Below are positions 1 through 64,000 of a stretch of DNA of 64,000 nt, piece by piece. Below the pieces are notes generated by a model that was given only the letters and a program-made list of their open reading frames with translations, ran no database searches and was not told the origin of the DNA. The stretch is from Ardenticatena maritima (GTDB lineage Bacteria; Chloroflexota; Anaerolineae; Ardenticatenales; Ardenticatenaceae), in assembly GCF_001306175.1 (NCBI RefSeq), contig NZ_LGKN01000004.1:496001-560000 (forward strand). Direction: 5' to 3'. The position numbers and the translations under genes are program-made. The first letter of the stretch is position 1. The number at the start of each line of letters is the position of its first letter.

Positions 1-2
1 AA

Positions 3-2864
3 CGCGGCTTGCGTGAACGCTACGGCGACCGCGCCGAAACCGCCGAGGTGCGCGAGCGCTTTGAACACGAGTTGCGCATCATCCACCAGATGGGGTTCGA
101 CACGTACTTCCTCATCGTGTGGGACTTGTGCCGCTTCGCCCGCGAAAACGACATTTGGTGGAACGTGCGTGGTTCGGGCGCCGGTTCGATTGTCGCCTAC
201 TGCCTGGGCATCACGGGGATTGACCCGCTCAAAAACAACCTGATTTTCGAGCGCTTCCTCAACCCCGGACGTGTCAGCATGCCCGATATTGACATGGACT
301 TTCCCGACGACCGCCGCGCCGAGATGATGGCGTACACCGTGCAGAAATACGGTGTGGAAAACGTGGCGCAAATCATCACCTTCGGAACCATGGGCGCGCG
401 CGCCGCCATCCGCGACGTTGGGCGCGCGCTGGGCATGAGTGTCGCCGAGGTGGACCGCATCGCCAAAATGGTGCCGAGCGGTCCCAAAGTGAAGTTGAAA
501 GAAGCCTTCGACAACCCCGAATTTGCGGAACTTTACGAAAAAGATAGCCGCGTGCGTGAACTGGTTGACACCGCCATGAAACTGGAAGGGTTGGCGCGCC
601 ACGCTTCCACACACGCCGCGGGCGTCATCATCTCCGACAAACCGCTGGTTGAATACTGCCCCTTGCACCGCCCCACCAAAGGCGACCAGGACGAATCAGG
701 GTTGGGCGTGGTGACGCAATGGCCCATGGAAATCCTCGAAAGCATCGGCCTGCTCAAAGTGGACTTCCTTGGGCTGGCAACGCTGACCATCATGCGCAAA
801 GCCTGCGAACTCATCGAAGAGCGCTACGGCGTGCGCTACAACCTGCAAAACATTCCCTACGAACGTTGCCCCAACGACCCCGAAAAAGACGCGCAAGTCA
901 AAAAACTCTACGACCTGCTCTCACGCGGTGAGACGACCGGGGTGTTCCAGGTGGAATCGGCGGGCATGCGCGAAGTGTTGCGCGGTATGCGCCCCTCGCA
1001 ATTCGAGCATATCATCGCCGCCATCTCGCTCTACCGCCCTGGTCCCATGGAATACATCCCGAACTACATTCGCCGTATGCATGGGGAAGAAGAAATTACC
1101 TACCACCACCCCATGCTCGAACCCATTTTGGCCGAAACCTTCGGGATTATCGTCTATCAGGAACAAATCATCCAGATTGCCTCTCAACTGGCGGGCTACT
1201 CCCCCGGCGACGCCGACCTCATGCGGCGTGCCGTTGCCAAAAAGAAAGAGAAAGAAATCGAACGCCACCGGCAATTGTTTGTCGAGGGCTGCAAGAAAAA
1301 CGGTATTCCCGAAGAAACCGCCCGCGCCATCTACGCCGATATTGAATTCTTCGCACGCTACGGCTTCAACAAAAGCCACGCCGCTGACTATGCCGTCATC
1401 ACCTGCCAAACGGCGTTTCTCAAAGCGCACTACCCCGTCGAATACATCACCGCCCTGCTCACGGTGGAACGCCACAAGAGCGACAAAGTGGCCGTGTACA
1501 TCGCCGAAGCCCGCCGTCTGGGCATTGAAGTCTTGCCGCCCGACATCAACAAAAGCTATGTCTACTTCACAATCGAACCACACCCCAACCCGCCCGAAAA
1601 CGCCGACACCCTGCCTCAAACCGACCCGCGGCGCTGGGCGATTCGCTTCGGGCTGGGGGCTATCAAAAACGTCGGCGAAAGCGCCATCGAAATCATCTTG
1701 CGCGAACGCGAGGCGAACGGGCCTTTCACCAGCATTGACGACTTTTGCCGCCGTGTGGACTTGCGCCAGTTGAACCGCCGCGTCGTCGAATGCCTCATCA
1801 AAGCCGGCTGTTTCGACGAGTTGATGCGCGAGGCGGCGCCCGAAGCCCCACGCGCCACCCTGCTCGCCATCCTCGACCGCATGATGCAGATGAGCGCCGA
1901 GGTGCACGCCGCCGCCGACATCGGGCAGATGAGCCTCTTTGACGTGCTGGGAGACGCAGACAACAGCGCCGCCAACACATTCGCGAACGAATCCATCCTG
2001 GCGAACCTGCCCCCCATCACCCCACCCGATCCCAAACAAAAACTCGCCGACGAAAAAGAAGTGCTGGGCGTCTATGTTTCCAGCCACCCGCTCAAAGCGC
2101 TGGCGGGCGTGCTGAGCGAACAGGCGACGCACTTCTGCGGTGAACTCAGCGAAGAGGATATCGGCAAAGAGGTCATTGTCGCGGGGTTGATCAAAGACAT
2201 GCGCACCATCTTCACCCGCAAAGGCGACCAAATGGCGTTCATCACGCTGGAAGACCTGCAAGGCGAAGCCGACGTGGTAGTCTTCCCACGCACGTTTGCC
2301 GAATGCCGCGAGTTTCTCCAACCCGACGCCGTCATCCTGGTGCGCGGCAAGGTGGACGCCCGCAACGACAGCCTCAGCATCCTGGCGGACACCATCACCC
2401 TCTACCGCGCGGAGAGCGTTCACACGCTCGCCGAACCGCCCGCCGAAGCAACGTGGTACAACGGCGAAGCCCCGCCGCCGCCCCCCCCACCGCCGCCCGA
2501 AGAAGAGATGGCATCGGCGCCGGCTGGCACACCAGGCGAACCGCCCGCCGACCCCGGCGACAATCTGCGCGAAGGCGTGACCTATCTCCTGCGCATCGAG
2601 TTTCCACGCACGCAGGACGAGCAACACGATATGCAGCGCTTCCGCCGCATGCTGGAAGCCTTGCAAGCCATTCAAGGCAACGACCGCGTTCATCTGCGCA
2701 TGCGCTTCCCCGACGGCCGCCTGGTTCTGCTCGATTTTCCGCGCCTGCGCACACAATTCCGCCGCCAACTGAAACTCCAACTCGAAAGCGAGGCCATCGG
2801 CTGCCGTGTCGAAGTCGTCCAACTGGCGCACGAAAATGGGCGACGGCACAAGCGGGCGGGCTAA
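3..2864 (+). CDS. dnaE: DNA polymerase III subunit alpha (5'-truncated by window edge)
   Basis: Replicative polymerase subunit that synthesises DNA at the fork. The frame is open to the window edge, so the N-terminal PHP domain lies outside. Visible residues include the catalytic PDIDMDF motif (near residue 93 of the visible part), which holds two metal-binding aspartates, then DFLGLATL, GVFQVES and LYRPGP, as in family-C polymerases. A helix-hairpin-helix region and an OB fold (starting VAGLIKDM) follow. After the OB fold comes a run of ten prolines and an acidic patch near 2470-2510, then a C-terminal domain of about 100 residues. The gene faces dnaA and ends at a shared terminator. Identity is secure; only the extra C-terminal domain is unassigned. 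Confidence 0.97.
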   Translation, partial: RGLRERYGDRAETAEVRERFEHELRIIHQMGFDTYFLIVWDLCRFARENDIWWNVRGSGAGSIVAYCLGITGIDPLKNNLIFERFLNPGRVSMPDIDMDFPDDRRAEMMAYTVQKYGVENVAQIITFGTMGARAAIRDVGRALGMSVAEVDRIAKMVPSGPKVKLKEAFDNPEFAELYEKDSRVRELVDTAMKLEGLARHASTHAAGVIISDKPLVEYCPLHRPTKGDQDESGLGVVTQWPMEILESIGLLKVDFLGLATLTIMRKACELIEERYGVRYNLQNIPYERCPNDPEKDAQVKKLYDLLSRGETTGVFQVESAGMREVLRGMRPSQFEHIIAAISLYRPGPMEYIPNYIRRMHGEEEITYHHPMLEPILAETFGIIVYQEQIIQIASQLAGYSPGDADLMRRAVAKKKEKEIERHRQLFVEGCKKNGIPEETARAIYADIEFFARYGFNKSHAADYAVITCQTAFLKAHYPVEYITALLTVERHKSDKVAVYIAEARRLGIEVLPPDINKSYVYFTIEPHPNPPENADTLPQTDPRRWAIRFGLGAIKNVGESAIEIILREREANGPFTSIDDFCRRVDLRQLNRRVVECLIKAGCFDELMREAAPEAPRATLLAILDRMMQMSAEVHAAADIGQMSLFDVLGDADNSAANTFANESILANLPPITPPDPKQKLADEKEVLGVYVSSHPLKALAGVLSEQATHFCGELSEEDIGKEVIVAGLIKDMRTIFTRKGDQMAFITLEDLQGEADVVVFPRTFAECREFLQPDAVILVRGKVDARNDSLSILADTITLYRAESVHTLAEPPAEATWYNGEAPPPPPPPPPEEEMASAPAGTPGEPPADPGDNLREGVTYLLRIEFPRTQDEQHDMQRFRRMLEALQAIQGNDRVHLRMRFPDGRLVLLDFPRLRTQFRRQLKLQLESEAIGCRVEVVQLAHENGRRHKRAG

Positions 2865-2875
2865 CAGCACCAAAC

Positions 2876-2906
2876 AAAAACGGGCGCCGAGAGCGCCCGT
2901 TTTTTT
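2876..2906. terminator. bidirectional terminator between dnaE and dnaA
   Basis: A 7-bp GC stem (2881-2887 with 2893-2899, loop CGAGA) is flanked by an A-run on the left and a T-run on the right. It can therefore end transcripts from both converging genes. Confidence 0.9.
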
Positions 2907-2924
2907 CATCCCACCGGCATCGGC

Positions 2925-4316
2925 TCAACTCTTATTGTACAATCGCTCGCGAATCGTCAGCACCTCACGCCGCAACTGGTCGTCGGCTTCGATGGCTTTG
3001 GCAATTTTCTCGTGCCCATAGAGCACCGTCGAGTGGTCGCGCCCACCCAGCGCCGCGCCAATCGCCGCCAGCGCCGCATCGGTTTCTTCACGCGCCAGGT
3101 ACATCGCCACTTGCCGCGCCAGCGCAATCTCCTTGCGCCGCGATTTGCCTTTCAAATCTTCCACAGAAACCCCAAAATGGCGCGCCGTCTCCTGAATGAC
3201 CATGTCCAGGTCAATATTCGTCGGGCGGTCGAGAATATCGCGCAAGACACGCTCGGTCAGTTCCACCGTTAGCGGTTGGTGCCCAAATTGGGCATACGCC
3301 ACCACGCGCGTCAACGCCCCTTCCAGTTCGCGAATGTTGCTTTGCACCCGTTGCGCAATCAACTGAATCACCTGCGAGGGCACGCGAATGGGTTGCGTTT
3401 CGGCTTTGGCTTGCAAAATCGCAATACGGGTTTCCAAATCAGGCGGGGCAATATCGCACACCAACCCACCCTCAAAACGGGAGCGCAAGCGTTCTTCCAG
3501 AAGCACAATCGCGCGCGGCGGGCGGTCGCTGCTCAGCACAATTTGCTTGTTGGCGGCGTGCAGCGTGTTGAACGTGTGGAAAAACTCTTCCTGTGTACTT
3601 TCCTTGCCCGCAATGAACTGAATATCGTCAATCAGCAAAACATCCACATTGCGGTATCGCTGACGAAACGCCTCGGTATTCTGCGTGCGAATATCGGCAA
3701 TCAACTCGTTGGTAAAGCGTTCCGAGGTAATGTACACCGTGCGCAAGCCTTTCTTGCGCGTTTCATGCCCAATGGCGTGCAACAAGTGGGTTTTTCCCAG
3801 TCCCACACCCCCATAAATGAACAAAGGGTTGTAGGCTTGCGCGGGGCGCTCGGCGACAGCCAGCGCGGCGGCGTGCGCCAGGCGGTTGCTCGCCCCAACA
3901 ATGAAGGTGGAAAACGTGTAGCGCGGTTGCAGCGGGTCGCCCAGCACCTCTTCCTGCTCGGGGCTTTTGCTGCCGTTTGGGTGCACCGACGGTTGCGGCG
4001 CGGGCATCGTAAAGAAGTCCTCCGTGCTTTCCGGTGGTGGCGTATCGCTCTGTTTGAGCAGGGTGAAGGTCAGCGACACAGGCTTGCCCACATGCCGCTC
4101 CAATGTCTGCGCAATCAGGGGTGCCAGCCGATTTTGCAACCATTCAACCGCGTAGATCGTCGGCGCCCCGATGACAAACGTGCCGTCATCGGACACATCC
4201 AGGAGTTGCGTTCCCTTCATCCATGTATCAAACGTCGAAGGGGCCATTTGCAGTTGCAAATCGCCCAAAGCAGCATTCCAAAGACGTGTATACTCCTGAT
4301 GATGATTGGTTTTCAA
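2925..4316 (-). CDS. dnaA: chromosomal replication initiator DnaA
   Basis: AAA+ ATPase that binds DnaA boxes and opens the origin. Domain I spans about residues 1-85, followed by a Pro/Ser-rich linker (about 90-130). The AAA+ domain has Walker A GGVGLGKT at 169-176 and Walker B VLLIDDIQF at 226-234. The domain IV helix-turn-helix carries the GGRDHSTV signature near the C-terminus. The 463-residue length is typical. The start is TTG at 4316, preceded at good spacing by GTGAGGTG; no ATG or GTG further downstream fits the family N-terminus. dnaN is not adjacent, unlike the common dnaA-dnaN order. Two small dyads lie just upstream. Confidence 0.97.
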   Translation of the reverse strand: MKTNHHQEYTRLWNAALGDLQLQMAPSTFDTWMKGTQLLDVSDDGTFVIGAPTIYAVEWLQNRLAPLIAQTLERHVGKPVSLTFTLLKQSDTPPPESTEDFFTMPAPQPSVHPNGSKSPEQEEVLGDPLQPRYTFSTFIVGASNRLAHAAALAVAERPAQAYNPLFIYGGVGLGKTHLLHAIGHETRKKGLRTVYITSERFTNELIADIRTQNTEAFRQRYRNVDVLLIDDIQFIAGKESTQEEFFHTFNTLHAANKQIVLSSDRPPRAIVLLEERLRSRFEGGLVCDIAPPDLETRIAILQAKAETQPIRVPSQVIQLIAQRVQSNIRELEGALTRVVAYAQFGHQPLTVELTERVLRDILDRPTNIDLDMVIQETARHFGVSVEDLKGKSRRKEIALARQVAMYLAREETDAALAAIGAALGGRDHSTVLYGHEKIAKAIEADDQLRREVLTIRERLYNKS

Positions 4317-4332
4317 GGCAACACCTCACTAC

Positions 4333-4364
4333 GTTCTGCTCAGAACCATCTGCTAATGAGCAGA
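4333..4364. promoter_or_regulatory. paired inverted repeats in the dnaA leader
   Basis: Two adjacent perfect dyads lie 17-48 bases upstream of the dnaA start: GTTCTG/CAGAAC (4333-4346, 2-base spacer) and TCTGCT/AGCAGA (4349-4364, 4-base loop). They share the word TCTGCT. They could be an operator or an mRNA structure controlling dnaA. No consensus DnaA box or AT-rich unwinding element is visible in the 292-base gap 4317-4608, so I do not call an origin here. Confidence 0.4.
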
Positions 4365-4608
4365 CACAATTTCCCCCCAAAAGAAAAATTCACACAAAAC
4401 TGAGCCAATGCCAGGTGAAGAGTACAAACGCATGCTGTGCGGCGATGCACAGAGCGTGCAAGATTGATGGTGTGGAACCAACTCCTGAGCGGTGGCATTC
4501 TATCAAAGGGCGGCGGAGTGGGCAAGTGATACGCGCCACATAAACCCCCGACCTTTTGTCATAGCGGGGCGACGTGTGCACGCCGCCCCACCTGCCTGCA
4601 AAGTACGC

Positions 4609-5469
4609 TTACCGCTGATATTCGTAAAAGCCACGCCCGCTCTTGCGCCCCAAATGTCCCGCGGCAACCATGCGGCGCAACAACGGCGGCGCGGCATAGC
4701 GGGGGTCGCGGAATTCATCATACATGGCGTCGGCAATGAAGAGCAAGGTGTCCAGCCCGATGAAGTCGGACAGTTCATAGGGTCCCATGGGATGGTTCAG
4801 CCCCAGTTTGACACCTGTGTCAATATCTTCGCGCGTTGCCAGCCCATATTCGAGCCAACGAATGGCATCCAGCAGGTAGGGCACAAGTAGCAAGTTGACG
4901 ATGAATCCGGGGTTGTCTTTGGCAACGATGATGGTTTTCCCCAGCGATTCGCCAAACGCGCGCGCCGTTGCCAGGGTCTCCTCGGCGGTTTCCAGCCCGC
5001 GCACCAGTTCGAGCAAGGGCATAACAGGCACCGGATTGAAGAAGTGCATGCCCAGGACACGCGGGCGGCGCGCTTCGCTGGTCGCGGCGGCAATCGCCGT
5101 AATGCTGATGGACGACGTGTTGCTTGCCAAAATGGCATGCGGTGGGGTGATGGTATCCAGCGCGGCAAACAGTTCTTGCTTGGCTTCCTTGTTTTCAACG
5201 ATGGCTTCGATCACCAAATCGCACGCGCGCATCTCATCCAGCGTGGTGGTGAACGTCAAGCGCTCCCACACGGCATCGGCATCCGCCTGCGAAAGTTTGC
5301 CCTTCTTCACAGCGCGTTCCAGGCTCGCGCGAATGCGCTGCTGCCCTCGTTCCAGCAAGGCATCGTTGACTTCACGCACGATGACGCGATACCCACTGCG
5401 GGCAACAACTTCGGCAATGCCGCTACCCATTTGGCCACAGCCAACAACCCCAACCGTCTGAATGGTCAT
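4609..5469 (-). CDS. hbd: 3-hydroxyacyl-CoA (3-hydroxybutyryl-CoA) dehydrogenase
   Basis: NAD(P)-dependent oxidation/reduction at C3 of short-chain 3-hydroxyacyl-CoA, as in beta-oxidation, butyrate or PHB metabolism. The N-terminal Rossmann motif is GCGQMGSG. The family signature HFFNPVPVM carries the catalytic histidine, and the C-terminal helical domain contains NHPMGPYELSDFIGLD. I place the start at ATG 5469 because GAGGAGGTG precedes it at ideal spacing and the protein then begins MTIQ directly before the nucleotide-binding strand. The 286 residues match single-domain bacterial enzymes. It lies about 70 bases downstream of an unknown gene on the same strand and may share its transcript. 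Confidence 0.95.
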   Translation of the reverse strand: MTIQTVGVVGCGQMGSGIAEVVARSGYRVIVREVNDALLERGQQRIRASLERAVKKGKLSQADADAVWERLTFTTTLDEMRACDLVIEAIVENKEAKQELFAALDTITPPHAILASNTSSISITAIAAATSEARRPRVLGMHFFNPVPVMPLLELVRGLETAEETLATARAFGESLGKTIIVAKDNPGFIVNLLLVPYLLDAIRWLEYGLATREDIDTGVKLGLNHPMGPYELSDFIGLDTLLFIADAMYDEFRDPRYAAPPLLRRMVAAGHLGRKSGRGFYEYQR

Positions 5470-5539
5470 GCGTTCACCTCCTCGTGAAAATCGGTTGTTC
5501 AGCATGTTTGTAGCACGAAGTTGCAGAAGGACAAGCGCC

Positions 5540-6352
5540 TCACGGAACGACGCCCGCCCACACGGTCATCTCATCTGTGAAGGCAAACAGCGGTGGAAAC
5601 GGCGGCACGCCCCATGTCAGCCAGCGCGCGCCCGAGGGCCATTGCGCCTGCTCGCATGCCAGGCCGCACACCAAAAGCGCCTCGCGGTGGGGCGTCTCTA
5701 CCACGAGCGGCGGCGACGGCATGTCGGCGGCGGCGGCGTGCACGAGCACACGGGCGTCTTCATCGCCCGCCCACACGTGCGCCCCCAGTGCAAAGCGCGT
5801 CAGCGCCAGCAAAGGGCGCGGGACATGCGCCAACCAGGTGGCATCACGCGCGCGCACCCAGAACGCGGCGGCATGGTCGCGCAACGTGACCGGCAACCAG
5901 ACGCGCGTATCGAGCGGCGGGGCGGGGGCGTCAACATCCAGCGCGACCAGCGCGCCCCCCAAGCGAACACGGCGCGCAGCCTGTTCCCAGACAGCGGGGG
6001 ACGTGGTCGCCACCAGGGCGAGGTCGTAGGCGTATTCCAGCCGCGGCAAAATCTGTTCAGCGTCGCCGTGCCAACTTTCCGCCACATGGGCACGCTCGCA
6101 CATGGTCAACGTCCATGTCAAGGCGCTCAAACGGTCGGCGTCGGCGTCCACAAGGATGAGCGTCCCCGCTTCATCAAACAACCCCGCCAGCCAGGGCGCT
6201 ACGTCCAGCGCGGCATCGCCGACACAAAGCATATGGCGCGGTTGTTTCAACAGCGCCAGCGTCAACGCCAGTTGCGCCGCACCGGATGGGGTATCGTTTA
6301 TGTGGGCGCGTACCGCAGGCGGTACAAACGCCAAACCAGGCCAGGCGGTCAC
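5540..6352 (-). CDS. unknown protein, Rossmann-like (possible methyltransferase fold)
   Basis: I do not recognise a named family. The 270-residue product starts at GTG 6352 with CAGGAGGAG just upstream. Residues about 38-110 look like the first half of a class I methyltransferase or similar Rossmann fold: hydrophobic strand MLCVGDAALDV, then LILVDADADRL about 25 residues later, then DLALVATTS and LGGALVALDVDA. A canonical GxGxG loop is missing (it reads VGDAALD), so SAM binding is doubtful. It is Ala/Trp-rich with no membrane segment. It sits between a LysM lipoprotein gene upstream, from which a terminator separates it, and hbd downstream. Confidence 0.6.
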   Translation of the reverse strand: MTAWPGLAFVPPAVRAHINDTPSGAAQLALTLALLKQPRHMLCVGDAALDVAPWLAGLFDEAGTLILVDADADRLSALTWTLTMCERAHVAESWHGDAEQILPRLEYAYDLALVATTSPAVWEQAARRVRLGGALVALDVDAPAPPLDTRVWLPVTLRDHAAAFWVRARDATWLAHVPRPLLALTRFALGAHVWAGDEDARVLVHAAAADMPSPPLVVETPHREALLVCGLACEQAQWPSGARWLTWGVPPFPPLFAFTDEMTVWAGVVP

Positions 6353-6368
6353 ATGCTCCTCCTGTTTG

Positions 6369-6404
6369 ACAGAGAAAACCGGAGCCTGTGCTGAGGCTCC
6401 GGTT
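6369..6404 (-). terminator. intrinsic terminator of the LysM gene
   Basis: A perfect 10-bp stem (AACCGGAGCC, 6377-6386, with its complement 6395-6404) is followed on the minus strand by TTTTCTCT. It lies directly 3' of the LysM gene. Confidence 0.8.
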
Positions 6405-6426
6405 GCTTGCTCAATGAAGCATTGCC

Positions 6427-8010
6427 CTACGGCATCCAGTAGAACTCGCGGCTTTCGCTCAAGGGGCTGACCGCTTCCACAACTGTTTCGCCATTCTGCT
6501 GCACCTGCCGCACGATGAGCACGTTCCAGCGCATCAACGTGGGGCGTATCGGTTTGACCTCAGGCGGCAGGCGCAGGGACGTCGCGCGTGTGGTAAACGT
6601 TTCGCTATGCACAACCTGCCCGGCGCGCACATAGCGCAGCCGCACGACGTAGGCCATGTTGTCCTCCAAAATCCCCGACGACGTCCACGAGAGCACCACC
6701 GGCGTTGTGCCGCTCACCCGCATACCGTTGACGGGCATCAGCGGCACCGGCGCAGCGTAGGGCAAACGCGGCATCGGCGTGGGTGTGGGAAGCGGCGTCG
6801 GGGTTGGCGTCGGCGTCGGTGTGCCGATAGGAATGCGCAGCGTGCTACCGGGTTCAAGCACCTGGTCGCCGTCTTCCAACGCGTTGAACGTCAGCAACGC
6901 ATCCAGCGCAACCTTGAAGCGTTCGGCAATACTCTTCGGCGATTCGTCCTCGCGTACCGTGTAGGTCTCGAAAATGATGACGGGGGTGGGTGTGGGTGTC
7001 GGTTCGGCGGCCACCGCCACGTTCTGGCTCAGCGGAATGAGCACCTTATCGCCAATCCGCATGCGTGTGGGGCTCAGGCGCGGGTTCGCAGCCAAGAGTT
7101 GATCCACGGTGATACCATACGCCTTGGCAATTTTGGATGGCGTATCGCCGGCGCGCACCTCGTACACGATAGGCGTCGGCGTCGGTGGAATGGGCGTCGG
7201 CGACGGTTGCAGCATCGCCAACAACGAAAGCGGCGTTGGCGTCGGCGTCGCAATTTCCACCGTGGGAATGGGCGTGCGCGTCGGCATGGGCGTCACGTAG
7301 AGCGGGTTTTTGGGAATGATGAGCGGCTCGCCTGCAATCAACTGCGTGTCGGGCGTCAGCCCGTTCGCCGCCATCACCACATCCACGGTGGTATCGTACT
7401 GGGCGGCAATTTCGCTCAGCGTTTCCCCCGCCTGCACGTAGTGAATGGTCGCCAGCGCTTCATCCACCTCCGGCACCTGAATCACCACAACGGGCGTGCC
7501 ATCGGGCGACTCCACCGGCGTAGGCGTCACTGTGGCTTGTGCCCCTTGGGGAATGAGCAACACATCACCAACTTGCAGGCTGTCGGGGTTCTCAATGTTG
7601 TTGTACGCCAGAATGGCTTGCACACTCACATCGAAACGCTCGGCAATCGCGTAGAGCGTATCGCCGGCGGAAATGGTATAGTTGATCGCACCATCCGACA
7701 ACGGCGGAAGTGAGGCATTAGCGGCTTCCTCAGAAGATGCCAGGGCGTCCGTCCCCCCCATGCCATCAAGCGCCACCATTTCGGCGGTTGGCTCAGGGGC
7801 GGGCGTGACAGCCACCACACGCAGGACTTCGGTTGTTGGTTCAGCCGAATGGGCGACAACGCCACCCGTTTCGGCTTCATTGGCTGATTCAGGGCTGGGT
7901 GCGCGTTCGATACGACACCCTTGCACAAGCAGGGCGCTCAATACAACCAACAAAACCAGCGCCCCAACAACCAACCCTTGACGTCTCCATGACGATAAAT
8001 TGTCGTTCAT
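6427..8010 (-). CDS. LysM-repeat lipoprotein
   Basis: Likely a surface lipoprotein that binds peptidoglycan or other N-acetylglucosamine polymers. ATG 8010 has AAGGAG upstream. The product has a short charged N-terminus, one hydrophobic helix and a lipobox ending LVQGC, so it should be lipidated. Four LysM units follow, starting YTISAGDTL, IHYVQAGETL, YEVRAGDTP and YTVREDESP. Thr-Pro linkers made of repeated TP separate them. A C-terminal beta-rich domain of about 100 residues (from MPVNGMRVSG) resembles a fibronectin-like fold. No hydrolase domain is present, so it is probably an anchor or scaffold. The TP linkers come from short GGCGTC/GTCGGT-type DNA repeats. Confidence 0.9.
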   Translation of the reverse strand: MNDNLSSWRRQGLVVGALVLLVVLSALLVQGCRIERAPSPESANEAETGGVVAHSAEPTTEVLRVVAVTPAPEPTAEMVALDGMGGTDALASSEEAANASLPPLSDGAINYTISAGDTLYAIAERFDVSVQAILAYNNIENPDSLQVGDVLLIPQGAQATVTPTPVESPDGTPVVVIQVPEVDEALATIHYVQAGETLSEIAAQYDTTVDVVMAANGLTPDTQLIAGEPLIIPKNPLYVTPMPTRTPIPTVEIATPTPTPLSLLAMLQPSPTPIPPTPTPIVYEVRAGDTPSKIAKAYGITVDQLLAANPRLSPTRMRIGDKVLIPLSQNVAVAAEPTPTPTPVIIFETYTVREDESPKSIAERFKVALDALLTFNALEDGDQVLEPGSTLRIPIGTPTPTPTPTPLPTPTPMPRLPYAAPVPLMPVNGMRVSGTTPVVLSWTSSGILEDNMAYVVRLRYVRAGQVVHSETFTTRATSLRLPPEVKPIRPTLMRWNVLIVRQVQQNGETVVEAVSPLSESREFYWMP

Positions 8011-8132
8011 AGGCTCCTTCTCAAACCACGTAATGTCCGAACGTCTCAACAGATTTCACATCAACGGCTTTCGGGCACAACGTGGCTTTTTGCTCGCACA
8101 CCATCTGCTCGCGTTTTCACAAAGCCGGGCGA

Positions 8133-8160
8133 ATTATAAAGCATTCGAGGCGTCAAGCAA
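8133..8160 (-). promoter_or_regulatory. promoter of the LysM lipoprotein gene
   Basis: -35 TTGCTT (8160-8155), 16-bp spacer, -10 TATAAT (8138-8133). The leader to ATG 8010 would be about 115 bases. The rest of 8011-8237 shows nothing else. Confidence 0.6.
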
Positions 8161-8237
8161 ATAGGATAGAAGGGCATCTGCGTGGTAGGCTATCCAGACG
8201 GGTATTTTGTGAGACGAGTATGCGCGCGGCAGAAATG

Positions 8238-8594
8238 TCAAAACGTGAGGACCTGGTATCCGTCGGCGAGAAGCGCCCGCACGCTGGGGTGTCCATCGTG
8301 CTCGTCCAGCAGGCGAACGCCGCAGGCTTGTACAGCATTGCGCACGCCAAAAGCGCCGGCGCAGAAAAGGCAAACGCCTTCAACCGCAGGCAAAATCTGC
8401 TGGAAAAGCGCGTGCCGCTTGTGCTGGGGGTCGGCGAGTTCCGGCACCCACCGCGTGCCTGCTCCGTCGAAGATGAGACGCACATCGTCGCCCTTTTCCA
8501 GGCATTCGCGCACCACCTCCATGGCGTTGACGACGCGCCCCAAATCGGCGTGCGTTTCGGTGTCGGCGAGGACGATCACGGCGAGTTTGAGCAT
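8238..8594 (-). CDS. DsrE/DsrF-like family protein
   Basis: Small 118-residue protein resembling the DsrE/DsrF sulfur-relay fold. It begins MLKLAVIVLADTE, has a central strand DDVRLIFDG and the late segment GVCLFCAGAFGVRN with one cysteine where such proteins often carry one, then a C-terminal GYQVLTF. Members move sulfur or have unknown roles. It starts at ATG 8594 with AGGAGG upstream. It is not next to other sulfur-relay genes, so its substrate cannot be inferred. Family assignment is by overall pattern and is moderately secure. Confidence 0.7.
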   Translation of the reverse strand: MLKLAVIVLADTETHADLGRVVNAMEVVRECLEKGDDVRLIFDGAGTRWVPELADPQHKRHALFQQILPAVEGVCLFCAGAFGVRNAVQACGVRLLDEHDGHPSVRALLADGYQVLTF

Positions 8595-8678
8595 CGCGTT
8601 TCCTCCTGAGGGGTTGGTTTGTGCGTGGTGTAGATGGCGTGATGGGGGAAACTCTTACCCAGGCGCGCGCAAATGCGC

Positions 8679-8703
8679 ACGGGGCGGCTGGTTGCCGCCC
8701 CGT
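8679..8703 (-). terminator. strong hairpin 3' of the glycosyltransferase gene (no T-run)
   Basis: A perfect 10-bp GC stem ACGGGGCGGC/GCCGCCCCGT with a 5-base loop begins 8 bases after the stop codon at 8711. There is no T-tract after it on the minus strand, so it is a weak terminator or an mRNA-stabilising 3' end. Confidence 0.5.
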
Positions 8704-8710
8704 GTTCTGT

Positions 8711-10048
8711 TCAAGCGAGGATGCGCAGTTCAGCGTAGAGCCGCTCGATTTGCCGGGTAATGGCAGGCCAGCCAAACCGTTCAGCGCGTTTGACGCCGTT
8801 ACGCCCCATTTCGCGCCGACGCTCAACGTCGTTCAGCAATTCGAGGATACGGTCGGCGAGAATGTCGGGACGGCGCGGGGGAACAAGATACCCCGTCACG
8901 CCATCTTGGACGGTGTACGTCAAGCCGCCGACGTCGCTGGCAATCACCGGTGTGCCGCACGCCATGGCTTCCAGGGCAACCATGCCAAAGCTTTCGTAGT
9001 GGCTTGGCATGACAACCATTTCCGCCGCCGAGTAGAAGTAGGGCAAGGTCTCCTGGCTTTGCGCGCCCAAGAATGTGACCACGTCTTCAATGTCTAATTC
9101 GGCACGCAAGGCATGCAGGCGGCGCATTTCAGCCGTCAGTGCCTGCGCGGCGTCTTCGGCGCTCCCCCCGATAATGCTCAGGCAGAGCCGTTCACGCCAG
9201 GCGGGTTCACGGCGCACAACTTCGGCGATGGCTTCAATCAGGGCGTCAATCCCTTTCAGGGGGTCTATGCGCCCCACAAAGAGGATGAGTTTGTGGTCGT
9301 CGGGAATGCCAAGCAGGCGGCGCGCCTCACGCTTGGGAATCGGGTGGAACAAATCCAGGTCTACGCCGCACGGGATAACTTCAATCTTCGAGGGGTCGGC
9401 GGGGTAATGTTCCAGAATTTGGGCGCGGTCAATGGGGGTTGCGGCAACGAGACGGTCAACCGCGCGGGCAATCTGCGCTTCACTGCGGATGCGGATGTCG
9501 AGTTCGCGCTCGGCTTCACTGCGGGCGACTGCGTTCTTCATCACACCGAGCGTGTGGTACATGTGGGCGATGGGCGCGCCCCATGCTTCACGCAGGGCTT
9601 GCGCAACCAGACCGCTCAGCCAGTAATGGCTGTGAATGATGTCGTAGGTGTGTCCTTCAAGGGTGGCAAAGCGCAAGACGTTTTCGGTAAATTCCGGCAG
9701 GTAGTGATAGAGTTCGTTCTTGCCAATGTGGCGCACAGGACCGGCGACGATGTGAATCACGCGCACATTTTCGCTCATTTGGACAATCAGCGGGCGCGCC
9801 ATATTTTCAGCGTGGGTGAAAATATCCACTTGCCAGCCACGCGCTCCGAGCTGTCGGCTCAGTTCACGCACATAGACGTTCATGCCGCCGGTATTTTTGC
9901 CGCCGAGCATTGCCAGCGGGCATGTGTGCACACTCAGCATTGCGATGCGCCCGCGCGGCACAATGCGCCAGCGAATTTTCTCTTTTGGCGGAGATGAGGT
10001 TGGAAAAAGTTCCCCCACCTGATGACAACATTCTGTTTCGATGTGCAC
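8711..10048 (-). CDS. glycosyltransferase family 4 (MshA/sucrose-synthase-like)
   Basis: GT-B retaining glycosyltransferase transferring a sugar from a nucleotide-sugar donor. The N-terminal motif GGKNTGGMNVYVRELS is the acceptor-domain glycine loop found in MshA-like and sucrose-phosphate-synthase-like enzymes. The donor domain contains FVGRIDPLKGIDALIEA and the EX7E-type segment ESFGMVALEAMACGTPVIASDVGG. Start is GTG 10048 with AAGGAGGT at 7 bases. The 445-residue length is normal. The next gene upstream encodes a CelD-like acyltransferase 37 bases away, suggesting a shared role in glycoconjugate or compatible-solute synthesis. The exact acceptor cannot be read from sequence. Confidence 0.9.
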   Translation of the reverse strand: MHIETECCHQVGELFPTSSPPKEKIRWRIVPRGRIAMLSVHTCPLAMLGGKNTGGMNVYVRELSRQLGARGWQVDIFTHAENMARPLIVQMSENVRVIHIVAGPVRHIGKNELYHYLPEFTENVLRFATLEGHTYDIIHSHYWLSGLVAQALREAWGAPIAHMYHTLGVMKNAVARSEAERELDIRIRSEAQIARAVDRLVAATPIDRAQILEHYPADPSKIEVIPCGVDLDLFHPIPKREARRLLGIPDDHKLILFVGRIDPLKGIDALIEAIAEVVRREPAWRERLCLSIIGGSAEDAAQALTAEMRRLHALRAELDIEDVVTFLGAQSQETLPYFYSAAEMVVMPSHYESFGMVALEAMACGTPVIASDVGGLTYTVQDGVTGYLVPPRRPDILADRILELLNDVERRREMGRNGVKRAERFGWPAITRQIERLYAELRILA

Positions 10049-10085
10049 GATTGACCTCCTTGAGATGGCTCAATTCCTCGTCCGC

Positions 10086-11099
10086 CTAGGCGGTGCGGTG
10101 TGGCGGGATAAGGCGCATGTTGAACAGTGGGCAGGAGCGTGCGCCAAATTCATACTTGTAGGCTTCATCGCCACGGAGAAAATCAAACTCACGGCGTCCA
10201 AGCCGGATGGCGTGTTCAATCAAATAGCCCAGCAAAACCCAGCCGGGGCTGAAGGCGTCAAACGCCGGGTCAAAGCCGGAATTGTAGAGCAAAAAGCGTT
10301 CGCCGTCGTCGAAGAACATGAACGTGGCAGCGGGAGCGCCATTGACGAGCAAAAACGCCAGTTTCAGCCAGCCGGCGCGGCTCATTTCGACAGCCATTGC
10401 CTCGAAGAAGGCGCGGCGCGTCGGTGTCCAGAAAGCGGCTTTTTCAGGCGAACTTTGTTCATGTAAGTGGAAGAAGCGCGGCAAATCTTCGGCAATAGCG
10501 GTTGGGTGGGCGACGATGTACCACGATGTCAACGCGTCGCGCCCGGCTTTGCGCAATTTGCGCCGCAATTCGTGGCGGGCTTTGGACGGCAGCGCCGCCT
10601 GATAGGCTTCCCACGAGGCGGGCAAGGCAATCACCGGGCAGACGGTTTCTTGCTGATGGGTGAGGGCGATGTGATGCGCTGATGCGTGCTCCGGAAGCAG
10701 GCGCACGGTGGGTGAATCGGCGCGCAGGCTGTGCAGGTCAAGCGTGCATTCGCACTGCTCGCCCAGCCAGGTGTCGAGCACGGCTTCCCACAGGTGGGAT
10801 TCGTAGCCAGGACGCGCCAAAACGTCCAGATAATCGGTCAGGTCAATACCGCCCACCAACCGCAGCAGCGGCGTTTTTCCTTCGCGTGTGATGTAGAAGG
10901 GCGCCAGCCCAACCAGCGTCTCGCCGTCGTAGAGCGCGAGTGCGCGCAGGCTCCCTTCGCGCCCAAAGTGTTGCCACCAAGTGAGTTGCCACTGGGGCGA
11001 TTGAAAGACGGTTGCCCAGGAGCAGGCATGAAAAAGCGCCTCCCATGAGGGGCGCAGCTTGGCAAACTCTGCCGTGGATGTGATCAGGTGCGGGCGCAT
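10086..11099 (-). CDS. GNAT-superfamily acetyltransferase, CelD/BcsL type
   Basis: Acyltransferase-like protein of the FemAB/CelD class (Acetyltransf_6 type). The pattern is an N-terminal half with SPQWQLTWWQHFG, then the second GNAT unit with LPSKARHELRRKLRKAG and VNGAPAATFMFFDDGERFLLYNSGFDPAF. The end, RREFDFLRGDEAYKYEFG, is typical of this family. I choose ATG 11099 over an earlier in-frame TTG because GGAGGG lies upstream of it. The product is 337 residues. The gene lies just upstream of the glycosyltransferase gene and is probably co-transcribed with it. Substrate unknown; a role in exopolysaccharide or surface modification is an inference from family and context. Confidence 0.85.
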   Translation of the reverse strand: MRPHLITSTAEFAKLRPSWEALFHACSWATVFQSPQWQLTWWQHFGREGSLRALALYDGETLVGLAPFYITREGKTPLLRLVGGIDLTDYLDVLARPGYESHLWEAVLDTWLGEQCECTLDLHSLRADSPTVRLLPEHASAHHIALTHQQETVCPVIALPASWEAYQAALPSKARHELRRKLRKAGRDALTSWYIVAHPTAIAEDLPRFFHLHEQSSPEKAAFWTPTRRAFFEAMAVEMSRAGWLKLAFLLVNGAPAATFMFFDDGERFLLYNSGFDPAFDAFSPGWVLLGYLIEHAIRLGRREFDFLRGDEAYKYEFGARSCPLFNMRLIPPHRTA

Positions 11100-11121
11100 A
11101 GCACGCCCTCCGTACAGATGC

Positions 11122-11151
11122 AACAAGAAAATGCCCGGCGAGAACGCCGGA
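11122..11151 (-). terminator. terminator after the Rrf2 gene
   Basis: The stem CCGGCG/CGCCGG with a 4-base loop (11134-11151) is followed on the minus strand by CATTTTCTTGTT. It lies about 100 bases 3' of the Rrf2 stop and just before the acetyltransferase gene. The stretch 11152-11248 shows no other feature. Confidence 0.6.
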
Positions 11152-11248
11152 CGCTGGAATCAGCAAAGTGGATCGTCTGCTGGAACATGCCGCTCATCCT
11201 TCAAGTTGCCTGGGTTGTATTGACGCCAACTTGGGCGATTTTCTTACA

Positions 11249-11689
11249 CTAAATGAAGTAAATGAGTTGCTCTGTGCGTGGTTGTGATTGTTCAACCAGG
11301 TGCGCCAACGTTGTTGAATACAGCACTTCGTCGGTGACGTGTTTCAGTTCGCGCCAAACACGCCGAATGGTGCATGATTCAAGCAACATACAGTCCGAAA
11401 AATCAGGGTTGACGCATTCCATGGGCTCGAACGTGCCTTCCAACACAGCAAGGACTTCGCCAAGGTTGATTTCTTCGGGTGCGCGCGCCAGCATATGCCC
11501 GCCGGCCGGCCCGCGGATACTGCGTATCAGCCCCGCGCGGCGCAAAAGCAGCAAAATCTGGTCCAGATAGTTTTCGGGCACATGCTGGGCGGCGGCAATC
11601 ACCGCGCTGGGCACAGGCCCTTCGCCATAGCGTTGGGCTAATTCCAGCAACGCACGAATACCGTATTCCCCTTTAGTTGTAATACGCAT
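11249..11689 (-). CDS. Rrf2-family transcriptional regulator with three cysteines
   Basis: Winged-helix regulator of the Rrf2 family (IscR, NsrR, CymR relatives). The N-terminus MRITTKGEYGIRALLELA is the family signature, so I start at ATG 11689 (GGAG upstream) rather than at an earlier in-frame start. The wing and dimer helix follow (IRGPAGGHMLARAP). Cysteines in CVNPDFSDC...ESC (spacing C-x7-C-x5-C) could bind an Fe-S cluster, as IscR and NsrR do with similar spacing. This suggests sensing of redox state, NO or iron-sulfur status. The gene is divergent from a dehydrogenase-like gene and both promoters lie in the 224-base gap. 146 residues. Confidence 0.9.
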   Translation of the reverse strand: MRITTKGEYGIRALLELAQRYGEGPVPSAVIAAAQHVPENYLDQILLLLRRAGLIRSIRGPAGGHMLARAPEEINLGEVLAVLEGTFEPMECVNPDFSDCMLLESCTIRRVWRELKHVTDEVLYSTTLAHLVEQSQPRTEQLIYFI

Positions 11690-11735
11690 GGGGCGCACTC
11701 CATTTGCTTTGGCGCTTTGATTGTTAGGTGATGAA

Positions 11736-11764
11736 AGCATAGCAAACGGGGGACACCCTGTCAA
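11736..11764 (-). promoter_or_regulatory. promoter of the Rrf2 gene
   Basis: -35 TTGACA (11764-11759), 17-bp spacer, -10 TATGCT (11741-11736). A near-consensus site. Confidence 0.75.
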
Positions 11765-11779
11765 AGAAGCGCGGCAAAA

Positions 11780-11794
11780 GTACAAATTTGATAC
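11780..11794. promoter_or_regulatory. dyad upstream of the Rrf2 promoter
   Basis: GTACAAATTTGATAC has a perfect CAAATTTG core. It sits 15 bases beyond the -35 box of the Rrf2 promoter, between two divergent promoters. It is a candidate operator, not proven. Confidence 0.4.
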
Positions 11795-11832
11795 TACCTT
11801 GCTTCATTGAAAAACGCGCGTCGCGAGCAAGG

Positions 11833-11861
11833 TTGAAGATGTTTTGTTTTCTGTGTATCTT
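11833..11861 (+). promoter_or_regulatory. likely promoter of the saccharopine-dehydrogenase-like gene
   Basis: -35 TTGAAG (11833-11838), 17-bp spacer, -10 TATCTT (11856-11861), 52 bases before the start codon. Confidence 0.5.
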
Positions 11862-11913
11862 GGCATACAGTTGTCGTGTCTTTTGATGAGAAACACGTGC
11901 GGAGGAAGCGGCG

Positions 11914-12984
11914 ATGCAACCAGGCACATGGATGGTTTACGGCGCGTATGGGTACACGGGACGTTTGATTGTTGCCGAAGCAGTTTCGCGAGGCTACCGC
12001 CCGATTGTGGCGGGGCGCAACGCGGAGCAGGTCGAATCTGTGGCGCAAGCCTACAATCTTGAGGCGCGTGTCGTCTCGCTGGACGATGCGGGGGCTTTGC
12101 GGCACGCTCTGCGCGATGTGGATGTAGTTGTGCACGCGGCTGGGCCATTTGTGCGAACGGCTATGCCGATGGTTGAAGCCTGTTTGGCGACCCAAACGCA
12201 CTATGTGGATATCACGGGCGAAATCAGCGTCTTTGAGCAAATCTTTGCCCGCGATGAGGAAGCGCGTCAAGCCGGTGTGGCGCTGTTGCCGGGAAGCGGC
12301 TTTGATGTCGTGCCGTCTGATTGTTTGGCGGCCTATGTGGCCAGCAAAATCGAACAACCGATAGCGCTCGAAATCGGTATCGCGGCGCTGAGCCGCACCA
12401 GCCCAGGCACGGCGCAGACGATGATTGAGCATGTGCCACAAGGCAACCTTGTGCGGCGTGATGGTGTGTTGGTGCGTGTTCCTTTTGGAACGCTGACGCG
12501 TACCATTCACTTTTCAGATAAACCGCGCCAGGCGGTTGCTATTCCATGGGGGGATTTGGCTACCGCCTATCGCTCCACTGGCATTCCCAACATTACCACC
12601 TACATGGCGTTTCCGCCGGCGATGATTCGCCAAATGCGGTTTCTCTCGTGGTTGGCGCCGCTGTTTCGTATCGGCGCTGTGCGTCGTGCCGTGCAAGCCT
12701 GGATTCGTCGCAGCGTCAAAGGACCCGATGAGCAGTTGTTGGCGCGGGGGCGTTCCTATTTGTGGGCGCAGGTACGCAACGCGGCAGGTGAAACCGCCGA
12801 AGCCTGGTTGGAAACTTGCGAGGGCTACCGCTTTACGGCGTTGGCGGTGGTAGCTGTTGTCGAGCGGTTGGCGGAGACGACGGTGCAGGGCGCATTGACG
12901 CCGGCGCAAGCCTTTGGGGCTGATTTTGTACTTGAAATTGATGAAACGCGGCGTTTTGATCAAATAGAACGTACCAAAAGTTGA
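11914..12984 (+). CDS. saccharopine dehydrogenase-like / trans-acting enoyl reductase-like protein
   Basis: NAD(P)-dependent oxidoreductase of the saccharopine-dehydrogenase NADP-binding family. The Rossmann glycine pattern is YGAYGYTGRL at residues 9-18. VAGRN follows strand 2 and VVHAAGPF strand 4, then THYVDITGE and LLPGSGFDVVPSD, all typical of this family, whose members also include mycobacterial trans-acting enoyl reductases. GGAGGAAG precedes ATG 11914. 356 residues. The substrate cannot be told: true saccharopine dehydrogenases are usually in lysine pathways, and no lysine gene is nearby. The gene is divergent from Rrf2, so redox control is possible. Confidence 0.8.
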   Translation: MQPGTWMVYGAYGYTGRLIVAEAVSRGYRPIVAGRNAEQVESVAQAYNLEARVVSLDDAGALRHALRDVDVVVHAAGPFVRTAMPMVEACLATQTHYVDITGEISVFEQIFARDEEARQAGVALLPGSGFDVVPSDCLAAYVASKIEQPIALEIGIAALSRTSPGTAQTMIEHVPQGNLVRRDGVLVRVPFGTLTRTIHFSDKPRQAVAIPWGDLATAYRSTGIPNITTYMAFPPAMIRQMRFLSWLAPLFRIGAVRRAVQAWIRRSVKGPDEQLLARGRSYLWAQVRNAAGETAEAWLETCEGYRFTALAVVAVVERLAETTVQGALTPAQAFGADFVLEIDETRRFDQIERTKS

Positions 12985-13005
12985 ATAAGTAGGAGAAAGG
13001 TCGTA

Positions 13006-13033
13006 TTGAAGGTGGCATAAAATCCTCTATGAT
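13006..13033 (+). promoter_or_regulatory. promoter of the receiver/GGDEF-like gene
   Basis: -35 TTGAAG (13006-13011), 16-bp spacer, -10 TATGAT (13028-13033). An in-frame ATG at 13029 lies inside the -10 box and cannot be the start, which supports ATG 13080. Confidence 0.7.
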
Positions 13034-13079
13034 ACAGGGCAGGTTGAGAGAACTGGCAAGCGCAGATAGGGGAAAAACC

Positions 13080-14012
13080 ATGTTCGCTACCTTGAAGATT
13101 TTACTTCTCGAGACGGATGTTGTTTCGAGAGTGCATATTCGCAATGCGATTGAAGAACTTGGGCATGAAGTCCTGGAAGCCGGCGATACCGAAACGGCGA
13201 TGGATATGATTTTCAATCAGCGTCCGCACATTCTCATTGTGGATTGGACGCTTGAAGAGATGTCAGGCGTGGACTTCGTTCAGCGCTTGAAAGAACGCCA
13301 CCCGCCACAAATGCCTTACGTGATTCTGTTGACCGCGCAGCAATCTGTTCCCATCGTTCCCGAAACCTTGGGCGTGGATGATTTCCTCACAAAACCTTTT
13401 CGCTTGCCGGATTTGATTGCTCGGATTGCGGTTGCAGCGCATGCTTTGCGGTTGCGCAATGAATTAGACCAGGTGCGGCGGCGTATTGAACAGGCGGCAT
13501 TGCTCGAACAGTCCAGTCGGGCGTTCAACCGTCGCGCCATTTACCAGTGGTTGAAGCGTGAATTTGCGCGTTCGCATCGCCAGGAATCGGCGCTCAGTGT
13601 TCTTCTGGTTGGGTTTGCCGAGCCGGATGAATGGAACTCGTTGGCAAACGCAGACCAGCAAGCATTTTTAGAGCATCTGTTGCGCATGTGGACGCTCAGT
13701 GTTCGTGGGTACGATAGTATTGGCAAGTGGGATGATGCGCATTATTTGTTTGTTTTGCCCGGCACGACGTTAGAACAGGCGCTTGTTGTCGCGCATCGGC
13801 TCAAAGAGGTCACCGACAGCATGACGTGGACAGCCAGGGATGGGCGTCTGTTTCGCCCCAAATTTGTTTGTGCGGTCGCCACTGTTCCTGAAATGGCATT
13901 CTCTTCTGTGGATGGAATGATGGAAGCCGTCGAGCGTTTGCTCACGTTGAAAGATGCGCCCCCGGTGGAAGAACGCATTTACGTTGTAGCGCCTTCAAAT
14001 TCCACTGTTTGA
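13080..14012 (+). CDS. response regulator with receiver domain and degenerate GGDEF-like output domain
   Basis: Signal-transduction protein of 310 residues. The receiver (residues 5-120) has the phospho-acceptor D55 in ILIVDWTL, T85 in VILLTAQ and K105 in DFLTKPF, so it looks phosphorylatable. The second domain (about 140-300) follows the GGDEF fold pattern (FNRRAIYQWLKREF early, LSVLLVGF strand), but where GGDEF should lie it reads GKWDDAHYLFVLPG. Diguanylate cyclase activity is therefore unlikely; it may be a GTP sensor or interaction module. GGGGAAAA precedes ATG 13080. No histidine kinase is adjacent, so it is an orphan regulator. Confidence 0.85.
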   Translation: MFATLKILLLETDVVSRVHIRNAIEELGHEVLEAGDTETAMDMIFNQRPHILIVDWTLEEMSGVDFVQRLKERHPPQMPYVILLTAQQSVPIVPETLGVDDFLTKPFRLPDLIARIAVAAHALRLRNELDQVRRRIEQAALLEQSSRAFNRRAIYQWLKREFARSHRQESALSVLLVGFAEPDEWNSLANADQQAFLEHLLRMWTLSVRGYDSIGKWDDAHYLFVLPGTTLEQALVVAHRLKEVTDSMTWTARDGRLFRPKFVCAVATVPEMAFSSVDGMMEAVERLLTLKDAPPVEERIYVVAPSNSTV

Positions 14013-14054
14013 GGATTGCTTCATAAACAACTGATTTGGCATTGAAACAAAGCA

Positions 14055-14083
14055 AAAACCCCCACCAGATTGGTGGGGGTTTT
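14055..14083. terminator. bidirectional terminator
   Basis: A perfect 13-bp stem (AAAACCCCCACCA, 14055-14067, with its complement 14071-14083, loop GAT) has A/T ends on both sides. It serves the response-regulator gene (+) and the tRNA-Met transcript (-). Confidence 0.9.
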
Positions 14084-14087
14084 CGTG

Positions 14088-14160
14088 TGCCGGCGGTAGG
14101 ACTCGAACCTACAACCCAGGGCTTATGAGTCCCTTGCTCTGCCAATTGAGCTACGCCGGC
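14088..14160 (-). tRNA. tRNA-Met (CAT), elongator type
   Basis: 73-nt cloverleaf. Acceptor stem GCCGGCG/CGCCGGC, D stem GCTC/GAGC, anticodon loop CTCATAA, T arm GTAGG TTCGAGT CCTAC, discriminator A. The last anticodon-stem pair is an A-G mismatch (AGGGA/GCCCT). All acceptor pairs are Watson-Crick, which marks the elongator type; a tRNA-Ile with modified CAT cannot be fully excluded. The CCA end is not encoded. Confidence 0.9.
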
Positions 14161-14190
14161 AAAAAAACAACCGGTTGAAAACCGGTTAAG

Positions 14191-14262
<72 letters not shown>

Positions 14263-14275
14263 TTGACGGTTGAGA

Positions 14276-14303
14276 AGTATATGCAGAGATGTGATTTTGT
14301 CAA
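14276..14303 (-). promoter_or_regulatory. promoter of the tRNA-fMet/tRNA-Met unit
   Basis: -35 TTGACA (14303-14298), 16-bp spacer, -10 TATACT (14281-14276), just upstream of the initiator tRNA. Confidence 0.8.
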
Positions 14304-14345
14304 ATCAGTGTTGTTGTGGAGACACTTACTCTCCTTCTGCATGGA

Positions 14346-14374
14346 TTGACCCGACTTCATCTTGAAGGTAGAAT
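14346..14374 (+). promoter_or_regulatory. promoter of the 87-residue acidic-tail gene
   Basis: -35 TTGACC (14346-14351), 17-bp spacer, -10 TAGAAT (14369-14374), 32 bases before the ATG. Confidence 0.75.
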
Positions 14375-14405
14375 GCGGTGGAGTTTGAGAGAAGGAGGCA
14401 GGAGA

Positions 14406-14669
14406 ATGAGTGAGCCGATTGAAATTACGATTAACCGTGCAACGAAGACCATGGTCTTCCCCGCCGGTGAGGCTGAGCGTATCAAGGAAATTGCCGGAGG
14501 GCGCGTTCGTAAAGTTGGTGCACTGACGAATGCCGGCGGTACGAACCGCTACGTGGCCGGCGGTGATTTGGATGAGTTGGCGGAGCTCTTGCGCGCGGCT
14601 GGCTATGTAGTCAACCTGGTTGGACAGCCGCTGGAATACGAAGAGGACGACGAGGACGATTGGTTCTGA
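14406..14669 (+). CDS. small unknown protein with acidic C-terminal tail
   Basis: 87 residues, not recognised. ATG 14406 has GGAGGCAGGAGA upstream, and the gene has its own good promoter and its own terminator, so it is surely real. The N-terminal half is short beta-like segments (IEITINRATKTMVF), the middle is Gly/Ala-rich (GALTNAGGTNRYVAGGD), then a helix DELAELLRAAGYVVNLV, and the end is acidic, EYEEDDEDDWF. There are no cysteines and no membrane segment. It lies between tRNA-fMet and a YitT-like membrane gene with no functional link evident. Confidence 0.75.
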   Translation: MSEPIEITINRATKTMVFPAGEAERIKEIAGGRVRKVGALTNAGGTNRYVAGGDLDELAELLRAAGYVVNLVGQPLEYEEDDEDDWF

Positions 14670-14718
14670 CGACAATGGGGATGGTCTCATAAAAGCCATT
14701 GGTGGCTTGTTCAACATG

Positions 14719-14743
14719 AAGCGCGGAAGCCCCGCGCTTTTTG
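14719..14743 (+). terminator. terminator of the 87-residue gene
   Basis: 8-bp stem AAGCGCGG/CCGCGCTT with a 5-base loop, followed by TTTTG. It lies 50 bases after the stop and 17 bases before the next start. Confidence 0.75.
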
Positions 14744-14759
14744 CTTGCGGGAGGAGGGT

Positions 14760-15683
14760 ATGCAAACTTTGTTCTTGCGGCGTTTACGCGCCCATTTAAC
14801 GCTGGAACGCCTGTATGAGCTTTTTGTGCAAATTGTGCTTATTGTTGCCGGTGCGTTCATTGCCGCGTTTGGCTATGTCGCCTTTCAAATGCCCTTCGAC
14901 TTAGCGGCGGGGGGCGTCAGTGGGATTGCCATTCTCGTCAATCACTTCACCGGCTTCCCCAACGGGCTTTTTTACATGCTGGTGAATATCCCGCTTTTTG
15001 CCTTGGGGTTTCGCCATTTGGGCGGACGGCAATTTTTGTGGAAAACCATTCTCGCGGTCATTCTCTTTTCTTCGGCGATTGACCTGCTGAGCTTTTGGCT
15101 TCCTCGCCTCATTGACCCGTTCCCCCTGGCGCGTGATATGCTGCTCAACGCCCTTTACGCAGGTGTGATGGGCGGCATTGGCGGCGGCTTGATCTACCGT
15201 GCGGGGGGCACGATTGGCGGCACAGCAATTTTGGGGCGTATCATCCAGAAAAAGACCGGCTTCCCGCTGAGTCAGGTCTATTTTTACAGCGACGGGCTGA
15301 TTATCCTCAGCGCTGGTTTTGTCTTTGGCTGGGAGCTCTCGTTGTACGCTTTTCTGACGCTCTTTCTGGGGGGAATTGTCTCCGACTATGTGCTTGAAGG
15401 ACCGAGCTCGATTCGTTCGGTGCTGATTGTGACCGACAATCCGCAGCCCCTGGCAAAAGCCCTCATCGAAGAAACCGGGCACGGCGTGACGGCGTGGCAA
15501 GTAGTTGGCGGCTACACCGGTGAAACCCATACCATGCTCTGGTGTACGATCAACCGCCCACAGGTGCAAACCGTCAAGCGGGTGGTGGCGGAAATTGACC
15601 CGCGTGCGTTCATGGTCATTGCACAGGGGCATCAGGCGTTGGGATACGGGTTTGACCCGTTGCGCAAACCGATTGCCGAGTAA
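14760..15683 (+). CDS. YitT-family membrane protein (DUF161 plus DUF2179)
   Basis: Integral membrane protein of unknown transport role. Five to six hydrophobic helices (from VQIVLIVAGAFIAAFGYVAF onward) include the conserved LAAGGVSGIAILV and GGTIGGTAILGRII loops of YitT proteins. A cytosolic DUF2179-type domain (about residues 215-305) follows, with SVLIVTDNPQPLAKAL and a C-terminal AFMVIAQGHQALGYGFDPL. GGGAGGAGG precedes ATG 14760; an upstream in-frame TTG overlaps that ribosome site and is rejected. 307 residues. It is followed by a perfect terminator. Confidence 0.9.
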   Translation: MQTLFLRRLRAHLTLERLYELFVQIVLIVAGAFIAAFGYVAFQMPFDLAAGGVSGIAILVNHFTGFPNGLFYMLVNIPLFALGFRHLGGRQFLWKTILAVILFSSAIDLLSFWLPRLIDPFPLARDMLLNALYAGVMGGIGGGLIYRAGGTIGGTAILGRIIQKKTGFPLSQVYFYSDGLIILSAGFVFGWELSLYAFLTLFLGGIVSDYVLEGPSSIRSVLIVTDNPQPLAKALIEETGHGVTAWQVVGGYTGETHTMLWCTINRPQVQTVKRVVAEIDPRAFMVIAQGHQALGYGFDPLRKPIAE

Positions 15684-15689
15684 GCGCGA

Positions 15690-15720
15690 AAAACGGGCGC
15701 TCAGCGTGAGCGCCCGTTTT
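15690..15720. terminator. bidirectional terminator
   Basis: A perfect 14-bp stem AAAACGGGCGCTCA (15690-15703) with its complement 15707-15720 and loop GCG. It separates the YitT-like gene (+) from the secreted hydrolase gene (-). Confidence 0.92.
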
Positions 15721-15745
15721 CGTATGCAACCGAGCCCGTATGTGC

Positions 15746-17728
15746 TTAGCGATTGCCGTACAGGTTCATCTCGCTGTTGCGGCTGTAATCGCTGGTTTGC
15801 GCGGGGTCGCGCATGGAGGAGGTGTGGCACCAGCCTTCTTTGTGCCCGTGGTTGACGCCATACGCGAGTTGCCCCGACCACTTCTCGACAACGCCGTCTT
15901 CGGGGTCATCCAGGATGGGGTCGGTGGCCATGTTGCAGTAGTCCCAACGCCACCAAACCTCTTTGTCCGATGTGGTCCAGTAATGCACACGGCTCCTCGC
16001 CCACGAGGGGATGCCTGAAAGCCAGAGCGCCGCCCCGTCGTAGGTCAAGTCCCAGTTCGAGCCGCACCCAATGCCGAAAATCTCTCCCAAAAGCGCCAGA
16101 TTGCCGGCAAGGGCTGTCCCCTGGTAGGGCGTGCCGACTGTCTGAATGAGCCGCGACCCGCTCGAATAGTCCAGCCCGCTCCAGTAGTAGGTGTACAGGT
16201 GCAGGGAAGCCGCACCGCCCTGGCTGTGCGCCACAATGCCGAACGAGGGGAATTGCGCGCCGTAATCGCGGATGAGGCGGGCGAATTCATCATGCGAGCG
16301 GTTCTGGTTGTAGTCCTGGAAGACGGCGTAATTGCTGAAATGCGATGTTGGCCAGGGATTGCCGCCTGAACAATACCCATGCACGAGCATCAACTTGCCA
16401 CCCGTGGCCATGGGGGCGATACCGGCATCCGGGCGGGGGCCCATGAGCATTTCATCGGTGATGGTGCTGACACGTTGCAGGGCGGCTTTGGGGACGCTGA
16501 ACGTCATGAGACTCATGGCGTGGCTGGTGGCCAGCGGAATGTGCGTTTCGCGGTCTTGCAGGCGGATGTTGCGCAAGGTGTACGGAGGTTGCACATTGGC
16601 ATAGCCCAGCCAGCGCGTGTCAAACGTGAGCGTCGCGACGCCATTTCGTACTTCGCTCATGCCGCCGATCCACGCCGCCGGCACGGGTTTGCCCGTTGCG
16701 CCAATGCCCCACACTTCGGCGTATGCCTGCACGGTAGCGCCGTCGCTCAGCCCTTGCACGGGGATGGTGAGCCGCATGCGCACATCGTCTACCGGGACGC
16801 CCACCGCCTGCTTGCCGAGGGAGGCCGTGGCGTCAATCACAGGGAAGACATGTTGGCTTGTCCGCAGGAAAGCCGTCCCCTCGGGCGTGACGCCCTGCAA
16901 GACCACCTGGGCTGTGTAAGTGCCCGCCTGGCGTGCCGTGAACGTCGCGCCGTACACGCCGTCATTCGGTTGCTTGTCGCCGTGGCGTCCATCATCGTAC
17001 ATGGCGAGCGTCAGTTCGCGCCCGTCGGGTTGCTGGACGCGGGCGTACAGCACTTGTTTGGCGGTACGCAGCGGCGTGGGCGCTTCTCCGTCCACAGCCG
17101 AAGTGTCATCGTAGGCGTATGCCACCAGCCCAATTTCCCGCCCCACGTGCAAATTGTAGTCGCGCAGGTGGGCGTACAGGCGGTAGGGGCTCTCACTCCC
17201 CACGATGAGATAGCCATCGGGGGTTGCGCCGCGCGCGGTGCTGGTGGGTGCCGTCACCGAGACCGTCCATGTGCCCGCAGGGGCTGACTTGTCGAAGTGA
17301 TAGACTGTTGCCGGGTAGGATGCCCCATCAAAGCCAAACGTGCTCTCGGTGGCAGAAGCGTCGTTGAGCCGCATGGGAGCGGCGCCGGGCGATTGAACGT
17401 CAATCGTCCATTCGTCACTGTGGGGGGAAAGAAGCACAAACGTCAATTCTTCGGTGCTATCCAGCGGGATAGCCGTTTGCCAGCGCCATGTCCCGTTGAT
17501 GTCACGTACAAGGTGGACAGGCAGCATGGCCGAGTGCGACCGGATACCCAGGCGTTCGGGCGAGGGGAGCGCCGTTAGCCCGGCGGCGATGTCATCGGCG
17601 GGGCCGGCCACTTGTTTGAACAGCGGCGTATCAGCCTGCGCGGTGGGGGTTCCGCCCACAGGCCCGGCAACGACAAAAAGAACTGCCACGACAAAAAGCG
17701 TGAGCAACAACCGAGTGGTACGCATCAT
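15746..17728 (-). CDS. secreted alpha/beta hydrolase (lipase/esterase-like) with N-terminal beta domains
   Basis: 660 residues. An N-terminal signal peptide (LLLTLFVVAVLFVVAGPVGG) points to export. Residues about 40-400 are beta-rich. The stretch with LYARVQQPDGRELTLAMYDDGRHGDKQPNDGVY has a calcium-binding look and resembles the surface-protein domain usually called choice-of-anchor X. The C-terminal catalytic region begins KLMLVHGYCSGG (oxyanion strand). It has the nucleophile elbow GIVAHSQGG and a probable acid in the DPEDG region, with NHGHKEGW supplying a candidate histidine. Several Cys-Trp-rich stretches fit an extracellular enzyme. Two adjacent ATG codons can start it. Downstream is the terminator shared with the YitT-like gene. 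Substrate unknown. Confidence 0.82.
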   Translation of the reverse strand: MMRTTRLLLTLFVVAVLFVVAGPVGGTPTAQADTPLFKQVAGPADDIAAGLTALPSPERLGIRSHSAMLPVHLVRDINGTWRWQTAIPLDSTEELTFVLLSPHSDEWTIDVQSPGAAPMRLNDASATESTFGFDGASYPATVYHFDKSAPAGTWTVSVTAPTSTARGATPDGYLIVGSESPYRLYAHLRDYNLHVGREIGLVAYAYDDTSAVDGEAPTPLRTAKQVLYARVQQPDGRELTLAMYDDGRHGDKQPNDGVYGATFTARQAGTYTAQVVLQGVTPEGTAFLRTSQHVFPVIDATASLGKQAVGVPVDDVRMRLTIPVQGLSDGATVQAYAEVWGIGATGKPVPAAWIGGMSEVRNGVATLTFDTRWLGYANVQPPYTLRNIRLQDRETHIPLATSHAMSLMTFSVPKAALQRVSTITDEMLMGPRPDAGIAPMATGGKLMLVHGYCSGGNPWPTSHFSNYAVFQDYNQNRSHDEFARLIRDYGAQFPSFGIVAHSQGGAASLHLYTYYWSGLDYSSGSRLIQTVGTPYQGTALAGNLALLGEIFGIGCGSNWDLTYDGAALWLSGIPSWARSRVHYWTTSDKEVWWRWDYCNMATDPILDDPEDGVVEKWSGQLAYGVNHGHKEGWCHTSSMRDPAQTSDYSRNSEMNLYGNR

Positions 17729-17895
17729 TGCACCCTTTCATTATTCAGTTGGTTGACACAGAACAGGCGGCAATGGGGCTCCGATGACGACTCAATCCTC
17801 GTGGAAGTGGGTCAGACGGGCTCGGTCGCACACGAGGTAAAGGGGAATGTACCATATTTGAAAACGGATTGCAAGCGGCAAAACACGCAAAAAGA

Positions 17896-17940
17896 GGCGG
17901 GGAAAACAAAAAAAGCCTGCAACAGTTGTTGCAGGCTTTT
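17896..17940 (-). terminator. terminator of the six-tRNA operon
   Basis: 13-bp stem AAAAGCCTGCAAC/GTTGCAGGCTTTT (17911-17940), 4-base loop, then a T-rich tail TTTGTTTTCC on the minus strand. Confidence 0.9.
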
Positions 17941-17943
17941 GAG

Positions 17944-18020
<77 letters not shown>

Positions 18021-18038
18021 ATACTCAAAAAGAAAAAA

Positions 18039-18122
18039 TGCCGATGGAGGGATTCGAACCCCCACGGGCGTAAGCCCACTGCGCCCTGAACGCAGCGCGT
18101 CTACCAGTTCCGCCACATCGGC
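18039..18122 (-). tRNA. tRNA-Leu (CAG)
   Basis: 84 nt with a long variable arm. Acceptor GCCGATG/CATCGGC, anticodon stem CTGCG/CGCAG, loop TTCAGGG (anticodon CAG), discriminator A. CCA not encoded. Confidence 0.93.
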
Positions 18123-18129
18123 ATGCGAG

Positions 18130-18201
18130 CTGCGGGGCTAGGACTCGAACCTAGACTAGCTGATCCAGAGTCAGCCGTCCTGCCAATTAGACGACCCCGC
18201 A
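18130..18201 (-). tRNA. tRNA-Gln (CTG)
   Basis: 72 nt. Acceptor TGCGGGG/CCCCGCA, anticodon stem GCTGA/TCAGC, loop CTCTGGA (anticodon CTG), discriminator G. CCA not encoded. Confidence 0.93.
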
Positions 18202-18243
18202 GTGCGGTTATTGAGTATAGCAAGGTGCACTTTTTTGTCAAGG

Positions 18244-18317
18244 TGGGCGCGAGAGGACTCGAACCTCTGACCTCCACGATGTCAACGTGGCGCTCTAACC
18301 AACTGAGCTACGCGCCC
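18244..18317 (-). tRNA. tRNA-Val (GAC)
   Basis: 74 nt. Acceptor GGGCGCG/CGCGCCC, anticodon stem CCACG/CGTGG, loop TTGACAT (anticodon GAC), discriminator A. CCA not encoded. Confidence 0.93.
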
Positions 18318-18328
18318 ATGCTTCACAG

Positions 18329-18401
18329 TAGCCCCTACGGGATTCGAACCCGTGTCTCCGCCGTGAGAGGGCGGTATCCTAGTCCACTAGACGAAGGGGC
18401 C
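18329..18401 (-). tRNA. tRNA-Glu (CTC)
   Basis: 73 nt. Acceptor GGCCCCT/AGGGGCT with a G1-U72 wobble, anticodon stem CCGCC/GGCGG, loop CTCTCAC (anticodon CTC), discriminator A. CCA not encoded. Confidence 0.93.
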
Positions 18402-18428
18402 ACCACATGTGCATTTGTCAATGTTCAG

Positions 18429-18501
18429 AGCCCACGACGGGACTTGAACCCGTGACCTCGTTCTTACCAAGAACGTGCTCTACCGACTGAGCTACGTGGG
18501 C
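18429..18501 (-). tRNA. tRNA-Thr (GGT)
   Basis: 73 nt. Acceptor GCCCACG/CGTGGGC, anticodon stem CGTTC/GAACG, loop TTGGTAA (anticodon GGT), discriminator T (U in RNA). First gene of the six-tRNA unit (Thr-Glu-Val-Gln-Leu-Pro). CCA not encoded. Confidence 0.93.
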
Positions 18502-18515
18502 TTGAAGCGGCGAAC

Positions 18516-18543
18516 ATTATAGGTGGTTGGGCGTGCTTGTCAA
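18516..18543 (-). promoter_or_regulatory. consensus promoter of the six-tRNA operon
   Basis: -35 TTGACA (18543-18538), 16-bp spacer, -10 TATAAT (18521-18516), about 15 bases before tRNA-Thr. Both hexamers match consensus fully, as is usual for stable-RNA operons. Confidence 0.92.
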
Positions 18544-18569
18544 ATGTTCGCCGCGTTGGGCGAGCAAGC

Positions 18570-20331
<1,762 letters not shown>

Positions 20332-20417
20332 GGCTCACCTCGTTGTGGTGGATTGGTTGGTTGTTGCGCCTGGTATTATCAGGCGCGGGGTGGGTTTGTC
20401 AAAAGTGGGGGAACGCC

Positions 20418-21281
20418 TTACCCGCCCACGTAGCGCGCGAGGATGTGGTCCACGCTTGCGCCATACGCTTCGCCGAACAGGTTGAGATGGTTCAGCAGGT
20501 GGTAGAGGTTGTAGAGGTCGCGGCGTGCGTCGGCGTCGGGCGGGAGCGGCCAGGCGGCGGTGTAGGCGTCGTAGAAGGCGGCGGGGAAGCCGCCAAACAG
20601 GTGCGTAAAGGCGATGTCGGTTTCACGGTCGCCGTGGTACACGGCGGGGTCAATGAGCGCGGGGGTGCCGTCTTCCAGGGCGACCCAGTTGCCTCCCCAG
20701 AGGTCGCCATGCAGGAGTGAGGCGGGCGGTGTGCGCGGGAGCCATTCATCCAGGCGGGCGATGAGGCGTTCGAGTGCGCGGCGGCGATGGGCGGGCATGC
20801 GGCCACGTTCGGCGGCCAGCCGCATTTGGGGGCGCAGGCGGTGCTCGCGCCAGAAGCGCACCCAGTCGGTTTCGGGATGGTTGATTTGCGGCGTCAGCCC
20901 GATGTAGTTGTCGTGTTCAAGCCCGTAGTGGGCGGCGGTGTGGCGGTGCAGGGCGGCAAGCGCTTCGCCCAAGCGTTTGGCGGCGGCGGCGGTGCGGCGT
21001 CCGATGGGGAGCCATTCCAGCAGGAGCCAGGTGTCGCCTTGGGCGATGACGTGGGGCACGCGCACGGTTTGTGTGGCGGCAATGCGGCGCAATCCATCCG
21101 CTTCGGCGGCGAACATGCCGCGCGGCGGTGCGGCGTGCCACTTCAAGAAGAAAACGTCGCCGCCGGTTTCGAGGCGGGCGGCCTGGTTGATGTCGCCCCC
21201 GCCAACGGGCGTGATGCGTGTGATGGCTGTGCCCAGGTGCTGTTCGATTTGTTCGCGCAGGTGGTTGGGGAGGTGTGCCAT
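20418..21281 (-). CDS. fructosamine kinase-like protein
   Basis: Aminoglycoside-phosphotransferase-fold kinase of the fructosamine-kinase family (bacterial YniA type), which phosphorylates protein-bound or free ketosamines and starts deglycation. Typical features are GGGDINQAARLETGGDVFFLKWH at the ATP lobe, LEWLPIG hinge, LHRHTAAHYGLEHDNYIG, the catalytic loop SLLHGDLWGGN and the metal-binding LIDPAVYHGDRETDIAFTHLFGG. 287 residues, normal length. It lies between rarD upstream and the SDR/ldh pair downstream on the same strand. Identification is firm at family level; the in vivo substrate is not certain. Confidence 0.9.
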   Translation of the reverse strand: MAHLPNHLREQIEQHLGTAITRITPVGGGDINQAARLETGGDVFFLKWHAAPPRGMFAAEADGLRRIAATQTVRVPHVIAQGDTWLLLEWLPIGRRTAAAAKRLGEALAALHRHTAAHYGLEHDNYIGLTPQINHPETDWVRFWREHRLRPQMRLAAERGRMPAHRRRALERLIARLDEWLPRTPPASLLHGDLWGGNWVALEDGTPALIDPAVYHGDRETDIAFTHLFGGFPAAFYDAYTAAWPLPPDADARRDLYNLYHLLNHLNLFGEAYGASVDHILARYVGG

Positions 21282-21326
21282 GCGGTTGCTCCTTGGGTTG
21301 GGTGTTGCAGCGGGCGTCGCTGTGGG

Positions 21327-22223
21327 CTATTGGGCGGCGGCGAGTGCGCCACGCCGAGCGGTGTACCACCCTTCCAGCCAGAAGATGGCGAGCGCCAGCC
21401 AGACGCAACTATACCCAATCAGGTGCTGGCGGTGAAATAGTTCCGCATAGATCAGCACGCCAATCAGAAATTGCAGGGTGGGGGCGAGGTATTGCAGAAT
21501 GCCCACGGTGCTGAGCGGGATGCGGCGGGCGGCGGCGCCAAAAAGCAGCAAGGGCACGGCGGTCACCACCCCTGTGCCAGCCATGAAGAGCGTGGCGACC
21601 AGCCCCGCGTGCCCGAATGCGCCACGTCCGGCGCTTTCTTCCAGCAGGAGGAAGGCGAGCGCCGGGATGAAGAGCAAGCCTGTTTCAAGCGTCAGCCCGT
21701 CGAGCGCGTCGAGTGGGGCGATTTTGGTGACCAGCCCATAGACGCCGAACGAGCCCGCCAGCGCCAGCGCAATCCAGGGAAGGCGACCGTAGGAGAGGGT
21801 GAGATACCCCACGCCAAGCGTCGCCAGCCCAATGGCGACCCACTGCCAGCCGCGCAACTGTTCTTTCAGCACGAGCATGCCCAGCAGAACGCTCAGCAAG
21901 GGGTTGATGAAGTAGCCCAGGCTGGTTTCGACGATGTAGCCGGCGTTGACCGCCCACACAAAGATGAGCCAGTTGAGCGCAATGAGCACAGCCGCGCCGC
22001 CGTAGATGAGCACGATACGACGGTTGCGCAGCAGGGTGTGCAGGTGCGCGAGTTGCCCCCGCAAGGCAAAGAGCGCCACCAGAAAGATGAACGACCAGAT
22101 GATGCGATGCCCGATGAGTTGGGTGGCTGGGACGCCGTCGAGTTGTTTCCAGTAGAGCGGGAACAAGCCCCACAACACGTACGCCAGAAAGGCGTACACG
22201 ATGCCTTTGCGGTCGGAACGCAT
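21327..22223 (-). CDS. rarD: EamA-family transporter RarD
   Basis: Ten-helix drug/metabolite superfamily permease. It opens with GIVYAFLAYVLWGLFPLYWKQL, the RarD signature, followed by ELIGHRIIWS-like sequence (here QLIGHRIIWSFIF) and WAVNAGYIVETSLGYFINPLLSVLLG. 298 residues, typical. Members were first described as chloramphenicol-sensitivity proteins and their natural substrate is unclear. It has its own promoter in the gap to the KAP NTPase gene. Confidence 0.93.
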   Translation of the reverse strand: MRSDRKGIVYAFLAYVLWGLFPLYWKQLDGVPATQLIGHRIIWSFIFLVALFALRGQLAHLHTLLRNRRIVLIYGGAAVLIALNWLIFVWAVNAGYIVETSLGYFINPLLSVLLGMLVLKEQLRGWQWVAIGLATLGVGYLTLSYGRLPWIALALAGSFGVYGLVTKIAPLDALDGLTLETGLLFIPALAFLLLEESAGRGAFGHAGLVATLFMAGTGVVTAVPLLLFGAAARRIPLSTVGILQYLAPTLQFLIGVLIYAELFHRQHLIGYSCVWLALAIFWLEGWYTARRGALAAAQ

Positions 22224-22272
22224 ACGGTTGCCTCACTTGCACGGGTTTGGTGAACAGTTAGCCAGGCCAAGA

Positions 22273-22300
22273 GTATAGCCGGCGTGTGCAGATGGGCAAC
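22273..22300 (-). promoter_or_regulatory. promoter of rarD
   Basis: -35 TTGCCC (22300-22295), 16-bp spacer, -10 TATACT (22278-22273). Confidence 0.6.
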
Positions 22301-22323
22301 AGATTGCGCCTGTGGGATGCAGG

Positions 22324-25182
22324 TTATACCACACTTTGCGCCTCTTCTTCCGGCGGCGGCAGGGATGATGTGTCCAGGGAGAAATCAGCAAAGGCGAGCA
22401 TGTCCCGAAAGTAATCGCGGTCTGAAATTGATTTGAGGAAGGTATGCGCGTCTTTGTCCTGAAGGTATGAGCGCAGGGTTTCCGGCACGTCGGTTTGCTG
22501 TTCATTCCCGTTTTGCACAGCCTCATGGAGCTTACCAAAGGCTTCCGGGTTGGTGAGCGCTTGGCGCGCCAGGTGGGGCCAACGCATCTGAATGACGATG
22601 GCGGCGGCAAGCGCATCGAGCTCCGCATCGGTGGGGACGCGTGAGAGACACCCAACTTCTTTTGCGAGCATGGTTTGCAGGCGAAAAATGTTGACGAACC
22701 GCTTGGCCTGGCGGGGGTTGGGTTCTAGATGCTCCAGGGCGCGATGGATGGCGTGCCGAATATCCGCTGATTCGTGCCAGCGTTCTTCGACGTATTCGAC
22801 CGCCCGGCGACGGATTTCTTCGGGTTCGTTGGGGAAGAGTTCCTGGGCAATCTCTTCCACGGCCTTTTCGGGACGCGCGCGCCTTTCAGCCTGCAGACGT
22901 TCAGCGGCCTGCTGGATGCGCTCAGAGGTCGGCGTGTTGGTCTCAGATGGGTCTTTTGGAGGCGCATCGTCGGTTGGTTGTTGAGCAGGCGCAACGGGTT
23001 GCAATTGTGGGGTGGTGCGTTGTTGCAGTGTTGGGCGAGCCGTTTCCTGAATGGGACCAAGCAACTTCTCTACAAATTTCTCCATGGTCAACTGGTGAAG
23101 TGGGGGCAGACGCACAGGCAACTGGATGATTTTTTCCATAAAGCGGTGGGCGAGTGTGCGACCGCCCACGGTGTACTGCCCATCATCCAGCTCTTTGTAT
23201 TTGACGGCGATACTGCGCAAAACCATCTCTTCATCCATCGCCAGCACGAAGACGCAGTGTTGCGCGTCAATCAGGTGGTTGATGGCTTCGATGATTTCAA
23301 CCGGCTTGGGCGGTGGACAACGGTCGAGGTCGTCAATGAAGACCACCAGCGGCCATCGCCCCCCCTGAGTGATGCTCTCCACGACATACCGGAAATCGTC
23401 CTCAAATGTGCGCAGAAACCCGATGCGGGCTTCGTAGTCGGGGTTGTGCAAATAGGCATTGATGTTGAAGGGGCCCGTATGGCGCAGATACATCCAGATA
23501 CTATTGAGAAGCGGGGCGAGGAAGGCAATGAATGCCGCCACCTCGGGCATCGTTTTGAGAATTGGCAGGACGTCTCCTTGCCACCAGGCTACAAATTTGA
23601 CGGCTCCAAAGACAAGCCCCCCCAGCACAAAAGCTTTGGCGATATCCTGCCCAAAACGCCCCCAGCGCATGCGCTTCATTCGGAGTCGAAGCGCAACGCC
23701 CGCCCACCAGCACCAGCCGCCTTGCGCTTTGACTTGAGCGAGTAGGTCAACCACCAACGCCGCCCACAACGCTTCGGCTTTCTCATACTTCCAGGCGTTG
23801 AACCAGACAAGCGGGAATGTCGTATTAGGGGGACGCCCCGTATAAAAAGCGCGGAGACACCGCCATGGAGCGTTGAGCTTTTGCCATATCCGGCGCAAAC
23901 GCGATGGCGACGCCTCCTCTTCTGGTTGCAATTCTTTCTGCAATTCTTTCTGAATCATGCGCATGAGCGACGTTTTGCCCATGCCCCAGGGGGCCAGAAT
24001 GGCGATGGTGAGCGGTTTTTGCGTTTGCTCACTTTTGATGAAATCGGCGAGTACCCTGGCATAGATGCGATAGCCAAGAGCGTCGTCTGTGGTGGGGTGG
24101 TCGCCAAAGGCGGCGGCTTCAATAGTAAGTTCTTTTTCGATGCGGGTTTCAGAGCGGGAGCCACCTGCATCGGCATGTATCTCATCGAGTGCGCGTCGGA
24201 GAATATCCCGTATCTCTTCATCTGATATTTTGTCCAGCGCCTCTTGCAGGATTTGGATTGCTTGTTCGGTGTCGCCAACCTGCACCATAGCGCGGGCGAT
24301 GTCAGCGAGGGCATGAGCACGGTACCGCTCATCTTCAATGCTGCGAGCGGCGTTGAGTGCCTCCGCTAACAAGTCTCTAGGCAGGTGGGGGGCGAGGGCA
24401 GCGAGGGCATGAGCACGGTCCCACTCATCTTCAATGCTGCGGGCGACATCAAGAGCCTCGGGCAGCAACTCCGCCGGCAGGTGGTCGGCAAGGCCGAGGA
24501 GAGCGATGGTGCGATACCGCTCATCTTCAATGCTGCGGGCGGCATCAAGAGCCTCGGGCAGCAACTCCGCCGGCAGGTAGCGGACAAGACCGAGGAGAGC
24601 GATGGTGCGATACCGCTCATCTTCAATGCTGCGAGCAACGTCGATGATCTCGATTAGTAGATCCTGCGGCAAGTGAGGAGCAAGGGCGCCGAGGGCGCGA
24701 GCGCGGTACCGCTCATCTTCAATACTACGGGCCGTGGCAAGAGCCTCGGCCAAGACATGTGCCCGTTCCTTCTTCGGCAGGTGGGGGGCGAGGAGAGCTA
24801 AGGCATGAGCGCGGTACCGCTCAACTTCAATGCTGCGGGCGGTGGCGAGGGCGTGGTCGGTATCACCAGCCTGGGCAAAGGCTTGGGCGATGACGGCGAG
24901 AACTTCGGCGCGAACCCCCTCATTTTTAATGCCCCGAGCGGCGTGGAGAGCTTCGGCGAGCAACCCCTCGGGCAGGTAGGGGGCGAGGGCCGCCAGGGCA
25001 AGGGCGCGGTGCACGGGATATCGAAAACGCTGACTGATGTCCAATGCTGTGGACAATGCACGATGGGCGTCTTCAAACTGTTCGACGCTACTCAAGACTT
25101 GTAGCAAGCCACCAAGTCGTTCGTACTCATTTTCAATGCGTGCAATACGTTCTAACTCGGCTTGCAGGCTTTGCGCGTCCAT
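22324..25182 (-). CDS. KAP-type P-loop NTPase with N-terminal helical-repeat array
   Basis: 952 residues; role unknown. Residues 58-325 form about eight helical repeats of roughly 32-36 residues with consensus ALxxLAPHLPxxLLxEALxxARSIEDExxRA. A KAP NTPase domain follows: Walker A APWGMGKTS (397-405), WFNAWKYEKAEALWAAL (460-476), two membrane helices inserted at about 516-534 and 546-566 as KAP proteins have, Walker B LVVFIDDLDRC (612-622) and HCVFVLAMDEEM. The C-terminal quarter is charged and ends in an all-helical region. ATG 25182 is chosen because GAGGGCAC precedes it and the promoter lies only about 32 bases upstream. An in-frame extension upstream would run through that promoter. KAP proteins are membrane-associated and linked to conflict systems; the repeats are shared with the NACHT protein at 55.5 kb. 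Confidence 0.85.
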   Translation of the reverse strand: MDAQSLQAELERIARIENEYERLGGLLQVLSSVEQFEDAHRALSTALDISQRFRYPVHRALALAALAPYLPEGLLAEALHAARGIKNEGVRAEVLAVIAQAFAQAGDTDHALATARSIEVERYRAHALALLAPHLPKKERAHVLAEALATARSIEDERYRARALGALAPHLPQDLLIEIIDVARSIEDERYRTIALLGLVRYLPAELLPEALDAARSIEDERYRTIALLGLADHLPAELLPEALDVARSIEDEWDRAHALAALAPHLPRDLLAEALNAARSIEDERYRAHALADIARAMVQVGDTEQAIQILQEALDKISDEEIRDILRRALDEIHADAGGSRSETRIEKELTIEAAAFGDHPTTDDALGYRIYARVLADFIKSEQTQKPLTIAILAPWGMGKTSLMRMIQKELQKELQPEEEASPSRLRRIWQKLNAPWRCLRAFYTGRPPNTTFPLVWFNAWKYEKAEALWAALVVDLLAQVKAQGGWCWWAGVALRLRMKRMRWGRFGQDIAKAFVLGGLVFGAVKFVAWWQGDVLPILKTMPEVAAFIAFLAPLLNSIWMYLRHTGPFNINAYLHNPDYEARIGFLRTFEDDFRYVVESITQGGRWPLVVFIDDLDRCPPPKPVEIIEAINHLIDAQHCVFVLAMDEEMVLRSIAVKYKELDDGQYTVGGRTLAHRFMEKIIQLPVRLPPLHQLTMEKFVEKLLGPIQETARPTLQQRTTPQLQPVAPAQQPTDDAPPKDPSETNTPTSERIQQAAERLQAERRARPEKAVEEIAQELFPNEPEEIRRRAVEYVEERWHESADIRHAIHRALEHLEPNPRQAKRFVNIFRLQTMLAKEVGCLSRVPTDAELDALAAAIVIQMRWPHLARQALTNPEAFGKLHEAVQNGNEQQTDVPETLRSYLQDKDAHTFLKSISDRDYFRDMLAFADFSLDTSSLPPPEEEAQSVV
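24208..25011 (-). repeat. helical repeat array of the KAP NTPase (about 8 units)
   Basis: In-frame tandem units of about 96-108 bp (32-36 residues). Two central units around 24440-24640 are nearly identical at DNA level. Two units carry a QAGD/QVGD version, linking the array to the TPR-like helical repeats found in other bacterial proteins. Unit consensus matches the array at 57890-60217. Confidence 0.85.
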
Positions 25183-25213
25183 GTGCCCTCGCTCGCATTC
25201 TGATTTTTCCGCG

Positions 25214-25242
25214 AGTATAACACCACACAGGGTGGCTTTCAA
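25214..25242 (-). promoter_or_regulatory. promoter of the KAP NTPase gene
   Basis: -35 TTGAAA (25242-25237), 17-bp spacer, -10 TATACT (25219-25214). Confidence 0.75.
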
Positions 25243-25262
25243 CCACACCCGCACAAAGCCCT

Positions 25263-25290
25263 TTGCCAACGCCGTCATTGTTCGTATAAT
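25263..25290 (+). promoter_or_regulatory. promoter of efp
   Basis: -35 TTGCCA (25263-25268), 16-bp spacer, -10 TATAAT (25285-25290). It is divergent from the KAP promoter. Confidence 0.75.
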
Positions 25291-25355
25291 CGCGCCGCAT
25301 ACAAGAAACACACGGGCGCTCTGCCCGTCAGGTGAGACCAAGGAGGATACTGCCC

Positions 25356-25922
25356 ATGATTGCAGCCGGTGATATGCGCCCTGGAACCGTCTTTGAGATG
25401 GATGGTGAACTCTACCGCGTCCTGACCCATTCACAAACCCACCTTGGACGTGGCAGCGCGACGGTGCGCGTCAAACTGCGCAATTTGCGGAGCGGTGCCA
25501 CCATCGAGCGCACGTTCTCGCCCACAGACCGTTTTCAGGATGTGCGCCTCGAATCGCGCAAGATGGAATACATTTATAACGACGGCGATTTTTACTACTT
25601 CATGGATTTGGAAACCTACGAGCAACCCGGCGTGCCGGCTTCGCTGTTGGGCGACCAGGTGAAATTCTTGAAGGAAGGCATGCAGTTGGAAATCGCCTTC
25701 TACGAAGGGGAAGCCATCGAAATCGAACTGCCGCCCACGGTGGACCTGGAAGTGACCTACACGGAACCGGGCTTCGCCGGCGATACGGCGCAAGGCGCGA
25801 CCAAGCCCGCCGAATTGGAAACGGGGCTGACGGTCAACGTGCCGCTCTTCGTCAACACGGGGGATATCATCCGCGTGGATACGCGCACCGGCGAATATGT
25901 GACGCGCGTCAAGTCGGCGTAA
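25356..25922 (+). CDS. efp: elongation factor P
   Basis: Ribosome-binding factor that rescues stalling at consecutive prolines. 188 residues in three beta domains: KOW-like N-terminal domain (MRPGTVFEMDGELYRV), middle OB domain (DRFQDVRLESRKMEYIYNDGDFYYFMD) and C-terminal OB domain ending in DIIRVDTRTGEYVTRVKS, the family signature. AAGGAGG lies 9 bases before ATG 25356. The tip loop reads LGRGSA, so position 32 is arginine where many bacteria have a modified lysine. The window does contain poly-proline proteins that would need EF-P, such as the DnaE linker. A zinc-ribbon gene follows 50 bases downstream. Confidence 0.96.
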   Translation: MIAAGDMRPGTVFEMDGELYRVLTHSQTHLGRGSATVRVKLRNLRSGATIERTFSPTDRFQDVRLESRKMEYIYNDGDFYYFMDLETYEQPGVPASLLGDQVKFLKEGMQLEIAFYEGEAIEIELPPTVDLEVTYTEPGFAGDTAQGATKPAELETGLTVNVPLFVNTGDIIRVDTRTGEYVTRVKSA

Positions 25923-25972
25923 GGCAGCAACCCACGTGTGCGCCAGGCACACGCTCGAACGGGAGGAAATCC

Positions 25973-26224
25973 ATGGCAAAACCAACCGCGCGCGACCTCT
26001 ACGACCCGACCAAAACGCAATTCATCTTTGAATGCCCCGGCTGTGGGCAAAAATACAAGGTCGCCGGTGTGCAAATCGAAGACGAAGAAGAAATGGCGTG
26101 CGACGACTGCAACACCGTCTTCCGCATTCGCCTGCGCGATGATTACCGCAGTCTCGACATTATCACGATTCACGGGCCGACGGGTGCGCCCCTGGGTCCT
26201 GCGGAAACCGAGGAGCGCCAATAA
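25973..26224 (+). CDS. small zinc-ribbon protein of unknown function
   Basis: 83 residues with a CPGC...CDDC zinc ribbon (residues about 21-47) between a charged N-terminus and an acidic C-terminal end. The pattern FECPGCGQKYKVAGVQIEDEEEMACDDC resembles MJ0042/FmdB-like ribbons found in many uncharacterised bacterial proteins. GGGAGGAAA precedes ATG 25973. The gene sits 50 bases after efp with no intervening terminator and ends at a clear terminator, so efp and this gene probably form one transcript. Function not inferable. Confidence 0.85.
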   Translation: MAKPTARDLYDPTKTQFIFECPGCGQKYKVAGVQIEDEEEMACDDCNTVFRIRLRDDYRSLDIITIHGPTGAPLGPAETEERQ

Positions 26225-26255
26225 ACACGGCGCTCTCCTCATGAATATGCCCGGC

Positions 26256-26291
26256 AATGCCGCCTGTTGTGAGCAGGCGGCATTTTGTTTG
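26256..26291 (+). terminator. terminator after efp/zinc-ribbon unit
   Basis: 11-bp perfect stem AATGCCGCCTG/CAGGCGGCATT, 7-base loop, then TTGTTTG. It lies between the zinc-ribbon gene and the aminotransferase gene. Confidence 0.8.
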
Positions 26292-26319
26292 CAATCGTGA
26301 AGCGAAAAGGAGGCCCCAA

Positions 26320-27420
26320 ATGTCCGACACAATCGTTTTTACGCGCGGTGTTCCCGCCGATGAGAGTTTCCCCTCGGAACGCCTGGCGGAATGCGCCGCC
26401 GCTGCCCTGCGCGGTCCCGACGCCGTGCGGGTGATGCAGTACGGCAAATCGTGGGGGTATCCCCCCCTGCGTGAATGGCTGGCGGCGCGGCATGGCGTGC
26501 GCCCCGAACAAGTGATGCTGGCGAACGGCTCGCTCCAATTCGTCGAATTTGTGGCGTGGGCGTATCTCCAACCGGGCGATACAGTCTTTGTCGAAGTGCC
26601 CACCTACGACCGCGCGATTACGCTTTTGCGCCGCCACCGCGCCAACATTGTGGGCATTCCCCTCGAAGCCGATGGTCCCGACATGGCGGCGTTGGAACGC
26701 GCCTTGCAGAACGCGACGCCCCGTTTCTTCTACATTATCCCCGACTTCCAAAATCCGTCCGGCGCAACTGCCTCGCTCGAAAAGCGCCAGCGGCTGGTGG
26801 AACTGGCGCGGGCGCACGGCTTCTTCTTCGTGGAAGACGCGCCCTATCGCCCTCTGCGCTATCGGGGCGAACCGCTCCCCTCGCTCTACGACCTGGGACC
26901 CGACGTCACCCTGCAAATGTCCTCGTTCACCAAGCAAATCAGCCCCGGCGTGCGTGTAGGCTACCTGATTGGCGATGAAGCGCGGCTGACGCCCATCGCC
27001 AAAGTCGCCGAAGACACCTACATCATGCCGAACCACCTGGGCGCGGCCGCCGTGAACGAATTTTGCCGCCGCGGCTGGCTCGACGAACAACTGCGCTTCC
27101 TGCACGACCTCTACCGCCCACGCCTGGAAGCCGTCTGCGACGCCATCCGCACCTACCTGCCCGACGCCGACTGGATCGAACCGGATGGCGGCTTCTTCGT
27201 CTCCGTCACCCTGCCCGAAGGCGTCACGTCCGAAGCGCTGCGGGCGGCGGCTCGCGAGCAAGGCTTGATTTTGGGCGACGGGCGCGCGTTCTTCGTGAAC
27301 CCCGCGGACGGCGAGCGCTTCCTGCGCCTGCCCTTCTGCGCGCTCACCCCCGACGAACTGCGCGAAGGCGTGCGGCGTTTGGCGGCGGCGGTGCAGGCAT
27401 TGCAGCAAACCAGCGCCTGA
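26320..27420 (+). CDS. PLP-dependent aminotransferase class I/II (2-aminoadipate/MocR-core type)
   Basis: Fold type I aminotransferase, 366 residues. YGKSWGYPPLREWLAARHG and ANGSLQFVEFVAW match the family, then the PLP-binding DFQNPSGA, the D-x-x-Y aspartate-tyrosine pair EDAPYRPLRY and the Schiff-base lysine in SSFTKQISPGVRVGY. The C-terminus carries the substrate arginine in FLRLPF. These motifs match 2-aminoadipate transaminase (LysN-like) and the catalytic part of MocR regulators, but no helix-turn-helix is present here. AAAAGGAGG precedes ATG 26320. It ends at its own terminator. The amino-acid substrate is not certain. Confidence 0.9.
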   Translation: MSDTIVFTRGVPADESFPSERLAECAAAALRGPDAVRVMQYGKSWGYPPLREWLAARHGVRPEQVMLANGSLQFVEFVAWAYLQPGDTVFVEVPTYDRAITLLRRHRANIVGIPLEADGPDMAALERALQNATPRFFYIIPDFQNPSGATASLEKRQRLVELARAHGFFFVEDAPYRPLRYRGEPLPSLYDLGPDVTLQMSSFTKQISPGVRVGYLIGDEARLTPIAKVAEDTYIMPNHLGAAAVNEFCRRGWLDEQLRFLHDLYRPRLEAVCDAIRTYLPDADWIEPDGGFFVSVTLPEGVTSEALRAAAREQGLILGDGRAFFVNPADGERFLRLPFCALTPDELREGVRRLAAAVQALQQTSA

Positions 27421-27436
27421 GCAGCGCATTTTCTTC

Positions 27437-27480
27437 GCCCCGACGGCGCAAGCGTTCGTCGGGGCTTTTGTTTTTCTTTT
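27437..27480 (+). terminator. terminator of the aminotransferase gene
   Basis: 9-bp stem GCCCCGACG/CGTCGGGGC (27437-27465) followed by a long T-rich tail TTTTGTTTTTCTTTTC. Confidence 0.92.
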
Positions 27481-27514
27481 CACGCCATCCGCCGTATACT
27501 CAGCGCACACCTTC

Positions 27515-28804
27515 ATGATCGCACAGTGTGAGACGCTTCAAGATTGGGATTTTGGTATCTGCATGTTCCGCTTTCGCACCTGGTACGCCATCCACAACTC
27601 ATTTGACACGGCACTGCAAACTCTGCTGGAAGACGCCACCCGTGATGTACGCCAGCGCCCGCCCGACGTGGCGTTGCTCTTTGTGAATCAACCGCTGGCG
27701 CAGCGCGCCGACGACGCCCGCGAAGCGGTGCGCCAGGCGTTGCGCCCCCGCGCGTTGGTAGGCGCAACCTCGTCGGGCGTGATTGCCGACGCCTACGAAT
27801 GGGAGCGCGAACCGGCGCTGGTGCTCATGGCGGGATGGCTGCCGGGCGTGCAGGTGCATGCGTTTGCCCTGCGCCCCCCCGACTGGCGCGCCGTTCTGCA
27901 AGATGCGACCGAGTTTTGCGTACGCACGCACCTTTCGCGTCAAACGCGCGCCGTCTTGCTGCTGGCGGACCCCTTCACGACGCCGATTGAGCATGTGCTG
28001 GACGCTTTCAACACGTTCGTGCCCGGTGTGCCCGTCATTGGGGGGCTGGCGAGCATTACCGCCGGGGGCAACCGCCTGTTTGCAGGCGACAAAACGCACA
28101 AAGCGGGGCTGGTGGGGCTGACGTTGAGCGGCAACGTGGATGTGGATGTGGTCGTTTCAACGGGATGCCGCCCGATAAGTCCCGTCTTCAAGGTGACCGG
28201 CGCGCGCGACAATGTGATTTTGTCGCTCAATCATCAGCCCCCGTTCGACCACATTCAAGCGCTGGTGGACCGCATGGGGGACATTGAGCGTGAGGCGTTG
28301 GCACGCGGCGGCTTGCTGATTGGGCGGGCGGTCGGCTCCTACCGCGACCGGGACGACCTGATGCAGACGGGGGAGTTCCTTATTCGCAACATTTTGGGGG
28401 TAGATGCCAGCACCGGCGCGATTGCCATCGGCGATGAGATTCATCGGGGGGCGCTGGTGCAATTCTTCCTGCATGATGCCGAAGCCGCCGCCGATGATTT
28501 GGCGATGCGGTTGACGCCCCAACAACTCTACGAACCGCCGGCGGGCGTCTGGCTTTTCTCCTGCAACGGGCGCGGCACGAACCTCTACGGCGCGCCCAAC
28601 GGCGATGTGCAGATTGTGCGCGGCGTGCTGGGCGATGTGCCGCTGGCGGGGATGTTCTGCGCCGGCGAGATTGGACTGCTGGGCGGGCAGAACTTTTTGC
28701 ACGGGCACACGGCTTGTGTGGCGCTGTTGCGCCCCGCCGAAAGCGACGAAGCCGTCAACGCCCATGCCGAAGCCCTGGAAGTGCCATCGGCGTGTCTCCC
28801 CTGA
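27515..28804 (+). CDS. FIST-domain sensor-like protein
   Basis: FIST N and C domains (F-box and intracellular signal transduction proteins), thought to bind small ligands such as amino acids in bacterial sensing. Residues about 50-240 hold the N domain (ALVGATSSGVIADAYEWE, VPVIGGLASI). The C domain includes FLIRNILGVDASTGAIAIGD and ends AGMFCAGEIGLLGGQNFLHGHTACVALL, the usual FIST_C end. No kinase or cyclase domain is fused, so it is a stand-alone version. No Shine-Dalgarno is visible at ATG 27515 or at the in-frame ATG 27563, so the start is uncertain and may be leaderless. It converges on a LON-domain gene with only 6 bases between stops. Confidence 0.88.
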   Translation: MIAQCETLQDWDFGICMFRFRTWYAIHNSFDTALQTLLEDATRDVRQRPPDVALLFVNQPLAQRADDAREAVRQALRPRALVGATSSGVIADAYEWEREPALVLMAGWLPGVQVHAFALRPPDWRAVLQDATEFCVRTHLSRQTRAVLLLADPFTTPIEHVLDAFNTFVPGVPVIGGLASITAGGNRLFAGDKTHKAGLVGLTLSGNVDVDVVVSTGCRPISPVFKVTGARDNVILSLNHQPPFDHIQALVDRMGDIEREALARGGLLIGRAVGSYRDRDDLMQTGEFLIRNILGVDASTGAIAIGDEIHRGALVQFFLHDAEAAADDLAMRLTPQQLYEPPAGVWLFSCNGRGTNLYGAPNGDVQIVRGVLGDVPLAGMFCAGEIGLLGGQNFLHGHTACVALLRPAESDEAVNAHAEALEVPSACLP

Positions 28805-28810
28805 ACGCGG

Positions 28811-29461
28811 CTAGTTTTCGGAGAAGGGCATGGGTTCGTGCGGGGGCGGCGAAAGGAGCACCTGCACGAGCGGCAGTTCGCGGCGGTACATGTCCGCCAG
28901 GCGGTGCAACAACGCGGGCAGAGAGTTCTCCTCTACGAGCACCTGCTTCTGTTCATCGGGAATTTGCAGAACGTAGGCGGCAAGATACGCCAGCGAAACA
29001 GGGTCTCCCGGCAATTCGTGCCCTCCCCCCTTCACCAAATCCGCCTGACGCAACACGTCCAGATAGCGGTGCAACAGAAGCCCGACGCGGTTCATGAGCG
29101 CCGGCAATGAGGGGTCGCGTTGGTCGCGCAGGTGCAGGTATTCCACGTCGGCGTAGAGATAGGGGCGGTCGGTGTAGAGGTGTTCGATACGGAAACGCGC
29201 CTGCCCCACCCCGACAATGTTCATACGCCCTTCGTCCAGCGGTTCTACCTGCAAAATGTGCGCCGCCGTACCGACATCGAACAGGTCGGGCGCGGGGTCG
29301 CCCACCTCACTGCCGCGCCGAATAGCCACCACGCCAAACGGTTCGCCGTCGCGGAGACATTCGTTGATGAGTTGCTTGTAGCGTTCTTCAAAAATGTGCA
29401 ATCCCAGCGGCATGCCCGGAAAGAGGACGATATGCAGCGGGAACAAGCGCAATTGCGGCAT
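28811..29461 (-). CDS. LON peptidase substrate-binding-domain protein
   Basis: Stand-alone Lon N-terminal (LAN/PUA-like) domain, 216 residues, with no AAA+ or protease part. Signature pattern: LRLFPLHIVLFPGMPLGLHIFEERYKQL near the N-terminus, GEPFGVVAIRRG, GTAAHILQVEPLDEGRMNIVGVGQARFRI and the helical end with DEQKQVLVEENSLPALLHRL. Such proteins are widespread and their role is unknown, perhaps substrate recognition for proteolysis. ATG 29461 with AAAGGAG upstream. The gene starts only 104 bases beyond the M20 peptidase gene end on the same strand. Confidence 0.92.
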   Translation of the reverse strand: MPQLRLFPLHIVLFPGMPLGLHIFEERYKQLINECLRDGEPFGVVAIRRGSEVGDPAPDLFDVGTAAHILQVEPLDEGRMNIVGVGQARFRIEHLYTDRPYLYADVEYLHLRDQRDPSLPALMNRVGLLLHRYLDVLRQADLVKGGGHELPGDPVSLAYLAAYVLQIPDEQKQVLVEENSLPALLHRLADMYRRELPLVQVLLSPPPHEPMPFSEN

Positions 29462-29565
29462 GGTTCGGCTCCTTTTCTTCACCCCGATACGGGAATTGTA
29501 GCCCGTCGTGCGTGAACCCCCAACCCCAGTTGTCTCCCTCTTCCCAGCATACCGCCGGATGCGCC

Positions 29566-30771
29566 TCAAATCATCGCCGGCAGAAGGGCGTACCACGCGG
29601 TGGCGCGCACCACGTCATCCAGCGGCACCTGGTCGAGCACGGTGTGGGCGTGAATTTCATCGCCGGGACCAAACCCAATGCTGGGAATGCCCGCCTTGCC
29701 CATCCAGTAGATGCCATTGGTGCTGAAATTCCATTTGCCGATATGCGTGGGGCTTCCCCAGAGCAGGCGGTAGGTTTCCTGGCCGGCTTGCACCAGGGGG
29801 TGCTCCTCCGGCAAGACCCAGGCGGGGAAGTATTTTTCCACAGGGAAGCGAAAGCCCGTGTACGAAGGTTCATCGTAAAAGAGCATTTCGACGCGGATGT
29901 TGTGCCGTTCCGCTTCGGGAATGAGCGCTTCGACCTGGGCGATGGCGTCTTCTTTGGTTTCGCCCCAGGTGACGCGGCGGTCAATGATAATCGTGCACTC
30001 GTCGGGCACGGCGTTGATGCTGGGCGTGCGGCATTCGATGTAGGAAACGGTGATGCGCCCTTGTCCCAAGAAGGGGTCGGTGGGGAGTTGGTCGTTCAGG
30101 TCGCGCACGCCGGCAATCACCGGAAGCATTTTGTAGATGGCGTTGTCGCCCAGATGGTTGGATGCGGCATGGGCGCTTTTCCCCTTCGCCACCACTTGCA
30201 TTTCCACACGTCCTTTGTGCCCGCGATAGACGCCCATCTTGGTGGGTTCGCCGATGACCACAAAATCGGGGCGAATGCCCTCATGTTCCACCAGCGCATG
30301 GGGGGCGATGCCATCGCACCACTCTTCCATGTTCCCGAAGTAGTAGGCCGTCCACCCATCAAGCAAGCCAAGGTCGCGGGCAAGCGCCAACCCGTACACC
30401 ATGCCGGGGGTACTGCCTTTTTCATCACACGCCCCCCGCGCGTAGAAAATGCCGTTTTCGATTTTGCCCTCGAAGGGGTCCCATTCCCAGGCGTCGGGGT
30501 CGCCGATGCCGACCGTGTCAATGTGGCTATCGTAGAGCAGAATGCGCTCACCGTCGCCAATGCGCCCAAGAATGTTGCCCATGCTATCGAAGAAAATCTC
30601 ATCAAATCCCAGGCGGCGCATTTCGTCGGCAATCCGCTCGCCCACCTCGCGAATCTGGCTGTCGAAACTGGGGATAGCGCAAATTTCGCGCAAAAATGTG
30701 ATGATGTCGTCGCGGTGGGATTCGACACGTTGATGGAGTGTGGCAATTTGAGCCGCAGAAGGAGCAGGCAT
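29566..30771 (-). CDS. M20-family metallohydrolase, YgeY type
   Basis: Zinc-dependent amidohydrolase/peptidase, 401 residues, soluble. Metal ligands and base: H83 and D85 in YDSHIDTVG, D116 in ACDEKG, E149/E150 in MEEW, the GEPTKMGVYRGHKG segment (Glu ligand then dimer domain), and the late histidine in DEIHAHT. The sequence as a whole matches the YgeY group, which in some bacteria lies in selenium-linked purine operons; no such genes are visible here. AGAGGTG precedes ATG 30771. In-frame sequence upstream of it is non-homologous. It lies 139 bases downstream of the propeller protein gene. Confidence 0.88.
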   Translation of the reverse strand: MPAPSAAQIATLHQRVESHRDDIITFLREICAIPSFDSQIREVGERIADEMRRLGFDEIFFDSMGNILGRIGDGERILLYDSHIDTVGIGDPDAWEWDPFEGKIENGIFYARGACDEKGSTPGMVYGLALARDLGLLDGWTAYYFGNMEEWCDGIAPHALVEHEGIRPDFVVIGEPTKMGVYRGHKGRVEMQVVAKGKSAHAASNHLGDNAIYKMLPVIAGVRDLNDQLPTDPFLGQGRITVSYIECRTPSINAVPDECTIIIDRRVTWGETKEDAIAQVEALIPEAERHNIRVEMLFYDEPSYTGFRFPVEKYFPAWVLPEEHPLVQAGQETYRLLWGSPTHIGKWNFSTNGIYWMGKAGIPSIGFGPGDEIHAHTVLDQVPLDDVVRATAWYALLPAMI

Positions 30772-30910
30772 GGCGCACCTCTTTGTCTGAATTGGTTGGC
30801 TGGAAGAATCAATGCTACCTGAGGTGAAAAGGCAACGCAAATGGGGTGTTGAACGGGGTTTTGGACGGGGGCAACACCACGCCGTGCCAGCGCGCGTTGC
30901 CCCCGTGGGT

Positions 30911-32062
30911 TCACTCGCCAACGGGCGTGAATTGCACCAGCCAATAGGTTTCGTTCGGCGCCGCTCCACGGGCAAAGACCAATGTGCGCCCATCACGCGC
31001 CAATGTGGGCGTGTGCCCCCCTTGCCAGAGCGCCTCGACCGTGCCCGCCGAGCGGGTGGCGTCCACCAGGAAGAAGCGCGTGCGCTCCGAAGGGCGTGCG
31101 CCATCGGGCACGAAGGCGAAAAAGAGTGTGCCCTCGTCAAGCCAGTGCAGGAAGTCAATTTTGCCCTGCTCGTCGGCTTTCCAGAGTTGGTAGCGGGTTT
31201 GCCCGTCCACCGTGGTCACCCAGAGCGCCGGTGTGCGCAGGCGTTCCTCGCGGTTGGCGTATGCCAGCCACGCCCCCGACGGCGACCAGGCAAAGATGCG
31301 CTCGCCGCGGTAGAGCCGCATATCCACCTGGCGCTCATCACGTCGCCCCTCTTCCAACGTCATCACGCGCAACACCGCGCCGCTTTGCCCCACCACCAGC
31401 CGCGCCAGTCGCGTCGGCGTCAGCGTTTCGATGGGGGCAATCTGAATGATGTCCACCACGTGGGGATAGACCGTCGCGTTTTGCCCAGTGGGAATGGTGC
31501 GCAGGTGTTGCCCATCCCACACCACCAACGCCTCGCGCGTCGGATAGGCGACGCCGGCAGGCAGGCGTTGCAAGGATGCGCCTGGAACGGCGTCGGGCAG
31601 GGGGGTGGGGGTGGCGTCATTCAGCGCCACGTGGAGAAGCGGCCACGGTGCGGCTTGTTCGTCGTCTGTGCGCGGGGTGGGGGTGGCGAACAGCACCACA
31701 AACGCCTCACCGTTCGGCAGCCATTCAACCTGACGCACATGCTCAACGCCTTCGGGGAACCGAACGTCCAGGCGCGTCGTGGCGCCTGCGTTCAGCGTGC
31801 CCAGCCAGAGCGCCCCTTCGCGTTCGCAGACAAACGTCTCGGCGTCGGGCGCCAGCCAGGGGAAACAATCAACGTTGAGTTGGCGCGGCTCCCCCGCCTG
31901 CCAGTGCAGGCGGATGGCGGATGTTTCGCGGCGTGCGGCGTTCATCGCCAGCCACAGCGCCCCGCTGATGACGGCGACGGCAATCACCACGAAAAGCCCC
32001 GCCAGCACGCGGCGCACCCACGCGGGCAACGGTTGTCCTGGTTCGGGTCTCTCTGTCGGCAT
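30911..32062 (-). CDS. membrane-anchored propeller-like protein
   Basis: 383 residues. One N-terminal transmembrane helix (VLAGLFVVIAVAVISGALWLA, about 19-39) anchors a large extracytoplasmic part. The rest consists of repeated beta segments of the WD40/PD40 type, e.g. LAPDAETFVCEREGALWLGTL, VEWLPNGEAFVVLF, FAWSPSGAWLAYANRE, LHWLDEGTLFFAFVPDG and LARDGRTLVFARG. These fit a TolB-like propeller that may bind protein or glycan. AGGGAGGAAG lies upstream of ATG 32062. It is divergent from sodA. The partner or ligand is unknown. Confidence 0.78.
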   Translation of the reverse strand: MPTERPEPGQPLPAWVRRVLAGLFVVIAVAVISGALWLAMNAARRETSAIRLHWQAGEPRQLNVDCFPWLAPDAETFVCEREGALWLGTLNAGATTRLDVRFPEGVEHVRQVEWLPNGEAFVVLFATPTPRTDDEQAAPWPLLHVALNDATPTPLPDAVPGASLQRLPAGVAYPTREALVVWDGQHLRTIPTGQNATVYPHVVDIIQIAPIETLTPTRLARLVVGQSGAVLRVMTLEEGRRDERQVDMRLYRGERIFAWSPSGAWLAYANREERLRTPALWVTTVDGQTRYQLWKADEQGKIDFLHWLDEGTLFFAFVPDGARPSERTRFFLVDATRSAGTVEALWQGGHTPTLARDGRTLVFARGAAPNETYWLVQFTPVGE

Positions 32063-32142
32063 CGTCTTCCTCCCTGGCATCTTCACAGCGCGACAATCTA
32101 GCCAACAAATGCACGTTTGCCAAACACTCCGCGCAACGGCGG

Positions 32143-32170
32143 TTGACAAAATACTTGAACAAGATAAAGT
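32143..32170 (+). promoter_or_regulatory. likely promoter of sodA
   Basis: -35 TTGACA (32143-32148), 16-bp spacer, weak -10 TAAAGT (32165-32170). Small dyads CTTG-AA-CAAG (within 32150-32165) and CAGT...ACTG (about 32186-32198) flank it and could bind a regulator. Confidence 0.5.
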
Positions 32171-32218
32171 TTTCTTTGTTGGTAAAGTCAGTCAACAACT
32201 GCCAAGGGAGGTAGAACC

Positions 32219-32833
32219 ATGGCCCACGAATTGCCCGCACTGCCGTACGCCTACGATGCGCTCGAACCCTACATTGACGCGCGCACGATGGAAATTCACC
32301 ACACGAAACACCACCAGGGCTACGTCAACAACCTGAACAAAGCGCTTGAAGCCTACCCGCACTTGCAAGACAAGTCGGTTGAAGAATTGCTGCGCAACAT
32401 CGAAAGCGTGCCGGAAGACATCCGTACCGCTGTCCGCAACAACGGCGGTGGGCACGCCAACCACTCGCTCTTCTGGACGATCATGGCGCCAAACGCCGGT
32501 GGCGCGCCCTCGGGCGAACTGGCCGCCGCGATTGACGCCGCCTTCGGCTCGTTCGACGCGTTCAAGGAAGCCTTCTCCAAAGCCGCCGCAACCCGTTTCG
32601 GCAGCGGCTGGGCGTGGCTGGTTGTCACCGCCTTCGGTGAACTGAAAGTTTACTCCACGCCCAACCAGGACAGCCCCTACATGTTCGGGCACACGCCCAT
32701 CCTCGGGCTGGACGTCTGGGAGCACGCGTACTACCTGAACTACCAGAACCGCCGCGGCGACTACATCGGCAACTGGTGGAACGTTGTCAACTGGGACAAG
32801 GTGGCCGAGTACTACGCCGCCGCCAAGAAGTAA
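32219..32833 (+). CDS. sodA: superoxide dismutase, manganese type
   Basis: Cytosolic dismutation of superoxide. 204 residues with all four metal ligands of the Fe/Mn family: H27 in EIHHTKHH, H82 in HANHSLFW, and D165 and H169 in DVWEHAYY. Q150 in PNQDSP and the GGGHANH glycine context favour manganese over iron. AAGGGAGGT precedes ATG 32219. No signal peptide. It ends at a strong terminator and is divergent from a membrane propeller gene. Confidence 0.96.
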
Positions 32834-32850
32834 TCCCAACCGACACAGAC

Positions 32851-32883
32851 AAGGCCGATCGCTCTTGCCGATCGGCCTTTTTT
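32851..32883 (+). terminator. terminator of sodA
   Basis: 11-bp stem AAGGCCGATCG/CGATCGGCCTT, 7-base loop, then TTTTTT. Confidence 0.93.
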
Positions 32884-32929
32884 CATGCAAAGTGTACCCC
32901 ACATCAACGCACGAGGAGGCCGCAAGACC

Positions 32930-34153
32930 GTGGAACGCACAACAACACCCCTTCGCGTCTGCACCTACTGGCCCACGCGCCAGGGACCTTTCTTCTGGGA
33001 GCAAGCCGACCTGGGCGAAATCGGCGACGAACTCGCCCACTTTGCCGACCTGGGCGGCGACCTTGTGCGCCTGCTTCTGCCCTGGGAGACCTTTCAGCCC
33101 AGCGCCGAGCGTATCAACACCCAAGCGCTTGACACGCTGGGGCGACTGCTCGACCTTGCCCACGAAGAGCACGTGCGTGTTCTCCCCGTGCTCTTCACAG
33201 GCGTTCTCTTCGGGCAACGCTTTTTGCCCCGCTGGGCGCTGCAACTCGACCCGACCGCACGCCCCTTTGCCCGCACGCTGAGCGAAGGGCGCGAACAGCC
33301 CCATGCCTTGGTGAAAAACATCTACGAAGCGCGCCCCCTGCTCGACGCCCAACGTCGGCTCATCACCGAAGTGGTGGGCTACTTTGGCGAACACCCCGCC
33401 ATCTACGCCTGGGACCTCAGCGGCAACGGGTTGCCCGCCTATGTGCCACCCCGCACCCCCGAAGCGCTGGTTGAATGGGCGGCGCTGCTCCGCGAAACCG
33501 CCCGCGAAGCAGAAGAAGGACGCCATCCCGTCTGGCTCACCTTGCCCGACGCCGCCGCGTCGCTGCCTTTCCTGCCCTGGGCGTGGGACCTGACGCGCGA
33601 GGGCTTGCACGTGCTGGTGGAAACCTATCCGCACATCTACCCCTTTGCCGCAGACGCCCCCGCCGACTTCGTTCGCTTCACAGCGCACCTCTGGCGCGCC
33701 ACCGCCGACGCCGCGCCGGGGGTACTGGTGGGAGTGGCAACCGCCCCCAACCAGGAACGCGAGCACCTGCTGGTTCTGCCCGCCGAGGACGACGCAACGC
33801 CCCCCACCACCATCCGCCTGCCGCACGAAAGCGTGCAAGCGCACATCTGGCAAACGCTGTTTGAGACGCTGGGGCAAAGCGACGCGCCCCTGCTGGGCAA
33901 CGCCACCTTTGCCGACGTGCCCCCCGTCTTGTGGGAAACGCCCCCCTTCGACAAAGCCATTCGCCCGCGCTTCATGGGCTTGCTTGCCGACAATGGGCGC
34001 GAAAAAGAAGCCGCTCGCCTCTGGCGTGAAACCCGGCTCGCCGCAGAACCAACCCCCTTGCGCCCCCTCGACGTAGATCTCGAAGCCCTGCGCGCCGAGC
34101 CGCACGCCACGCTGGCACGCTGGTTCAGGCAATTCCGCGAAGGGGAAATCTAA
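32930..34153 (+). CDS. glycoside hydrolase-like TIM-barrel protein (possibly inactive)
   Basis: 407 residues. The N-terminus LRVCTYWPTRQGPFFWEQADLGEIGDELAHFADLGGDLVRLLLPWETFQP is typical of the first strands of GH-A clan barrels (GH5/mannosidase-like). Strand 4 (HPAIYAWDLSGNGLPAYVPP) is where active enzymes read W-x-L/G-NE. Here the glutamate after Asn is missing, so the acid/base residue may be absent or displaced. A later strand HVLVETYPHIY has a Glu that could be the nucleophile. No signal peptide. The start is GTG 32930 with GAGGAGG 10 bases upstream; an earlier ATG sits in the sodA terminator. It converges on the attH-like gene. Function uncertain. Confidence 0.72.
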   Translation: MERTTTPLRVCTYWPTRQGPFFWEQADLGEIGDELAHFADLGGDLVRLLLPWETFQPSAERINTQALDTLGRLLDLAHEEHVRVLPVLFTGVLFGQRFLPRWALQLDPTARPFARTLSEGREQPHALVKNIYEARPLLDAQRRLITEVVGYFGEHPAIYAWDLSGNGLPAYVPPRTPEALVEWAALLRETAREAEEGRHPVWLTLPDAAASLPFLPWAWDLTREGLHVLVETYPHIYPFAADAPADFVRFTAHLWRATADAAPGVLVGVATAPNQEREHLLVLPAEDDATPPTTIRLPHESVQAHIWQTLFETLGQSDAPLLGNATFADVPPVLWETPPFDKAIRPRFMGLLADNGREKEAARLWRETRLAAEPTPLRPLDVDLEALRAEPHATLARWFRQFREGEI

Positions 34154-34175
34154 GGCGCGCGGCGGGGGCGCACCG

Positions 34176-35336
34176 CTAGAACCGCCCCCGCATGCTCTGC
34201 GCGTAGCCCGTCAATTCAACATAGCCCACACCCTGCACGGGCGTTCCCCCGTGCGTTCCGCGCACATCCACCGCCCCTTCCCAATACTGCACCGAAACAT
34301 CCAGCTCCTGGTCGTTCAACACCGGCGTGATACGCACATCCAGCGCCTGCGCAGGCACGCGCAACCGCCACGCCGCCGGATAGAGAGCGCCAGTGCGAGG
34401 ACTTTCCCAGGTGGCTTCCACCTCCAGCTGGACATCATCACGCGCCAGCATGGTGGTGGTACCGTCGGGCGCAATCAGCGTACCGCCAGAGACTGTATCC
34501 ACCGTGCCGTCGGCGCGCCGCAGTTGGAAGTACATCAGCTCCCACCCATCATCCAGCTGAATGGAGAACCAATCCCAGCCCACCTGGTCTTCCCCCAGTG
34601 CGCTCGTGCTGAACTCATGGTCCATCCACGCCGTCCCACGCACGGCAACCGCCGAAGCGTCGGGGCGCACAATGCGCCCTTCCGCCTGCATGCGCGTGAA
34701 CGAGTAGTAGTAAGACGCATTGCCGGGCGCGTCATCTTTGGGGCTCCATCCCGCCTCGCCATGCAGCACCAGCGGCTTCTGCGCTTCCGCCACCAGGTCC
34801 AGTGTGGTGCCGTCAGCGTGGGTGGCGAACAGGCGCACCTGGTCGGCGTCTTCGGCGATGGCTTCCACCCGCCAATCATCCAGCCAGACGCGATACGGCG
34901 GCGCATCGGCTCCCGCCAGCCCCACAGCGCCGCGCGCCCAACGCTCCTCAGCCTGAAACCGCTCGCGCTCGCGGTCGGTCAGCGCAAAATGCGCGAAGTA
35001 GATTTGGTTGGTGTGCCACGCCGAACCGGTTGCGGGCGGTTCGGGGGAAAGAGCGCGGCGGAAAAACGTCAGTTGGAAGCCAAAGCGGTCGCCGTTTTCA
35101 GCAAACAGGTTGCCCGTGTAGTACCACCACTCGGTTTGAAACGTGGGGTGCGCCCCGTGGTCGCGGGGGAAGGTGAAAGGTCGCGGCGCAAACGCCCGCT
35201 CGAACCCGTCCAGCGGGGCGGCAAGCGCCTCGGCGACATCCAGGCGGGGTGTGGTCTGGCTGGTCGGTGCGCGGCGGGACACAGCCACCGCCAGCGCCAA
35301 CACCCCAATCAGCAGAAGAACAAACAGGCGACGCAT
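34176..35336 (-). CDS. AttH-like lipocalin (CrtC-type hydratase fold)
   Basis: 386 residues. Signal-like N-terminal helix (LFVLLLIGVLALAVAVS) followed by a two-lipocalin domain protein of the AttH/CrtC family: TEWWYYTGNLFAENGDRFGFQLTFFR near residue 70, GTAWMDHEFSTSAL in the middle and WDWFSIQLDDGWELMYFQLRR later. AttH proteins are encoded with ABC exporters, and their ligand is unknown. I choose ATG 35336 (GGAG 6 bases upstream). An earlier in-frame ATG at 35357 overlaps the permease stop codon as ATGACTAA and is also possible. Last gene of an operon with permease and ATPase genes. Confidence 0.82.
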   Translation of the reverse strand: MRRLFVLLLIGVLALAVAVSRRAPTSQTTPRLDVAEALAAPLDGFERAFAPRPFTFPRDHGAHPTFQTEWWYYTGNLFAENGDRFGFQLTFFRRALSPEPPATGSAWHTNQIYFAHFALTDRERERFQAEERWARGAVGLAGADAPPYRVWLDDWRVEAIAEDADQVRLFATHADGTTLDLVAEAQKPLVLHGEAGWSPKDDAPGNASYYYSFTRMQAEGRIVRPDASAVAVRGTAWMDHEFSTSALGEDQVGWDWFSIQLDDGWELMYFQLRRADGTVDTVSGGTLIAPDGTTTMLARDDVQLEVEATWESPRTGALYPAAWRLRVPAQALDVRITPVLNDQELDVSVQYWEGAVDVRGTHGGTPVQGVGYVELTGYAQSMRGRF

Positions 35337-35349
35337 ACGATTCTCCATG

Positions 35350-37917
35350 TTAGTCATTGCGAATAGCGGTTGCCAGCCGCAACTGCATCAACCGCCAGGC
35401 GGGATAGACGCCCGCCACAATCGCGGCAAGCACGGCGACGCCAAACGCTTGCCACAAGGCAGTGGTCGAAAGCGTGAACTGAATAGTCCACCCGAAAGAA
35501 CGCTTGTTGATGATGAAGACCAAAATTGCCGCCAGCGTGATGCCCGTAGGCCACGAAAGCACCCCCGCCAATGCGCCCATCAACCCCGTTTCCAGCACCG
35601 TGAGCCGCCACAACTGGCGCGGCGTCAGCCCAATGGCGCGCAAGGTTGCCAATTCGCGCGTGCGTTCGATTTGCAACGCCATGAGCGCGCTCAACACGCC
35701 GATGAACGCCACCACCACCGCCAGCAACTGCAAGGCGCGCGTAATCGCAAATGTGCGGTCGAACACCGCCAGCGCGGCTTCGCGCAGGGTGCGGTTGGTG
35801 CGCACCAACACCTCTTCGCCCGCCAGCGCCGCCTGCACACGCGCCGCAACCGCCGCCACATCGGCGTCGGGGGTGGTGTAGAGGCTGAACGATGAAACCC
35901 ATGGGTCGTCCCAGCGGGCGCGGTATTGCGTCAAATCCATGAGCACCACGCCCTGGTCGGCGGAGTAGTCGTAGAAGACGCCGACAATGGGGAGACGTTC
36001 TTCACCCCGTTGGGTGCGCAAGGCAAGCGTATCGCCGCATGTGACACCGTGCCGATAGGCGAACGGTTCTGAGACAATCACCGCCCCCGCGCGTACCGCC
36101 GCCGCCACATCATCCACAGAGCCGGCGCGACAAATGAACAACGCCGGGTCGCGGGGACGTTTCCACTCCACCGCCACCAACAACAGCGGTCCCAGGTCGG
36201 CGCTTTCGATACGCACGTTACGGGCGGCTTCCACCACCGCCACCCCCTCCACGGCGGCAATGCGCTCACCCAACGCGGGGTCGAGCGGGGCGTCGGCGCG
36301 GTTGCCCGCCAGCGCCGGCGCGGAAATGTACACGTCGGCGCGCAAGGTCGAATCGAGCCAGCGCTCCACGGTCAGGCGGAAGGCATCCACCATGAGCGCT
36401 ACACCAATGCTCACCGAAACAGCCACCATGAGCGCGGCAATCGCCAAACCGGTACGGCTGAGCGCGTTGGCGATGGTGCGCGGCGCGATACGCCCCACGG
36501 GTCCCAACAACCGCCCCAGCAGCGGGCTTCCCACACGCGCCATCACCAGCACCAGCATGGGGGTGAACGCCGCAAACCCAAGCACCACGCCAAACACGCC
36601 TACAAACGCCGGCACCAGAGCGCGCGAGGGCCACTGCAACAGTCCCCAGGAGAGGGCGAAAAGCACCACACCCACCCCCGCCAGGCGGGGCGCAACACGG
36701 CGGGCGCGGCGTTCGATATTCGAGCGGCGCATTGTGCCCGCGGGGGGCGTTGTGGCGGCTTCGTAGGCGGGGAGCGCCGTTGCCGCCAGGGTAGCGACAA
36801 CGCCCAGCGCCATGCCTTTCAACAACACCGTCGGCGGCACCGCCACTTCGCGCACCGAGACCACGAAATAGAGGTCGTTGATGGTTTGCGTGACCAGGCG
36901 CACCAGTTCACGCGCGAGCAACACGCCAAACAGCACCCCCAGCAGGCTCCCCACCAGACCAAGCAGCAGGGCTTCACCGGCAATCAGCGCGAAAATCCCC
37001 TCCCGCGTGACGCCGAGCGCCCGCAGCGTGCCCAACACCGGGCGGCGCTGAACCACCGAAAAGGTCATGGTGTTGTAGATGAGGAACATCCCCACCACCA
37101 GCGCCAACAGGCTGAGCGCCGTCAGGTTGAGTTCAAAGGCGGCGCTGAGTTGGCGCACGCTTTGCGCCTGGCGCGCGGCGGTAGTCAACAGGGCGTCGGG
37201 GGGCAAGACGGCGCGAATGCGTTCCAGCCGGGCGGCGCCGGCGGGGTCGTCTTCGGGCGCGATGAGGTCAATGCGGCTGAGCCGCCCCGTCATCCCCAAC
37301 AGGCGCTGCGCCACGCCCACGTCCGTGAGCAGAACGCCGTCGAGCGCGCGGCGGGTGAATGCATCGGCGGGGTCGAGCAGACCAACCACCTGCACGCTGA
37401 ACCGCTCCGTCCCGTAGCGCAAGTGCACCGTATCGCCCAAACCAATGCCGGCGCGCTGCGCCATCTCGCGCGAGAGCACTACGGCGGGCTTGCCCTGCAA
37501 CAAGGGCACTAGCAAATCGGGCGGGACGTCAGGCGAGGTGGCAAGGTAAGGACGGAAGGGGGCTTCGGCAAAGGGGTCTACCCCCAGCAGGCGCATGGGC
37601 GCCGCGCCGAATTCATCCACGCGCACGTAGCCTTCCACCACCGGCGCAATGAGGCGCTCGCCCAGGTCGGTCCGCAGGCGCGTGTAGAGGCGCTCATCCA
37701 GCCCGGCGGGTCCGCCGACAATGTGGTGCGTTGCGCGTCCGGTAATGCTTTCGGTGGAGAGGGTGAACGCCCGCGCCGCGCTCGCGTTCGCCAAATCCAC
37801 CGCGACGACCACCGCCACCCCCAGCGCGATGCCTACCACCGCTAGCACACTCAGCCAGCGCCGACGCCAGAGCGCCCGCAGGCTGTAGCGCCACTGCCAC
37901 GCCATGCGCTCATTCAT
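35350..37917 (-). CDS. FtsX/MacB-type ABC transporter permease (AttFG-like)
   Basis: 855-residue membrane protein with two FtsX domains and about eight to ten transmembrane helices. N-terminal helix [22 protein letters not shown] is followed by a large periplasmic (MacB-like) domain, then [41 protein letters not shown], the FtsX signature. A second helix set begins [22 protein letters not shown] and ends in [31 protein letters not shown]. It works with the ATPase next door, overlapping it by 8 bases. The topology suits export or extraction of lipoprotein-like substrates. The order ATPase, fused permease, lipocalin matches the attEFGH arrangement. Confidence 0.9.
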
Positions 37918-38599
37918 GGGTCATCGTCTCCTCTTCGGGCACCAGTTTGCCATGCAGAATGCGCCACACGGCATCGGCGCGGCGCACAGCGGCGCGGCTG
38001 TGTGTCGCCATGAGCATTGTCACGCCACGCTCACGCACCAGCGCTTCGAGCATATCCAGCACCTGCTCGCCCGTTTCCAGGTCGAGATTGCCCGTCGGTT
38101 CATCCGCCAGCACCAGGCGCGGCTCATGCACCAGCGCCCGCGCAATCGCCACGCGCTGTTGCTCCCCACCCGAAAGCGTATCGGGGAAGGCGTGCTCGCG
38201 CCCCGCCAGCCCCACCTGCGCCAGCAAGTCGCGCGCACGGGCGCGGGCATGGCGCAGCGGCACCCCTTGCAGTTCCAGCGGCAAGGTGACATTTTCCAGC
38301 ACGCTCAACGTGGGAATGAGGTTGAAGAACTGGAAGACGAAGCCCACCTGTTCGCGGCGGAAAAGCGTGCGGGCGCGTTCATCCAGCGCGGTAAGATCCA
38401 CATCTCCCACGCAAATCGCGCCGCGGTCGGGCGTATCCAGCCCCGCTACCAGGTTGAGCAGGGTGCTTTTGCCCGTGCCGCTGCGCCCCAGCAGGGCGGA
38501 AATGCGCCCGGCGGGGAAGGTGTGCGAGACATCGTCGAGAATGACGCGGGTGCGTTCGCCTTCTTGAAATGTTTTGGTAATGCGGTCGAGTCTGATCAT
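37910..38599 (-). CDS. ABC transporter ATP-binding protein (LolD/MacB/AttE-like)
   Basis: 229-residue ATPase. Walker [15 protein letters not shown]-loop [18 protein letters not shown], signature [15 protein letters not shown], Walker [14 protein letters not shown] and switch histidine ATHSRAAV. The [19 protein letters not shown] segment is typical of the LolD/MacB group. Its stop overlaps the permease start. First gene of the three-gene operon with its own promoter upstream. The start ATG 38599 has only a weak GGGCAGAG ribosome site. Confidence 0.93.
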
Positions 38600-38642
38600 G
38601 CGGCTCTGCCCTGTCTGTGCATTGTTTCACAAGCATTGGGGA

Positions 38643-38671
38643 ATTGTAGCCGGCGGGGGAGCGGTTGACAA
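38643..38671 (-). promoter_or_regulatory. promoter of the att-like operon
   Basis: -35 TTGTCA (38671-38666), 17-bp spacer, -10 TACAAT (38648-38643). The -35 overlaps the -35 of the divergent promoter. Confidence 0.65.
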
Positions 38672-38693
38672 CGCCTTGGGGTTGGGTTTCAAT
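38665..38693 (+). promoter_or_regulatory. likely promoter of the DUF309-DinB gene
   Basis: -35 TTGACA (38665-38670), 17-bp spacer, -10 TTCAAT (38688-38693). Its -35 box overlaps that of the divergent promoter. Confidence 0.5.
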
Positions 38694-38731
38694 CAGCAGA
38701 CGGAAGCCAACCGAAAACAAGAGGAGCCGTG

Positions 38732-39673
38732 ATGAACGAAGACCTGCGAAACCACCTGGACCACATCCGCAACCGTGTGGTTCCCAACCGCCGCGCCACC
38801 ACCGAACCGCCGACGCCGGACGTGATTGCCGACCTGGAAGCACGGCGGCAACCGCCGCTCCTTATCCGTGGGCTGGAACAACTCAACGGCGGTTTCTGGT
38901 ACGAGCAACACGAAACGCTGGAATGGCTCTGGCGCGCCACCGATGAACCGGTGCGCGACGTGTTCAAAGGCATTTTGCTGGCGGGGGTGGGGGCGTACCA
39001 CACGCGCCAACGCAACCGCCACGGGGCGCTGGCGAAATGGACATCGGCGCTGGAATACCTGCGCCCCTACGCCGGCACACGCCCCTACGCGATTGACGTG
39101 GACGCCGTTCTGGCGCAGGTGGAAACCTTTGCGGCGCGTTTACAAGCCGAAGAAGAACCCGATTGGGACGCCGTCAAGCAGATGGTGCGCGGGTTGCGCG
39201 TGCCTTTCGAGCGTCGGGCGGCGCACCCCCGCGTCACGGCGATTTTGCAGCGCCTGGATTGGGCGTACAACGAAAGTGTGATGGCGTTCACGCGCAATGT
39301 GCGCGACCTGAGCGAGGAAGAAGCCGACTGGCAAGCGGTGCACGGGGCGCGCACCATTCGCATGTTGTTGCAACACATTGGGACGGCGAAAGTGGTCAAT
39401 CTGGACCGGCTCTTTGGCGAAGGCACACTCTCGTGGGATGCGGTCGAACCGCCGCAGCGCGTCCCCGACTTGCTGCACTGGATTGCCGAGTATCAGGAAC
39501 GCTTGCGCTTCCATTTTGGCTTTGCCGAAGACGCCATGCTGGACGAAGAGCGCCCCTTCGCCCGCTGGACGCTCTCGGTGGAACGAATTGGGAACATTCT
39601 GGCGGAGCACGACCTGTATCACACGGGCGAAATCAACGCCATTCGCGAGCAGTGGCGCTATTCCACCAAATAA
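38732..39673 (+). CDS. DUF309-DinB fusion protein
   Basis: 313 residues with two recognisable parts. Residues about 44-115 follow the DUF309 pattern: LEQLNGGFWYEQHETLEWLWRATDEPVRDVFKGILLAGVGAYHTRQRNRHGALAKWTSALEYL. Residues about 150-310 are a DinB-type four-helix bundle with candidate metal histidines (LLQHIGTAKVV, AEHDLYHTGEIN). DinB-like domains are often thiol-dependent metal proteins of unknown reaction; DUF309 has no known role. ATG 38732 (AGGAG upstream) is preferred over the adjacent GTG at 38729. It converges on niaR and overlaps it by 16 bases. Confidence 0.82.
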   Translation: MNEDLRNHLDHIRNRVVPNRRATTEPPTPDVIADLEARRQPPLLIRGLEQLNGGFWYEQHETLEWLWRATDEPVRDVFKGILLAGVGAYHTRQRNRHGALAKWTSALEYLRPYAGTRPYAIDVDAVLAQVETFAARLQAEEEPDWDAVKQMVRGLRVPFERRAAHPRVTAILQRLDWAYNESVMAFTRNVRDLSEEEADWQAVHGARTIRMLLQHIGTAKVVNLDRLFGEGTLSWDAVEPPQRVPDLLHWIAEYQERLRFHFGFAEDAMLDEERPFARWTLSVERIGNILAEHDLYHTGEINAIREQWRYSTK

Positions 39674-40203
39674 CCTTTCTCGCGAAGCACCTCACGAGCG
39701 CGCACCAGGGCTTCGTTGGTGCGCGCTTCGAGTGTGTGCAAGTGCAAGCCGTCGGTCAGTTCGCTGAGCAAATGCGCTTTGGTTTCGCGCAGTTGTTGCA
39801 TGAATTGCGCCACATCGGCGCGTGAAGCAATGTGCAAATTGCCGCGCAGTTCGCCGTAGATGGGATGCTCAACAATGACATCTACCACTTCCACCCCCAC
39901 GTCCACCAGCGCCAGCAATTCGTCTTCGGTCTGTTCGGGCGTGTGGCGCACCGCCACCACACTGCGCCACACGGTGCGCCCCGGCGGATGCATGTAGTAG
40001 CCGCGCGGGCTGGCGTGAATCTCCTCGCCGGCGGCACGCAACACTGCAATATCCTGCACAATCACCTGCCGACTGACGCCAAAATGGTCGGCGAGCGTGG
40101 TGCCTGTGAGGGGCGCGTTGGCTTGTTTCAAAAGGCGCACAATTTCACGGCGGCGCTCTTCGGTTGAATACGTTGTTTCCTGAGGGGCTGTTTGTTGGGT
40201 CAT
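39658..40203 (-). CDS. niaR: NAD biosynthesis transcriptional repressor NiaR
   Basis: Repressor of NAD-synthesis genes that uses nicotinic acid as co-repressor in studied species. An N-terminal HTH_11 winged helix spans about 14-65. A C-terminal 3H domain carries H87, E95, H154 and H156. In the Thermotoga maritima protein the metal-site residues are H79, E87, H146 and H148 (from memory), so all four match with a constant shift of eight. 181 residues. ATG 40203 overlaps the nadB stop as ATGA, placing the repressor as last gene of the operon it should control. It overlaps the convergent DUF309-DinB gene by 16 bases. Confidence 0.93.
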   Translation of the reverse strand: MTQQTAPQETTYSTEERRREIVRLLKQANAPLTGTTLADHFGVSRQVIVQDIAVLRAAGEEIHASPRGYYMHPPGRTVWRSVVAVRHTPEQTEDELLALVDVGVEVVDVIVEHPIYGELRGNLHIASRADVAQFMQQLRETKAHLLSELTDGLHLHTLEARTNEALVRAREVLREKGYLVE

Positions 40204-41747
40204 GCGACCTCCAATTCCTCGTCTTCGAGCCGAACATGGCAACCCAGGCTCTGCTCATTGCGCCAGGCGGCGGTTGCCACCAGCCACGCCGCAGTAGCGG
40301 CATGCCACAACCGAATGGTTTCCGGCGCTGGGTCGTGGGTATGATACATGGAAGCCGCTTCTTTCCGCAAACGCGCCAACGTTTCAACCGCCTGCTGTAA
40401 GCCGGTACGTGTGCGCACAAGCCCCACGTTCCGCCACAAAAGCGTGCGAATCTGCTCAAGCAGGGCGTTGGCGGCGTCAGCGTCGGCGGTCGCGCCGCCG
40501 GGTGTTTCGGGTGGGCGGATGCGGGCGGGCGGGCGCGGGTGTTCTTCCACCAGATGCTGGGCGACACGCGCCCCCCACACCACCCCTTCGAGCAATGAGG
40601 TGCTGGCAAGCCGGTTCGCGCCGTGCAAGCCCGTGCAGGCGACTTCGCCCACTGCGTAGAGGCGCGGCACGCTGGTGCGCCCCCACTCGTCGGCAACGAC
40701 ACCCCCACAGGTGTAATGTGCAGCGGGTGCAACAGGAATCGGCTCGCGTGTGATGTCCACGCCGTACTCCGCGCAGGCGGCGGCAATCGTGGGGAAGCGG
40801 GCGCGAATGCGTTCGGGCGGCATGACCGAGGCAATATCCAGCCAGACGTGGGGCAAGCCGCGCGTCTGCATTTCGGTGTAGATGGCGCGCGCCACCACGT
40901 CGCGCGGGGCAAGGTCGCGCCATTCGGGGGCGTAGCGCGCCATAAAGGCTTCGCCCGCTTCGTTCAGCAGGCGCGCGCCGGCGCCGCGCACCGCCTCGGA
41001 GATGAGGAAGGCGGGCGCATGGGGCGCGGCAAAGGCGGTGGGGTGGAATTGGACGAATTCCAAATCGGCGAGTTCGGCGCCGAGTGCGTGCGCCATGGCG
41101 ATGCCGTCGCCAAGCGTGCCCGGCGGGTTGGTGGTACGCGCGTAGAGCGCCGCCAAGCCCCCCGTGGCGAGGACGGTTGCCCCGGCAACGACCAAGCGCC
41201 AGCGGGTCTCGCGTTCAACCCAAAAGAGCGCCCCCGCGCAGGCGTCCGCCCCGGCGGTGCGCACCAGGGCGGCGGCAATGTGCCCCGTCAGCAAGGTAAT
41301 GCGGGGATGGGCGCGCACGGCGTTGAGCAGGGCGATGTGAATGGCGCGCCCGGTGGCGTCGGTGGCGTGGATGATGCGCGGGCGCGAATGCCCCCCTTCC
41401 AGCGTGCGCGCCAACGCCCCGTCGGGCGTGCGGTCGAATGTGACGCCCAGGCGTTCCAGCAAAAGCCGTTCCACCGCGGCTGGACCTTCCGCCGCCAGCA
41501 GGTGGACGGCGGTCGGGCGGTTGTGGTGGCTTCCCGCCCGCATGATGTCTTCGGCAAGCAAACGGGGCGAGTCATCCTCGCCCCGATAGACAATGCCGCC
41601 CTGTGCGTAGAAGGTGTTGCATTCGTGGGGGTCGCGGGCTTTGGTGGCGAGCACAACGGGCACGCCGGCGTCGGCAAGGCACAACGCCGTGATCCCCCCC
41701 GCAACGCCGCTGCCAATCACCAGAACGGGCGTGTGAAGCGTTTCCAT
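40200..41747 (-). CDS. nadB: L-aspartate oxidase
   Basis: First step of de novo NAD synthesis: L-aspartate to iminoaspartate with FAD. 515 residues. The FAD dinucleotide loop is VIGSGVAGGITAL. Then NTFYAQGGIVY, TGGLAALYARTTNPPGTLGDGIAMAHALGA, the active-site LEFVQFHPTAF and AVRGAGARLLNEAG, and the late TCGGVVADEWGRTSVPRLYAVGEVACTGLHGANRLASTSLLE, all family hallmarks. The C-terminal helical domain is complete. It follows nadA after 12 bases and overlaps niaR by 4. Confidence 0.96.
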   Translation of the reverse strand: METLHTPVLVIGSGVAGGITALCLADAGVPVVLATKARDPHECNTFYAQGGIVYRGEDDSPRLLAEDIMRAGSHHNRPTAVHLLAAEGPAAVERLLLERLGVTFDRTPDGALARTLEGGHSRPRIIHATDATGRAIHIALLNAVRAHPRITLLTGHIAAALVRTAGADACAGALFWVERETRWRLVVAGATVLATGGLAALYARTTNPPGTLGDGIAMAHALGAELADLEFVQFHPTAFAAPHAPAFLISEAVRGAGARLLNEAGEAFMARYAPEWRDLAPRDVVARAIYTEMQTRGLPHVWLDIASVMPPERIRARFPTIAAACAEYGVDITREPIPVAPAAHYTCGGVVADEWGRTSVPRLYAVGEVACTGLHGANRLASTSLLEGVVWGARVAQHLVEEHPRPPARIRPPETPGGATADADAANALLEQIRTLLWRNVGLVRTRTGLQQAVETLARLRKEAASMYHTHDPAPETIRLWHAATAAWLVATAAWRNEQSLGCHVRLEDEELEVA

Positions 41748-41759
41748 GGCGCACCTCGC

Positions 41760-42815
41760 TCAACCAATTTCAAGCATACGCTGGACGGCGCGCAACGCCC
41801 GCACGCGAATCTCTTCCGGCACATGGACTTCATATTGAATGTGTTGCAGCGCGGCGAGTGTATCTTCCAGACGAATTTGGTTCATGTGGCGGCACCGGAT
41901 GGAGCAGAGCCGCACCATCTCCTTGTCGGGGTGAGCGGCGGCGATGTTGTCGCCCATCGCGCATTCGGTGAGCAGGAGATAGCGCGGGGCGTTTGTTTCT
42001 TCGACGAAACGAATCATGGCGCTGGTGCTGCCCGAAAAGTCGGCGGCGGCAACCACTTCGGGGCTGCATTCGGGGTGAGCGAGCACCACCACGTCGGGGA
42101 AGGTGGCGCGCACGTTTTCAATGTCTTCAACGGTAAATTGCTCGTGAACTTCACAGCGCCCATGCCAGGCGATGATGTGGTAATCGAGCATTGTGTCTTG
42201 CCCGTCGCGCGGGATTTGGGTGGGGAAGATGATATGCTTGCCGGTTTCACGCGCCACGTTTCGCGCCAAATACTCATCGGGCAAGAAGATGACCGTGTCG
42301 CTGTTGAGCGATTCGACGACTTTGGCGGCGTTGCTGGATGTGCAGCAGATGTCCACTTCGGCTTTCACGTCGGCGTAGGTGTTGATGTACGCCACAATGG
42401 GCACGCCGGGAAACTGCTCACGCAAACGGCGCACGTCTTCGGCGGTGATACTTTCAGCGAGCGAGCACCCCGCCTTGCGCGAGGGAATGAGCACGGTTTT
42501 TTCAGGGTTGAGAATTTTCGCCGTCTCCGCCATAAACTCGACGCCGCAGAAGACGATGATGTCGTGGTCGGTTTCGGCGGCGCGGCGGCTCAGTTCCAGC
42601 GAGTCGCCCACAAAATCGGGAATGGTGTGGAACAACGCCGGTTCCATGTAGTTGTGCCCCAAAATGACGGCATTGCGCTCTTTTTTGAGCGGCAAAATCT
42701 GCGCGGCGAGTTCGGCTTTGTACCACAACTCGGCGTCGGGGGTGAACGCGCCAAGTTTGGCTTTCAGGTCGGCGTAGATGCGTTCGACTGTCGGTGTTTC
42801 GATGGTTGTTGTCAT
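41760..42815 (-). CDS. nadA: quinolinate synthase
   Basis: 4Fe-4S enzyme condensing iminoaspartate and DHAP to quinolinate. 351 residues. The three cluster cysteines lie in ICCTSSNA, AHPECSPEV and CSIRCRHMN, as in the family. HNYMEP near the N-terminus and the segment DSLELSRRAAETDHDIIVFCGVEFMAETAKILNP confirm it. The start overlaps the nadC stop as ATGA, so translation is probably coupled. In the pathway it stands between NadB and NadC, all encoded here. Confidence 0.96.
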   Translation of the reverse strand: MTTTIETPTVERIYADLKAKLGAFTPDAELWYKAELAAQILPLKKERNAVILGHNYMEPALFHTIPDFVGDSLELSRRAAETDHDIIVFCGVEFMAETAKILNPEKTVLIPSRKAGCSLAESITAEDVRRLREQFPGVPIVAYINTYADVKAEVDICCTSSNAAKVVESLNSDTVIFLPDEYLARNVARETGKHIIFPTQIPRDGQDTMLDYHIIAWHGRCEVHEQFTVEDIENVRATFPDVVVLAHPECSPEVVAAADFSGSTSAMIRFVEETNAPRYLLLTECAMGDNIAAAHPDKEMVRLCSIRCRHMNQIRLEDTLAALQHIQYEVHVPEEIRVRALRAVQRMLEIG

Positions 42816-43687
42816 GACACACGCTCCTCTTGGTGGATGTTGGTTGGCATATGCACCAGCATGCTGAGATCGAAAGCGGGGGCGGAATGCGTCAAAGCGC
42901 CCACCGAGATGTACGCCACACCCGTTTCGGCGATACGCGCTACTGTTTCGAGCGAGACATTGCCCGAGGCTTCCAGCGGAATGCGTCCCGCCACCAGTTC
43001 AACGGCGGCGCGAATCTCATCGAGCGACATGTTATCGAGCAAGATGCGGTCCACATTGAGCGCCAGGGCTTCGCGCACGTCGTCGAGCGTGCGGGCTTCG
43101 ACTTCAATGGGGCGACCGCGGGGGTCGCCGGCGCGCACCCGCTGGACGGCGGCGGTGATGCTTCCTGCGGCGGCGATGTGGTTTTCCTTGATGAGCACCA
43201 TGTCATAGAGCCCCATGCGGTGGTTTTGCCCGCCACCCAGGCGCACCGCCCATTTGTCAATTCTGCGCAAGCCCGGCGCGGTTTTGCGCGTATCGAGAAT
43301 GACGGCGCGCGTATGCGCCACGGCTTCGACAAAGCGGCGCGTGAGCGTCGCAATGCCGGACATGCGCTGCATGAAGTTGAGCGCAGTGCGCTCGCCCAGC
43401 AGAAGCGCATGCCCAGGGCCTTCAAGCGTGGCAATGTCTGTGCCGCGCGCAACGGATGCACCATCAGGGACGAGGGGGGTATAGCGCACGCGCTCATCCA
43501 GCAGGGCGAACGTGCGCGCCGCCACCGCCTGCCCCGCCACAACGCCATCGGCTTTGGCGCGAATCGTCGCCGAGAGCCACATATCGGAGGGGATAGTGCA
43601 TTGCGTTGTGATGTCGCCGTCGCCGATGTCTTCATCCAGCGCGCGGCGGATGATGTCGTCAAGCCAGTCTGTACGCGAGTTGTCCAT
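42812..43687 (-). CDS. nadC: nicotinate-nucleotide pyrophosphorylase (quinolinate phosphoribosyltransferase)
   Basis: Converts quinolinate and PRPP to nicotinate mononucleotide. 291 residues. Hallmarks are EDIGDGDITT, ERTALNFMQRMSGIAT, DTRKTAPGLRRIDKWAVRLGGGQNHRMGLYDMVLIKENHI, IEVEARTLDDVREAL, ILLDNMSLDEIRAAV and SGNVSLETVARIAETGVAYISVGALTHS. AGAGGTG precedes ATG 43687. First gene of the NAD operon, under a consensus promoter with a tandem 12-bp operator at the -35. Confidence 0.97.
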   Translation of the reverse strand: MDNSRTDWLDDIIRRALDEDIGDGDITTQCTIPSDMWLSATIRAKADGVVAGQAVAARTFALLDERVRYTPLVPDGASVARGTDIATLEGPGHALLLGERTALNFMQRMSGIATLTRRFVEAVAHTRAVILDTRKTAPGLRRIDKWAVRLGGGQNHRMGLYDMVLIKENHIAAAGSITAAVQRVRAGDPRGRPIEVEARTLDDVREALALNVDRILLDNMSLDEIRAAVELVAGRIPLEASGNVSLETVARIAETGVAYISVGALTHSAPAFDLSMLVHMPTNIHQEERVS

Positions 43688-43723
43688 TCTGCACCTCTGG
43701 CGCTATTATGGTTGGTGGTGTCG

Positions 43724-43752
43724 AGAATACACTATGCTGACTGTCTTGTCAA
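43724..43752 (-). promoter_or_regulatory. promoter of the nadC-nadA-nadB-niaR operon
   Basis: -35 TTGACA (43752-43747), 17-bp spacer, -10 TATTCT (43729-43724), 37 bases before nadC. The -35 straddles the junction of two 12-bp operator repeats. Confidence 0.88.
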
Positions 43753-43763
43753 CTGTCTTGTCA
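43740..43763 (-). promoter_or_regulatory. putative NiaR operator: two abutting 12-bp direct repeats
   Basis: On the minus strand, TGACAAGACAGT occurs twice in perfect tandem (43763-43752 and 43751-43740). The repeats overlap the -35 box of the nad promoter, so bound NiaR would block polymerase. Assignment to NiaR rests on position and on the niaR gene in the operon, not on a published motif match. Confidence 0.75.
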
Positions 43764-43806
43764 TTTCAAAGGAGAGGAAAGCGCGGCGATACGTCAAAAG
43801 CAGCAA

Positions 43807-43837
43807 GCAAAAAGCGGCTACCGGTGATGGTAGCCGC
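43807..43837 (-). terminator. terminator of the secreted-protein gene
   Basis: 9-bp stem GCGGCTACC/GGTAGCCGC (43814-43837) followed on the minus strand by TTTTTGC. Confidence 0.85.
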
Positions 43838-43874
43838 ATTGTTTTCCAGATACCCCATGCACAGCCTTCAAACC

Positions 43875-44414
43875 TCACACACGGCGGCGCGTGCGCACCA
43901 GCAAAACACCGCCCGCCAACGCCAAAAGCCCACTCACAGCCAGCGTGAGCATGCGGCTATGGGTGGGAGACCGCTCGGCGCGCAACGTTTGCAGCGTGAC
44001 GGCGGTGGGGCCAGTTGAGAACGTCCAATTGAATCCAGTAAACAGCGATTCACCGCCTGAGCAGTTATTATCCCAAGGGGCGATAAAGAATTGATATTCA
44101 ACTGTTGTATTCGTAAATGCAGCCGGCACGCTTGTTGTAAACACATCGCAACGCCAGTTGCTTGGGGGATTCGTTGTATCATATTCACAGCGTTGGCGGT
44201 AATAGTTCCCAGCATCACCCGTCGGGTGCACTTCAACACATACAGACTCGCCAAAAGTGGTATTAGACTCAACCCAAAACCGCCAGCCTGGGCTGAGCCA
44301 CTGCGGTGCAGTGCCCGTGTGGTTCGTAATGTAAGTGGCAGCCTCAAGCGTTGCTGGGAGCAAAAGCGCAGCAATGATCAAACAGAGACTACAAACACGC
44401 AGGTAAAAACGCAT
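43875..44414 (-). CDS. small secreted protein with C-terminal membrane anchor
   Basis: 179 residues, no recognised family. Signal peptide VCSLCLIIAALLLPATLEA at the N-terminus. The mature part has four cysteines (VCVEV, RCEYD, RCDVF, NNCSGG) that can form disulfides and aromatic/Asn-rich beta sequence (YITNHTGTAPQWLSPGWRFWVE, VEYQFFIAPWDNN). A C-terminal helix LAVSGLLALAGGVLLV followed by RTRRRV is a stop-transfer tail similar to sorting-anchored surface proteins, but no LPxTG is present. GAGGAGG precedes ATG 44414; in-frame sequence upstream is promoter DNA. It may bind sugars or metal at the surface, but this is a guess. Confidence 0.78.
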   Translation of the reverse strand: MRFYLRVCSLCLIIAALLLPATLEAATYITNHTGTAPQWLSPGWRFWVESNTTFGESVCVEVHPTGDAGNYYRQRCEYDTTNPPSNWRCDVFTTSVPAAFTNTTVEYQFFIAPWDNNCSGGESLFTGFNWTFSTGPTAVTLQTLRAERSPTHSRMLTLAVSGLLALAGGVLLVRTRRRV

Positions 44415-44440
44415 CTTCCACCTCCTCTTCACAACCCCAC

Positions 44441-44455
44441 CGTTCGGGAACGTTC
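44441..44455. promoter_or_regulatory. overlapping palindromes at the secreted-protein gene promoter
   Basis: CGTTCGGGAACGTTC (44441-44455) contains CGTTC-GG-GAACG and the perfect GAACGTTC. It lies 3 bases downstream of the -10 box, covering the likely transcription start, where an operator would act. Confidence 0.4.
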
Positions 44456-44457
44456 TC

Positions 44458-44486
44458 ATTATACCAACTTTTCCCCTCAACATCAA
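44458..44486 (-). promoter_or_regulatory. promoter of the secreted-protein gene
   Basis: -35 TTGATG (44486-44481), 17-bp spacer, -10 TATAAT (44463-44458), about 45 bases before ATG 44414. Confidence 0.72.
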
Positions 44487-44610
44487 TCCCTCCGCCCCCT
44501 CTTTGCAACAATTTTGCAACCATCGCCACTTGCGTTGCAACAATGTCGCAATCGTTCTCAGCGTGGGCGTACCCAACCGACAAAATACGCCCGAAAAGCG
44601 TGCGTCTGCT

Positions 44611-44638
44611 TTGCATCTTCTTCACAACTGACTATAAT
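44611..44638 (+). promoter_or_regulatory. promoter of the nusA-infB operon
   Basis: -35 TTGCAT (44611-44616), 16-bp spacer, -10 TATAAT (44633-44638). The leader to nusA would be about 100 bases and contains a terminator-like hairpin. In the 330-base gap 44415-44744 I see two promoters, one dyad and this hairpin, and no gene. Confidence 0.75.
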
Positions 44639-44671
44639 CCGAGGCAAGAAACAAGCACTCGCGCACCGGAG

Positions 44672-44701
44672 AAGTGGGGATTCCCCACTTTTCTTGTTGT
44701 A
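44672..44701 (+). promoter_or_regulatory. terminator-like hairpin in the nusA leader (possible attenuator)
   Basis: A perfect 9-bp stem AAGTGGGGA/TCCCCACTT (44672-44690, one-base spacer in the dyad) is followed by TTTCTTGTTGT. It lies about 27 bases inside the transcript and 43 bases before nusA. It looks like an intrinsic terminator and could attenuate the operon. Confidence 0.65.
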
Positions 44702-44744
44702 AAGGGTGTGTGAAGAGAGATGGGATAGAAGGAGTGCAAACAGC

Positions 44745-46295
44745 ATGCGAACCAGCGAATTCATGATGGCGCTCAACGCGCTCTGCCATGAACGTGACCT
44801 TTCAAAAGAAGTGGTCATTCAGGCGGTGGAACGCGCCTTGCTCACAGCCTACAAGCGTGATTACGGCGGCAAGGCGTACAACCCCGTGGTCAAAATTGAC
44901 CCTGTGACGGGGGATGCGCGGGTGTACGTGGACAAAGAAGTGGTCGAAGAAGTGATGCACCCGCACACGGAAATCTCGCTGGAAGAGGCGCGGCAGTTCG
45001 AGCCTGACGCCCAAATTGGGGACGTCATCAAAGTGGAAATCACGCCCAAGGACTTCGGGCGTATTGCGGCGCAAACCGCCAAGCAAGTCATCATGCAGGC
45101 GATTCGCGAAGCAGAGCGCGATAAAGTCTATGCGGACTTTTCGAGCCGCGAAGGTGAGATTGTTGTCGCGACGGTGCAGGGCATTGACGCCAAAACCGGC
45201 ACGATCCGGCTGAGCCTGGGGCGCGCCGAAGCGGTGATGCCACGCCAGGAACAGATTCCAACCGAACGCTACCGCCCCGGTCAGCGCATACGTGTGTATG
45301 TGTACGAAGTGAAGAAGAGCCAGCGCGGCCCGCAAATTTACGTGAGCCGCACACATCCCGACATGCTGCGGCGGTTGCTGGAACTGGAAGTGCCCGAAAT
45401 CGCCAACGGCACGGTCATCATCAAAGGCATTGCCCGCGAGCCGGGGGCGCGCTCCAAAGTGGCGGTCTGGGCTACGCAGGAAGGTGTGGACCCCGTCGGC
45501 GCTTGTGTCGGCATGAAGGGCATTCGCAACCAGAGTATCGTGAACGAGTTGGGGGGCGAAAAAATTGACATTGTCGAATGGAGCCCCGACGAAGCCACGT
45601 TCGTCAAAAACGCGCTCAGCCCGGCCAAAGTGGCGCACGTCTTCCTCGATCCCGACCATCCCGAAGGGAAGACGGCGCTGGTCATCGTGCCCGACAACCA
45701 ATTGTCGCTGGCGATTGGCAAGGGCGGTCAAAACGCACGTCTTGCGGCAAAGCTGACCGGCTGGCGCATTGACATCAAGAGCACAAGCGAAGCGGCCGAC
45801 GAAGCCTTGCGCCGCGCCGAGTTGGAAGCCAAACGCCGCCTGCAAGAAGAGCAAGAGCGGTTGGAGCGCGAACGCAAACTTGAAGAAGCGCGCCGCCTGC
45901 TCGAAGAAGCGCAAAAAGCGCTGGCTGCGGACGCCGAGGAAGAAGAGGAAGCCGTGGCGGCGGTCGAGCCGGAGCTGCCCGAGGTTGAACCGGAGCCGGA
46001 ACCGACGGCCACAGCACCTGAGCCGCGCGCTGAAACGGTGACAACCGTTGCAGACGTTGAAGAAGAAGAGGAAGAAGATTTCTTTGAAGAAGACTTCTTC
46101 GAGGAAGAGGAAGAAGAGGAAGACGACTTCTTTGAAGAAACCAAATCCGCCAAGGCAAAAGGCGAAAAGCCCAGCCTGGCCGACCTCTTCTACACGCTGG
46201 ACAAGCGCGGCCAACAAGTGGAACTCGAAGACGAAATCCGCAAGCGGCGCAAAGAACGCAAAGGCGGCAAAAAGAGCAAGAAGAAAGGCCGCTAA
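44745..46295 (+). CDS. nusA: transcription termination/antitermination protein NusA
   Basis: RNA polymerase-associated factor modulating pausing and termination. Order: N-terminal polymerase-binding domain (about 1-130), S1 domain with REGEIVVATVQGIDAKTG (about 135-200), KH1 (VGACVGMKGIRNQSIVNEL) and KH2 (AIGKGGQNARLAAKLTGW). A long charged C-terminal extension then follows: an Arg/Glu coiled-coil stretch, an acidic region with the word DFFEE three times, and a Lys/Arg-rich end. 516 residues. ATG 44745 has AGAAGGAG upstream and starts MRTSEFMMALNAL, as the family does. rimP, usually just upstream, is absent. Confidence 0.95.
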   Translation: MRTSEFMMALNALCHERDLSKEVVIQAVERALLTAYKRDYGGKAYNPVVKIDPVTGDARVYVDKEVVEEVMHPHTEISLEEARQFEPDAQIGDVIKVEITPKDFGRIAAQTAKQVIMQAIREAERDKVYADFSSREGEIVVATVQGIDAKTGTIRLSLGRAEAVMPRQEQIPTERYRPGQRIRVYVYEVKKSQRGPQIYVSRTHPDMLRRLLELEVPEIANGTVIIKGIAREPGARSKVAVWATQEGVDPVGACVGMKGIRNQSIVNELGGEKIDIVEWSPDEATFVKNALSPAKVAHVFLDPDHPEGKTALVIVPDNQLSLAIGKGGQNARLAAKLTGWRIDIKSTSEAADEALRRAELEAKRRLQEEQERLERERKLEEARRLLEEAQKALAADAEEEEEAVAAVEPELPEVEPEPEPTATAPEPRAETVTTVADVEEEEEEDFFEEDFFEEEEEEEDDFFEETKSAKAKGEKPSLADLFYTLDKRGQQVELEDEIRKRRKERKGGKKSKKKGR

Positions 46296-46318
46296 CCAAA
46301 ACGGAACGTGTGAACCGA

Positions 46319-46360
46319 CAGAAGCCGGTACCGCGCCGCTGTGCGTGCTACCGGCTTCTG
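46319..46360 (+). other. intercistronic hairpin between nusA and rnpM
   Basis: 12-bp perfect inverted repeat CAGAAGCCGGTA/TACCGGCTTCTG around an 18-base loop. There is no T-run, so it is more likely an mRNA stability or processing element than a terminator. Confidence 0.6.
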
Positions 46361-46381
46361 TATCATCACTGGGTGAGGGGT

Positions 46382-46693
46382 ATGGGCAAGAAACACATTC
46401 CAATTCGCACCTGTATCGCATGCCGCACGTCGCGCCCCAAGCGCGAACTGATGCGCATTGTGCGCACACCGGAAGGCGAACTGGTGTTCGACGCCGACCA
46501 GAAAGCCCGGGGGCGCGGCGCGTATCTCTGCCGACGGCGTGCATGTTGGGAACGTGTGGCGCAACGCCCCAAACTGCTGGGCAACGCCCTGAAACGCCCG
46601 CTCTCGCCCGACGAGGTGGCTATGCTGCGCCAGTATGTTGAAGCAGCCACGTTTGACGAAGAAAATGAATTGACAGATGTTGAACAACCGTAG
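46382..46693 (+). CDS. rnpM: YlxR/RnpM family RNA-binding protein
   Basis: 103-residue protein of the YlxR family, reported to bind the RNase P RNA in Bacillus and modulate RNase P. The conserved block is PIRTCIACRTSRPKRELMRIVRTPEGELVFD, then GRGAYLCRRRACWERV, which includes the GRGAYLC signature. GTGAGGGG precedes ATG 46382. It has its usual place between nusA and infB. The ribosomal-protein-like ylxQ gene often found next is missing. Confidence 0.92.
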   Translation: MGKKHIPIRTCIACRTSRPKRELMRIVRTPEGELVFDADQKARGRGAYLCRRRACWERVAQRPKLLGNALKRPLSPDEVAMLRQYVEAATFDEENELTDVEQP

Positions 46694-46731
46694 CGCCGAT
46701 GCGCTGCGAAGAAGGAGTAAGGAGGACGCCT

Positions 46732-48567
46732 ATGAGCCACGCGCATGAAGCTATCCGTATCCCAGGACCAATAAGTGTTCGTGAATTGGCCGAACTGCTG
46801 GACGAAAGCCCGATTGCCGTCATCAAAACATTGATGGCAATGGGGGTAATGGCCAACATCAACCAGGTGTTGGACCCCGACACGGCCGCTCTGGCCGCCG
46901 AAGAGATGGGGCATCCGGTGCTTTTGCCGGGCGAAGAAGAAGCCCAAGAGACCGAAGAAGAAGCCGCCGAAGAAGAAGCCGCCGACATCGAAGAAGAAGT
47001 CGAGCCGGTGGCCGAAGTCAAGCCGACGCGGAAACAGCGGCTTTATGCCAACGAACGCCCCGAAGATTTGAAGCCGCGGCCGCCCATTGTGGCTGTCCTG
47101 GGGCACGTAGACCACGGGAAAACAACCTTGCTGGACGCCATCCGACAAACGCGCGTGGCGGAGGGCGAAGCTGGTGGTATTACGCAGCACATCGGTGCGT
47201 ATCAGGTCAAAAAACAAGGGCGCTTGATTACATTCATTGACACGCCGGGGCACGAAGCCTTCACCGCGATGCGTGCCCGTGGTGCACAAGGCGCGGACAT
47301 CGTCATTTTGGTGATTGCCGCCGACGACGGCGTGATGCCCCAAACCATCGAAGCCTACGAACACGCCAAAGCCGCCGGTGTGCCCATCATCGTCGCTGTG
47401 ACGAAGGTGGACAAACCGAACGCCAACCCCGACCGTGTACGCCAGCAAGCCGCCGACAAACTCGGCTTGATTCCCGAAGAATGGGGGGGCGATGTGCCCT
47501 TCGTGAATGTGGCGGCGCTCAAAGGGCAAGGCATTGACGAACTGCTGGACTACATCTTGATTGTCACCGACCTGCACCAGGATGACATCGTCGCCAATCC
47601 GAACCGCTCGGCGCAGGGCGTCGTGCTCGAAAGTGAACTTGACCCACGCCAGGGGGTGGCGGCTACGCTGTTGGTGCTCAACGGCACACTGCGCCAGCGC
47701 GATACCGTGCTCGCTGGAACCGCCTACGGCCGTATTCGCGCCATGTTCAACGACCAGGGCAAGCGTGTCAAAGAAGCCCCACCCAGTATGCCGGTGCGAG
47801 TATTGGGCTTGAACGAAGTGCCGCCCGCCGGGCAATTCTTTGAAGTGGTGGAAAGCGAACGCGCCGCGCGTGAAATCGTGGAACAGCGCAAGCGCCGCCT
47901 GGAACAAAAACGCTCGCGTGGGCGCATTACGCTGGAAGATGTCTTCCGCCAGTTGCAAGCCGGCCAGCGTGAAGAACTCAACCTGGTGGTGAAAGCCGAC
48001 ACCCAGGGGACGCTGGACGCGCTGATAGATTCCCTGCACGACCTGGCAACCGAGGATGTGGCGGTGAAAATCATTCGCCAGGGCGTTGGGGCGGTCTCCG
48101 AAAGCGATGTGATGCTCGCCAGCGCCAGCGACGCCATTGTGATTGGATTCGGCGTCAAGGTGGATCGTGTGGCGCGTGAACGCGCCGAGCAGGAAGGCGT
48201 CCAGATTCGCACCTATGATGTCATCTACCACCTGCTCGAAGACATGGAAAAGGCGCTCAAAGGGCTGCTGGAACCTGAAACAGAAGAGTTTGTCTTGGGG
48301 ACTGCCGAAGTGCGCGCCGTCTTCAAAGTGCGTGGGGGCAAGGTGGCCGGGTGCTACGTGCTGGATGGCGTCATTCGCCGCAACGCCAAAGCCCGCCTCA
48401 TCCGCGACGGCGAGGTGGTCGCCGACACCAAGGTCGCTTCGCTCAAACGCTTCCAGGAAGACGTCGCCGAAGTGCGCCAGGGCTTTGAGTGTGGTATCGC
48501 CCTCGAAGGTGTGACCGAGTACAAGGAAGGCGACCTGATCGAAGCCTACGAAGTCCGCGAAGTCTAA
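46732..48567 (+). CDS. infB: translation initiation factor IF-2
   Basis: GTPase that places initiator tRNA on the ribosome. 611 residues, a compact form: a short N-terminal IF2-N domain ([26 protein letters not shown]), an acidic linker (about 68-92), then the G domain with G1 GHVDHGKT (124-131), [11 protein letters not shown]3 DTPGHEAF and G4 TKVDKPNA. Domains II-IV follow, including the IF2 C-terminal [27 protein letters not shown] lies upstream of ATG 46732. The initiator tRNA it uses is encoded at 14191-14262. Confidence 0.97.
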
Positions 48568-48589
48568 CGCCTGTTTGATGACAAGGGCC

Positions 48590-48636
48590 GATGGCTCGTC
48601 TGGCGCGCATGTTGCGGCGGGCGAGCCATCTTTTTG
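48590..48636 (+). terminator. intrinsic terminator between infB and rbfA
   Basis: 9-bp stem GATGGCTCG/CGAGCCATC (48590-48598, 48622-48630) followed by TTTTTG. The loop is long (23 bases), so termination may be partial. It could lower expression of the downstream genes relative to infB. Confidence 0.65.
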
Positions 48637-48667
48637 TTAGGAAGGATGATGTGTGAAGGAGGACGTC

Positions 48668-49069
48668 ATGGCAACACTCCGTCGTAAAGAACGACTCGCC
48701 GAACAAATTCTTGAAGAAGTGGCGATCATCGTCCAAACAGAGATGGACGACCCACGTTTGCAATTCCTGACGGTGACGCACGTCGAAATGAGCGACGATT
48801 TGCGGCATGCGCGGGTCTTTGTGAGTATCATGGCGGAAGACGCCGAGCGTGAGGAAACACTCGCCGCGCTCCACCATGCACGCGGCTATATTCGCAGTCT
48901 GCTCGCGTCGCGCCTGACCATGCGGCGCGTGCCGACGCTGCACTTCTACCTGGATGAGTCGCTCGAAAACAGCCTGCGCGTCTGGGAATTGCTGGACCTG
49001 ACCAAGGCGGCCAAGCCGCGCGATGACATCGAACTCGAAGAAGAGGAGGCTGGGGAAGACGATGAGTAA
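48668..49069 (+). CDS. rbfA: ribosome-binding factor A
   Basis: 30S maturation and cold-adaptation factor. 133 residues in a KH-like fold: RRKERLAEQILEEVAIIVQTEMDDPRLQFLTVTHVEMSDDLRHARVFVSIM, then LTMRRVPTLHFYLDESLENSLRVWELLD, all standard. AAGGAGG is 5 bases before ATG 48668; a GTG at 48653 is an alternative. An acidic tail (DDIELEEEEAGEDDE) is added beyond the usual domain. It overlaps nrnA by 8 bases. Confidence 0.94.
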   Translation: MATLRRKERLAEQILEEVAIIVQTEMDDPRLQFLTVTHVEMSDDLRHARVFVSIMAEDAEREETLAALHHARGYIRSLLASRLTMRRVPTLHFYLDESLENSLRVWELLDLTKAAKPRDDIELEEEEAGEDDE

Positions 49070-50060
49070 ACAGCACGCCGCCAACACTATCCTGAACGCT
49101 GACAAAGTGCTCATTTTTAGCCATGTGGACCCCGACGGCGACGCCATCGGCTCGGCGTTGGGGCTGATGTGGGCGCTGCGCTCGATTGGCAAGCACGCCA
49201 ACGTTTCGTTCGCCGACCCGGTGCCGGTACGCCTGCGTTTTCTTCCGGGGAGCGAGGAAGTCGCACCGCGCCCACCCGCCGACGATGAGTTGATTGTCGT
49301 CCTCGACGCCAGCGACCCCGACCGTGTGGGGGGACCGCTACCCGCGGAAGCCATGCAAGGGCGCGAAGTGGTCAACATTGACCACCACGTCACCAACGTC
49401 AACTATGGCACGGTCAACTGGGTAGATCCGTCATATCCCGCCGTGGCACAAATGATCTACCACCTGCTCCCCCTGCTGGGGATTGAGCGCCCCGACGCCA
49501 ACACCGCCACCTGCCTGTTGACCGGCATGGTCACCGACACCAATGCATTCAGCACATCGCACACCACGCCCGCCGTCCTGCGTGACGCCGCCGACCTGAT
49601 GGAAGCGGGCGCGCCGCTACCCACCATCATGCAAGAAGCCATCCGCAGCCGCACCCTGCAAGAAGTGCGCCTGTGGGGGCAAGTGCTCTACGATTTCGCC
49701 GTTGAAGATGGCATCGCCTGGGCGATCAACACGCGCGAGAAGCAAGCCAAAGCCCAAGCCAGCGAAAACGACGCCGGCGGCATGAGCAACTTCCTGCTCA
49801 ACATTCGCGGCGTCAAAGTGGCCATCACCTTCAACGAACTTGAAGATGGGCGCACCAAAATCAGCATGCGCGCCAAACCGGGGCACAACCTCGCCGATTT
49901 GGCGTTCCGCCTGGGCGGCGGTGGGCACCCCCTCGCCGCGGGGGCGACGCTCGATATGCCCATCGAAGAAGCCGTGCGTACTGTCATTCCCATGCTCCAC
50001 GAGGTCATCCGCGAAGCCGAAACCACCGCAAGCGCAACCGGCGCGGCGGCGAGCGCCTGA
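49062..50060 (+). CDS. nrnA: DHH-family phosphoesterase (NrnA-type nanoRNase / pAp phosphatase)
   Basis: Degrades short oligoribonucleotides (nanoRNA) and/or dephosphorylates pAp, by homology to Bacillus NrnA. 332 residues. DHH motifs: HVDPDGDAIGS (21-31), LDASDPDRVG and NIDHHVTN. The C-terminal DHHA1 part holds GGGGHPLAAGATL, which binds substrate. The ribosome site is within the rbfA end (GAGGAGGCTGG) and the coding regions overlap by 8 bases, so translation is likely coupled. This infB-rbfA-nrnA-truB-ribF order is common in Gram-positive-like bacteria. Confidence 0.94.
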   Translation: MSKQHAANTILNADKVLIFSHVDPDGDAIGSALGLMWALRSIGKHANVSFADPVPVRLRFLPGSEEVAPRPPADDELIVVLDASDPDRVGGPLPAEAMQGREVVNIDHHVTNVNYGTVNWVDPSYPAVAQMIYHLLPLLGIERPDANTATCLLTGMVTDTNAFSTSHTTPAVLRDAADLMEAGAPLPTIMQEAIRSRTLQEVRLWGQVLYDFAVEDGIAWAINTREKQAKAQASENDAGGMSNFLLNIRGVKVAITFNELEDGRTKISMRAKPGHNLADLAFRLGGGGHPLAAGATLDMPIEEAVRTVIPMLHEVIREAETTASATGAAASA

Positions 50061-50068
50061 GGAGCGGC

Positions 50069-50962
50069 ATGGACGGCATTCTGATTGTGGACAAACCCGC
50101 CGGCATGACATCGCACGACGTGGTGGCGCGGGTACGCAAACTGGCACGCCAGCGCAAAATCGGGCACGCCGGCACGCTGGACCCCCTGGCGACCGGCGTG
50201 CTCGTGCTGGGGCTGGGCAAAGCCACCCGCCTGCTCGAATACTTGACCGGACACGATAAGCGCTACCTCGCCGCGGTCATGCTTGGGCAAACCACCACCA
50301 CCTACGACGCCGAGGGCGAAGTGGTGCGTACCTACGAAGGCGAATGGCCCTCGCGCGAGGCGGTGGAAGCCGCGCTGGAACGTTTTCGTGGCGAGATTGA
50401 GCAACGTCCGCCCCTCTTTTCAGCCATCAAGCAGGGCGGGGAACGGCTCTACGAAAAAGCCCGCCGCGGCGAAAACGTGGACGTACCGCCGCGCCGTGTC
50501 ATCATTCACGAACTGCACCTACTGCGCTACGCGCCGCCGCTCCTCGAATTGGACGTGCGCTGTTCCAAGGGCACCTACATCCGCTCACTCGCCCACGACC
50601 TGGGCGAAGCCCTCGGCACAGGGGCTTTTCTAGCCGCCCTGCGGCGCACCGCCAGCGGGCCTTTCACCATTGAACAAGCCCACACCCTACCTGAAATCGA
50701 AGCCGCCGCGCGTGAGCGCCGATTGGATGAATTGCTGTTGCCGCTCGGCGCGGGGCTGGAAACCTTGCCCGCCGTTCGCCTCTCGCCTGAGGAAGCGCGC
50801 CGCCTGGCGCAAGGGCAATTCATTCGTGCGCACACCCCGCTGGACGGTATGGTGCGCGCCCTGCTGGGCGACGAACTGGTGGCGCTTGTGCAGTACGATG
50901 AACAACGCCGCGCCTGGCGTCCTGTGAAAGTGCTGGTCTCAGAACCCAATCAACGAACGTGA
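50069..50962 (+). CDS. truB: tRNA pseudouridine(55) synthase
   Basis: Forms pseudouridine in the T loop of tRNAs. 297 residues: GILIVDKPAGMTSHDVVARVRKL, KIGHAGTLDPLATGVLVLGLGKATRL with catalytic D38, QRPPLFSAIKQGGERLYEKARRGE, RCSKGTYIRSLAHDLG, and a C-terminal PUA-like domain. It begins 8 bases after nrnA with GAGGAGC overlapping the upstream stop codon region. Confidence 0.97.
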   Translation: MDGILIVDKPAGMTSHDVVARVRKLARQRKIGHAGTLDPLATGVLVLGLGKATRLLEYLTGHDKRYLAAVMLGQTTTTYDAEGEVVRTYEGEWPSREAVEAALERFRGEIEQRPPLFSAIKQGGERLYEKARRGENVDVPPRRVIIHELHLLRYAPPLLELDVRCSKGTYIRSLAHDLGEALGTGAFLAALRRTASGPFTIEQAHTLPEIEAAARERRLDELLLPLGAGLETLPAVRLSPEEARRLAQGQFIRAHTPLDGMVRALLGDELVALVQYDEQRRAWRPVKVLVSEPNQRT

Positions 50963-50982
50963 AGACAACACAGCGAGGAGTC

Positions 50983-51945
50983 ATGAACATCCTGCGCGAC
51001 GATTTCTCATCTTTTCATGGCGAAACCGTGCTCACAATTGGCAAATTCGACGGCTTGCACGTTGGGCATCAAGCGCTCATCCGCACCGTGCGTGAAGAAG
51101 CCGCCGCCCTGGGCGTGCACGCCGCCTTGCTTACTTTCGACCCACACCCGCTCGCCGTCTTGCGTCCCGAAGCCGCGCCGCCGCTCATCACCCCCCTGCC
51201 TGAAAAAACACGCCTGCTCGCCCTCTACGGGCTCGACATCATGGCGATTCTCACCTTCACCCACGAACTGGCGCAGACGCGCGCCCTGGACTTTCTGGCG
51301 CGCATTGAAGCCGGCTTGCGTCCGCGCGTTTTCGTCGTCGGGCCCGATTTTGCGTTTGGCTATCGGCGCGAAGGCACGCTCGACCTGCTGCGCGCCTGGG
51401 CGAGCGAACGCGGCAAGCGCGTCATTGTTGTGCCGCCGGTGGTGGTGAACGGCGAACGGGTCAGCGGCTCGCTGGTACGTAAGAAACTGCTGAATGGAGA
51501 CGTCGGGGAAGCGGTGGCGCTGCTGGGGCGCGCCTACGCCATCACCGGCGTGGTGCGCCACGGCAACCAGCGGGGCGGGCGCATCGGCATTCCAACCGCC
51601 AACCTGGCGCCGCCCGAAGGGCAAGTCGTACCGGCAAACGGCGTCTATGTGACGCAAGTTTTCTGGAATGGTGAAGCGCACCCCGCCGTGACAAACATCG
51701 GCGTGCGCCCCACCGTGGACGGGCACACGCGCTTCATCGAAACGCACATTTTGGACTGGGAAGGCGACCTGTACGGGCAATGCATTCGCGTCGAATTTCT
51801 GGAACGCCTGCGCGATGAGCGCAAATTCCCATCGCTCGAAGAACTGATTGCGCAAATTCACGCGGATATCGAAGCGGCGCGGCGCTGGTTCGCCACACAC
51901 ACGCCACCAACACCAACCTTGTCGCCCTACTGCGAAAACGAATGA
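50983..51945 (+). CDS. ribF: bifunctional riboflavin kinase / FAD synthetase
   Basis: Converts riboflavin to FMN and then FAD. The N-terminal FMN adenylyltransferase domain has IGKFDGLHVGHQALI, with the ribose/phosphate-binding G-x-F-D-G-x-H-x-G-H motif, TFDPHPLAVL and VGPDFAFGYRREGTLDLL. The C-terminal flavokinase domain (from about 175) has GRIGIPTANLAP and VANGVYVTQV-like sequence. 320 residues. ATG 50983 with GAGGAG nearby is preferred; a GTG at 50959 overlapping the truB stop is possible. Last core gene of the operon. Confidence 0.95.
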   Translation: MNILRDDFSSFHGETVLTIGKFDGLHVGHQALIRTVREEAAALGVHAALLTFDPHPLAVLRPEAAPPLITPLPEKTRLLALYGLDIMAILTFTHELAQTRALDFLARIEAGLRPRVFVVGPDFAFGYRREGTLDLLRAWASERGKRVIVVPPVVVNGERVSGSLVRKKLLNGDVGEAVALLGRAYAITGVVRHGNQRGGRIGIPTANLAPPEGQVVPANGVYVTQVFWNGEAHPAVTNIGVRPTVDGHTRFIETHILDWEGDLYGQCIRVEFLERLRDERKFPSLEELIAQIHADIEAARRWFATHTPPTPTLSPYCENE

Positions 51946-51959
51946 GGAGCATGCCAACC

Positions 51960-52364
51960 ATGAATCTGTTTCAACGCAAGCGTCAACGGCCATTCATCTA
52001 TCCAACCGAGCGCCGCGATATTGAATTGGTGATGTACGCCCGCACTTTTGGCTGCTGGGACCAAGCGCGTGCTGAAGCCTGGCTGCGTGAACACAGCATC
52101 CCGTATCGCGTTGTGGACATCAGCCGCGAACCGGGCGCCGCCGAACGCCTGCTGCACTGGGTTGGGTATCTCAGCGTCCCGACGTTTATCATCGCACGCC
52201 CTGGGGAAGATGAACCCATCGCCCCACCCGAACCGCTCAATGGTCGTCGCCCGCGCGGCCTGCACCGCGGCACCCTCATCACCGAGCCGAGCAACGAGCA
52301 ACTGCTCGCCTTCCTGCTCGACCACAAGTTGGTTGCCATTGCCGACAATGAGTTAGCGGTGTAG
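51960..52364 (+). CDS. glutaredoxin-like protein with altered active site
   Basis: 134 residues. ELVMYARTFGCWDQARAEAWLREHSIPYRVVDISRE is the glutaredoxin opening, and GYLSVPTFIIA gives the cis-proline (VP) that shapes the thiol site. The active-site motif is CWDQ, a single cysteine with no second, so it is monothiol-like but not CGFS. A C-terminal tail of about 40 residues is unusual. ATG 51960 lies 10 bases after GAGGAG; two in-frame ATG codons upstream (51942, overlapping the ribF stop as ATGA, and 51951) are alternatives. It may act in redox or metal handling. Confidence 0.8.
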   Translation: MNLFQRKRQRPFIYPTERRDIELVMYARTFGCWDQARAEAWLREHSIPYRVVDISREPGAAERLLHWVGYLSVPTFIIARPGEDEPIAPPEPLNGRRPRGLHRGTLITEPSNEQLLAFLLDHKLVAIADNELAV

Positions 52365-52403
52365 GCAGCACGCCAGGCGAAAGCCCACACCGCCAACCCG
52401 GCG

Positions 52404-53264
52404 TTAGCGCTGAAACGTCCAGACGCCACGCAGAAGCCGCATCTGCATACCGCAGGTGCGGCATTTGTGTGTCTCGGGGGCGGGGGCATCCCACGCCCCA
52501 ACCGTGTAGCATTGGGGGCATTGCAACACCTGCCGCCAATCAGGCAAGGGGCGCGGCGTGAGGCTCCCGGGCTTGCGCGCCCACACCAGGTCGTAGTAGG
52601 TCTGCCAGGGGCGGGTGAAAATCTCCGTCAAGCCATGCGCCGCTAGGCGCTTCTCGAACTGCGCCGGCGAATCGGTGCGCCCCGGCATCAAACGGGCGTC
52701 CAGGCCGATACGGTTGGAGATGAGCAACCATCCGCCGGGGCGCAAGACGCGCACCATTTCAGCAATGGCGGCGTCGCGGTCGGGCAGGAATTCGAGCGCT
52801 TCGAGCATCGTCACGGCATCGAAAGCCTCATCAGCAAAGGGGAGAGGGGCGGCGGGGTGGTGCAAGAGCGCCCAACGGGCGTCCAATTCGCGCTGGGCGC
52901 GTTTGTGTGCGGCTTGCGCCAGCATTTCAAACGAGGCGTCCACGCCTACCAGCGCGCCTGTGAAAAAAGGAATGTCGAGCAACGCAAGCGGAAGGCGTCC
53001 CGTGCCTGTAGCCACATCCAACACCAAACCAGGACCGCCTTCCCCAAGGGCTTCTTCCAAACGGTCGAACAGGGGCTTGCCAAGAAAGGCAAACTCATCA
53101 GCCGGCGAAAAGCCCTTGACCGCATCATACGTCGGCGCGCCGCGGTCGTAGAGCCAGCGCACCAGCCACGCCCCGGCATAACTGCCTTCGGCCACGTAGA
53201 TGAGCCAATAAAGGGCCAGCAGTACTCCCACCACGACAACCAGCGCCACCAGAAGATTGCCCAT
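52404..53264 (-). CDS. membrane-anchored SAM-dependent methyltransferase with C-terminal zinc ribbon
   Basis: 286 residues in three parts. One N-terminal transmembrane helix (LVALVVVVGVLLALYWLIYVA) comes first. Then a class I methyltransferase domain: motif I LVLDVATGTGRLPLALL, acidic GVDASFEML, LPFADEAFDAVTMLEALEFLPD and VRVLRPGGWLLISN. The C-terminus has two cysteine pairs (CPQC and CRTC, 20 residues apart) forming a probable zinc ribbon. The substrate is unknown; a lipid or quinone-like acceptor at the membrane is possible. GGAG 9 bases before ATG 53264. It converges on the glutaredoxin-like gene. Confidence 0.8.
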   Translation of the reverse strand: MGNLLVALVVVVGVLLALYWLIYVAEGSYAGAWLVRWLYDRGAPTYDAVKGFSPADEFAFLGKPLFDRLEEALGEGGPGLVLDVATGTGRLPLALLDIPFFTGALVGVDASFEMLAQAAHKRAQRELDARWALLHHPAAPLPFADEAFDAVTMLEALEFLPDRDAAIAEMVRVLRPGGWLLISNRIGLDARLMPGRTDSPAQFEKRLAAHGLTEIFTRPWQTYYDLVWARKPGSLTPRPLPDWRQVLQCPQCYTVGAWDAPAPETHKCRTCGMQMRLLRGVWTFQR

Positions 53265-53514
53265 CAAAGCCACTCCATGCGTTTCTTTGCCGCTGTTTGG
53301 GGCCGCCATTATGGGGGAACTGCATCGCGCAGGGCAAATTGTTGGCGGGCAAACAACCGTGAAAAAGCGCGCGGCGCACCACACCGCAAGTGTTGAAAGG
53401 TCTGCGCAATCAAACAAGGCGCTTTCTTAAAAACTTCATGGCATAAAAAGCCGGTTATCTTCGTTTACAAAAGTGCGGCCGCCTATTCCATCAACTCTTG
53501 TAAGGAGCAGCCCC

Positions 53515-55332
53515 ATGTTACCTTTTCGTTTGATAACCGTCGGTTTCCCCCGCTGGCCTCTCTTGTTGCTGACCATGTTCACATTGCTGCTGCTTGGCGC
53601 TCAACGCCCCCCGCAAGAACAGCCACACATTGCCGCCGCCCCGAAAGCCAGCCTGAGCGCAAGCGCCATGCCGGGTGTGCGGTTCGTGCACACTTCGACA
53701 GACGCTAACCGGTTCAGCAACTCGACGCTCATTGACCATCCTCTATTGAACAACAACCCCAATGCCATCTTCTTTGTAACCCAGAACTGGAACCCGGGCG
53801 GCTCGACCGGCTTGCACCACAATCACCCCATCGGCGTTTGGTACACCGGCACCCAATGGGCAATCTTCAACGAGGATTTGGCGTCAATGCCAGCGGGCGC
53901 CGACTTCAACGTCTTCATCCCTGATAGCAGTCTCGGCGCATTTGTCCACTCCGCCACGGCGAGCAACATTGGCTGTGGACTCAGCCAGTGTACCTACATT
54001 GACCATCCATCGCTCAACAACAACCCCAACGCTGTCTTCTTCGTGACGCAGAACTGGAACCCGGGCGACACCACCGGCATCTACAACTCTCACTACATCG
54101 GCGTCTGGTATGACGACGCGGTAGAGAAATGGGCCATCTTCAACCAGGATAAGGATCCTATGCCAGATGGCGCCGACTTTAATGTGCTGATCGCAGATAC
54201 GGCCACCGCGTTTGTCCATGCAGCCACGACAAGCAACATTGGCTGTGGTTCAAATCAGTGCACTTACATTGACCATCCCGCGTTCAACAACAATCCCAAC
54301 GCCATCTTCTACGTGACGCAAAACTGGAACCCGGGCGACACCACCGGCACCTACAACGACCACGCCATCGGCGTCTGGTATGACGCGGCGCTGAAGAAGT
54401 GGGCCATCTTCAACCAGGACCTGGCGGCCATGCCGGAAGGCGCCGACTTCAACATCCTTCTGCCGGAGACCAAAACAAGTGTCTTTACGCATGTTGCCAC
54501 AGCCAGCACCATCTCGTGTTTTTCGGACCACTGTACTTTTATTGACCACCCGCTGTTGAACGACAATCCCAATGCCCTCTTTTTCGTCACCCCTACCTGG
54601 ACTGCCAATGGTGCGGATACCTTCGCCTACAACGACCATCCCATTGGGGTCTATTATTCGACCAGCCTCAAACAATGGGCTATCTTCAACCAGGACACAG
54701 AATCCTTATCTGAAAGCGCCGCCTTCAATGTGCTCATCCCACCGCCGGGCGCCAACGTCTTTGTGCATACGACCACAAGCGCGAACATTACGAACAACAG
54801 CACGTACATTGACCACCCGCTTCTCAACAACAATCCGAATGCGGTGGTTCTTGTTACGCCGAACTGGAATCCCGGCGGAATTGGCGGGCAGTACCACGAC
54901 CATCATGTCGGTATCTGGTATGACGACGGACCAAAGCAGTGGGCGATTTTCAACGAAGATCAGCTCACCATGGCAGAAGGCATCAGCTTCAACGTGCTGG
55001 TGCTGAACGACTTGACCAGCCTGCCTGGCGCAAATGACGCGTTCACCCACACGTCGGCAGCCGATACCGTCGCGAACAACTGGACCAACCTGGACCATCC
55101 ATTGACGAATAAGAACCCGGTGGCCTTTGTCTTCACCACCCTGAACTGGAACCCCGGCGGCGCTGCGACGGGCAAGGACCACAACCACGCCGTTGGTGTC
55201 TGGTACAATTCTGACATTACGAAGCAGAATTGGACGATTTTCAACCAGGACCAAAGCGGTATGCCCACCGGCGTGGGCTTCAACGTGCTGGTGATCACCC
55301 TGCAATCCTACCTACCCCTGGTGATCCGCTAG
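53515..55332 (+). CDS. secreted protein with six large internal repeats
   Basis: 605 residues; no function known to me. Signal peptide (PLLLLTMFTLLLLG) then six tandem repeats of about 85-95 residues from residue 57. Each reads roughly F-x-H-x(3)-A-x-x-I ... IDHPLLNNNPNAIFFVTQNW ... YNDHxIGVWYD ... WAIFNQDxxxMPxGAxFNVLI. Repeats 2-4 carry a cysteine pair near the start (e.g. IGCGSNQC). The repeats look like all-beta modules rich in Asn, Asp and Trp, perhaps carbohydrate- or metal-binding. The end YLPLVIR matches a C-terminal signature common in secreted Chloroflexota proteins. ATG 53515 has AAGGAG upstream. The 250-base gap 53265-53514 shows no gene. Confidence 0.85.
   Translation: MLPFRLITVGFPRWPLLLLTMFTLLLLGAQRPPQEQPHIAAAPKASLSASAMPGVRFVHTSTDANRFSNSTLIDHPLLNNNPNAIFFVTQNWNPGGSTGLHHNHPIGVWYTGTQWAIFNEDLASMPAGADFNVFIPDSSLGAFVHSATASNIGCGLSQCTYIDHPSLNNNPNAVFFVTQNWNPGDTTGIYNSHYIGVWYDDAVEKWAIFNQDKDPMPDGADFNVLIADTATAFVHAATTSNIGCGSNQCTYIDHPAFNNNPNAIFYVTQNWNPGDTTGTYNDHAIGVWYDAALKKWAIFNQDLAAMPEGADFNILLPETKTSVFTHVATASTISCFSDHCTFIDHPLLNDNPNALFFVTPTWTANGADTFAYNDHPIGVYYSTSLKQWAIFNQDTESLSESAAFNVLIPPPGANVFVHTTTSANITNNSTYIDHPLLNNNPNAVVLVTPNWNPGGIGGQYHDHHVGIWYDDGPKQWAIFNEDQLTMAEGISFNVLVLNDLTSLPGANDAFTHTSAADTVANNWTNLDHPLTNKNPVAFVFTTLNWNPGGAATGKDHNHAVGVWYNSDITKQNWTIFNQDQSGMPTGVGFNVLVITLQSYLPLVIR
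53683..55299 (+). repeat. six in-frame protein repeats of about 255-285 bp
   Basis: Each unit codes for the DHP-x-x-NNNPNA / NWNPG / GVWY / WAIFNQD module. DNA identity between units is only moderate, unlike the array at 57.9-60.2 kb, so these are old duplications. Confidence 0.9.
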
Positions 55333-55354
55333 CACCCGCACCACCGCCCGCAAG

Positions 55355-55390
55355 AGGGGGCGCCGCCCATGCGGCGCTCCCTTTTGTTTC
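55355..55390 (+). terminator. terminator of the six-repeat gene
   Basis: GC-rich 11-bp stem with one G-T wobble (arms about 55356-55366 and 55371-55381, loop CCAT) followed by TTTTGTTTC. Confidence 0.75.
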
Positions 55391-55487
55391 CCCCGCACGC
55401 TCACGTTCCGCACCAACCTGCCCCACTTGCCAGCCATTCCACCCTGCCGCTCGCATTGCCTTGTTTTCTTCCACCCGACGGTTGGTT

Positions 55488-55493
55488 TATAAT
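55488..55493 (+). promoter_or_regulatory. -10 box of the NACHT-type NTPase gene
   Basis: A perfect TATAAT lies 39 bases before ATG 55532. No good -35 is present at 16-18 bases (only TTTCTT), so activation by a regulator is possible. Confidence 0.5.
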
Positions 55494-55531
55494 GCGCGCA
55501 TACCGTCACGCGCGACCTGAGGAGATGGTGC

Positions 55532-58500
55532 ATGGACCCCGTGAGCGCTTCCCTGCTGAAAAAACTGGCCGATACCCTCACCAACCGGGTATTCGACGCT
55601 CTGGCCAACTCCGCGACAGACAAAATACGCGACTGGCTGGGCCGCGAGCCGGCCCGCCTGGCCTTCCAGACCGCCCTGCTGCGTGCCGTGGACCGCTTCG
55701 CGGCGGCCCATCCTGCGTGGGCCGCCTCCCTGCTGGACGAACCCTTCTTCACCAGCGAGGCGGTGACCCGTGAACTGGCCCGCTTCCTCACCCGCCATGA
55801 CACGCCCGATGTGAACGCCCTGGCCGCGGCCTGGGCCGCCCAACTGCCTCGGGTGGGCGCACGCCACCGGGATGAGGCCGCCCGCGCCCTGGCCGACTTC
55901 CTGCACTTCTTCGAGGAGGAACTGGGCAACCAGGAGGCCCTGCGCCCTCTCTTCGACAGCCGGGCGCTGGAGCGCATCGCAGACAACACCGAGGCGCTGC
56001 TGGCGGCCCTGCGCGAACAGCACGCCGCCGCCCTGCGCGCCGCCGACCGCAGCGTGCGCATCGCCGGGGATGTGCGCCACGCCCTCATCGTCACCGGCGA
56101 CTACAACACGGTGCAGGTCTTCCTGGGCGCGACGCCGGTTGACCACCGCTCCCGGGTGCAGCGTTTTCTGGAAGAGTACCTGGGCACACCGAGCCGCCCC
56201 GTGCCCTTCGGCGGCCGCGTGGCCGACCTGCAGCGCCTGAGCGCCTGGCTGGAAGGCGAAGCACGCCCCTACTTCTTCCTCCACGCGCCGGCCGGCCGCG
56301 GCAAGAGCGCCCTGCTCACCCGCTGGGCCACCGCCGTGGCCCGTGAGGAGGCCTGGGCCGTGGTCTTCGTGCCCGTCAGCCTGCGCTTTGATACCCACCG
56401 CCCGAGCGTCTTCCTGGCCCTGCTGGCCCACGGGCTGGCCAAAGCCTATGAGGGCGCCGAGGCCAAATTGACCGAAAAGGACCCCGACGTGCTCCTGAGC
56501 ATGGCCGCCGACTACCTGCGGCGACCAACGCCCCCATCGAACCGCCGCGGGGTGCTGGTGGTGCTGGACGGCCTGGACGAGGCCGCCTGGCCCTCCTACG
56601 GCGAAGCCTGGCGCACCCTCTTCCCCGGCGAGATCCCCGCCCACCTGCGCATGGCGGCCGCCGCCCGCGTGCTGGCTACGGCCAATGCGCCCACCTGGTT
56701 GCAGCGCCTGGGCTGGCGCCGGGGCCGGACCACCACCCGCGAACTGGCGCACCTTTCCCTCGAGGGCGTGCGCGAGGTGCTGGCCCAGATGCAGGTGCCC
56801 TTGGACGCCCTCAGCCGGGATGTGGACCTGGTGCAGACCCTCTACCGCCTGACGGACCAGGGCGACCCCCTGCTGGTGGGGCTGTACGCCCAGAGCCTGC
56901 TGGACACCCTGGAGGCCGAGGGGGAAGCAGCCGCGCAGACCAAAGCGCGGCAGATTGCCCAACTGGTGGGCAGCGGCTACACCACCTTCTTCGAGGGCTA
57001 CTGGTGGCCCGAGCAGCGCAAACTGTGGGAGGCGCGGGGGTTGCCCGGCGACACCGAGACCCAGGTGCGGGAGATCCTGAACCTGCTGGCCCTGGCCCGC
57101 GGCCCCATCCCCGAGGCCGACCTGCTGGCCCTGGCCCGCCGCGCGCCCGGCATGACTGCCCTGGACACCTATGTCCTGGACCAGGTGTGGGAGAACCTGG
57201 CCCGCATCGTCATTCGCCGCCGGGAGGGCGCGCAGACCCTGTTCACCTTCTCTCACCCGCGTATGCGCGAACACTTCGCCGAAGAGCGCTTGCGGGGCCG
57301 CGACCGAGCCCGCTATCGTGCCCTGGAAGCCCGCTACCGGGCATGGATGCGGGAGGAGGTGGCGCGCATCGTCGAGGGGGAAGCGGCCGCCCCTGACGCC
57401 TCGCCCTATGTGCTGCGCTACGCCCTGGACCACCTGGCCGAAGCCCCCCTGGAAACCTGGCGCCGCCTGGTGGACCGCCCCGCCTGGCACCGCACCCGCC
57501 ACGCCCAGGAGGGGGACTACGCCGGCTTTCTGGAGGATGTGCACGCCATCTGGAAACGGGCCACCACCGAAAACCACCGTTTGCTTGCAGCGCCGACCGC
57601 CGAAGGCCAAACGCCCCCCTGCCACCTGCCGCACATCGGCCTGGAAATCCGCTGCGCCCTGATTGAAGCCTCCATTCACAGTCTGGCCGGCAGCCTGCCG
57701 TTCGAACTACCCGCCCGGCTGGTGGAAAACGACCTGTGGACCCCCGCCCAGGCCCTGGCACACATCCGCCAGATGCCAAGTGATTGGAAACAGGCCGCAG
57801 CACTGCGTGCGCTGGCGCAAAAAGCCCCTGCATGGCTGGCCGAGGCCTTCCACGTCGCCCGCAGCATTGAGCGTGAAAAATACCGCGTCCGTGCCCTGGC
57901 CGCCCTCGCCCCCCACCTGCCCCAGGACCTGCTGGCCCAGGCCCTGACCGCCGTCCGCAGCATTCGGGATGCCTACAACCGCGCCCGTGCCCTGGCCGCC
58001 CTCGCCCCCCACCTGCCCGAAGAAGAACGGGCACAAGTCCTGGCCCAGGCCCTGGCCGCCGCCCGCAACATTCGGGATGCCTACAACCGCGCCCGTGCCC
58101 TGGCCGCCCTCGCCCCCCACCTGCCCGAAGAAGAACGGGCACAAGTCCTGGCCCAGGCCCTGGCCGCCGCCCGCAGCATTGAGCGTGAAAAATACCGCGC
58201 CCGTGCCCTGGCCGCCCTCGCCCCCCACCTGCCCCAGGACCTGCTGGCCCAGGCCCTGGCCGCCGCCCGCAGCATTGAGCATGAGTGGCCCCGCGCCAAA
58301 GCCCTGGCGGCCCTCGCCCCCCACCTGCCCCAGGACCTGCTCGCCGAGGCTCTCCACGCCGCCCGCAGTATCCAGTATGAAGACGCCCGCGCCCGCGCCC
58401 TGGCCGCTCTCGCCCCACACCTGCCCGTGGAGGAGCGGAAGCAGGCGCTCGCCGAGGCTCTCCACGCCGCCCGCAGTATCCAGTATGAAGACGCCCGCGC

Positions 58501-60436
58501 CCGCGCCCTGGCCGCTCTCGCCCCACACCTGCCCGTGGAGGAGCGGAAGCAGGCGCTCGCCGAGGCTCTCCACGCCGCCCGCAGCATTCGGGATGCCAAC
58601 AACCGCGCTCGTGCCCTGGTCGCCCTGGCCCCCCACCTGCCCCAGGACCTGCTGGCCCAGGCCCTGGAAGCCGCCCGCAGCATTGAGCGTGAGTGGCCCC
58701 GCGCCGAGGCCCTGGTCACCCTGGCCCCACACCTGCCCCAGGACCTGCTGGCCCAGGCCCTGGAAGCCGCCCGCAGCTTTGAGCGTGAAAAATACCGCGC
58801 CGAGGCCCTGGTCACCCTGGCCCCACACCTGCCCCAGGACCTGCTGGCCCAGGCCCTGGAAGCCGCCCGCAGCTTTGAGCGTGAAAAATACCGCGCCCGT
58901 GCCCTGGTTGCCCTCGCCCCCCACCTGCCCCAGGACCTGCTGGCCCAGGCCCTGGAAGCCGCCCGCAGCATTGAGTGTGAGTGGCCCCGCGCCCGCGCCC
59001 TGGCCGCTCTCGCCCCCCACCTGCCCCAGGAGGAGCAGAAGCAGGCGCTGGCCGAGGCTCTCCACGCCGCCCGGCAATTGCCGGAACAAGGGCTTTTCGG
59101 CAACCCTCGCGCCGAGGCCCTGGTCGCCCTGGCCCCACACCTGCCCCAGGACCTGCTGGCCCAGGCCCTGGAAGCCGCCCGCAGCTTTGAGCGTGAAAAA
59201 TACCGCGCCGAGGCCCTGGTCGCCCTGGCCCCACACCTGCCCCAGGACCTGCTGGCCCAGGCCCTGGAAGCCGCCCGCAGCTTTGAGCGTGAAAAATACC
59301 GCGCCGAAGCCCTGGTCGCCCTGGCCCCACACCTGCCCCAGGACCTGCTGGCCCAGGCCCTGGAAGCCGCCCGCAGCATTGAGCGTGAAAAATACCGCGC
59401 CCGTGCCCTGGTTGCCCTCGCCCCCCACCTATTCCAGGACCTGCTGGCCCAGGCCCTGGAAGCCGCCCGCAGCATTGAGCGTGAGTGGCCCCGCGCCCGC
59501 GCCCTGGCCGCTCTCGCCCCCCACCTGCCCCAGGAGGAGCAGAAGCAGGCGCTGGCCGAGGCTCTCCACGCCGCCCGCAGTATCCAGTATGAAGACGCCC
59601 GCGCCCGCGCCCTGGCTGCTCTCGCCCCCCACCTGCCCGTGGAGGAGCGGAAGCAGGCGCTGGCCGAGGCTCTCCACGCCGCCCGCAGTATCCAGTATGA
59701 AGACGCCCGCGCCCGCGCCCTGGCCGCTCTCGCCCCCCACCTGCCCGAGGAGGAGCAGAAGCAGGCGCTGGCCGAGGCTCTCCACGCCGCCCGCAGTATC
59801 CAGTATGAAGACGCCCGCGCCCGCGCCCTGGCCGCTCTCGCCCCCCACCTGCCCCAGGAGGAGCAGAAGCAGGCGCTGGCCGAGGCTCTCCACGCCGCCC
59901 GCAGTATCCAGTATGAAGACGCCCGCGCCCGCGCCCTGGCCGCCCTGGCCCCACACCTGCCCCAGGACCTGCTCGCCGAGGCTCTCCACGCCGCCCAAAG
60001 CATCCGCAATGAGTACGTCCGTGCCGAGGCCCTGGCCGCCCTCACTCCACACCTGCCCCAGGACCTGCTCGCCGAGGCTCTCCACGCCGCCCAAAGCATC
60101 CAGGATGAAGACAACCGCGCCCGTGCCTTGGCCGCCCTCGCCCCACACCTGCCCCAGGACCTGCTGGCCCAGGCCCTGGCCGCCGCCCGCAGCATCCGGG
60201 AGGAAGACGACCGCGCCCTTGTCCTTGCGGCTCTCACCCCCCACCTAGCGCAACTCTCCTGCACCACGCTCTACCCCCTCTGGGCCGAGACGCTGCCCGT
60301 CCTGGCCCGGCGCACGCGTAGCGACCTCCTCTCCGACCTGCAGGCGCTGCAAGAGGTGGTTTTCGCGCTGGGGGGCGAGGCGACGGTGGCCGAGACGGCC
60401 CGCGCCATCGTGGATGTGGGGCGCTGGTGGCCGTGA
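55532..60436 (+). CDS. giant NACHT/STAND-type NTPase with 23-unit helical-repeat array
   Basis: 1634 residues. Residues 1-175 are a helical N-terminal domain of unknown kind. Near 175-196 the motif VRIAGDVRHALIVTGDYNTVQ resembles the linker between effector and NTPase in many STAND proteins. The NTPase has Walker A HAPAGRGKSALLTRW (251-265) and Walker B LVVLDGLDE (342-350) with the DGLDE form of NACHT domains, then sensor-like ARVLATANAP and a winged-helix-like region (about 490-640). Residues 787-1562 are 23 helical repeats of 32, 36 or 40 residues, closed by a capping segment of about 70 residues. GAGGAG is 7 bases before ATG 55532. The same repeat occurs in the KAP NTPase at 22-25 kb. Codon use is richer in GCC/CTG than in neighbours. 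STAND proteins often sense phage or stress ligands with C-terminal repeats; the role here is inference. Confidence 0.85.
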   Translation: MDPVSASLLKKLADTLTNRVFDALANSATDKIRDWLGREPARLAFQTALLRAVDRFAAAHPAWAASLLDEPFFTSEAVTRELARFLTRHDTPDVNALAAAWAAQLPRVGARHRDEAARALADFLHFFEEELGNQEALRPLFDSRALERIADNTEALLAALREQHAAALRAADRSVRIAGDVRHALIVTGDYNTVQVFLGATPVDHRSRVQRFLEEYLGTPSRPVPFGGRVADLQRLSAWLEGEARPYFFLHAPAGRGKSALLTRWATAVAREEAWAVVFVPVSLRFDTHRPSVFLALLAHGLAKAYEGAEAKLTEKDPDVLLSMAADYLRRPTPPSNRRGVLVVLDGLDEAAWPSYGEAWRTLFPGEIPAHLRMAAAARVLATANAPTWLQRLGWRRGRTTTRELAHLSLEGVREVLAQMQVPLDALSRDVDLVQTLYRLTDQGDPLLVGLYAQSLLDTLEAEGEAAAQTKARQIAQLVGSGYTTFFEGYWWPEQRKLWEARGLPGDTETQVREILNLLALARGPIPEADLLALARRAPGMTALDTYVLDQVWENLARIVIRRREGAQTLFTFSHPRMREHFAEERLRGRDRARYRALEARYRAWMREEVARIVEGEAAAPDASPYVLRYALDHLAEAPLETWRRLVDRPAWHRTRHAQEGDYAGFLEDVHAIWKRATTENHRLLAAPTAEGQTPPCHLPHIGLEIRCALIEASIHSLAGSLPFELPARLVENDLWTPAQALAHIRQMPSDWKQAAALRALAQKAPAWLAEAFHVARSIEREKYRVRALAALAPHLPQDLLAQALTAVRSIRDAYNRARALAALAPHLPEEERAQVLAQALAAARNIRDAYNRARALAALAPHLPEEERAQVLAQALAAARSIEREKYRARALAALAPHLPQDLLAQALAAARSIEHEWPRAKALAALAPHLPQDLLAEALHAARSIQYEDARARALAALAPHLPVEERKQALAEALHAARSIQYEDARARALAALAPHLPVEERKQALAEALHAARSIRDANNRARALVALAPHLPQDLLAQALEAARSIEREWPRAEALVTLAPHLPQDLLAQALEAARSFEREKYRAEALVTLAPHLPQDLLAQALEAARSFEREKYRARALVALAPHLPQDLLAQALEAARSIECEWPRARALAALAPHLPQEEQKQALAEALHAARQLPEQGLFGNPRAEALVALAPHLPQDLLAQALEAARSFEREKYRAEALVALAPHLPQDLLAQALEAARSFEREKYRAEALVALAPHLPQDLLAQALEAARSIEREKYRARALVALAPHLFQDLLAQALEAARSIEREWPRARALAALAPHLPQEEQKQALAEALHAARSIQYEDARARALAALAPHLPVEERKQALAEALHAARSIQYEDARARALAALAPHLPEEEQKQALAEALHAARSIQYEDARARALAALAPHLPQEEQKQALAEALHAARSIQYEDARARALAALAPHLPQDLLAEALHAAQSIRNEYVRAEALAALTPHLPQDLLAEALHAAQSIQDEDNRARALAALAPHLPQDLLAQALAAARSIREEDDRALVLAALTPHLAQLSCTTLYPLWAETLPVLARRTRSDLLSDLQALQEVVFALGGEATVAETARAIVDVGRWWP
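57890..60217 (+). repeat. 23-unit in-frame coding repeat array (96/108/120 bp units)
   Basis: Units by length: 14 of 32 residues (PQDLLAQ type), 8 of 36 residues (PEEERAQVLAQ or PxEExKQALAE type) and one of 40 residues (number 12, with QLPEQGLFGNPRA). Together they are 776 residues, exactly 2328 bp. Consensus RALAALAPHLPQDLLAQALxAARSIEREKYRA. Several neighbours are identical, e.g. the four consecutive IQYEDARA units 17-20, so recent duplication or gene conversion is likely. Length classes step by four residues, about one helical turn. Confidence 0.95.
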
Positions 60437-60596
60437 GAGAGAGGATGTGCGCTGCCTGAGATGGAAGCGGTGGTTGGCTTTCAGCAAAGGGGATCCAGCC
60501 TGTGGGCAACGGGCAATGAGCAAAAGAGGCACACCTACAACGTAGGGCGAACGCGTGTTCAGAGGTGCGTTGTTGCGGTGTGTCCGGCGCGGCCCA

Positions 60597-61325
60597 TCAG
60601 ACGCCAGCCGCCACCCCAAGCACCACCACCACCCAGAGCTGGACATGCTGGCGATACCAGGCGTCGCCCCGCCGGGAGCGCTGCACCCGAAACACCCAGA
60701 CCCCCACCAGCAGAACCGCCAGCGCCGCCAAGCGCACCCCGGCCTGCCGCCACATGAGCAGCGCGGCGAGCAACGCCGCCCCGCCCCACAGCCCCAACGT
60801 ATCAGCGCGCCAGCAATCTCGCGCCAGCCAGGCGGCCGCCAAGGGCGCCATCACCATCTCCACGTGCACGCCGCCCCCCACGGCAAACCAGCCCAGCCAC
60901 CAGGGCAACGCCACCGCCCCCAGCGCACGCGGCCATGTCAGCGCCGCAACGCTCCCATGAACATGCAGAAGCGCCAGCCCAGACCAGGCCAGCGCCGCCA
61001 GGGCGGCTGGCGGCGTCGTCCCGGCGCTCAACGCCACCGCCAGCAACGGCGGCCAAATCAGGCGCAACGGTGGCGTATCTTGCGCCGTCGCCACGTCGGT
61101 CCAGAAAGCGCCCAGCAGCAGCGCCGCGGCCGCGGCCGCCAGCGTGCTCACCAGCGTGGCGCGGTTCCACGTAGGCGCCGCCGCCCACGCGCCCACCAGC
61201 ACCACCAACGGCCCCGCCCACCAGCCGCGCAAAGAAACCGCCCCGCGCAAATCAACAAGCGCGAGGCGGTGGTCGGTGGCGGTGTCGTCTGAAAGGCGGT
61301 GAAGCGGCAACAGGCGTGCCGGCAT
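60597..61325 (-). CDS. multi-pass membrane protein of unknown function
   Basis: 242 residues, no recognised family. About six to eight hydrophobic helices rich in Ala, Leu, Trp and Val (GPLVVLVGAWAAA, LVSTLAAAAAALLLGAFW, LLAVALSAGTTPPAALAAL, MAPLAAAWLA, LLAALLMWRQAGVRLAALAVLLVGVWVF, VQLWVVVVLGVAAGV). The start ATG 61325 shares its A with the ffh stop (TGATG), so it is probably translated by coupling after ffh. Perhaps it aids the SRP pathway, but no homology supports that. The gap 60437-60596 shows nothing. Confidence 0.7.
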   Translation of the reverse strand: MPARLLPLHRLSDDTATDHRLALVDLRGAVSLRGWWAGPLVVLVGAWAAAPTWNRATLVSTLAAAAAALLLGAFWTDVATAQDTPPLRLIWPPLLAVALSAGTTPPAALAALAWSGLALLHVHGSVAALTWPRALGAVALPWWLGWFAVGGGVHVEMVMAPLAAAWLARDCWRADTLGLWGGAALLAALLMWRQAGVRLAALAVLLVGVWVFRVQRSRRGDAWYRQHVQLWVVVVLGVAAGV

Positions 61326-62671
61326 CAAAGCCCAAACCCCGGTGGAAGGTCGAACGGCAAGCGCATTCGGCGTTTGCCTCCCTTGCCGCTCAACTGTTTG
61401 ATCATCTTCTGCATCATGCGGAACTGCTTCAACAGTTCGTTCACATCTTGCACAGTCGTCCCGCTCCCAGCGGCGATACGGCGTTTGCGGCTCCCGTTGA
61501 TAATGCGCGGGTTGCGGCGCTCCTCGCGCGTCATCGAGTTGATAATCGCTTCAATCTTCTTCAATTCGCGCTCGGTCACATCCGCCGGCAAGGCGTTTTT
61601 CAGCCCACTCATGCCGGGGATGAGTTCCAGCAGTTGCGTGAAGGGCCCCAACTTTTTCAGCTGCTGCAACTGTTCCAGAAAATCTTCCAGGTCGAATTCA
61701 CCCTGGCGCAGGCGTTTTTCCAGCTTCTCGGCTTTGCTCGTGTCAATCGTCTGCTCCGCTTTTTCAATCAGCGTGAGCACATCGCCCATGCCGAGAATAC
61801 GCGAGGCCAAGCGATCGGGGTGGAAGGGTTCCAGCGCGTCCAGTTTTTCGCCCACCCCCAAAAACTTAATGGGGACGCCCGTCACAGCCCGAATGGAAAG
61901 CGCCGCACCACCGCGCGCGTCGCCATCCACCTTGGTGAAGATAACCCCCGTGAGCCCGATGCGCTTGTGGAAGGTATCCGCCACATTGACCGCTTCCTGC
62001 CCGGTCATGGCGTCGGCCACAAGCAAAATCTCGCGCGGATTGACGCGCGCCTTGATCTCTTCCAGCTCCTGCATGAGGGCTTCGTCAATTTGCAAGCGCC
62101 CCGCCGTGTCAATAATCACGACATCGTAGGCTTTGTGTTTGGCTTCGCGCACGCCACGCTCGGCAATATCGGGGGGCGGCGGTTCGGTCCCCTCGCTATG
62201 CACAGGAATGCCCAGCTGCTCGCCCAGCACTTCCAGCTGTTTGACAGCCGCCGGGCGGTAGGTGTCGGCCGCCACCAACATGGGACGATGCCCCTGCTTG
62301 CGCAGCCAGTTCGCCAGCTTCCCCGCGGTGGTCGTTTTCCCCGACCCCTGCAAGCCCACCAGCATAATCACCGTCGGCGGCGGTCCCGACAGGTCCAGAC
62401 GGCCGGCTTCACCCAACAGGTCAATCAGCTCGTCATGAACAATCTTCACCACCACCTGCGCGGGCGTCAGGCTTTTCAGCACTTCGGCGCCAATCGCCTT
62501 TTCCTTCACCCGCTTGACAAAGTCGCGCACCACCTTGAAGTTGACATCGGCTTCCAGCAGCGCGATTTTGACCTCGCGCATGGCGATATCAACATCTTTT
62601 TCGGTCAGCTGCCCTTTGCCCGCCAGGCGGTCGAACGTACTTTGAAGTTTTTCGCTCAGTTCATCAAACAT
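61325..62671 (-). CDS. ffh: signal recognition particle protein Ffh (SRP54)
   Basis: SRP GTPase that targets nascent membrane proteins. 448 residues. N domain (1-85), G domain with G1 [15 protein letters not shown] (106-120), [13 protein letters not shown]3 DTAGRLQ, G4 [41 protein letters not shown], and the methionine-rich M domain at the end ([15 protein letters not shown]). AGGTGGG precedes ATG 62671, which begins MFDELSEKL as in the family. A terminator separates it from rodA upstream. The small membrane gene downstream starts at its stop codon. Confidence 0.97.
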
Positions 62672-62752
62672 CTCAACCCACCTATTCCTTCCCTGAAGTC
62701 TCGGTGCGCGGATTGTAGCCCAGACAAGAATGAGCGTCAATCACTTCCGACA

Positions 62753-62786
62753 AAAGAAAAAAGCCCGGCAAGGAAAATCACCGGGC
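62753..62786 (-). terminator. terminator after rodA
   Basis: 6-bp stem GCCCGG/CCGGGC with a 12-base loop and a T-run TTTTTTCTTTTG on the minus strand, 20 bases after the rodA stop. Confidence 0.8.
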
Positions 62787-62805
62787 GCCGCCAAACGGCG
62801 ATGGC

Positions 62806-63897
62806 TTACTCGAACGTAAAACGCTTGTAGCGCATGGCCACATTCTGCACCAGCCCCAACCCAATGAGCATGGTGATGAGATTGCTGCCCCCGTAGGAAA
62901 AGAGCGGCAACACAACGCCCGTGGGCGGCACCAGCCCCACATTGACGCCAATGTTGACGACCACTTGAAAGAAAATCATGGTCATCACACCCACCACGAT
63001 AAACCGCCCGTAGCGGTCGGTGGCACGCTGGGCAATGTTCAGCAAGCGCCACAGCAGGAACACAAAGAGCGCCATCAGCAGGAGCGCGCCCACAAAGCCC
63101 AGTTCTTCAGCCACCACGGTGAAAATGAAGTCGGTGTGGCGCACGCGCAAATAACCCAACTGGCTTTGCGAACCGTGCATGTAGCCTTGCCCCCACAAGC
63201 CGCCCGACCCAATGGCGATGCGGCTTTGCACCAGGTTGTAGCCTTCACCCAGGGGGTCTGCCAGCGGGTTGAGGAAAATCATCACCCGCTGACGCTGGTA
63301 CTCTTGCAGCACCTGCGTCCAGATGAGGGGCGCGGCCGCCCCCACAGCCGCCGCCGCCCCGACCATGTACCGCCAGGGCAGCCCGGCCACAAACACCATG
63401 CCGCCCCAAATGGCGAACAGCGACAACGCCACGGAGAGGCTGGGTTGCAAAAAGACCAACACCGCCGGAATGGCGGTCAGGATGAAGGAGCCAATGAGGG
63501 CTTTCCAATCGAAAGGGCGATGCCCAAGGTAGTGCGCCAGCGTCAGGATGAGCACCAACTTGGACAATTCGGAAGGTTGAATGGTGAAGAACATGATGCT
63601 GAACCAGCGCTGCGCCCCGAACGAGGTCGAGCCGAGCGCCAACACCACCGCCAGCGCCGCCACGATGCCTACATACAAAACACGCACAAAATATCCCAGT
63701 AAGCGGTAATCCACGGCGCTGGCGAGCAACATCCCCACCAGCCCAATCGCAATCCAAATCAACTGGCGGGTGACGAAAGGCATTTGCCCATCTTCCGGGG
63801 CGGGCTGGGCGCTGTAAATCATCAAGACCCCAAAGGTCATGATGACGAGCACCACCCCCAGAAGGGCGTAATCAAACGCATTGAGTGCGCGTCGCAT
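62806..63897 (-). CDS. rodA: rod shape-determining protein RodA (SEDS glycosyltransferase)
   Basis: Membrane peptidoglycan glycosyltransferase of the elongasome. 363 residues with ten predicted helices. FDYALLGVVLVIMTFGVLMIYSA at the start, FTIQPSELSKLVLILTLAHYL, PSLSVALSLFAIWGG, QSRIAIGSGGLWGQG and HTDFIFTVVAEELGFVG, which holds the aspartate needed in SEDS enzymes, then PPTGVVLPLFSYGGSNLITMLIGLGL. ATG 63897 with GGGGCTC upstream. The truncated gene on the upstream side ends 9 bases before this start, so they share a transcript; its usual partner is PBP2. Confidence 0.96.
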   Translation of the reverse strand: MRRALNAFDYALLGVVLVIMTFGVLMIYSAQPAPEDGQMPFVTRQLIWIAIGLVGMLLASAVDYRLLGYFVRVLYVGIVAALAVVLALGSTSFGAQRWFSIMFFTIQPSELSKLVLILTLAHYLGHRPFDWKALIGSFILTAIPAVLVFLQPSLSVALSLFAIWGGMVFVAGLPWRYMVGAAAAVGAAAPLIWTQVLQEYQRQRVMIFLNPLADPLGEGYNLVQSRIAIGSGGLWGQGYMHGSQSQLGYLRVRHTDFIFTVVAEELGFVGALLLMALFVFLLWRLLNIAQRATDRYGRFIVVGVMTMIFFQVVVNIGVNVGLVPPTGVVLPLFSYGGSNLITMLIGLGLVQNVAMRYKRFTFE

Positions 63898-63906
63898 GAG
63901 CCCCGC

Positions 63907-64000
63907 CTACTCCTGTGTGTGTGGTGGCGCTGTTTTGACGCGCCCCCGAAAGGGGATATTCGCCACGAGCATTGCCTCGCGCCCTTCTTGCGCCAGGTGC
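63907..64000 (-). CDS. 3' end of a gene upstream of rodA (perhaps PBP2/mrdA)
   Basis: The frame is open to the window edge and ends at TAG 63907, 9 bases before rodA. The visible tail of 30 residues (…EAMLVANIPFRGRVKTAPPHTQE) is proline-rich and too short to identify. By position alone, penicillin-binding protein 2 (mrdA) is the likely candidate because mrdA-rodA is a common order. Confidence 0.45.
   Translation of the reverse strand, partial: HLAQEGREAMLVANIPFRGRVKTAPPHTQE

Follow-up and report, generated by a model that had tools for sequence, protein, structure and literature searches.

The window, by which we mean the whole 64,000-nucleotide stretch of Ardenticatena maritima DNA that was analysed, carries on its minus strand a set of NAD genes in the order nadC-nadA-nadB-niaR. 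The leading gene nadC (42812..43687) encodes a quinolinate phosphoribosyltransferase of 291 aa (PF02749/PF01729; TIGR00078 at 321.6 bits vs a cut-off of 198.4) and is overlapped by 4 bp by nadA (41760..42815), which specifies a quinolinate synthase of 351 aa (PF02445; TIGR00550 and NF006878 above cut-off). These are followed by nadB (40200..41747), an L-aspartate oxidase of 515 aa (PF00890; TIGR00551 at 479.1 bits vs a cut-off of 452.75), and all three enzyme identities passed the NCBIfam equivalog cut-offs. The last gene, niaR (39658..40203), overlaps nadB by 4 bp and encodes a niacin-responsive repressor of 181 aa with HTH_11 (PF08279) and 3H (PF02829) domains. The 4-bp overlaps of niaR with nadB and of nadA with nadC make it likely that the genes are carried on one transcript.

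The minus strand preceding nadC reads GAAA TGACAAGACAGT TGACAAGACAGT CAGCATAGTG TATTCT, in which two perfect copies of the 12-mer abut at 43763-43752 and 43751-43740 and together constitute the putative two-box operator (43740..43763). In agreement with the first-pass annotation, the copies cover the -35 hexamer TTGACA (43747..43752), which is created at their junction from the last T of copy 1 and TGACA of copy 2; a spacer of 17 bp separates it from the -10 hexamer TATTCT (43724..43729). Each 12-mer holds one pseudo-palindromic 10-bp box, TGACAAGACA, with a type I-like core: box 1 at 43754..43763, also found at NiaR loci of other genomes, and box 2 at 43742..43751, placed 12 bp downstream by reading of the sequence and by the alignment of boxes and -35 elements of related genomes. 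On the same strand a Shine-Dalgarno-like AGAGGTG (43692..43698), likewise read from the sequence, stands before the nadC ATG, while upstream, between the operator and the next gene, lies a bidirectional terminator-like hairpin (43814..43837; a pattern match, strand unassigned). The ORF of 233 aa directly upstream of the operator (43875-44576, minus strand) has a hydrophobic anchor-like C-terminus and gave no Pfam or NCBIfam match. Pattern searches of the own genome (3.56 Mb) found the tandem 12-mer to be unique and the single 12-mer to have exactly one further copy, on another contig; this copy (C11:11990, upstream of a zinc-type alcohol dehydrogenase gene) was rejected as a site, being single and at chance level, because ~0.4 chance matches are expected in 7.1 Mb (both strands).

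Members of the NiaR family bind DNA with nicotinate as co-repressor. The window protein carries PF08279 as its N-terminal HTH (59 bits) and PF02829 as its C-terminal 3H domain (120.9 bits), matches the solved NiaR structures 7cv0, 9ebr and 1j5y over the full length, and is 45-46% identical to the NiaR proteins of B. halodurans and T. maritima. In the tree it falls within a group of 12, all from Chloroflexota, with support of 100/97, and its gene context agrees with what is expected of NiaR, with niaR ending the NAD operon and with nad, pncA-like or transporter genes as its neighbours in relatives. The metal- and niacin-contacting residues of T. maritima NiaR, H79, E87, H146 and H148 (PMC7713382), correspond to H87, E95, H154 and H156 of the window protein at a constant offset of 8, just as the first-pass annotation had it together with the terminal position of niaR, and these four are invariant in 20 aligned sequences comprising the 18 Chloroflexota NiaR proteins and two references. 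The NiaR of B. halodurans was reported to bind a type I oligonucleotide with a Kd of ~0.5 uM in niacin and to require its metal site (PMC7713382).

Ligand specificity is not certain from sequence, and several NiaR-bearing relatives are without nadA and have niaR paired with pncA-like or NCS1-type permease genes, as would suit a NiaR that binds here with another ligand (nicotinamide, quinolinate or NAD) or acts ligand-free in Chloroflexota; the invariance of all four contact residues and the presence of a pncB gene nevertheless argue against such a reading, which we consider unlikely. Nicotinate as the ligand is the preferred reading, and its salvage is possible in A. maritima, since the genome has pncB (nicotinate phosphoribosyltransferase) and a pncA-family gene. 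The first-pass annotation had suggested a scan for the 12-mer at these genes, but no operator was found at the own pncA and pncB loci, where the best box scores of 14-15 are at chance level; the regulon in A. maritima therefore seems limited to nadC-nadA-nadB-niaR.

Full-length NiaR was detected in 18 of 400 Chloroflexota genomes, the own genome included, and in the NiaR-bearing loci a 10-bp box, TGWCWWGWCA, is repeated with a pitch of 12 bp. Two- or three-box sites, called at a score of at least 17 of 20 on the two-box model, were located before niaR, nadA, nadC, a pncA-like gene or a transporter gene in 16 of the 18 NiaR-bearing genomes, a count that, like the nadA-locus control given below, is partly circular because the consensus was learned from the same Chloroflexota loci and shaped on them before some of the counts; the remaining two genomes (G013 and G113) have one box only, and the surroundings of the L102 niaR gene yielded no site. 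The boxes precede niaR in G235, G219, G320, G285, G158, G089 and G169 (in the last of which nadC comes next), nadC in G150, nadA in G089, G137, G081 and G201, an MFS permease gene in G029, and a pncA-like gene followed by niaR in G269, G200 and the named Chloroflexota locus L103, a layout that G395 also displays as judged from its translated sequence. Pfam searches on the scanned loci confirmed isochorismatase-fold, MFS, NCS1-type permease and NadA products. In the genome G089, nadA on contig 43 is preceded by the exact 23-mer of the window and niaR on contig 111 by a near copy of it; as these sites are on separate contigs, a shared neighbourhood does not explain the presence of the motif at NAD genes.

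The position of the promoter relative to the boxes is conserved as well. In 14 of 18 aligned sites, the window included, the -35 element starts at the identical offset (last spacer base plus box 2) and is followed by the -10 element at a distance of 16-18 bp, whereas the pncA-type operons at L039 and L103 have their boxes, as judged by eye, immediately downstream of a -10-like sequence; both placements predict a steric block of RNA polymerase. The first-pass annotation had attached importance to direct rather than inverted repeats, yet this geometry is not conserved, for the boxes are inverted in the relatives L048, L045 and L041 and threefold in L039 and L051; the features that persist are the pitch of 12 bp and the overlap with -35.

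Some observations from these genomes stand beside the main survey. An NCS1-type permease gene lies directly after niaR under the operator at L042:10143-11666, L046:4747-6234 and L104:6528-8021, and its product is a candidate transporter for niacin or nicotinamide, distinct from the usual NiaP/NiaX/NiaY set. The genomes of L042 and L046 (G235 and G219) yielded no nadA. The sequence GACAAGACAGTTGTCAAGACT at L091:4778 (G395) is a good two-box match remote from any recognised NAD gene, gene order places no NAD gene adjoining the match at G395:C3:444777, and a match at G158:C1:1478003 was rejected, being inside a coding gene.

It could be argued that the repeat is the operator of another regulator, such as NrtR or an unknown factor, and that niaR is a mere neighbour, given that most Chloroflexota control their NAD genes without NiaR (382 of the 400 sampled). 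We regard this as very improbable, as the motif tracks the presence of NiaR: with no more than one mismatch allowed, the strict two-box pattern was matched in 8 of 400 genomes, 7/18 NiaR-bearing vs 1/382 NiaR-less, and the lone exception, a tandem match in G104, was rejected since it falls within coding sequence, at the 3' end of a zinc-ribbon protein gene. The motif is also present at Firmicutes NiaR loci and matches a tested NiaR operator. In the partly circular control, scores of 13-16 of 20 on the two-box model were obtained for 28 nadA loci from Chloroflexota lacking NiaR, while 6 of 8 nadA loci of NiaR-bearing genomes scored 17-20 (Fisher p 1.4e-5); shuffled NiaR loci reached a maximum score of 15. 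Free of that circularity are the unlinked sites of G089, the non-Chloroflexota loci and the pneumococcal match described next. Wide occurrence of the repeat at unrelated promoters, named at the first reading as the outcome that would speak against NiaR, was looked for and was seen neither in the own genome nor in the 400 Chloroflexota genomes.

Among 76 non-Chloroflexota NiaR loci, 34 of the 43 second boxes within 26 bp of a perfect box are offset from it by exactly +12 or -12 bp, in a test anchored on perfect TGWCWWGACA in which some palindromic sites were counted on both strands; TGTATTTACAGTTGACAAGACA (Clostridiales, L122) and TGTCTTTACAGCTGACAAGACA (Fermentithermobacillaceae, L126) are two-box examples. 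The mutation-tested pnuC operator of S. pneumoniae contains TGTAAAGACAGTTGAC (PMC5343564), which is identical to the niaR site of G089 in 16/16 bases and to the window in 14/16. Separately, the NiaR locus L109 of a Methylomirabilota genome has a two-box site, TGTCTTGTCATTTGTCAAGACA, at 2123-2144 before nadC-nadA-like genes, and the NiaR regulon may thus reach further phyla.

Described NiaR operators are of type I, TGT-N4-ACA, or type II, ACA-N5-TGT (PMC7713382). The window operator resembles type I of Firmicutes and Fusobacteria in its 10-bp core box, its overlap with TTGACA, its placement over a NAD gene promoter with NAD genes downstream, and its pitch of 12, which is the 12-bp register of the type I box and its flanking half-boxes, as in the published 22-bp TACA-AT-TGTCTTGACA-AT-TGTA of S. 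pneumoniae nadC R1; several Firmicutes loci have exact two-box forms. It differs in that the type I core is a dyad-perfect TGT-N4-ACA whereas both boxes of the window depart from it by one base (TGA-N4-ACA) and stand in perfect direct repeat, and in that the symmetry centre of the array is mid-box in type I but between boxes in the window. The strict TGT-N4-ACA is found in box 1 of the NiaR-bearing Chloroflexota loci L042, L052 and L051, and TGACAAGACA is also used in Firmicutes arrays. With type II of Thermotogales the repressor family is common, with 45% identity between Chloroflexota and T. maritima NiaR, but the ACA-N5-TGT spacing differs from the TGW-N4-WCA and ACA-N2-TGW of Chloroflexota sites and is not present inside the window repeat, which has ACA-N2-TGA. 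The S. pneumoniae NiaR regulon (niaX, pnuC, nadC) similarly targets NAD precursor genes; however, it consists mainly of uptake and salvage genes, while in A. maritima the entire de novo operon, together with niaR itself, probably makes up one transcription unit.

Two further explanations carry next to no weight. A chance duplication that built a -35 box, with no regulator involved, could appeal to the occurrence of short tandem duplications and to a second perfect abutting 12-mer pair in the window at 23927 (0.03 pairs expected per window under a first-order Markov model, 2 observed), but it is contradicted by conservation, the same boxes standing at the same -35 offset in other genera, families and phyla. 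Riboswitch control of NAD genes is possible, but that the leader is an RNA regulator (an NAD or other riboswitch, or an attenuator) is scarcely credible, for no Rfam match was found in 43000-44700 and the repeat lies upstream of the transcription start, with a short leader of ~30 nt. The second 12-bp repeat (23927-23952; TGCAATTCTTTC x2.2) is near a Walker-type ATPase-like coding stretch and is unrelated to the NiaR boxes.

The occurrence of the boxes and their 12-bp pitch at Firmicutes NiaR loci, along with the 14/16 pnuC match, points to a type I-like operator. From the sequence comparisons we propose with considerable confidence that the repeat would act as a two-box type I-like NiaR (YrxA) operator seated on the -35 of the nadC-nadA-nadB-niaR promoter for nicotinate-responsive repression, and the operon under NiaR probably constitutes an autoregulatory loop. 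Conservation across genomes lends support to the first-pass prediction of NiaR as the cognate repressor, of autoregulation and of -35 occlusion. When nicotinate is plentiful, NiaR holding metal and nicotinate in its 3H domain would bind the two 10-bp boxes and block RNA polymerase at -35, by which de novo NAD synthesis and niaR itself would be switched off; when nicotinate is scarce, NiaR would leave the operator. By analogy with relatives we infer the binding by the window NiaR, the co-repressor role of nicotinate, repression rather than activation, and the number of dimers.

A more general reading is put forward tentatively, and we lean slightly against it: NiaR operators in all these phyla may share one grammar of TGWC/GWCA quarter-sites every 6 bp that combine into 10-bp boxes at 12-bp pitch, one to three in number, direct or inverted. 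If true, the Chloroflexota tandem would be one phase, and the 22-bp palindrome of classic type I another phase, of a single four-element array, read by a dimer with recognition helices ~12 bp apart.

NiaR regulons have been described for Firmicutes, Fusobacteria and Thermotogales. No paper on NiaR in Chloroflexota was found among the open-licence papers searched, and RegPrecise has a Chloroflexi collection of five genomes. The same switch at NAD genes of many related bacteria makes it very probable that this control circuit is of a kind already known, here found in Chloroflexota, and the NiaR regulon is extended to a patchy set of Chloroflexota, probably also to Acidobacteriota and Methylomirabilota. 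In relatives without nadA the comparison points to genes of niacin salvage, encoding a pncA-like hydrolase and permeases of MFS and NCS1 type, as sharing the operator. The 12-bp box pitch offers a simple structural prediction of how the repressor is seated on DNA, and a concrete operator is supplied for gel-shift work.

Elsewhere in the window, ~24 copies of a 96-bp unit at 57835-60246 encode 32-aa leucine/alanine-rich repeats (...LAPHLPQDLLAQAL...), and more repeats of 96-bp period occur at 24294-24723; these resemble the repeat arms found in large sensor proteins. A 270-bp repeat at 53730-54458, present in 2.7 copies, encodes ...FFVTQNWNPGDTTGIYNNHPIGVWYDE-like modules.
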